A DNA stretch of 64,000 nucleotides from Liolophura sinensis. Its lineage: Eukaryota > Mollusca > Polyplacophora > Chitonida > Chitonidae. Under the pieces are notes generated by a model that was given only the letters and a program-made list of their open reading frames with translations, had not been told where the DNA came from and searched no databases. Shown here in pieces: positions 1-64,000 of this stretch. Position 1 is the stretch's first letter. Each line of letters starts with the position of its first letter. The translations under genes and the position numbers were made by a program. Where the stretch lies: assembly GCF_032854445.1 (NCBI RefSeq), contig NC_088300.1, positions 65,942,984 to 66,006,983 of the forward strand. Reading direction: 5' to 3'.

Positions 1-653
1 TTGCTTTCCAGCGAGGCAGCCCTATTAGTATGCTGGCAAAGATAAAGTCATGTTACAAGATCACTCCATAGCATCATCATTGCATCATTGCTGCTTTAAA
101 CAACAAGGCATTCAGGGAATACCTGTCCCTGGCTTGACTGAGCAGTTTGTAAAATTGCATCATGTTCAAGTCATGTGATGCATTCAAATAATGATCTTTT
201 AACCAAATTAAAGTAGAATGACTGACACTGTCATACACAGATATTATTCTCCAATTCAGATAGTGTTCCTATCTTGTCATTAAATCCACAAGAAAGGTCA
301 AAATTATTATAATGTCACAGCTATGAGTGTTTATTGTATGCATAAGGATTGCAGAGCAGTGACTTTCTATGTTATGGGGTTGTAAATTGCAGTGGTAAAA
401 CACACGATTGGCTATCTGTGTACTATGAGTGGTCATTGTAACCTTATGATTGGCCAAAAACTTTAACCAAACTGGACAACATCACCACCACCGCCAGCGA
501 CGACATCTGATTCCCCTCTGACAATACCTCTCCTTGTCTCTTACAGGCGAGCTAAGGAAGGAAAAAAATGTACAAAAATCCACTATTAAGGAAATAATAA
601 CATCTATAAATGTACAAAAGTTACTTTGTGTTGTTGGTATCAAGTGGTTTTAC

Positions 654-24379
<23,726 letters not shown>

Positions 24380-24716
24380 GTTGGCTGACTCCTCCCACTG
24401 TTATTCATTCAACTTCTCACAGGGCATATTTGTCTTTACAGCCTCAATAATCTCAGCAAATTTAACGTCTTGCTCGCTCTTCTTTCGGCACTGTCAGCCA
24501 TCGTTGTTTACAACGGTCAAAGTGTAGCAGCGTGCGTTTTGATTTGCCAATACTTGTTACTCACAAAACGTATTTCAGCTGCTTTTTAAAACGTAAAATA
24601 TATTTCAATGTTCAAAGAAGTATTGCAAATGAAAATATACTTCAATCGTTTTAACGAACAAAAATCCTTCTTTTATTTTCCTCGAATTGCGATTATCCTT
24701 TACATCCGGTTGCATC
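24380..24716. promoter_or_regulatory. bidirectional promoter region EIF2AK4 / POP7
   Basis: Only 337 bp separate the start codons of the two divergent genes, so both 5' leaders and core promoters must lie here, or EIF2AK4 and POP7 transcripts overlap. No TATA box stands out. A CCAAT pentamer lies at about 24546, and an ETS-like ACATCCGG just upstream of the POP7 ATG (about 24702-24709). Confidence 0.6.
24436..24501 (-). CDS. possible upstream ORF in the GCN2 5' leader
   Basis: An ATG at 24501 opens a 21-codon reading frame (MADSAERRASKTLNLLRLLR...) ending in TAA at 24436, 57 bp before the GCN2 start. It is not in frame with GCN2. Whether it is transcribed in the leader depends on the transcription start, which the sequence does not show. 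If so, it could modulate GCN2 translation. Confidence 0.3.
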   Translation of the reverse strand: MADSAERRASKTLNLLRLLRL

Positions 24717-25241
24717 ATGGACACAACAAGTGCACGTGTGGAGTCTGTTAACGCTGCGCCTGCATCATCAGCTGGCAAAGACATAAAACCAAAACCAGAT
24801 TTGTTTGACCCCGAAGAATATACTCTAAGGAAACGCCTGCCCCCAAGACTCCCCAAGCGCAAAAATGATATATACGTCAGTCGAAAAACGGACTTCAAAC
24901 AGCAGTTTGCTCGCTGTCAAAAACTATTCGATTCTGGTTGGAATGAAGTTTATATTCACGGTTTAGGTGCTGCAATCAACAGAGCAGTCAACCTAGCGTT
25001 ACAGCTTAAAGACAAAGGGATGGGAACTCTGGACCTGGCGGTTCACACTTCAACAGTTGAACTAACAGACGACTTCGAGCCAGAGACTGACGACCTGGAA
25101 CCTGAAAGCAGGTCTAGAAATAATTCCACGGTTCATATTAAAGTTTTTCGTCTGAAGGAATTTCAAATGGAAAAGGACGCCACACTAGAAGCTGTTGCAA
25201 GTACTCTTAAGCAAAAGCACCACATGAAAGATTCCTCCTAG
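24717..25241 (+). CDS. POP7: ribonuclease P/MRP subunit p20 (Rpp20), single exon
   Basis: Rpp20 is an Alba-family protein that, with Rpp25, binds the P3 arm of RNase P and MRP RNA in the nucleus/nucleolus. The 174-residue product has DPEEYTLRKRLPPRLPKRKN at 31-50, then DIYVSRKTDFKQQFARCQKL (51-70), EVYIHGLGAAINRAVNLALQ (77-96), the loop STVELTDDFEPETDDLEPE, and NNSTVHIKVFRLKEF near the C-terminus. All match human Rpp20 block for block, with a longer N-terminus and a short C-terminal extension (human about 140 residues). The ATG at 24717 was chosen because it is the first ATG before the conserved block. No intron is seen. A possible ATTAAA polyadenylation signal lies at 25364-25369. Confidence 0.95.
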   Translation: MDTTSARVESVNAAPASSAGKDIKPKPDLFDPEEYTLRKRLPPRLPKRKNDIYVSRKTDFKQQFARCQKLFDSGWNEVYIHGLGAAINRAVNLALQLKDKGMGTLDLAVHTSTVELTDDFEPETDDLEPESRSRNNSTVHIKVFRLKEFQMEKDATLEAVASTLKQKHHMKDSS

Positions 25242-25363
25242 AATGAGATTTGTGTGCACTTGTTTTTGTCATCAACTACACCAGCAAATGTGTAAAACAA
25301 ATGTATGCATGTACATGACTGCAACTGTGTCATTCAGTACTTTGAGTGTGGAATGACTGACAT

Positions 25364-25369
25364 ATTAAA
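25364..25369 (+). terminator. possible POP7 polyadenylation signal (ATTAAA)
   Basis: ATTAAA lies 123 bp after the POP7 stop codon. It is the first reasonable variant of the canonical signal downstream, and position is the only support. Confidence 0.3.
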
Positions 25370-25818
25370 ACACGCGTTCATGTACCGCAGACCAGCCAAT
25401 TACTGTCAGATTTTATGTCTTCAATTCCCTAAAAAATGCTAGAGAAGACTAAGCTAATTGTCATTTGTACCAAAGACCGATAGAGAAGACACTGTGCATT
25501 GAATACAATATTCAGTGATGCTATGACTTTTTTTACATCTGCCAGTGTAATATTATAGTAGGAATTTATCAAGGACAGTACATTTGCACATGTATATATA
25601 CAAAAGAAAAAATCATTATCTTCACTCTTTACATTTTATAGTATCTTCTTCAGAGTTATTTGTTATGACTTGTATGTTTGTTCAGATAGGTATATTCAGT
25701 TCCATACACGAACTGGGAAAGTTTGAGATTCTCATGGTCCCACTGTTTCCAGGGCCTTGGAGGCATTGTGGGATTTATAACACTTGTAGGACCTGGATTA
25801 TATGAAGTTCTTGTCAAG

Positions 25819-26180
25819 TGAAGGAGTCAGTGCTCAGGGTTTAACAGCGTACTTAACAATTTTTCAGTCATATGATGACAAAGGAGTCCTTGGAGTGCAT
25901 GTAAGGGTAATGTTCCTCCTTGTTGCAGGGCAGATTTCCATTGCTCTTTTGTCTAGTGCTGCTTCACTGAGACGGCTTAACGAAGGCAAGAAAGCAGCCC
26001 ACCAGAGCCATTATACTGATACTGGTCAACCAGTCGTTGCATTATCCCCTTAATGCTGAAAGCCCAACGAGAAAGCAACAACTTCCCCTTCTAAGGTCTT
26101 AGGTGTGATCAACCCAGGATTGACCCTGGATCTACCACCCCCGAAGTGGACACTCTACCACTTGAGCCTTCAAGGCCGGT
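25819..26180 (-). mobile_element. tRNA-derived SINE, family 2, full length with target-site duplication
   Basis: Same layout as 19214-19576. The flanks AAGTTCTTGTCAAG (25805-25818) and AAGTTCTTATCAAG (26181-26194) differ by one base. Confidence 0.94.
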
Positions 26181-26225
26181 AAGTTCTTATCAAGATCACT
26201 TTCATAATTTGCCTTTCACCAATAT

Positions 26226-26345
26226 GGCCAGTTACTTGCCAAATGATGGTGGTTTACTCTGGTTTCCTCTACCCATAAAACATACAGCTGTCACATAAAT
26301 GAAATGTTTTTAAGTAAAGCCTTAAACTCCAAGCAGTCAGTGAAT
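26226..26345 (+). repeat. SINE-related 3' fragment
   Basis: GATGGTGGTTTACTCTGGTT and AAATGAAATGTTTTTAAGTA resemble 52489-52612 (GGTCGGTGGTTTACCCGAGG). Both share the tail motif of family 1. Confidence 0.6.
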
Positions 26346-26875
26346 TCATTTTTAGCCAGTGATACCAGTTGAGTCATGTCTCTCTGCATATGGGTTTTTG
26401 GTGAATCAAACTTGGTTGATCTCCGACAAATTTATACTAACTTTTTCAAGCACTGTCCCAACCTTCAGATGTTAGGTAGCATGTCAGTCTTGCCAGCGGT
26501 AGGATAGTGTTCATCTCGGGCGAGATAATAACCTGATCCATCAAAGTGCACAGCATTAATGCGAAAAGGGCAAGAATTTGTTGGCCCAGTGTGCTGTGTG
26601 AAATGTATTGTAATGCCAGGTGTTTTAGGCACAGGGCATCAGTGTGACTGTCAGTATGACAGGATATATAGGTTTATCCTGCTACAAGGAAACACGAACA
26701 TGAAATAATTGTAACAATAGTGACAGTGACATTACACCAAAAGCAATCACAGTGGTAAAGAGATCAAGATTTGAAAAAAAACAAAACAAAAAAAAAACAA
26801 AAAAACCTTCACATAATATAACTAGATTATGTGATTGGCATTTTATTATTTTAAGCTATACTCCATAATTAAAAT

Positions 26876-27050
26876 TGGATGGAGGAAACTGGAGTGCCTC
26901 GAGTTACATGTAACAACGTCCCTACTCCAGGCACCAAACCTCTGGCCCTAAAGCGTGGGCCGAACTAATGAGCTGCATTGAAGCACGTATATCCAGGGAT
27001 TGATCGACTCCGAGAACAAGGTATTAGCCGAATAAGCCACAGAGGTCCCC
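26876..27050 (-). mobile_element. tRNA-derived SINE-like element, family 4
   Basis: On the minus strand, GACCTCTGTGGCTTATTCGG and GTCGATCAATCCC resemble A and B boxes, and the rest ends in a Cys-type TCCAGTTTCCTCC body. Only one copy is in the window, so the family is tentative. Confidence 0.55.
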
Positions 27051-27945
27051 AACAGAACTACATTGGTAACATGTACAGGTAGATGCAGGCTTGTGTCTTG
27101 ATTCTTGAAAGGTTTTAAAATCTACATGTATTTGATACTAATAAGTTGAAACTAATCATCTTTCAAGTAGTCAAGGTTAGATAACACTTGTTCATGTCCT
27201 CCACTTTTTGTCCTGTACTCTCCAACAAGCTTTTATTTTTGCAAAATGTCACAGATATTATGCAGATCTTTGTAGTTTGCTCTCATCCTGGTCAATGATA
27301 CAAAACAAGTGGAACACAAAGAAATCAACTTATTCGAAAATCTTTTATTTAAGAATAAGAGTTTCCATTTTCGCCCTTCTATGGAGCTTAGTAAGCAAAT
27401 AAAAAATATAAGATGTGCCTTGAAGCATCCATGCACACCTGTGCATTCACAGAGTAGGCTAGATTCTGATATCAAAGGCTGGCATGACATTTACAGTCTT
27501 ACAAATGAGAAAACATACATTGATTTAGGTCAAGACAGGCATTGGTGAACTCTCAAATTAAAAAGGATAGTGACCATACAAAGCATTAGTCAGTGAAGAT
27601 ACCTGATAACATTAAAAATAAGATGACTTTTGTAAATCTCAATATATGCCACAGCAGTGGTTGAGCTTTAGAAGACGTCATTTGCACTGTATATAAATAT
27701 ATATACTTTAAATCTATACCATCAGAGATTAAATGCACATAGTTTTTAACCTTGAATCAATCCTTAATTATAGTAGTCTTGACGTCAGATAATTAGCATG
27801 GTATAGGTGCTGTAGGTGTAATGTGACCATGGTAGTTCGATTTTTGTGCAACTGCCCAAATTCTTTTAAAATTTTGGACTGATATTAGTAGTGTAGACAG
27901 TCGAATATTACATTTTTTTACCAGCCTTTTGGAAAAGTAAAAATA

Positions 27946-28063
27946 TGAGTTTATTCATTAGATTGTCTAACCATGTGAGAAAAAAAGAAACTCAATATTC
28001 CTACTACACATACATTGGCTAAAATGAGCAGACCAGGTGTGACAAAAATTAGAAGATATAGGG
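27946..28063 (+). repeat. dispersed repeat R3, copy 2
   Basis: See 16545-16665. Intergenic between POP7 and ETAA1. Confidence 0.7.
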
Positions 28064-28609
28064 TAGTCCCAGAAACCACTCTGATGCACTTCTGAGTAAC
28101 GCAGAGTGATATTTGTAAAATGATGAAACTTTATGTGTTCTAAAATTTTAAGAGAGACATGCAAATCACGTTTCAGTTTTTGTTAGCATCAAAAATTTCT
28201 TTGTGGAATGAATGCCTGTGGATGAAAGGATGAGCTCTTTATCCCTTGTGTATAAACACTACACTTGCATACACTGAACATTAGTCAGAAGGACATTTTG
28301 TAAGCCTCGTGCTGAAATTATGTCAAAACGAATGACCTACCTAATAACTAATCATTACTAACAAAAAAAAAAAAATCATTTGCAAAAAGTAAAACACTTG
28401 TGGTAGAAAGGCCATGATTCTTAATTAGAGAACAGACATTCAACAAAGGCTGTACATAACAAAAAGGTAAAACAGAAGAACTATTTACATATAAACAAGA
28501 ATATATACATCAGTTAACAGTTTTAGTTACTAGTAACAGCTTCAATATATGCCAGGGTAACAATAAACTTTGAGCTCACCAAAACATATAGCCAAGGTTC
28601 TTGAAGTAA

Positions 28610-28615
28610 TTTATT
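28610..28615 (-). terminator. possible ETAA1 polyadenylation signal
   Basis: AATAAA on the minus strand (TTTATT on plus), about 360 bp after the ETAA1 stop. Position is the only support. Confidence 0.25.
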
Positions 28616-28976
28616 CGTTTGTCATTGGTTACATTTAGTCATATTATGGTTACTCTGGAAATATTCTTTGCCACTGCACTACTATTACTACAGATTTAAT
28701 GACTCTAGATAAAAACCTAAAAAAATTTGCTCTGTCTTAAAGGCGAAAAATCTGCTGGAATCAACTTGCTGCAATACTGAAGTGGCTATTATCACAATAC
28801 TGATGACAGACAAAATTGTCTCTGGCTACAACAGACTCATCCACATTTCCAGATTCATCTCTGCAAAGAGACCTAAATTTTTCAGATCTTATGCCACTAA
28901 AACATGATACGATATCTAAGCTATATATCTAGTGCACATAAGAAAAAAAAAAGCCAAACTGAAAAATGCATACAGG

Positions 28977-29149
28977 TTAAAACAAAGGTTTATAATGCTT
29001 TGATGTAGTTCTTAAAACAGGTTTTTTCTTTTGTAGCTGAAGATTTTTCTTGCGTCTTTCCATAGCAGCTTTTTTCTTCTTCTGGATCTCATCAGGGGTA
29101 CATTTAAACACTGGACTTTTGCTACCTTGGCTGGCTTGTGTGGCTTGAA
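28977..29149 (-). CDS. ETAA1: ETAA1 last exon: RPA32-binding C-terminus
   Basis: The exon encodes SPVFKCTPDEIQKKKKAAM, then ERRKKNLQLQKKKPVLR, ending KHYKPLF and TAA at 28977-28979. The CTPDEIQ start followed by a long basic amphipathic helix is the RPA32 C-terminal-binding motif shared by ETAA1, SMARCAL1 and TIPIN. Exon 8 just before it (30221-30307) is acidic (NDDELSNPEVIAMLDEVE). Confidence 0.88.
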
Positions 29150-32100
29150 CTGTAAAATATCAAAGGCAGTGTAAAAATTTCATACTGATACTTTTTATGC
29201 TACAGCAGACCTGAATCAGCAAAAAGCCATCTTCAGTTGTGCTACCTAACCTAATTAATGCTGTTAATTAACCTAGTTCTCATAGCTGCCACATGTAGTC
29301 TGCTTTAAGTGATTTTCACCCTCAGGGAGCTGTCATGCACACAACAACCACTGTTTCAGGAATGTTTATTATGTTGTTCAGGTATAATTTATTTGATTGT
29401 TGATCAATGCCATACTCAGGAATGTTTCACTTATATGATGGCTGACGGTTTTGTGGGTGGAGGAAATCCGAGTGCCTGGGGAAACCTTTGACAAGTTACT
29501 TTTCCATAAGTAATGTACAGGGCCAAGTTTCACACAGCGGCATACAACATTTTTTTTACAGTACATTTGTCTTACGATATTTTGTACGTCAGTTTTACTT
29601 TACTATTGTACTATATATGTGATTATCCTAAATGTACGACATCTCTGTGAAACCGGCCCTTGATACATGTATGCTTTGCTGCAAGACAAGTGGTCTTCAA
29701 CAAACGTTAAATTGTGAAAATGGCCACATGAACGTCGCCCACAGCTTATAAGCCCCACAAGCAGTTATAGCCAGGACATCTACGAATTCAGGGATTGAAC
29801 CCTCACCTGATGTGTCCTAGCGTCTGAAAAGCAACACCACAGGCACCTTTATCCACTAGACCATGGCCCGCTTCCTTTTTGACAAGGTAGTGATTTTTAT
29901 ATAATAACACTATGTTTAACACCATGAGATAATTAAAGGTTACAATTAAGGCATTCTTAAGTATTTGCTAAAATACTCAGAAGCGTTCTACTAAACATAA
30001 CATTGCTGATGAATGACGTTATCCTGTAATGCTGAACAAGAGTGAGGTCACTGTGGGAAGGTTTCCCAAAAGGTGTTCCACATGAATTTGAGCATGGTCA
30101 CATCATCAATCAATGAATGAGAAGCTTGTTCTTTGAGTTTACTAAACTGTTAAAAGACCTGATAAACAAGACTCTTGGAAAATTATGTTCACATAGTACT
30201 CTGAGAGTATTTATACATACATTCCACCTCGTCCAACATGGCTATCACTTCTGGATTTGACAGTTCATCATCATTCATAAATGAATCATTAAAATTGGAT
30301 TGTGCATCTGCAAAACAAACAAACAAACAAAATATATAATATAAAAAATCATTTGGGCTATTCTGAAATAATAGTAAAAATATGTAACAGATGTCAATCA
30401 AGTGCAATTAACATTCTGAACAACACGCAACATATGTTAAGAAAACAACATTACATAACGACACATGGACCAACCTTTCACATCACTGGAGGATGTTTTC
30501 ACCAAATTAGTAGACACCAAAGGCACCAGTTTCCCTGTCCCTCCGCCACCACTGGGTACATCTGTAATTGGTTTAAGGGCACTGGGATTGAGGGTGCTCG
30601 GTTTGGGACCTCCAGCATTGAGGGTGCCAGGTTTGTGGGCACCATGATTGAAGGGGCCAGGTTTGGGGGCCTCCAGAACTGAAGAGGCCAAGGTTTGGGG
30701 CCTACAGAATTGAGGGTGCCAGGTTTGGGGCCTCCAGAACTGAGGAGGCCAGGCTTGTGGGCACCAAGATTGCCAGCTTTACGGCCACCAGAATTGAGTA
30801 TGTCAGGTTTGGGAGCACCAAGATTAATAGTATCAGATTTGTGGGTACCATAACTGAAGGCGCCATGTTTGTAAGCACCAGGATTGGGGGCAACAGGTTT
30901 GTGGGCATCAGGTTTGGGATGGTGTGACTTGAAGTGGTACTTTCCTGGCTGGTTCTGTGTTAAAGTCTGGGGAATCTGGCTGTTAGTGAATGAAGATTTG
31001 GTTGAACATCCTGCCCCTGAAGACAAGCTACTGTCACCAAAACTCTGTGCAGAAGGATGCAGTCCAATTTTGGAAACTGTGCATGCTGTTTTTTTAGTTT
31101 CTAATGCTTTGTGCTTCCTGAAAGTGCTTTTTCGTTTCTGGCTCGGCCAGAGGAAGATGGTTCTGTTGATTCGATCTAGTATTGTTTGTCTCTTGTTTAG
31201 CACTTATCCTGGAATTGATACCAGTGTTCTGATAACCTGTGACGTTAGAGTGTTTAGTTTGCTCCATCACACCCATGTCAAACTGGCTGTCAAGGATTTC
31301 ATCTGGTTCTGCCAGCTGACACAGAAGGTCATCTGTGAGACTGGTATTAAACATGGAAGCATCGACAGAGGACCTCCGGCGTCGATTGCTTCTGGGAGAA
31401 GGTACAAAGTCGAAAGGCTTGGGTAATCCTGACATGTTTTTTTTTGTTGATTCATCACTTGTCAAAGCCTGCCCGCAGCCTTGGGGATCAACACCAGTTG
31501 GAACGTAAGTGTTGTTTCCTGCCCTGTTTAAGGTGAATGTAACTGGTTTGCTGACTGGTGCACTGTCTTTAGACGTCTTTGATATGCCTTTGTTAAAAGT
31601 TGAAAGACCACAGTATTGTACAACTGGATTGCCAACCTGTCTCAAGGCTCTCCCATTTCTTGGGCTTACAGACATGCTAGGAAATGTATTGTGTCTTTTG
31701 AAGGAGCATCCAGTGGTTGAAGGAATGTTTCTTTTATGTGGGAGTGTTTGTGAACTGGGTATCACATCATTTCTGCTAGATTCTGCAGTTGAAGCATTCC
31801 TGATGTGGCCATTATATCTACAGTTACTGTTGAAATTCACATTTTTCTTCCAGTCCTGGCTTTGATTTTTATTTCTGGTAAATGAAAGACTATTTGACCT
31901 ATCACTAGACATTATTGTTACACCAGTGGTTAGTTTCAAATTGTCACTTGTATTATCTGGTCTGTAAGGGGTAGATGTTCTAGCTCTGCTGGTACTATCC
32001 AAATCCAAATCGTGGCAAGCCTCTTCATTTCTGACAAAAGCTGCTTTCAAGGATTTGGCAGGTAAACTTTTGACACCTGATATTCCATTCTGGTTAATCT

Positions 32101-35100
32101 GGGTTGAGGTCGCACAAGGTGCATCTGAGAAACGTTTTGTTTTTATCAGTGGTGCTGATGGGGAGTTCATAAGTAATTTCCGCTTCATCAGTCGCGAAGT
32201 GGGCTGGGGCGTCGGGGAACAAACATCTAGAGTAGCTGCCTTCATCAGGAGTGACTCGTTAGCAAACAGGTCATCATCACTCCAGTCATCTTCCAGCACT
32301 TCTTCAGTAACAGTCTGCAAATTCCCAGTCACAAGGCTGTTGCTTCCTGACGTCTTATCAGCATGCAACTCCTGCTTGTGACTGGCATCCCTGAGTTCTC
32401 AAATAAATCTTTGGAAGCATTATTGGTAGGTTTAGCCTCATGGTGGACTAATGTAGTCACTTGATCTATAACTTCAGACTCTTCATAAACTGTTAACAGC
32501 TTCGGTGACCCAGGTGATACTCTGTTAATAAAAATGATAATATGTAACTGTCTGTTTATCCAACATATGGTGCACTTTTTACACCAAGATTATTGTTTTA
32601 TTTACTGAAGCCTAATACCACACTCAAGAATATTTCACTTACTCCAGGCTAGTCAGTTTCATGGGTGCTCAGAACAAACCACCAGCTTTTGATAAGTAAC
32701 TGACCAGCTTTCCCACATTTTCATTCACAGAGTGATCTCAAGTGTGTATGCCATTATTGGTGGAAGGCAGGTGGGGGTAATCTCCACCAAACTTCATGTT
32801 AGACCATCTAAACAGCCAAGCCAAGTACTCTTCAATATAGGTCAGATCTTTAACTGTTTAACCAGAGTAGCCTATAGCCACAACGTTATATTCTCAGTGT
32901 TACATTTTAATTACGATGTACATGCAAATGCAGTAACAAATAACACAGCCACTCAGATAATAAGTTAAGAGATGCTTTGTACAATTTAAACGTGACTTCA
33001 GCTGGTTCAAGTCTGTGACCTCATTAGTCAGGAGTTAATCAGCTGTATATGAGCCATAAAGGGCCACATAAAGGTTTCAAAAACAGTGGCAATGAAGATA
33101 CATTGTTCCATTACCTGTCCTGTTTAGTATTTGGGGAAATGGCCAAAGTCTCCTCTCCAGCATCTGTGAAAACAAGAAGATAATCCATATTATGGAAGCA
33201 AAACTTTTTAATTATAAACACTGCCTACAGTGTTCATAAAATGAGTTAATGATTTTCCTAATTGATTTTCAAAACACATGCTCAAGTTAAACAGGCTAAA
33301 TGCCATAAACAGGCATGAGGATTTCAGAATTGCTGTGAAACACTTTATCAGTTCCATGTACTTTTGACCTGGGAAATTTCTGCTACGCGAACCGATTTAC
33401 CTGTTTTTTTACCAATTTTGTATACGAGTATAAATTCATGCTAGTATATTGTAGGCCTATATAAGAAATCTGGCTAAATACATGCCATAAGTCTTCTTTT
33501 TTTAACATGTTAACTGCCGGCTGTGAGATATCTCGTTCCAGTATGTGTTGTCCTATATGTCACTACAAGATATCTCGTGCCAATGTGTTGTCCAATGTCA
33601 CTACGAGACATTTCGTGCCAGTAAGTGTTGTCCTATATGTCACCACAAGACATTTCGTGCCAGTATGTGTAGTCCCTTATGTCACTAAGAGATATCTCGT
33701 GCCAATGTGTTGTCCGATGTCACTACGAGACATTTCGTGCCAGTGTGTGTTGTCCTATGTCACTACGAGACATCTCGTGCCAGTATGTGTTGTCCTATAT
33801 GTCACTACGAGACATCTCGTGCCAGTATGTGTTGTCCTATATGTCACTACAAGACATCTCGTGCCAGTATGTGTTGTCCTGTGTCATTACAAGAAATCTT
33901 GTGCCAGTATGTGTTGTCCTATATGTCACTACGAGACATCTCGTGCCAGTATGTGTTGTCCTATGTCACTACGAGACATCTCGTGCCAGTACGCGTTGTC
34001 CTATATGTCACTACGAGACATTTCGTGCCAGTATGTGTTGTCCTATATGTCACTATGAGATATCACTACGAGATATCTCGTGCCAGTATGTGTTGTCCTA
34101 TATGTCACTATGAGATATCTCGTGCCAGTATGGGTTGTCCTATATGTCACTACGAGACATCTTGTGCCAGTATGTGTTGTCCTATATGTCACTGTGAGAT
34201 ATCTTGTGCCAGTATGGGTTGTCCTATATGTCACTATGAGACATCTCGTGCCAGTATGTGTTGTTCTATAGGTCACTACGAGATATCTTGTGCCAGTATG
34301 TGTTGCCCTATATGTCACTACAAGATAACTTTTACTAAAACACACGGATAATACAACTGGGAAACTTACGGCAGTTTTTACAATACAGGTACTAAACAAA
34401 AGTAATCGCTTGGACTGTATCATTTATGTTCCAACTTTTCTATTGGACCTTTCTCATGCTACATTTATGAGGGTCAGCCAGGCCTAGTACTCATTTGTTA
34501 ACCCAAAACACTGGTTTTTCGCTACAGACGTCACACATATACTAGCTTTCTTTTCTCTGACTTTCCCTAGTCGGTTTCAGTTTTTTCTTGCAGGGATACA
34601 AGCCAGGAAGTGGAATGTGTCCACAGATACTGGTATGGGAGATGGGCGACAACTTTGTGCAACAGCATCACTGAGAAGATAGAATGTAACTTGTTCTCTG
34701 AATTACATGCTCAGTCATGAGACATATTTCAATATAAAGTCCAATCTTTTCATACCACCTGAGAGTCTTACGTAGTGCGCTGTTGTAAGAGAGGATCTGG
34801 TCAGTCTATACCGGACATTCCGGCATTGTGATCATGGACTGTGTTGGGCCCTGTGACACCTTTTTGCTGTGACTCAAGAGTGTCTACCATCTCGATTTGA
34901 TGCATGTTACTGATGGTGAGAAAATCACGCTTGTCCCTCCACTTACTCATGACTACTGAATCTGAACGCCTCCATGTGTATTTGCCCTTTTTCAACTTTT
35001 TGCTTACCACCTCCTTTGGATTTTCTTTCGGCTCAAACCGTAGTATTTCGCATAGGTAAGTAGAGCGTTGAGTTAGATACTTCACCAGACCCACGGAGTT

Positions 35101-38100
35101 GTAATAATTATCTGTAAAGATTACATGGCCTTTATCTAGATAGTCAGACCTTATATCTAATACTACGGCCGCTGACTGTCCCAAGCCATCATCATCATCA
35201 ACACCCTCTCCACAATATATGCGAACCGTCAGAATCAGGCCCCTAAAACTCCTATAATTCATACAGTTTGATTCCGTATTTGCGTCTCTTGTTCTTTATA
35301 TATTGCCGAAATAACAGCCTGCCACTATTATCTGGGATAATAGATTTGCTTCATTTTCTTGTTGAAGTGATCAAAGATTGGTCACACTTTGTAAAGTTCG
35401 TCTTCAGTGGGCTGTTCCGCAAATTGCCAAAATCACAACAGTAACTGGAAACGATTTCTACTTATCACACCTCTGAAGAGGGATATTTTATGGAGTTCCA
35501 ATATACTCCAATGGAGTTCTAATGTTGAGAGTATAACTTCATTTCTACAGTGTTCGTTTCTACCCAAGAGTTTATGTGGGATGATATGTGAAGAGGTCTT
35601 CATTTATTTCGGTTTTAATATTCAAAAACTAAAATAATCTGATGGTGAATTGATTTGCATGGGGTGTCTAAATCAAGGCGTTTCAATGAAGTCAAATACT
35701 GGTGGATTTTACGGTACTTCTGTCCATACATGGGAGGAGCTGGAGTAACAAAACCCCACAAGCCACAGCTTTGTCTCGCTCCACCCCCTCTAGTGTGACC
35801 ATCACGTGTCCCTCTCGTTCTAGCTCTACCTTTGTCTGACCTTTTTGGGATTGTCTGACTCTAATGACACAGTTGGATCTCCGTCATCACTAGGCTGATT
35901 GCTGTCGTCAACACGAAATTCACTATCATGGGAGGCCATTTCAGAGGAAGGGCAACCATCAGAAACCAAGTCCGTATCAAGGCCATTGGTATCCTGGTAA
36001 GTCTCCATAAGGAGGTCGGCAACTTGTTCAGCACTCACTTGCGCCATAGCTCATGAAAATACAGACTAAAGCTGGTCGCAATGTACTGCTTGTCACTTTA
36101 GTGCAGCTATAAATAGTAATGACATAATAAATACATAATAAGCATGTAACCCTGACGTCACCAGATAACACATACCTGGCAGTGAACTTAAAAGAGTTTT
36201 TCTCTCTGCCAAATACGAGTTATCCCGTAGAGTGTTGAGTACGAGATAACTCGTACCTGAAAATGAATTAAACAGTTATGTCTCAGTGCCAGATACAAGT
36301 TATATCTTAGCTTACGCAATCATCTCTTAAAGTCATAAAATAAGCTCAGAATTGTTCTAAACTATCAAATATGAAATAATACCAAAACTTCATCCATGAT
36401 CAGGGGTTTGAATATGGACAGGTTTGGGTCATATAGTGCGGCAGTCAATGTGTTAATTATGCAACATGACTGCAATTATTCTGTGAAATTCAGACGCACA
36501 TTTTATTGGATTATTCCAGAACTGGATAGATATAATCACGATAACGATCAATCGAAAACTGAGATATAACCATGGAGCACACAATGTATATATGTGTGTC
36601 TGGTTTACGCCCTTGTTCCATTTCAGTCGCCCACGGAAACATTATTTTCTAAAGTTCTACAAATTGTCACTTGTCACATTCCTTATTTGTAGTAGCCGAT
36701 TTAGACTACGAAGCCCATGAGTATCTGTTAGCCTTCGCTGATGGGCCTTTAAACATTGTCAAAAAGCGTTCCATTGTCACTTAGCACAATGAAAGTGTCC
36801 CATTCAACCACAAAATGAAAGTACATTATCAGAGCGGTAAAATTTCGCCGTGCTGTGATATCCCAAGTGTGTGTGGCGACATGAGTGTGGAGAGTGGAGA
36901 TAATAACAACAAGAAAAAATGTAGCCTCTTTCTGGTTATTTTGACAGCCATTTTATTCAAAGGTTTGATTAAGTGTTGGCAGACGAATTGCTTCAATAAA
37001 TTTATTTATCTATTTATTTGATAACTTTAATGCTTAACTCCATACCCAAGAAGATTTAATTCAGTTAATAGGACGCCAGATACATTGCTTATTGGCAAAA
37101 GAAATGTATTTGCCCCGCCGAGCAGGCAAGTTGCCAAAGTTGGCTGCCCAACACATTTTCGGCTTGTCCCGGGCAATCGTTTAGTTACACCACTGAAATT
37201 TTGGTGTTTGGTCTTTGGTGTTTCTTGCACATGTAACTGTCATTTACTTTGTAAAATAAAAATTACCATAATCCCTCAACCTTTTTCTTTAAAGTGTATG
37301 AACTTCCACTGAATGACCGAGGTATCTGACTCCAAATTATGGAAAAAAAACCCCAAAAAACAGAAGGGCATTCTAAACTTTGTCAGTTTGAGTTATTTCC
37401 CCTACCCGAGGAGTACAATGCAGCATATGTTAAATTCGACTTCCACAACACCCTTACAATCAAACGAATCTCAGAATCCAAATTTCATATGAATCACAAC
37501 TTCCTTGATCAAGGACACTGATTGGCTTTCTATCCTTCATGTAAATCACCGGCTGTTCTACTTCCTGTCTAGCGTGGCAGATAGCATTGCAGGTTCGCTG
37601 TACACCCTGAGAGATTGAAAGAGGTCCATTTTCCGTGAGACCATGCATGAGAACAAAGTAGAAGCGACTAGCGACACCTTAGCCACAATATGAAGGTTCA
37701 CAACTCAAGTCTTCGGACAATTAACTCTGATCAATGTTTATAAAGCAGTATTGAGTGAGTAGCAAGCCCTTTTTCTGTATGAAAAGGACCTTCAGTTCCG
37801 CGAATTTTTAACCTGGGAACGGACATGGAAACGGAACGATTGTTTCTGTGAAATTCTCATGCCTGCATAAAGTATCATTCTTGGTGCTGAAATATAGTTT
37901 TCCAGCAGGATATCATAATACCTTCTAAACCGGCCTTAAAGCTCTGTTCTAGAATCATTAAAATTCTCAGAATACAGTAAATTGAGCATGTTGGTCATGG
38001 ACCAAAGTTTAGGTCATTTAGGGTGGTTTCATTTATTCATTTATTGATTTATTCATTTGATAGGTGTTTTATACTGTTCTCAAGAATATTTCACTTATAT

Positions 38101-41100
38101 GACAACGGCCAGCATTATGGTGGCAGGAAACTGGGCAGAGCCCGAGAAAACCCACGATCATTTGGAAGTTGCCAGGAGAGGACGCCAGTATGAGCTGGAC
38201 TTAAGCTCACAGCAACTGCATTGGTGAGAGGCTCCTGGGTCAATGTGCCATGCTGGTGTGCTAGCCCCCTTGGCCACGGAGGCCCCCTGGGCAGTTTCAT
38301 TGACTTAATTATAAATACCTTCATGTCTATGCAAGGCCATGGTTAGTTTTTCTAACAGTTCATCAGCACATTGATCTGATGCTAAACTGGGGTGTTTCCG
38401 GATACGTCTCCTCCGATCTGACCTGAAAGACACAAATCCAGATTCATCAAAAAGAAAAAAAAGTTCAATTTCTAACACTACAGAAAGTCAATTTATATCA
38501 TTTGACATATGTTTTTCCTATACTGACTTTACCTCTTTCTTTACATAATGAACAGGTATCCTAGAACCTCTAGGCCTTTCCTCCAAGTTATGGTTAAAAT
38601 AAAAAGTAATGTATTAGGCAAGGCAATCGTTCTCTACTTACCGCCGCTGGATGTTATTCTTGAAGGGTTTAGTTTGCCCAGTGTCATCTTTACTGCTCAT
38701 CCACAACCCTAGGAGAGGTTCTGTGGTGCTGGGACCATCCTCTGTCTGTCAGTACAACAAGTAGGCCAGAGATATTTTACTTGATATACCAGCTAGACAT
38801 CAAGAAAACTAATCAAGCCACATCCTCAACAGCACTTATTTGTTACAGATCTGTGGCGAAGTCAAAAAAGACTACTAATTTATCACTCAAAACTCCTTAC
38901 AAGCAGGCCATAAAATGTGGGTGGCTGATGTAATCAAAAAATCGGTTCCGGGTCTTAAGCCTTGAATAACCGATCGTTCGGTTTCGCCATGACGCGAAAA
39001 CCGATTGGCTACGTGATCATATGGTCATATAAAGCCATCTACAATACTTCCCAGCAGACTTTTTTCTTTCATTTACTGTAACTTCAGCAAAGCCTATTAA
39101 TTTGCGTATGAAGTTGGTTGTATCGCAGTACAGTCCACCATCATGCATGTCCAGCTGAATCTTCAAATAGCACAATGGCCACAGCATGAACGGTGATCAG
39201 TATAGATCAGGGTGGATCAGGAAGCCACTGTAAAACATATTTGTCATACACACTGAGAATCATATGGGTTTCAAGGCCGGATCAGCATGTGTTATATTCC
39301 TGAGTATTTTCATTTTCTTTTGATGATTAATAATTACTTTTATTACTCTTGTAGTGTGTGTAATATCAAACAGGCTATCGGAGCCCTCGCCATACCTGTA
39401 TAACAAAATGGTTTTGTCCAAAGGGTGAAATGATATAACCAATGACACGAGGGAATGTCAACGATGACCAGCTCATGGAAAGTTGTTGACTACTGCAAGT
39501 TTAAATTCAGTTCAAACTGAATGTCACCTTTCCCCGCCTACCACTAGCTCACCAAAAGCATAATGCATGATTGACGAATGCTGCCAGCCACAGATTTGCT
39601 AGATCCTAACGATATATCTGGCACACATGTGGGTCGGAACATCCACGTAGGAAGGGTATAGTATAACAGGAAGATGTTCACATCATAGGCCGATCATACA
39701 GCCAAGACAGGCGTACAATCCATGTAGGATGGGCGTAAGATCCAACATTCATCCTCATAGGGTTTTGCAACATACACCAACATTCACACATAAACTCCTG
39801 TAACTTATTACAAATGCCTCGATGTTCGACACCAACCTTGCCCTAATGAAGTCGGAAAAAATATGAACGGTTTAGTTCCCTGCATGGTTACCAATTCGCA
39901 CATGATCATAATAATACACAGATTGAGTTTTGACCGTTTCTGCAATTATTCGGTAAATGCAAAACCATAACCTACATGTACATTACACGATTTCCTTCAG
40001 TGCAAAATTTTCTGAGGAAGTCAATTTAAGGACTAAATATAGTGTATAGTTATAACAGAACTTATACATCATAATTTAGGCACCACAAATGGCTAATAAA
40101 TCTATTTATTTGTACAGCTTTTGGCGAGAACTTACATCATCTCCGAGTGTCTGGGAATGCAGTTACGATTTGACATTTCCACTGACACTAATAAACTTAG
40201 ACCATTCACTAATATTTTTCTTGTCTCTATGCCTGCCTTACCAGGCAAGCAAATTGAAGATACATCGTGTGATGTTTATAGCTAGAGTGTAGACAAAGCC
40301 TAAAGTGCCGCAAAACACTCTAAGTGAAACTACATGTACCGCCGATTAAGATCTGTGTAAGATGTGATCAGAATGGTGCCAACATCCACGCATGGGCTGC
40401 CCATCATGGACATACAATCAAGATGTGCATAAGATGGGAGGATGATACTATTAGAGCATATCGTTAGCAGTGCTATAGCCCGAGCTGTGTATATAGCAAA
40501 GGAGACATGTAGTGCGCATGTTCACAACGGGAAAATATGGCTGAAAGTCGACTGGTACTTTCTGAGCCAAAATATTTTGTTTTAACACGGAAGCCTTCTC
40601 AGGTGTTACCTATATGAAGTTAACAGGTAGTTTGTAGACTGGACGTGAATGCACAAATAGCAGGAATCAGTGCAGACCTAATTGACCTAATTTAATAATA
40701 AAGCGCAGACCTGAACGAAATTTTATCAGTGGTAGCTGTCTTGATATAATATGCTGCACGAGGATGGCTGGCAACCTTGTGAGGGTAACTCTAATATATC
40801 TAATGAGCGCTACGCAGCTCAAGCGCTGCATTTGATTGATCAGTCTGCACAATTACACTCCAGGTAACTGACACTCAAACAATCGTTTCGTTCGCGCCAA
40901 ATTTCGTGGCCTGTACATGCATAAAAAAAGAGGGAAAATTCATAAACAAGTGCATTTAAAGCATATGGCACCTTATGTTTTGCACATTTTACCTCATCAG
41001 CTAATTTCTTCACAATGTCAGCAACCTCACTTCTCAAGAATTGACCACGATCTGTTAAGACATAAAAAAAATATCAATACCTGTGCAAATTTTTGTTTCA

Positions 41101-43515
41101 TTAATATATGTATTGTGATGTGAAATAATGTTACATATATAACTCCGCTTAGTTCAGGAAAACAGAAATATTAATTTTCTTAGCTAGAAAAATGTGACAC
41201 ACATGGTAAAAATAATTTAATCAGAAGATCTGGCAAGAACAATTTTGGCAAGAGCTGTCAACAGCAATACAGACCTAGAAGATAACCATTCCTCTGTGCC
41301 ATTAGTACCATAACATCATCCACAGATATTGCATATAAATTCTTTCGCCATTTATAAAAGATTACTAGCAGTTGTTCTACCTTACATTTTTTTGTCAAAT
41401 GTTAATTTTTATGTCAATTAAATTATTAGTTTACTAAATTTTCCTCCATAGCTGAATTCAATATTTGGCATATACTAAATAAAATGAATACCAGAAGAGG
41501 CGGATTCAGACTCAGTCGTGGTGAAAGCGTGAACCCACAAGCTCATTCCCACTTACATGTAGGTGCCACACATATGCATCAACTGATATTCATTCAATTA
41601 TTTGGTCTCATGGACAAATTGATGCTGCAAATGAACTCACATCTTTTGAACTGCAACAGTGCCTCAGGTGAATTGCAGTCCCATCTAACATCTATCTGGG
41701 AATCTGCTGGCTGAGAACACATGAACAGGTCCTCCTTACATAGCCCCATCTTAGCCAACTCTTGTCTAGGGGTCACAGCCAACTCCTCTGTCTCTGAAAT
41801 TTGACACATGCCACACAAACATTATTTTGGATCAACGTATGTTGAGGACTCTTTCAGCAGCTCTTGTTTTCAATGCTCAATGATTAAAATCAAAAAGAGT
41901 TCATCTCTTAGATCACACCTATTTCCTTTGTAAATATGTAGTTGGAGTGACAAACTAAAATCCTATGGGTCATTCCGCATCAGATCTGCCCAAAAAATTT
42001 TTTTTTGTGGTGACCCTCATGGATTTGGCTGAAAAAATTCTTAAAAATTCCGTGGCTTATATGTGGAATATTTCCCAAGTTATAGCCCCAAATTCCGAGT
42101 GGTTTTTGAGATATAACAATTTAAAAACATCTTGTAAAGTTCATTCTCAACAGTTGCGAATAGGATATCAGTTCTGAAGGCATTTTTGGATGACCATATC
42201 GTCCAATTCAATGGGCCTAGAAGTCTGAAAATCTAGCTGAACTCAGGAGAATCCTGAAATACTTATTCGGCTAATTATCCTCAAATGAACTAGCCCCCAA
42301 ATCGGGGCTAAGGATGGCTTATGTTTACTGCTACGCGGAGACCACTGTCATCCTTAGCCTGGACTATTTAAGTGAGTGTGCGCTTGACACTGTACTTAAC
42401 AATTTTTCAGTCATATGACGGCGAAGGAGTCGTGCATGTAATGTGCCTCCTAAGCCCCAGCGCATGAGCCATTATACTGATATGGGTCAACCAGTTATTG
42501 CTCTATCCCCTTAACGCTGAACGCCAGGTGAGGAAGTTACAACTTCCTCTTTCAAGGTCTTAGGTGTGGCCCAGTCCAGAACTGACCCTAGATCTATTGC
42601 CTCCCGAAGCAGACACTCTACCAACTGTGCTATTGGGGCCAGTCCACGGACAATGTGTGCACCCCATTGTGATGTTGTATCTGTACTCAGCTATCCCTTT
42701 GGCAAAGCCTGCTACATTCACAATACTTAATATCCAAATCCGCTTAATTCATGGTCTGTCCTCAAGCTAAGCCATTTATGCACCTTTTGCAATCATTGAC
42801 ACTGACCTTAATCGGATATAACCTCAAAAAATTTAAGTCGAATTCGAAAATAAGGTCTGTTTTGAGCTACTCACTGCATGATGCCATCTACCTGATTGAC
42901 CAAAATTGGTATGTCTGTCACGCCTATTGAGAATCTGGCATCACAACGTTATTTAAGCATTCCAATCTATAGCACAGCTCAGCACGCAAAAATGGACAGC
43001 AAAACTGTTTTGAAAGCTAATTGCAGAATGAAGCAGAGGTATTAAGTGCCAGATAATTTTAAAATTGACAATGTGGCTGCAATTTTTTTGTTCACCATCA
43101 AAATGTCAACCACAAACGCAAAAACAATAGATGCACGTGTAAAATGATGATGCGGTAACATTTGTGAGAAGGACTCTAAGAGAGAGATATTATGGAATTA
43201 CCACTTGTATATGCAAATAAATGAGATAAAAATTGTCCAGAAGACCACAAAGTCGTCGGCGAATGTAATTCACTTCACTTTTGCCCATGACAGGGAAGTG
43301 TTTTCTCGTATTTCGTTCAAGATATTGCTCAAAGCACGATTTTCACTCTGACTTCCTAATACTGTAAAGCACCCTTGTGGGAGACTGACTGAATTGGAGC
43401 GACCATTCAGCTTATCATGTGTTGTGCCACGAAAAATATCAAACTTACCTTTCTCAGAACGGCGACTGAGAGGAGTTCTGGGAGCGTTGCTGGCTATGCG
43501 TCGCTTCCCCGCCAT
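28977..43515 (-). CDS. ETAA1: ETAA1-like ATR-kinase activator, nine coding exons, frame breaks in exon 7
   Basis: ETAA1 is recruited by RPA to single-stranded DNA and activates ATR-ATRIP. Exons, minus strand 5' to 3': 43449-43515, 41641-41793, 40993-41051, 38642-38745, 38319-38422, 33115-33163, 30475-32521, 30221-30307, 28977-29149. Junctions are GT-AG with matching phases. Matches to vertebrate ETAA1: Trp-Asp-x-x-Ser-Pro of the ATR-activating region (VRWDCNSPEALLQF; W about 60), the helix SEVADIVKKLADE, LLGLWMSSK, the acidic LEDDWSDDDLF in exon 7 (human EDDWENLL), and the C-terminal basic helix CTPDEIQKKKKAAMERRKK, the RPA32-binding motif. Total coding length of about 947 codons resembles the human protein (926). 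Exon 7 cannot be read in one frame (see findings). The gene may be intact but mis-assembled, unusually spliced, or decaying. Confidence 0.85.
29387..29495 (-). mobile_element. SINE family 1, tail-side fragment
   Basis: TTTATTTGATTGTTGATCAA start followed by a diverged body. It lies in the last ETAA1 intron. Confidence 0.65.
29655..29876 (-). mobile_element. tRNA-derived SINE, family 3
   Basis: The minus-strand head GCGGGCCATGGTCTAGTGGA ends in GAGGGTTCAATCCC, a clear B box. A related head is at 46531-46615. It lies in the last ETAA1 intron. Confidence 0.75.
30475..32521 (-). CDS. ETAA1: ETAA1 exon 7: large exon with acidic RPA-type motif, KP-rich repeats and frame breaks
   Basis: The exon begins after an acceptor at 32522 (SPGSPKLLTVYEESEVIDQ) and ends at a phase-1 donor at 30474. 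The frame entering from exon 6 stays open to a TGA at 32329-32331, while the main frame is open only from 32398. The latter holds VTEEVLEDDWSDDDLF at about 32264-32308 and runs to a TAA just after 31094. A third frame is open from 31203, and a fourth from about 30691 leads into exon 8 in the right phase. About 30500-30960 encodes degenerate 10-residue units (GGPKPGTLNS, GAHKPGTLNA). Two extra bases in the frame-3/4 transition are evident when the repeat units are compared. Confidence 0.75.
32595..32665 (-). mobile_element. short SINE family 1 tail fragment
   Basis: Recognisable only by ACTCAAGAATATTTCACTTA and its T-rich start, near ETAA1 exon 7. Confidence 0.5.
33514..34335. repeat. 42-bp satellite, about 19 copies, inside the piggyBac left end
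   Basis: The unit is about GTGCCAGTATGTGTTGTCCT plus ATATGTCACTACGAGACATC plus TC, with some shortened units. Each carries a palindrome-like ACGAGATATCTCGT core in variant form. Because 42 is a multiple of 3, several frames stay open for 140-214 codons, but none is a gene. Confidence 0.95.
34740..35320 (-). pseudogene. piggyBac transposase catalytic region, frameshifted
   Basis: Minus-strand reading shows KNKRRKYGIKLYE, then in another frame GLILTVRIYCGEG, KGHVIFTDNYYNS (with the second catalytic Asp of the DDE_Tnp_1_7 family), VVSKKLKKGKYTWRRSDSVV, FLTISNMHQIEMV and GMSGID. A stop follows immediately, and TDQILSYNSALRK continues in a shifted frame. At least two frameshifts make it inactive. 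The family assignment is clear. Confidence 0.85.
35826..36047 (-). pseudogene. probable N-terminal acidic region of the piggyBac transposase
   Basis: A 73-codon frame starting MAQVSAEQVADLLMETYQD and rich in Asp/Glu/Ser lies upstream of the catalytic remnant, inside the terminal repeats and on the same strand. piggyBac transposases begin with such acidic, poorly conserved regions. Assignment is by position and composition. Confidence 0.55.
37858..38030 (+). repeat. dispersed repeat R1, copy 3
   Basis: Most diverged copy (TTCTCAGAATACAGTAAATT; AGTTTAGGTCATTTAGGG), directly next to a full-length SINE. Confidence 0.6.
38030..38287 (-). mobile_element. tRNA-derived SINE, family 1, full length
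   Basis: Tail at 38030-38060, body with GGCCAGCATTATGGTGGCAG, and head ending CTTGGCCACGGAGGCCCC. It ends about 30 bp from the donor of ETAA1 exon 5 (38319). Confidence 0.92.
38746..40992. other. ETAA1 intron 3, no gene seen
   Basis: No repeat family or coding signature was recognised except a 22-codon exon-like segment at 40537-40602 on the plus strand, discussed in findings. Confidence 0.6.
41641..41793 (-). CDS. ETAA1: ETAA1 exon 2: ATR-activating motif
   Basis: This 51-codon exon carries TPRQELAKMGLCKEDLF and DVRWDCNSPEALLQFKR. The tryptophan followed by D-x-x-S-P aligns with the human IFWDQNSP motif, whose Trp is required for ATR activation. Exon 3 (40993-41051) follows with a short helix (EVADIVKKLADE) that aligns with the helix after the human motif. 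Confidence 0.85.
42374..42645 (-). mobile_element. SINE family 2, internally deleted
   Basis: Tail region ACAATTTTTCAGTCATATGA and head ending TACCAACTGTGCTATTGGGG are present. About 90 bp of the middle is missing. It lies in ETAA1 intron 1. Confidence 0.9.
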
Positions 43516-43885
43516 TATTGTACCCTTAGAAATGGACCTACATTTTGCTCACATTTTGTTTTTCATCATAAATTAGCAACAGAAGCAAAAACTTCATTTT
43601 CGCCTCTCGAATTGATCAAATTTACCTCGCAATCGAAAACGAGGCTGACAGTATACTCGTAATAATCTTTTCTTGAGTTTCTCATACAAAATTAATAAAT
43701 ATTGTTTTATTATGCTGTTTTACACTCATATGAAATATTTAAGCTTTTTGTAACGATTAAAGCCTTTTCAATTTTTATTCCTCAAGACTATTAGTTAATC
43801 TTGTTAAAACGTGAGTCGCATTGTGTGCGTCATATTCAACTTCCGCTTCACGTGGCGGGCAAGTTAAACACGTCTAAGGAGAATA
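43516..43885. promoter_or_regulatory. bidirectional promoter region ETAA1 / CDIN1
   Basis: 370 bp lie between divergent start codons. Close to the CDIN1 start is a compact cluster: TGCGTCAT-type ATF/CRE half site (about 43826-43833), ETS-type ACTTCCGC (43839-43846), E-box CACGTG (43849-43854) and GGCGGG (43854-43859). No TATA box is seen. A near copy of this cluster lies at 48397-48433. Confidence 0.6.
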
Positions 43886-46800
43886 ATGGAGATGTCAGTG
43901 TACAATGATATCATTGACTGTATTCACGCGTTTAATTCCCGCAAGTGTTTGCCTAAGTTAGTGGAGACTTATCCAGGGTAATTGCCTACACTCTATTTTT
44001 ATGCAGATATGTAAAACGAACTTACTTGATGGAGCTCTATACGCCAGTGTAGAAATAGTCCTGTATGCATTCCTTGGTTCTCAGTGTTCTTTCCTCCACA
44101 TGAAGATAGTGTCAGTTGTATGACGTGGTTGTCCGTATTCTCTGTTCATTCTGTATGCAATCCTTCATCCTAAAGTATAAGGGCCCTGATGCCAACAATG
44201 CTACTTGTCATATAACCGTACCTGCTTTACGTGCTCTCCGTCACACATCGATGTTGGGGCGGATAAAAAGTGTCTGTCCGTACTTGTAGTTGACTGAAAT
44301 GCTAGGTTATCAAGAACTTGAGAGATCAATATGTTGGTTGTGTTACATGCCTAGCAGGGATGGCCATGTAGTTTTCGGCTCAGTTGGATTTACTAGCGAT
44401 CGGAAGAGGGGACATCTGGCTGAGATAAGCATTTTGGTCAACTACAAGTACGGACCAACACTTTTTATGTGCCCCAACATTGATGCGTGCCGGACAACAC
44501 ATAAAGTAAGTAAGGTTATATGACAGGTAGCATTGTTGGCATCAGGGCCCTTATCCTTTAGGATGAAGAGCTAAAGCATTATCTGTCATAGAGCACCATG
44601 TTTAAAATCCCCATCCAATCACTTTGCAGTACTCAAAACTTCTGTACTTGGAGGCATACTTGGAATAAAGCAGATAGAGTAGCCAGCTGTCTCTGAGTAT
44701 TGCCAAGCGAACATTTGGAACAGTTTGTCAGTTTGAGTTAACCATGCACACAGAGAAGTTTTGCTCCAGTGCACATTTGCAACGTGAAACATTATACTAA
44801 CATAAATCAGACATAGAAATGAACAGATACAGTGAACAACATCAGTATTTCACACTGAGCATCCAGGAGTGCAGAGTAAGGGAGTGCTTACTTATAGGGT
44901 TATGTTTCTGCATAATATAACCCCCGAGAGCTAGGCCTAACTCTGATTCGAGTGGTGCATCCTACAAGCTTTACAATGAGAAACATATTTAAATATGTTG
45001 TAGTTGCAGAAGAAGCATACTTTTCAAGTGATTTCTCCCAATAGAAGTAAAGCGGGCATCCATATTAACTGTCACTGGTAGTTGCACATTGTATTTGAAC
45101 ACTTATTGTAAAGAGAGCCCCCACCTACAAGTTAACATTCTCACGTTATCTTTTTTTTATTATTATTTTTTTTTATTTTACACCCTTTCTTTTTATCCCA
45201 GACTCTTCTGCATAGCTTCTGCAAAAGAGTTCTTTTTAGGCAAGGTACAGAACTAAAATAATGCGAAGATGGAACAAAATATCCTACAGCACATTTGATC
45301 ATGTTTTGCATTATAACTCTCATGGCTGAACCACTTGAATTAGAGTTACATTCCTGTAAATAGTTCAATGCAAATCTGTTTACTGTGATTATTCAACCTT
45401 TTCAACCACTGAAGCATGTTTTCAGTGAAATGTATTCGTACAATTATTATGTAAATGATGCTTAACATGATTTGTCTGTGTCATTAAGGATGTAAACTTC
45501 ACAAAACTGTGCAAATGATTTTTCTACACTCCACAGTTCTCTCAGAATGTTTCACAATATTGGTTACAGAGGTGGTTGAAAAGTTTGTAGAATTATGATA
45601 ATTTCTTCATTCCAAATTCCTTGAAAGGTTGTAAAATGTAATTAGTGTATGATAAGTAATCATGACCAAAGTATTTAACAAAAATAAAATGAATGTATTA
45701 CAGGATTCCAGTGAACACTCTGGGGAGTATTTTGTCACAAGATTATCAGGTATGAATGTAGATACTGCACTGTATAATGTATTTATTTATTTATTTGATT
45801 GGTGTTTTATGCCGCACTCAAGATTATTTTACTTGTACGACAGCGGCCAGCATTATAGTGGCAGAAAACCAGGTACCATCTGTGGAGTAGAAATATTAGC
45901 AGCATATCTCTGCTGTGGTTTATAACTATACCTTGAAAATCAACTCAAGACATGAAAACAGGACTTTGTATTGAACAGTAGACCCACACTTTTTCTCTAT
46001 GATTTTCAACCCAATTCAGCTACCATTCAGTCTATAATGCTCCTTCCACCAGCATATCAATGTGACAGTGCTATATCTAGCATGAATGACGTTTTGAACC
46101 AGGGCACAGCAGCTTCTGTTGAGATATGTCAAGGTTGCAACATAATAGTCACATTTAAAGCCATACAATACTCCATATAAAAAGATTTATTTTATTTATT
46201 TGATTGGCGTTTTACATCCTACTCAAGAATATTTCACTGCCCTCCATATAAAAGATATTCCCAGTCGAACATGTACACATTTGTGCAGGACAGCTCTGAA
46301 CACAGTTGCCAGAGTTACAGAGGGAAAACTGCCAAGAATGTGTCAGAATCAAAGAAACAAGCTTTCACACACTGGCACCATAATCAGTACACCACTCATC
46401 GTGTTGTGCTAGTACCAATCACACCCTGACTGTTGACATTATGATGAGTTAAAATGTGTCTCTTTACTTATCTTGATATGTATACATCTAATTATTTCAT
46501 GAACAAAATTACATATGGTTTTCAAAGGACTGGGCCATGGTCTGGTAGTTAGAGATGCTTTTCAGTGGCTAGGATACATTAGGTAAGGCTTCAAATCTGG
46601 CCTTAGACGAAATTTGTTGATTCTTTCACATTCATTGTTTATGGAGCCATGATGTCAAAAACAATAGCATAGTGAGGCTGTGCATTAAAAATTGGCCCTA
46701 TGTGGATCCTATCAGAAAAAAAATAGGCCAGGTTGGTAGGGAAAGTTTTTATTGTATTTATTGTAAATATTCTACCCAGTGTAAACTTCGCAGCTGTGCC

Positions 46801-49800
46801 CTGGGAATACCTTGTTGGTGAAACCTGAGCTACAATAAAATGTGCTACGTGTATGCATCTTGTCGGCATGTTTGTTTCAATCGGAAAACAGTTTAGAATA
46901 TGTAAATTAGGTTATCCTTTAGTCTCCATGATGACTTTTCTCACTTTCTCATACTGTGTCTTTTTCAAATTCTTTTCTTTCCAAACAAATGGATACCAGT
47001 TATGGGGTCAGACAGTATTATTGGAATTCCACTGAATTAAACTACATGTAATGACCTCCATTCTGTTCATTTCATGTTTTTGTAGAAAAAAATGAAAAAA
47101 TGTCATCACCAGAGATACAGTACTTCATCAGTAGAAAAATATTATCAAAGGTAAGATTGCCACGACATGGCTGGAAAATTGCTGATGTGGCGTTAAGCCA
47201 TAATCATTCATTCAAAGGTAAGATGTTATTTTTTTATTGCTATTTATTTATTTATTTATTTTTATCAATACAATTTATAAGTTTGTTATTCTATCAGAAA
47301 AAGTTTTGGGATTATATGATGTTGATTTTAGATATTTCTTGGGAAAAATTATTGGTCATGTGGAACAATTTAATGTATTGTTTCAGTAACGTTAACAGTT
47401 GTTTGCATATTAGCCTTGCTCTATACAGTACTGTCTTGTGTGCAGTTAAATTTTGATGTGAGATACATGTGCAGTGTACCATATGATGAGCTGACAAACC
47501 CTGATAAATCTTCTGGCAAACCATGGTCTGAAATAGTGTCAAAAATCCAGGCGAGAATAAGGCATTGGCAACATATCAACATTTGGTGCTTTTGAACGTT
47601 GTAAATAAAACTCATTTCATGTATTTGTACTTTATCTCCAGATACTTACAAGATGTTTCAGCAGGAAAAGAATGTGTGATACTTTCTTTAGCAGATGAGG
47701 TATGTTCTCTGTTGAAAACATGGTTCAAGGTATGAGGTGTACCCCTGCAGCGGTTTTCTCTATATTTCATTGTATATGTAGAAAATCTCATGCATAGTGT
47801 CACGCCCAACACCTGGGATAATTGTTATTGTTGGAAATTCTCTAATAAATCTCCAAACATAAGATTGTAGAGGAAGAACTGACATTAGAGTTTACAGTAC
47901 TCTAACAACCTGTAGGGATCCTGGTTGCTGTAATAAATATAAGACAGAATAATTGTCTGAAGAAATAACAGACTCCTAGGAACTGAGATTAGGAATACAG
48001 TTTTAGATGAACATTTTATTACAATAAAATTAACAAGCTATAATTGACACGCGTTGAATAACGAAATGCGAAAAGTTAGGTGATCCCCATGTGCTTCTAT
48101 TGTCTCCCAGGTTTCAGATAGGCAGAGTAATCATAATTAGCCATGCGCTTGGTGTACAGATATATCTACACCATTAACAAACCGTACACTGTAATCGAAC
48201 ATACAGTGAGATGGCCATCACCTGCACTAAGCTGTACCTTTCTCAGGTCAGATAGGGTAAAATGAACTTTTTGTGATATTTTTCTGAAAGGCCGATATTG
48301 AAGCTTTGCAGGCTCCGTATTTATGCTAATAGGTCACGAGCCATGACCTTGCATTGAACTAATCAAAATCCTTCACATCATGAGGGATTCCCGCATTGCG
48401 TCATTCCCTATGGCAACACTTCCGCTGCACGTGAGCAGGATCTATACGAGATGGCAGTCAACATTTCAGTCCCAGTTCTCCATGTAGGAAACCAGATGGA
48501 ATATAAAAGCCTTAAGAGAGATTTTTCTTGTCAAGTTCAAATCGGCTTGAAATATTTTGTTACTCAAAAACAAGCACATAGTATACACACCATAAATGTT
48601 GCCTTGTGTTTGACAAGCAGTCATTAGTACAACAACAACAACCTGAATATAAATCGAACTTGAACTCCATTGATACGTCAGATCAACAACTTTAATAATT
48701 TAAGGTCGAGAGTAGCCAGAAAAAGTGCTGAAAGCCCTGTCCTAACAGAGGTGTTTATGTACATTAACTGCAAACATTTCATCACTTTTTAAAATACCTC
48801 GTACAGGCAACAAATTTGATTTCCAATCACAGTTTACACTTCATTTAGATATATTAGATGTTTCATGAAATATATCTAAATATTAAATTTATTGCATGTG
48901 AACAATTTTCTATGCACATGTGAATCCAAGTGCACCTTATGTATCAAGACCTGATCTGTTGTATGGCACTCATTTACCAATTTATTGATACCAGCTGCCA
49001 CCTGGATGGTGGAAAGTGCTAGTTTGGGTCTATTTTGTCTGAAAATGGTGCTATTTTATCATTATTTGGAAGGTCAAACTGAGGTATTGTAGTATGTCCA
49101 GCGCATGTAACTTTTTCTTTAGATTTGTCCCCAGGAAACTACATCTCCTACAGGCTTGACTGTGAAATCTTATCAGGAGATGTATTATGTGTCTGGTGTT
49201 CCAGCTATGTTTCACCTATAAAGTTGAACACCATTACTTAACTGAAATATTGATGAGTACCAATTAAAACACCTTTCATGTACACAGGTTTTTTGAAGTG
49301 GTCAGTAGATACTTTTGAAGTTTGAGTGATTAATGTGTGTACCATTTTGTGTGTTTTTCAGATTGACCTCTCTCCTGCTCTCACAGCAAGGATCATCTTG
49401 GAGAAACATTTATCTGTGACTAAACATGATGGCCAGTCGGGTGAGGACTCCTGATTAATTCCATGAAGAATGAATGAATGAATGAATGCTTCAGGGTTTT
49501 CTGTTGTACTTAGCAATTTTTCAGTCATATGACTACGAGGAGTCATTAGATGTCAGTACTTATATTATGCCTTCTTGTGGCAGGGCCCATGTCGCCGAAG
49601 TGCTGCCATCACTGAATTATCATGCTGAAGACACCAGACATGATACCCAGTCGCATTATACTGACACCGGTTGTGTTTCCTTGCTCTAACCTCTCAGTGC
49701 TGTGCGCCAAGTGAGGCAACTGCAAGTACCATTTTTAAAGTCCTTGGGATAGCCCGACCCGGGTTTGATCCCAGGATCTGCCAACTTCGAGGCGGATTCC

Positions 49801-52800
49801 CTAATTAGGCCACCAAATCGGTTAAAATTACATGAGGCATCATTGAAATGTAATCAGATGCTGGTTGAGTGATATAAGTGGTCCTGGACAGTACTGTATA
49901 TGTTTACAATAGAAGGGATGGCTGTGACATCATCACCACGGTTGAACAATAGCCAGTCAGCCTATTGGAGTTTGGCAATGTAGTGTAGCCTTATTACTGA
50001 AATAGTGGTGCCAAAGGTAGGTGCTACCCGTCAATACACCCCTGTCCAAAATCTGCTCAGTGGTCCCCCACTTCCAGTGTTGATCAGGAAATGTACCATT
50101 CTGTATTTTCGTAAAGCACGAAAGGTAGCAGAGAAATTATCCTATGCTCTTAGCACTCAGAAGTATCAATGTGATGCAGTGACGAACTGTGACCAATCCC
50201 GTGTAATTTCTTTGTACGGTTAACTACTTTTGAATCATTTTCATTTGCTTCTGTGCATTGAGAAACTGACAAAGTAAAAGGAAATATTTTCCGTATCCCA
50301 TATGCTTTAATACTGAAAAGAAAACAGATATCTGCCGTCAAGTTGAGATAAATCTTTGAAAAGGGAAGCAACCTATGTATTACGAAAATATGGAATTTCA
50401 GTTGTTTATTAAATTCCGACACTGGTACTTCCAAATGCTAACAGCATTGGATAATTACCCTCATGCCTCCCGTCAAGGGAAGTAACCTATACATTACGAA
50501 AATATGGAATGTGCCACTGGTCAGGGTTTCTTTGCAAGCGCTGCTTCTGGCACCTCATTAGGGCATAATACTGGGTGCGGTCATATTAGTGAAATATTCT
50601 TGATTACGGCGTAAAACACCTATCCAATAAAAAAATAAATAAATCCAGATTCTTAGGTCTTATGATAATGTGTTCATTTATACTTCATCACTATATGTTC
50701 CTATTCTTGCAGGATTGTGAGCGTTTATTAGATTATCTCCCTTTAGTGTGATATTTAGTGTTAGTTGGTTGTCTCCCTTCCATTGTAAGACAATCATGGT
50801 ATCCACTTAGCAGATCAGAGCCTCATATACTAAGGAGGTTTAGTATTTACATATACCTAGCAAAAGGCGAGGATTTTCTTTATGAACTGCTTCCTCCTCC
50901 GATAAACTTGAGAGCTGTCGTAGTGGTGAATACGTCTTCACCACTAATTTTCATACCTATCAAATAAATAGTGATGTGCAAGGAAATCAATTCCTATTTC
51001 CTAATTCCAGTAATGTACTATCACTGGATTTTACCTGTGGAAAAGTAGGATTACCTCTATATTTTTGGGTTGATAGATGGTTAATTTTTATTTTATATAT
51101 GCCACTTAGGTTCAGGTGTTTAAACCACCATTCAACCATTGCTGGGTGTGTGACATTCTTTTTGACTTTAAGTTGCTGCTGAAATGAAGAGAGCTTGATT
51201 CAAATGTTTGACATCGTAAGATCAAGGGCTTGATAGTTGCCGCAAAGGTTGTAGGTGATGTCATACTCACATTGTGTAATGAGATTAAATTTTTAAAAGA
51301 TGAAAGCTTAGTCATTTATTAGAGCAGATCAGATTTTTGAATCTTTTTAACAGTACTGGTAGCCTAAATTTTCTCTATCTGCTTGTGATACACAGCGTCC
51401 AGAAGTCAAGTGACCCAGATGATGCGAGATACGACTCTAATAGAGGACCCAGTTTTGGCTGCAGAGGTACATTATGTAAGTAGACCAATAAAGTCTTACA
51501 CTGTCTTGCTTGCCTAAATGAAAAAGAAGTAATTCTGATAATAGAAAGTCAGTTTTGCTTTTTGGCATTGCCTGACAACATATAAGACTCGCATTACAAA
51601 CTACTGCTGAAGTCAGTGGAATGACTTTTTCTGTGGCACTGTTTTTCAAATTGTTTTGGTATTTCTTTGCATTTGGGTGTTCTGTATAAACATCTGGAGT
51701 TATGTATGTTCCCCTGAATCCTCCAAACCTGCCTACAATCCGTCAACTAATCACTTTGTCATAGGCTATACAATCTTGTTTGTAACAAAAACAGTGGTTG
51801 ATTACACATTCATATTGTTAACTGCACTCATCAAGTCCATTATAAAAGCAAAAAGATTAGTTGGGCACCCTTTTTTAAACAAGGTGAAAATGTGAGGCCA
51901 TTTCCGGGAAATGGTCAAATTGCTCAATTACCTAAGAATTTGGCATACATGTAGGTTCAAATCCAGGAGGTGCCTTATTAAAGTAAAGAGAATACTTTTT
52001 CATGGCTTTCAGATGATATAAATATATCTTCAACCAGAAAATTTATGGGATAGTCCTAATTTCCCCACACATTAGATGATTTGCAAGTTTTATTTTTATT
52101 TTTATACCCTCCTCAGACATTAAAAAACAAGTTGGTAATAACTTCTATGATCACTCAGTGTTGTCTGTTGCTTTCAGTGTGTGTTGGACGATGACCATTA
52201 CGGCCCCCTGGTGGACTGTATAAAACAGTATCCTTGACCTTTCTTGTCCTTAGATTTTTCTCCTCTGTGACAATAGCACATGCAGGAAAGTGGAAATGCC
52301 CTAGTTGTTTCCTTGTGTCTATTCCATGAATATTCTAGCTCAGTCTCCAGCCAGATGTAATCTCTGCCTTGGATTGATCTGTTGTAGGGCCCTGGCAGTT
52401 TGCACAGTCTAACGTTCATTGAAAATCACTTGGTTTCCACCAGTATAATGAGAACATCTGTACATTACATGTGGGAAAGTACATCAGCAGTTTGACAAAG
52501 GTCGGTGGTTTACCCGAGGATCTCTGGTTTCCTCTGCTCATAAAGCTGACTGTCACTGTATGAGTGAAAAATTCTTCAGTATGGTGTTAAACATCAATTA
52601 AAGAAAGAAATCCTTGAAGCAGAAATTGTGCATTGTGCTCACATCATATAGGTAAGTAGTTACAGAATTATGTCATCGCATTGTTATATACTGGGGGCCT
52701 CCGTTGACTGGTGGTTTATGGTGTACTAGCGCAGAATAATGACCAGAGACTCTCACCGATTCAATCAGTGTGAGTTCAGCTCATGCTGGCGTCCTCTCTG

Positions 52801-55800
52801 GTTGTAGATGGTTTTCAGGCAAACTGCAGATGGTCATGGGTTTCCCACGGGCTCAGCCAGGTTTCCTCTCGCCATAATGTTGGCTGGCATCTCGTGAGTG
52901 AAATGTTCTTGAGAACGGAGTAAACACTAATCAAATAAATAAATTAAGTGATTATTGTTGCTATAAAGCTTTCTTTATTTTTAACTTTGATTAAATAGCT
53001 TATTATTGAACCTATAATAATATCCTAATCCAACCTTCAGGCTCAAATCTGTCGTAACTAGTTAATAAATTAACCCCAAATTCTTCCTTGATAAATTCAG
53101 TTCAGTTGGCCATGAATATGAGTTCAAACTGAAGCGGAAATTGGATTCTTTGGATCTGGCTTACATTGGTAAGCATTGTTCTAACCCTCAATTCATGTTA
53201 TTGCAGATCTGCTATTTTAAGAATTGGAAGTACTTAGATCCCTTGGGCTCTGCCCAATTTTCCCCCACTATAATGCTGGCCGTCATTGTATAAGTAAAAT
53301 ATTCTTCGTTGAGGCGTAAAACATCAGTCAAATAAATAAATAAATTGATTCATGTAGGCGAAAACCTATCAAATGGGGTTGTTTTTCATACTGGCCAATA
53401 TGCTGGCAGCATATTGTACTCAGCATACTAAACAGGGTTATGACATTTGTCTTTGAGATGGCATTCTAGTGAGAAAGGGCTTAAAAGGAAAGACAACTCC
53501 ATACCAAATATACATGTATATGTATGCATCACTTAAGTATCCCACATCATGTATAACAAGCATAACTTTTGATTTTGGTAAATGTTGCATAACAAAGATG
53601 TTACAGTTCAAAGTTAACAAAATTGTGCGCTTTGAGAAAATTGAAAGCGCTGCCATGTTATCAGTTTTAACCAATCAGGGGTGAGGTGATTCTGTAACCC
53701 AAGAACGCAGCTGTTTCCGCTGATGTCATTTGAGCCCTGTTTTACCTTTAAACCATGCGTGATGAAGCCTCGTGTTCTGGGTGCCTCTAACATGGGGCAA
53801 CCTATGTCCTTTTAAGAATTCCTACTTACGAGTTGATTCCTAGAGTTATGAAGCATGTGAGAAAAAAAAATGTCTTTGGCCATTTTTCTGTTTCCACTCT
53901 ACTTCTGAAATAACTAGGGTTATGTCTTTTTCTTTTAATATGTTGACTCTTGGTATGGCCTGCTGCAGGGAAAAACCTTGGTGCTTGTAGGTTGGCTTGG
54001 GGGTTTTACATCACATTTGATCATGTTTCCGTCTTATCACTACAGTGTTTCCCTATAGGAGAATAGTCCTGTTGAACTATAATATGTTTATAGTGCTGGT
54101 TTACTGGAATGCCAAGGCAAATAAGATAGTAATATTATAGATATCAAAAAGACTTCTTAATTATTAACTTAACTGAGTATTTGTTACTGAAGTTTTCTTG
54201 ATGGGTCAAAGTGTTCTCAGTTACTCCAGAGTTGTTTCCCTTTCATCATAATTCCATGGGGTGAAATCATTTTATAATGGTGTATTCGTCAGTGTTGAAG
54301 CTTAAGAACTTAAATGTTTGTATTTTTCTCCTTGAAAGAAAATTAAGAGAACCTGGTGTTTTTGTTTTAACTGGTAAATGTGGACTTCTGCTGTCACCTT
54401 TGTCCATGCGGAGGTTACTTGATTAGGGCTGGAACGAAAGTGACAGATTCAGTGGTTTTGTTTTGAAGGAACATTTAGCCCAAAAAGTGTTTTTTGTTTG
54501 TTTGTTTCTTGTATATGTAGGTGAGGAGGAAATGAGAGCCAGAGGTTATGACAAGACCCCTGATATCAAAATGGAAGTCCCCATAGGTGAGAACAAAGTC
54601 ATGATAGCATAATAGTTCTGTTTATTACATATTAAATAAAATAGTGCAATTGACAACACTATTCTGCATGCATGTATTTACATGTGCAACACACAGGATT
54701 ACAAGGACATGCTGATATATTCACTGACTTTCTTGAGAACACATCCGCCACCTTTAGTGTTAAAGTTAAAAAAAAAAGTCATCATTTATTCCCTCAACAC
54801 CAGGTTTTGTCATTTGTACTTCAGGCAAGTAGTTTTTGTTGAATTATTGTTCATGGATTTCATGAGGATATGGTTTCCTTGGCCTTCTGGCCCATCACAT
54901 TTTGTCCACTGTTTTCAGTATTATTTTGAGATTAAATATTTAACTTAAGTTCATGAATTTATTCATTTTTTTACATCCCAGCTGATGTATTTTCCATCTC
55001 TAGCCTCAAGTTACTAACATGCTTAAAGGATTAGTGTCCAGATTTAGCTACTGGTCTTAATTATAAAGATTATAACCTGTTTAAACTGTATGTTACCAGG
55101 ATGGCTCCTGAGAAATGTTTTAATGACTTCAAATCCACCAAAAACAACAGATTTACTGCCCTATCCTATCTCAGCCAGCCACCTGGTACGTCAGCAGGTG
55201 ACGTCATAGATGGACAACCCATGCCCAGCTGGCCTAAATAACCTGGGAATTCGTATCAAAACGATGTCAGTTTCGAGATGGATTTTAGCTACACAGAAAC
55301 ACATATACTGCCATATCAATTTGAACCCATAGTGAACAATGTTAAATTTCCAATTCTCTGAATTGAAATCTCTGGCCAGACTTCAGATTCCGAATTTTCT
55401 GACATTGAATTTGATCTTAATTTGTCCAGACATTTCCCACCACACCGACAAAGCGGACTGGTAAGCTATAGCTTTGTCCTGTGTTAAACTGTGCATTTTG
55501 GGTGTTCACTTATTCCCCATGGGATTCTAAATCTATACCTATATGTGATGACAACTACCGGTACCTGTTATTGCCGGCATTCCGAATAGCCCGTGCCTGT
55601 AGGGGCGTATAATCGACATTAGTGTACATATATTTACTATTTATCATTTTTCAGTTCAGTTAATAGTATTTTACAACTGCTATGTACAGTGCCATTTTGG
55701 AATTTCAGCTGTATTCCTCTCCTAGCTTTCAACTGTGTAATGGCGAGAGCAGATACAGCTGTTTTTAGTAGGTACAAAATCCTTCCATGCTGTAAATCCA

Positions 55801-58800
55801 TGCCTTCCAGAGAGCCAAACCATGTGGAAACTTAACTCCTGGGTTCTTTAACCATCTGTGTTTGCAACATTATGCAGAGCAGCAAACCATTTTGTGGAGA
55901 AATTTGATGTGCTTGGTGTCACACTTGTAGCTTTTTTAACACAGAATTAAATGGTGAAGCTCTGACAGCTTGTAATGGTTGGACTTGTATGTCGGCAGAG
56001 ACCACCGAGTGTTGGTGGGAAAAATGCATAAAACCAGCCCCATTATCCAGTTATTTTAAATGCCATATTACTTAGGTTAATGTACCCTTTATCAATATTT
56101 TTTCACACTCAATTTAACAATATATGCAGGCATATTAAATTATGAATAAATAGTAGATCTGAGCACTAATCCTTTAAAATGAATCAGCTTGCATTATTGC
56201 TCTGTAGAAGAACAACTGAAGCCAGTTTTCAGCACTATATTTTGTGCCTCTGATTGGCAATCTCAGATAATGACTATACAGAGTTATTAGTAATTTTGTC
56301 CTTATGACACATGCTAGAAAATGAAATTTGATGCCAGAAATAGTATCCTCAATTCTTGGATGTGTTATTTCTATTTTCCTGCCACAGAGCTACAGCCATA
56401 ATCCTTGCCCAGGAACTATCTGTATTTAGATAGTTCAAGCCCAGCTCATGCTGGCTTCCTCTCTGGCTGTACGTGGGAAGGTCTGCTAGCAACCTGCGGA
56501 TGGTCGTGGGTTTCCTCTGGGCTCTGCCCGGTTTCCTCCCACCATAATGCTGGCCGCCGTCGTATAAGTGAAATATTTTTGAGTTCGGCGTAAAACACCA
56601 ATCAAATAAATAAATAAATTGTAATTAGATAATCTACTAATAAACTAATGTTATAATTATGGACATTGACATATAGGTATCTTTGGATTTTCTCTTGAAA
56701 CTACTGTGATACATGGTCTCTCTATTAAAAAGTCAGTAATTTGTCCATGAACTTTCTAGAACTTTTTAACAGCACACTTTTATGTATATGGGTTAATTTG
56801 AAATTGTTTTATGTTTTATCCAAATGTGGACAGGCATTGAAAATTTTAAGAACAAAGATGCTGGTTAGACAGCTGAATCAACATCCATGTGTTGTTTTTG
56901 CACCCGTGGTTGTTGATTAGCACATAGATCAAAGAGCACAAAATGCCAGTAAACTACCAGGTGTTTTGTCGAGTATTTCTTCATAAAATTAGTTTGAACA
57001 GATTCTTTTCAAGTTGATTATTTGTCTGTGAAGTAGGCCATATCTGATTTGTTCATTTGGGACAGAAAAGCAGTTCATTGTTGCAGCTTACATGTAATGT
57101 TAATTTCATTATATATATTAAAATATTTTTTCAAACGAATAACAAAATGTGACAGCACATTTTAAAACCACTTTCATTCAGGGTTAGTTCTAAGGTTACT
57201 CTTCACTTTGAATCATTTGACATAAATAATGATGAAAAATGCTTTCAGTGTCAATAGGTGTTCATGCTACTCTTTTGTGGTAGTCAGTACCTTTTGTCAT
57301 TCTGTGCTGTGTTCCCTCAGAAAAAAAACAGAATGTCTTAAAATAATTTAGATAAATAACAATTAATTTCCTTGTCAAACAAAAAAAAAACAAAAAAAAA
57401 TAAATAAAGGGATATCTAGTAAACTAATTACATATTGTGTTAGGAACATATCTGTTCACTTGTAAATCAACTAAATTGTCACATAGTTTAAAGGTAAAAT
57501 GTAAGAAAAAAAAATCCCTTTGATGTTGAGACGACATGATCGAAAAGCTGACTTAATCAGCCGCTCTTCCAAATACACCCAAAAATCTGCAGAGTTAAGG
57601 CAATTTTTGCCTTTATCAGTCCTTTTGTGCTCGCCTTGCCTTTGAAGTTCCTTCTTTTCTATCTGTGAGGTGTTGGTAATTGTTAATGATTTTACAAGCC
57701 TTCCATCTTAATAAAGTATGGCTGCTCGTTGTGAACGTTACGGCGGTGTCAGGTTTAATTTGGGCTGTGGTACAGGTTTAAATTTGGCCAATTGCGGGAC
57801 GAAAGAGATCATAGCCACTTCAAAGTGCGTCGATGCTGACAGGTTTGTTATGGAGCCGAGCTGTCGTAAACCCTTGTCCCTTGTGACCACCGATCGTCCA
57901 AGGTCGGTTGGAATCCACAGCGCTCCACGACGAGCTCTCAGGCGTCATGGTTATAACCTGCTGGTCACAGATAGTCCGGCTACATTACCACAAGTCAACC
58001 ATTGTCCGGTATGGTCCTCTATCCTCGCTGATGGCCCAGCAGTTCTAGCCACTTCAGGAAGTACCAGTGACGATGTCCACGTGCTGGTGGTGCGAGCGAT
58101 AAGAGGCGAACTCTACGCATTATTGATTCAGAGCCTGCGACCCGAAGTAGAGAGGAAATGTAGAGGTTTGATTCGGTATGCAAGAGGAAGAGACATCTTG
58201 TAAGGCAGCTATTGCACAAACATCATTCTCCGTCAGGAATGGCGAGAAGTCTTGTTGCGGCTAATCTAAGAGCACAGGAAGGTAGCATGGCTCACCGAAC
58301 CCGAATCGGAGAGTATCACCTCTGCATTTTCAGGGCCGAACCATTTCAGTGATTAATACCCTTCACAGCGGATGTTTCGACTCGGCTGAAGGCAGCTCTG
58401 ATGTTCCTTTCAGGCCAAAGGGAAAAAATTAATTTCAGAGAATGCATAACAATGTCAGAGAAGCATGTAATTTCCATTGACTTGAGGAGAAAGAGTAATG
58501 ATAAAGACAGTTATTGGTGGAGCTCATCTTGAAAGTGTTTGGAGAATGTCTTAAAACAGATTTAGACAATGTTCCTTCACCTTCACAATCAGGAATTCTA
58601 AAAATGGTGAAAAAAAAAATAATAGACGCAGAGAAAGAATTCCGTATTTTGGGGCTTTTGATTAAAGCAAGTTTCTTTCATGGCTTCTGAAATCATCTGA
58701 CTGCGGTAAAGCTATTCAGCTGTGTCTGAAGTATTGCTATCCATAACTACATAAAGGCATTTCTTACGCTCTTTCTTTGTACTTTCTGTAAAGAAATCAG

Positions 58801-61800
58801 TTCATTTTAAAAATACACTTATTTAAACTCTGTTATTGAAGAAAATAACAATATGGAGAAAGGTTGTCAGTGATTACTTTGTAGGGGTATTTGCATATAA
58901 CAGTAATGGTACTAGCAGAATATAATTTTATACAATATTTGTGGTTGAGGGAAGGAGGGGAGGGGCAGATTTGTGGGGAGAGAAGCAATACTCCGTCTTT
59001 TCTTTACTCTTATCCTAGTTCTCAAGTTTCTTCCTGCATCCATTTCAGTTTAAGTTTTATGCTATTCATGTTGCAAAATAAAACTACATTCTGATTGTTT
59101 CAGACAGAGGAATATTTTCATTCACCTCACCCGCCGTCGTATAAGTGAAATATTCTTGAGTACGGCGTAAAACACCAATCAAAAAATCAATCATTCACCT
59201 CACAATTTCACAGGGATGGAAAAATGAACCCATCTCCAAAAAACGTTAAAGATTTACATAAATGAACCTACTTTTTACCCTTGAAGGTACCGGCAACTTG
59301 GCGAAATTATGTAGAAGTGCCTAGAATGAGTGGTGATTTATAGATGCAATTACTGTAACAAGGAACCGCTTCGGCGGCCTAATAGTTAAAGAGTCCGCCT
59401 CAACGTCTGGAGACCCGGGTTCAAGTCCGGCTATACTTGCCAATGTTTGTAGAACTATAATCTGACTGGCTACTGTTCTACCGTGGTGATTATGTCACAT
59501 ACAACCCTTCTGTTGTAAACATATACGATACTGTCCAGGACCACTTATATCACTCAACTGTGTTTGGTAGCTATGGGAAATTCCGCGCTTGATTACATTT
59601 CAATGACGCCTGTAATTTTAACCGTTTCGGTGGCCTAATGGTTAGAGCGTCTGCCTCGAAGTCGGGATATCCTGGGATCAAGCCTGGGTCGGATCATACC
59701 AAAGACTTTTAAAATGGCACTTGTAGCTGCCTGACTTGGCTCATTGCACTTAAAGGTTAGAGCAAGGAAATCGAACTGGTTTACAAAGTTTCCGTATAAT
59801 GTGACAGTGTATAATTTCAGTGGCCGTAACATTTTGGTGGCATGGGCTGGCCCTGCCACAAGAAGAGACAGTATACACACACCAAATGACTCCTCGTCTT
59901 CATATGACTAAAAATTATTAAGTACCACATATTTGTGGTGGTCAGCATTATGGTGGGAGGAAACCGGGCAGAGCCCAGAGGAAACCCACTACCGTCCGCA
60001 GGTTGCTAGCAGACCTTCCCAGGTACGGCCGGAGAGGAAATAACGGACTGAGTGAACTCGATGGATTTCATTTGGGTGAATTTGGTATGGTGTGGATGAA
60101 TTTGGTTAATATGGATGATTCTAGTGGTCTTTCTGACGTTTGTTTAGAGTGGATGATTTTTGTTGACGTGGATGATGTTATTGATCTAGATAAATTTTGG
60201 TTGGTGTGGGTGAATTTGATTTCAATTGATGAGGATGGTTTTGGGGTTGATATTGTCATATTATTCACATTACTACCATTTTACACCGAACACTTTGTAA
60301 TGTTTTACAGCTGTGAACGGCCATGTTGTGAACTGGATTGAGAGCAAAGCATCATTTGGAGATGAACATAGTCACAAGGGATATGAGAAGGATCAGTTTT
60401 GGAGTTACTGGAACAGGTACTGTTACATCTGGTGTAGGGTGGTATGACAGGTGTTTCAGTCTACGCGTAAGGTGTAAAAAGTGCATATGTGTTTATTTGA
60501 TAGGAGTTTAACACCCTTTTATTTGAGTCTATAGAACGTGAGGTTTATGGGAGAGGCCCAGGGGTCTGAGGATACATCCACCCTTCATTAACCTACCTGA
60601 CAAAAGTAATTACTTCGGCAACAATGAGTCTGAAACAGTATGCAAGTCATATCTAGTAAAAAGTCCAGTAAAGAAGTGAAAGTCTTGATCCTAAGCTTTA
60701 CAGGTGGCACTGGAATACGTCAACGTCATGGTCTGACAGTAATTATTAGAAATGGTGATATGATATAGGTTATAGGTTGATATAGGTTATTGTATGATGT
60801 ATTTTATTATCAATGAAAAGCATGTGTAAAAGTAATGATGAAACAAAGCAGGGATGTTAAAATGACAATTTTATTACATATAGGTCTTTCGGTATTTGTT
60901 ATAGGAAATTTAAAATTGCTCATGGTGTACACAGTTCCAAGATGACCTTACAGTTGATAGTTTTGTTTTCTTCGTTTTTAAAAAAAATTAAGAAAATTTA
61001 ACGAATGTTTGCTCCATCCAAAATAGCTTAGTTTTGATAGCAGATATACAAGGTAAGTATATTTGTTTTCAAGACGCTTAAAAAGCAATACAAGTAAGGC
61101 TTAAATGTTCATTGTTTTCCTACTGCCAATAATGCCAGATCAGCTTAAGTTTACACCACTGTACACCATTTCTCATCCACACTTGCTTCCCTTTCTGTTA
61201 TGGATGTAACGGATAGGTTAACTGTGACTAGATTGTAAATAAATAGCAAATAAATGTTAACCTGAATAGCTGCGGTTTTGTGGGCGTTGAAATGTTCTCT
61301 GGGCTATCAGTTTGACATGGATATAGTTTGTGGTTTATTTTATAAGAATGCTTCATTACACCTATATGGATGATGTTTGCTGTCCCATAAATGTCAAATT
61401 TTCATAGTTTCCTTGTGCTTGTGTAAAGGAATAGAGGCCAGACGTTTTCATCTTCTTTACAAGCTCAAAGTTAAAAACACAAAATCTTTCTGACGCGATA
61501 GTGTTCCGAGATTGTCTTTTTGAGATGGATTGTGAAACCGTAAAATCTCTTTGATAGTACAGTTAGTTCTGGCAGAGTGGTGAGTATCTTGAGAGATTTG
61601 ACTTCAGTCTCTGGCCGTCCTGCTGGCAGAGAATTTCACAGTTTGAGATAAAAGATTTATTCTATCAGACCGGCCGGCCGAAGCCTCTGTCATAACGAGA
61701 AGCCTGGGTGTTTTCCTAAGGTGATTACAGCTCTATCCAGTTTCACTGCGGGACATGGAGCAGAGGGAAACTCAGTCGGCCTGAGTTAGCAGCCAGTTTT

Positions 61801-64000
61801 TGATGTCCCGTCAGGGTTTATGTTCATTTTCGATAACGACGTCGCGAAATCGAGTTAAGCCCGCAAACTAGCCGGATCACCGAGTTCCTGCAATTCTTCG
61901 CCGGGGTGATGCCCACTTTCGCCAAGATTCTCCTGGGGCTTGAATTACGCACGCGTTTTTCGCGGGAACAGTCGGGTCTGTTTTAGTCTCGTTTAATGTT
62001 GTCGTTATGCTTTTTGTGGTCGTTCACTCTCCATCTGGTTGCCATCAGATAAGCATTAAAACTGCTCCAGTAACCAGTTCGGACCATCAAGGGCTATCCA
62101 ACTCCGGATGTTGACGTCGTTGGATGAGGAATGCTTCGAGCAAAAAGAGAAATGTAACCCTCAAGCAGGTTGTAAAAGTTGACGCTGTTATAATAAAACT
62201 TCACCAACTTCGAATCAAGCTGTCAAAAAATCTCTCAAAGTTTGGTCGTCGACCTAGAATTTTGACTACAGGCAGAATCGTCAGCACGGACCTCTGCCGG
62301 CTTTTGTTGCCGTCGGAACTTGGATTGCGGATCTGGAGCATAAAGTTGGCCCGGCCAACGAATTATTAGAAATTTTTGGCTGGATGCACTGTTTTAGGGC
62401 CCCTGTTGGGTTCCCGTGTGGAAATTTGTTTCTACTCGCCTGGATGACATCTAGCGAGGTTAGGTTAGGCGAAATGAAATTAGTATGGATCATGAGTCGT
62501 GTGTACACGGTTATTACTTGCACTGGCTGGTTGTCTTGGTGTATTTAACCGGGCCGTAATCTCTAAGATCCCGCGGCCCCATCACCTCGGCCAGGGAGAC
62601 ACGGCTCTTTTCGCTTTTTGACAGTTTGATAGATGACGCGGCCGTCTTCACAATCTAACGCTGCTGGGATAGAGTTTGCCCGTGTTAGACTCTTTTTGAT
62701 TAATCCAGAAACGTTTCCACTGCCAGCTTCCCTGCTCAAACAGAAATATTGAATGAATTGCAAAAGATCGTTACCAATATATACAATCTTAACTGACTTT
62801 AATCTAGGCCAGGCTGGTCCCTTCAATTGTAGATACACACAATTCGCCGTGATTACTGCCGGACTAGAAGGCACCCAGATCAGGGGCCTTAGCCATCCCT
62901 GGTTAGTTTACTGAGGTATTAGACCAATTTCTGTCGGCCCGCACTTCACTTCGTCCCGAATTGTCAATTCACTTGATTGCTGCCGTCGATTGTTTTGCGG
63001 CGCAATTTTCGTCCTGGAGAGAAAGTTGTATAACGCTTAATGAATCCCCCCTCCAATGTCTGTTTGCTAACAGTTGGTTTATGTTCTGGAGAAAATGAGA
63101 TTCCCAGAAAAGTAATCAGAAATGTTTCGGTAGTACAGTAAAAAGCCATATAAATCCCCCTTAGCATGCTCGCCCTTTTCGGGGTTAGACCGGGGTTAAG
63201 TTTCTTATGCACGGGAAATTGTTTGGCGTAGCGTATATCATCTGTGTGTATGGTAAATTTGGACCTCTCATAAAGGTTGACTTTAAACTGTAATATATGG
63301 GAAAACTTTCAACTGTCTAATACTTTATGACAGATTGAATTAGATCTGATGAGCGAACGGCCAGTGCATCGTACTTTTGGATGCAATGAATACTTTATAT
63401 GTGCGTAGTAATATGAAAGACTGATCTTAAAAAACATACTGACGTACGTGTGACGGTCCGACAGCAACCTGCGGATGGTCGTGGGTTTCCCCCGGGCTCT
63501 GCCCCGTTTCCTCCCACCAAGATGCTGGCCGCCGTCGTATGAATGCAATATTCTTGAGTACGATGTAGAATTTAAATCATATCAACAAAATAAATAAAAA
63601 AACTTATGTGACTATGTGTCCTCCACCCATAGACCTGACGGCCGTTGTATTCTCGAGGATGGCGATAAATAGCAACCAGATAAATAAATAATGATGAAGT
63701 ATAACTTGAAATGTCTATCAGTTTGTTGTTGTGTGTGTAACCATTGGCTAGATATGGATGTCTCGTATGCCTGACCATATTCTATAATGGGTTCTCGCGA
63801 AAGCCTAATATGAGAGTAATCCAAAGTCATTTCTTGTTAAGGAATTTCCCTTCTTTCAGTCACCCTTCACTTCAGTATACATGTGACATTGCCGTGGTAT
63901 AAGATGTCTTTATTTGTTATCAGATTCGGACCTGGAATGGTAATCTATTGGTTTGGATACATTAAAGAGCTCGATGTAAATCGGGAAAAAGGTATTATGT
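43886..64000 (+). CDS. CDIN1: CDAN1-interacting nuclease 1 (CDIN1/C15orf41), 11 exons, 3' end outside window
   Basis: CDIN1 is a predicted PD-(D/E)XK-fold nuclease that binds codanin-1. Its human form is mutated in congenital dyserythropoietic anaemia type I. Exons: 43886-43977, 45704-45749, 47086-47150, 47642-47699, 49362-49440, 51396-51475, 52178-52227, 53101-53168, 54521-54586, 60311-60416, 63924 to beyond 64000. Phases agree throughout, giving about 262 residues (human 281). Landmarks: [99 protein letters not shown] (Asp about 194), [12 protein letters not shown] (Glu-x-Lys at about 212-214), [19 protein letters not shown]. The TPD and ESK motifs form the nuclease active site. The start ATG follows the promoter cluster and aligns with the human N-terminus. 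Confidence 0.95.
44158..44575. repeat. long inverted repeat (fold-back structure) in CDIN1 intron 1
   Basis: The left arm 44161-44302 (TTCATCCTAAAGTATAAGGG ... TGTAGTTGACTGAAATGCT) pairs with the right arm 44429-44573 (AGCATTTTGGTCAACTACAA ... CCTTATCCTTTAGGATGAA). Arms are about 140 bp and roughly 87% matched, with a loop of about 125 bp. No protein-coding frame with a family signature lies inside. Confidence 0.93.
45780..45872 (-). mobile_element. SINE family 1, tail-side fragment
   Basis: ATTTATTTATTTGATTGGTG start and GGCCAGCATTATAGTGGCAG. It lies 30 bp after CDIN1 exon 2. Confidence 0.8.
46187..46239 (-). mobile_element. very short SINE family 1 tail insertion with target-site duplication
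   Basis: The 50-bp tail (TTATTTGATTGGCGTTTTAC to ATTTCACTGCC) is flanked by CTCCATATAAAAAGAT (from 46171) and CTCCATATAAAAGAT (from 46240). This is a 5'-truncated reverse-transcribed insertion. Confidence 0.85.
46531..46615 (+). mobile_element. SINE family 3 head fragment
   Basis: GGGCCATGGTCTGGTAGTTA to AGGCTTCAAATCTGGCC, colinear with the family 3 head at 29655-29876. It has a degenerate tRNA shape and is not a functional tRNA gene. Confidence 0.65.
48397..48433 (+). promoter_or_regulatory. second ATF/ETS/E-box cluster, in CDIN1 intron 4
   Basis: TTGCGTCATTCCC followed by ACTTCCGCTGCACGTG (48418-48433). The last 16 bases differ at one position from 43839-43854 in the ETAA1/CDIN1 promoter. 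An ATG opens a short frame ([20 protein letters not shown]) at 48452. Confidence 0.45.
49470..49995 (-). mobile_element. dimeric tRNA-SINE, second copy (minus strand)
   Basis: 49470-49822 is a family 2-like unit with its tRNA-like head at about 49750-49822 (reverse complement AACCGATTTGGTGGCCTAAT). 49823-49995 is the reverse complement of 59443-59625 (CAGTACTGTATATGTTTACA; GTGATATAAGTGGTCCTGGA). The order is that of 59371-59930 read on the other strand. Confidence 0.82.
50510..50645 (+). mobile_element. SINE family 1, diverged 3' half
   Basis: GGTCATATTAGTGAAATATT then CTTGATTACGGCGTAAAACA and an AAATAAAT tail. The upstream part is weakly similar. Confidence 0.7.
52489..52612 (+). repeat. 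SINE-related 3' fragment
   Basis: Paired with 26226-26345. It ends GTGTTAAACATCAATTAAAG. Confidence 0.6.
52693..52946 (+). mobile_element. tRNA-derived SINE, family 1, near full length
   Basis: Head GGGGGCCTCCGTTGACTG, body with GCAGATGGTCATGGGTTTCC, and an AAATAAATAAA tail. The A box is damaged compared with 9690. Confidence 0.88.
53241..53346 (+). mobile_element. SINE family 1, 3' fragment
   Basis: GGGCTCTGCCCAATTTTCCC to an AAATAAATAAATAAA tail, in CDIN1 intron 8. Confidence 0.82.
53630..53910 (+). repeat. dispersed repeat R2, copy 2
   Basis: See 8728-8970. It lies in CDIN1 intron 8. Confidence 0.75.
54587..57499. other. first part of CDIN1 intron 9
   Basis: Apart from the SINE at 56432-56622 I see only AT-rich unique sequence and homopolymer runs. 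Confidence 0.6.
56432..56622 (+). mobile_element. SINE family 1, 5'-truncated
   Basis: Starts at the B box (AGTTCAAGCCCAGCTCATGC) and runs to the AAATAAATAAAT tail. It is close to the family consensus, so relatively young. Confidence 0.9.
57500..58720. promoter_or_regulatory. CpG-retaining, repeat-free island in CDIN1 intron 9; candidate enhancer
   Basis: Higher GC and far more CpG than the surrounding intron (for example GTTGTGAACGTTACGGCGGT), no SINE, and few homopolymers until its end. It contains an open frame of 161 codons at 57718-58203. Regulatory use is inferred from composition and from the CDIN1-MEIS2 linkage known in vertebrates. Confidence 0.4.
57718..58203 (+). CDS. unidentified 161-codon open reading frame in CDIN1 intron 9
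   Basis: Starts [18 protein letters not shown] and contains [20 protein letters not shown] and [21 protein letters not shown] recognise no family, signal peptide or membrane segment. It is the longest open frame not explained by a gene or a tandem repeat. It may be chance openness in a GC-rich conserved element. Confidence 0.25.
   Translation: MAARCERYGGVRFNLGCGTGLNLANCGTKEIIATSKCVDADRFVMEPSCRKPLSLVTTDRPRSVGIHSAPRRALRRHGYNLLVTDSPATLPQVNHCPVWSSILADGPAVLATSGSTSDDVHVLVVRAIRGELYALLIQSLRPEVERKCRGLIRYARGRDIL
59131..59191 (+). mobile_element. 61-bp truncated SINE with perfect target-site duplication
   Basis: CCGCCGTCGTATAAGTGAAA to ACACCAATCAAAAAATCAAT, flanked on both sides by CATTCACCTCAC (59119-59130 and 59192-59203). 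The exact duplication shows a recent insertion. Confidence 0.95.
59371..59930 (+). mobile_element. dimeric tRNA-derived SINE
   Basis: Two tRNA-like heads in one element: ACCGCTTCGGCGGCCTAATA with GGGTTCAAGTCCGG (59371-59435), a 190-bp body, then ACCGTTTCGGTGGCCTAATG with GGGATCAAGCC (59625-59690) and the family 2-like body to about 59930. It has the same structure, inverted, as 49470-49995. Confidence 0.82.
59935..60042 (-). mobile_element. SINE family 1 fragment
   Basis: GGTCAGCATTATGGTGGGAG to CCCAGGTACGGCCGGAGAGG. Both ends are missing. It abuts the dimeric SINE at 59371-59930. Confidence 0.85.
60311..60416 (+). CDS. CDIN1: CDIN1 exon 10: catalytic E-x-K segment
   Basis: The exon encodes [20 protein letters not shown] then [16 protein letters not shown]. 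The Glu-Ser-Lys is the second half of the PD-(D/E)XK motif, whose first Asp is in exon 9 (KTPD). It is flanked by introns of 5.7 and 3.5 kb, much longer than the rest of the gene. Confidence 0.94.
61650..63240. promoter_or_regulatory. CpG-rich, repeat-free island in CDIN1 intron 10; candidate enhancer
   Basis: Dense CpG (for example CGATAACGACGTCGCGAAAT), no SINE, no coding signature. It includes TTTTTGACAGTTTGATAGAT at about 62615-62634, with a TGACAG TALE/MEIS-type hexamer. Regulatory role is inferred. Confidence 0.4.
63457..63600 (+). mobile_element. SINE family 1, 3' half
   Basis: CAGCAACCTGCGGATGGTCG to an AAATAAAA tail in CDIN1 intron 10. A second short tail-like fragment follows at 63618-63692 (CGGCCGTTGTATTC to AAATAAATAAT). 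Confidence 0.85.
63924..64000 (+). CDS. CDIN1: CDIN1 exon 11 (cut by window edge)
   Basis: After the acceptor TTATCAG the frame continues [20 protein letters not shown] and EKGIM to the edge. About 20 residues of the conserved C-terminus are missing to the right. Confidence 0.93.

Follow-up and report, generated by a model that had tools for sequence, protein, structure and literature searches.

A decayed piggyBac-type element and its transposase fossil

Positions 33502-36456 of the window (the whole 64-kb stretch of DNA that was analysed) are confirmed as a decayed piggyBac-type element, the parts of which are as follows.

33502-33505, unstranded: left TTAA target site, identical in sequence to the TTAA at 36453-36456.
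33506-33519, plus strand: left terminal inverted repeat CATGTTAACTGCCG.
33514-33536, plus strand: left tip module, CTGCCG-GCT-palindrome (18/20 specified positions).
33525-34321, plus strand: 42-bp tandem array, 19 full units of 42, 40 or 38 bp.
34057-34069, plus strand: 13-bp local tandem duplication within the array.
34320-34333, plus strand: diverged, in-phase 20th box ACAAGATAACTTTT at the inner edge of the array (11/14 positions).
34443-34667, minus strand: decayed C-terminal tail, CxxC-like by eye (from reading frames; no family match).
34668-34805, minus strand: transposase fragment downstream of the main one (weak match to piggyBat 9c0f residues 422-450, E 0.022; no piggyBac match in a Pfam search).
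34801-35295, minus strand: transposase fragment, DDE_Tnp_1_7 positions 166-313 (PF13843, E 2.9e-22; piggyBat 9c0f, E 2.2e-14).
35826-36050, minus strand: possible N-terminal acidic stretch of the transposase (from position and look; no piggyBac match in Pfam).
36160-36182, minus strand: right module A, CTGCCA-GGT-box (19/26 identical to the left tip module, without gaps).
36206-36228, plus strand: right module B, CTGCCA-AAT-box (17/26).
36241-36263, minus strand: right module C, TTTTCA-GGT-box, with a poor motif (17/26).
36286-36308, plus strand: right module D, GTGCCA-GAT-box (16/26).
36439-36452, minus strand: right terminal inverted repeat CACATTGACTGCCG, matching the left end.
36453-36456, unstranded: right TTAA target site.

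As in other members of the piggyBac superfamily there is a TTAA on both outer sides, and with these included the ends read TTAACATGTTAACTGCCG (33502-33519, plus strand) and TTAACACATTGACTGCCG (36439-36456, minus strand), identical at 15 of 18 positions and with all three mismatches being transitions. Beyond the TTAA this leaves terminal inverted repeats of 14 bp with three mismatches, which is within the range of about 13-15 bp for piggyBac, and an end match this good has an expectation of 0.02 per 64-kb window. The initial annotation, in which matching TTAA-bounded repeats 2.95 kb apart and transposase remnants between them had been proposed, is borne out on both points.

The best solved relative of the main transposase fragment is piggyBat; its structure-chain matches up to E 1 comprise only piggyBat and one unrelated protein, the Trichoplusia ni chain being absent. 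The DDE_Tnp_1_7 core is thus recognisable, but over positions 166-313 only of the 349 in the profile. Positions before 166 were unmatched by any of the fragments searched against Pfam, and it is there that the first catalytic residue would presumably have lain; the later conserved aspartates align to piggyBat, any designation of particular ones as catalytic being our assumption. Stops and frame shifts break the reading frames, leaving neither an intact ORF nor a complete catalytic triad, and this reflects the decay of one copy rather than a lack of piggyBac kinship. The cysteine-rich domain, which would be the candidate binder of the palindrome described below, gave no profile match in the decayed tail, where CxxC is apparent by eye only. 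Elsewhere in the window, a Pfam search with eight other ORFs gave matches for a single ORF, to Rpp20 and Alba.

Palindromic boxes at the two ends

The left array is built on the palindrome ACGAGATATCTCGT and consists of 14 units of 42 bp, three of 40 bp and two of 38 bp, with boxes flanking it on both sides. The box at the left tip (33523-33536) occupies bp 18-31 from the tip, so that its centre lies at 24.5 bp, and it is preceded at a distance of 3 bp by the tip motif, an arrangement also seen in piggyBat; the score of the 20th box at the inner edge is equalled at 5 of 60886 positions outside the element. The earlier count of about 19 copies of a 42-bp unit holds, with the diverged 20th box in addition, while the starting point previously given for the array, 12 bp inside the left repeat, should be corrected to 5 bp (the repeat ends at 33519 and the array runs from 33525). 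The term satellite, also used previously, is too strong for a single array of this size: what is present is a 0.8-kb minisatellite in one element, and the alignment test described below found no unit-like tiles outside the element within the window. In the units after the first there is no CTGCC 3 bp ahead of the palindrome, while GCCA stands right behind it in nearly all of them; motif and palindrome are not repeated jointly at 44 bp as in piggyBat, the main period being 42 bp. On this account no more than the palindrome half of the module can have been amplified, and amplification of whole motif-plus-palindrome modules was rejected.

At the right end there are four diverged boxes within 150 bp, at 36160, 36215, 36241 and 36295, having respectively 3, 1, 0 and 3 mismatches to ACGAGATAWCTCGT and alternating in orientation so as to form two inverted pairs. 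Module C has the best box, with one mismatch to the array palindrome, while the boxes of A and D are poor palindromes (3/7 pairs); behind the right tip's own CTGCCG there is no palindrome. The initial annotation had placed the motif here singly, in diverged forms, at about 36200-36300; its presence stands, while its number and extent are revised to four boxes over 36160-36308.

Several tests address how far this likeness between the ends exceeds chance. Box matches in the whole window, counted on both strands so that a palindromic site often scores once per strand, number 53 (39 in the left array, six at the four right boxes and eight outside the element), as against 4.7 expected in 64 kb and a maximum of 11 over 100 shuffles. 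When a tripled unit was aligned with the right 397 bp, the score of 39 was reached by none of 500 shuffles and by none of 153 tiles outside the element. Beyond the palindrome the likeness is marginal, nine of the 500 shuffles and one of the 153 tiles doing equally well. A 20-position module pattern, written from the scored boxes themselves, gives 18 for the left tip and 17, 19, 17 and 16 for A to D, the best score outside the element being 15, although array and opposite-strand matches also score 16, as did one of the 10 simulations run.

As at the left tip, a CTGCC-like motif stands 3 bp before each right box, and the likeness to the motif peaks at the 3-bp gap only (16/24, as against 8 or fewer at 39 other offsets). 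A value of 16 was equalled by none of 20000 random sets of four places at that gap and by none of 3000 when the best of 40 offsets was taken; with the better side allowed for each place, which is the strictest control, the corresponding figures were 0/10000 at the 3-bp gap and 1/10000 at the best of 20 gaps, but all such tests treat A to D as four independent places and so overstate the case, because these modules resemble each other at 18 to 20 of 26 positions. Taken by themselves, boxes C and D are weak, since 233 of 10000 random pairs match them.

Within the array no part of the unit varies more than the palindrome: 26 of 266 box positions are changed, as against 18 of 518 in the rest of the unit (p 0.0005), or 13 of 190 against 18 of 518 with CpG columns excluded (p 0.06), and only 4 of the 19 units keep a perfect 10-bp core. 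Changes are in excess at CpG columns (13/76, as against 31/708 in other columns). There is thus no sign of constraint on the palindrome, and because it is the most variable part the array looks to have been evolving neutrally since it formed; selection keeping the palindrome in the array was rejected, the evidence from variability being opposite in direction. For units lying 1 to 9 apart, divergence stays between 0.086 and 0.106, with no clear rise with distance, and the array may have grown in one burst or stepwise.

Comparison with other transposons and wider searches

The left end of piggyBat from Myotis lucifugus is described (PMC11707139, Nat Commun 2025) as having a motif at 11-16, an imperfect palindrome 3 bp further on and a 44-bp period, its innermost palindrome being one of 14 bp at bp 107-120. 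The present element resembles it in its TTAA ends, in its left-end order of tip motif, 3 bp and repeated palindrome, and in having piggyBat as the nearest solved transposase, but it is dead whereas piggyBat is active, and the letters of both motif and palindrome differ. Further differences, going by the description in that paper, are that piggyBat has three left sites rather than about twenty boxes, that its motif stands ahead of every palindrome rather than ahead of only the first within the left array, and that its right end is without such a palindrome, whereas here there are four boxes. In the piggyBac of T. ni, a palindromic repeat at bp 17-33 of the left tip is bound by a dimer of the cysteine-rich domain (PMC7351741; also PMC12324416); in both elements the palindrome adjoins the left tip and the right copies lie further in, but T. 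ni piggyBac as there described has one 19-bp palindromic repeat per end and no array.

Tandem repeats inside a transposon end are also found in foldback elements, and the route from end repeat to array is already known from these. In Tetris the terminal inverted repeats contain units of about 220 bp, which also form longer satellite arrays, and Galileo is cited in the same paper as having tandem repeats in its ends with extra transposase-binding sites (PMC4079207). According to that source Galileo belongs to the P superfamily, and Mutator is suggested for Tetris, whereas the element here is of piggyBac type; free arrays are reported for foldback repeats, while in this window there is one element-borne array. 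Nor does the element have long terminal inverted repeats with tandem units on either side, the array being on the left only and the right boxes being four separate ones. For MITEs and Helitrons, expansion of short internal arrays has been described as a route to satellite DNA (PMC12628747), but those arrays are interior rather than terminal, and the passages concerned draw no link to transposase-binding palindromes; the words piggyBac and subterminal are absent from that review. Among open-licence PMC papers, judged by title and opening of the abstract, no precedent was found for the growth of a tandem array from a piggyBac end.

Searches with exact unit patterns gave no match in viral_contigs or genome_contigs, which by description are not animal collections, and no transposase relatives were confirmed in viral_contigs, genome_contigs or phages; being viral, prokaryote and phage collections, these are uninformative as to the source genome. 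The end pattern occurred at nine viral_contigs loci in two recurring contexts (2 + 7), with no box at three or fewer mismatches, and these were dropped as unrelated, while the stretches found with peptide patterns (4 and 71 in viral_contigs, 34 in genome_contigs) all failed tblastn.

Origin of the array and its meaning

The account that we consider probable is that a piggyBac-type transposon with piggyBat-like ends would have inserted at a TTAA and then died, its left binding palindrome having grown into an array that afterwards decayed. At the left tip there would have been a single putative transposase-binding module (CTGCC motif, 3 bp, 14-bp palindrome), and in the right subterminal region four, alternating in orientation. 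Two left palindromes about 42 bp apart may have been the direct repeats that seeded the array: slippage between them during replication, or unequal exchange, could have produced 19 units between 20 boxes; neutral decay, with its excess of changes at CpG sites, would have come later, a timing that we infer. On the sequence evidence, amplification of the element's own subterminal motif is well supported, because the palindrome is common to both ends, the array keeps phase with the tip and the CTGCC-N3-palindrome geometry recurs at both ends. The most likely source of the array is a binding palindrome of the element itself. It had been suggested at the outset that a subterminal transposase-binding motif was amplified: the amplification stands on these grounds, while the binding is put forward by analogy with the published ends of piggyBac and piggyBat, which have a transposase-bound palindrome in that position and from which the one here would be predicted to be bound by transposase.

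Other readings must be set against this. That the ends come from two unrelated repeats, never having belonged to a single element, might be suggested by the three differing positions and by a match of only about 14 bp beyond the TTAA, but the low expectation of such a match, the TTAA on both outer sides, the piggyBac transposase fossil between the ends and the boxes common to both make this extremely improbable. More plausible, though decidedly unlikely, is that DNA unconnected with transposase binding, either a minisatellite of the host or captured filler, landed or grew beside the left tip: the window does hold other tandem repeats (for example a 19-bp array at 3441-3925), and within the unit it is the palindrome alone that is clearly common to the right end. 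However, such DNA would have come to lie in phase with the tip, at the place expected of a binding palindrome, and the right end has this palindrome four times and gives an alignment score that no tile outside the element attains.

It is also conceivable, though unlikely, that selection favoured the array during the element's mobile phase, either for higher avidity towards transposase or as a transposase sink or self-limiting brake like the third left site of piggyBat. Site number does matter in the superfamily, because transposition rose about 6-fold once the innermost motif pair had been removed from the left end of piggyBat; the main period is close to the 44 bp of that end (both PMC11707139), and more sites have been suggested as helpful to foldback elements (PMC4079207). 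Against this, the palindrome varies more than the rest of the unit (less clearly so without CpG columns), few units keep its core intact, and unit spacing wanders between 38, 40 and 42 bp. Any earlier selection on the array would be hidden by changes after the element's death. We would give a low probability, too, to the proposal that the palindrome was multiplied at one end into a regulatory array, titrating transposase or jamming end pairing and later seeding free satellites; such an array would amount to self-limitation of the piggyBat type carried to about twenty sites.

To return to growth from the element's own palindrome, the authors of the piggyBat study say it is not known whether duplication within a transposon end gave rise to the inhibitory third site (PMC11707139), and here a member of that superfamily has, in the corresponding position, a palindrome of the piggyBat kind multiplied in tandem. 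Further copies in the source genome, once read, might turn out to be a natural series with one, few or many sites. The finding would also mean that the passage from repeats in the ends to tandem arrays, as described for foldback elements (PMC4079207), occurs in piggyBac too, and it captures a stage by which repetitive DNA can arise from the end of a transposon.

Element boundaries and the left-end array

The decayed piggyBac-type transposon is bounded on both sides by TTAA, and the matching terminal repeats described in the initial annotation hold good: 18 bp were compared between the left and right ends, giving three mismatches, all of them transitions, where chance would supply 0.02 such end pairs per window (an end search found no second copy of these ends in the window). 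The transposase remnants that had been noted between the ends are likewise borne out, with reading frames interrupted by stops and shifts.

Features of the element (coordinates within the window)
33502–36456: element, TTAA to TTAA
33525–34321: tandem array, 19 full units (14 of 42 bp, three of 40 bp, two of 38 bp)
34057–34069: single local duplication of 13 bp, inside the array
34320–34333: 20th box, diverged, in phase, at the inner array edge (11/14 match)
34668–34805, minus strand: transposase fragment next after the main one, weakly matching the following piggyBat residues (E 0.022)
34801–35295, minus strand: main transposase fragment (PF13843, E 2.9e-22, profile positions 166–313; piggyBat, E 2.2e-14)

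In a solved-structure search (E up to 1) the main fragment matched, besides piggyBat, only an unrelated chromatin protein (E 0.56), and profile and family searches gave no piggyBac match for the transposase tail.

The roughly 19 copies of a 42-bp unit claimed for the left end correspond to the 19 full units listed here, which differ from one another by 9.7% on average, with no clear trend with distance. Relative to the array consensus (the array's own and not a known ancestor's) there are 44 substitutions, of which 33 are transitions, and CpG columns are changed more often than others (13/76 vs 31/708, p 0.0001). Of 60886 positions tested outside the element, five score as high as the 20th box.

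Elsewhere in the window there are a 19-bp minisatellite at 3441–3925 (25.5 copies, 89% match, consensus GTACATGTCCCCTACTCTC) and a 126-bp stretch present twice in tandem at 12862–13111 (96% match), probably a recent duplication. An ORF at 24633–25241 (plus strand) matches Rpp20 of RNase P/MRP (PF12328, E 8.6e-22), which marks the host as a eukaryote; it is probably an animal. Another, at 30499–31203 (minus strand), spans a 30-bp tandem repeat (30587–30762), so that the predicted protein repeats about every 10 residues; it overlaps an ORF at 31094–32398, which we take to resemble ETAA1 and which has no Pfam match at E 0.01.

A palindrome common to both ends

Each unit contains a 14-bp palindrome, or box, ACGAGATATCTCGT, which occurs four times in a 150-bp stretch of the right subterminal region, at 36160, 36215, 36241 and 36295 (boxes A–D). 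The motif that had been reported there is present and diverged as described, in four boxes. The window holds 53 box matches, eight of them outside the element; over its full length 4.7 would be expected. When the whole unit was aligned with the right end, its score was reached by none of 500 shuffles and none of 153 tiles from outside the element, whereas without the box the alignment was marginal (equalled by 9/500 shuffles and 1/153 tiles); tile alignment revealed no unit-like stretch outside the element in the window. The right-end boxes form two inverted pairs (36164–36309, with 16–17 nt between arms), the arms being 27 nt at 74% and 22 nt at 77% complementary, which would allow two hairpins to form here.

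At the left tip the order is CTGCCG, 3 bp, box, and the six-letter motifs ending 3 bp before the right boxes, read on the strand opposite to each box's better palindrome match, are CTGCCA (A and B), TTTTCA (C) and GTGCCA (D). Resemblance to CTGCCG is sharply highest at this spacing (16/24, vs at most 8 at 39 other offsets), and the geometry was equalled by 0/20000 random sets of four places at the fixed gap and by 0/3000 when the best of 40 offsets was taken. With the better side allowed per place, the observed sum of 17 was equalled by 0/10000 random sets at the 3-bp gap and by 1/10000 for the best of 20 gaps. Among box pairs, A+B is strong (0/10000 random pairs as good), A+C and B+D are fair (42/10000 and 6/10000) and C+D is weak (233/10000). 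Compared with one another, the right boxes share 18 to 20 of 26 positions and are therefore not independent; the module at the left tip is identical to module A at 19/26 and to B, C and D at 16 to 17. No palindrome follows CTGCCG at the right tip.

Origin of the array

In Trichoplusia ni piggyBac (PMC7351741) a palindromic repeat beside the left tip, at bp 17–33, is bound by the dimer of the cysteine-rich domain, and its right-hand counterpart lies deeper inside the element. In piggyBat, according to PMC11707139, the motif lies at bp 11–16, 55–60 and 99–104 with an imperfect palindrome 3 bp after each (the innermost at bp 107–120), all three sites are reported to be bound, and deletion of the innermost motif–palindrome pair raised activity about 6-fold. 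The first palindrome of the present element lies at bp 18–31 from the left tip (centre 24.5), which by analogy makes it the positional equivalent of this known piggyBac-type binding site, and the transposase would have gripped it there. The array may then have grown by slippage or unequal exchange between two adjacent boxes, of which an array flanked by two boxes is the expected remnant. Amplification of the complete motif-plus-palindrome module is rejected, as CTGCC at the 3-bp gap is absent from all units after the first; the amplified piece is accordingly the palindrome. The suggestion that a subterminal transposase-binding motif had been amplified stands in that the same box recurs four times at the right end, but only for the palindromic part of the module, and binding by the transposase is something that we infer.

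It may also be, though with low probability, that the array was selected as a brake or booster before the element died. Against this, changes are more frequent in the palindrome than in the remainder of the unit (26/266 vs 18/518, p 0.0005; 13/190, p 0.06, with CpG columns removed) and only 4/19 units retain a perfect core, so that the array bears no sign of retention for binding since it formed. As judged from these sequence comparisons, neutral array growth is favoured over a selected brake or booster.

Relation to known elements

No relatives of the transposase or of the 42-bp unit turned up when viral, prokaryote and phage collections were scanned by pattern and sequence, and the end-pattern scan of the viral collection yielded solely unrelated matches; these fall in two sequence contexts, lack boxes and are regarded as chance. 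No description of a piggyBac end amplified into a tandem array was found in the open-licence literature, as covered by titles and the start of abstracts. PMC4079207 describes foldback elements as carrying tandem repeats with transposase sites in their ends, and these end repeats as known to give rise to satellites; array expansion within MITEs and Helitrons is reviewed in PMC12628747.
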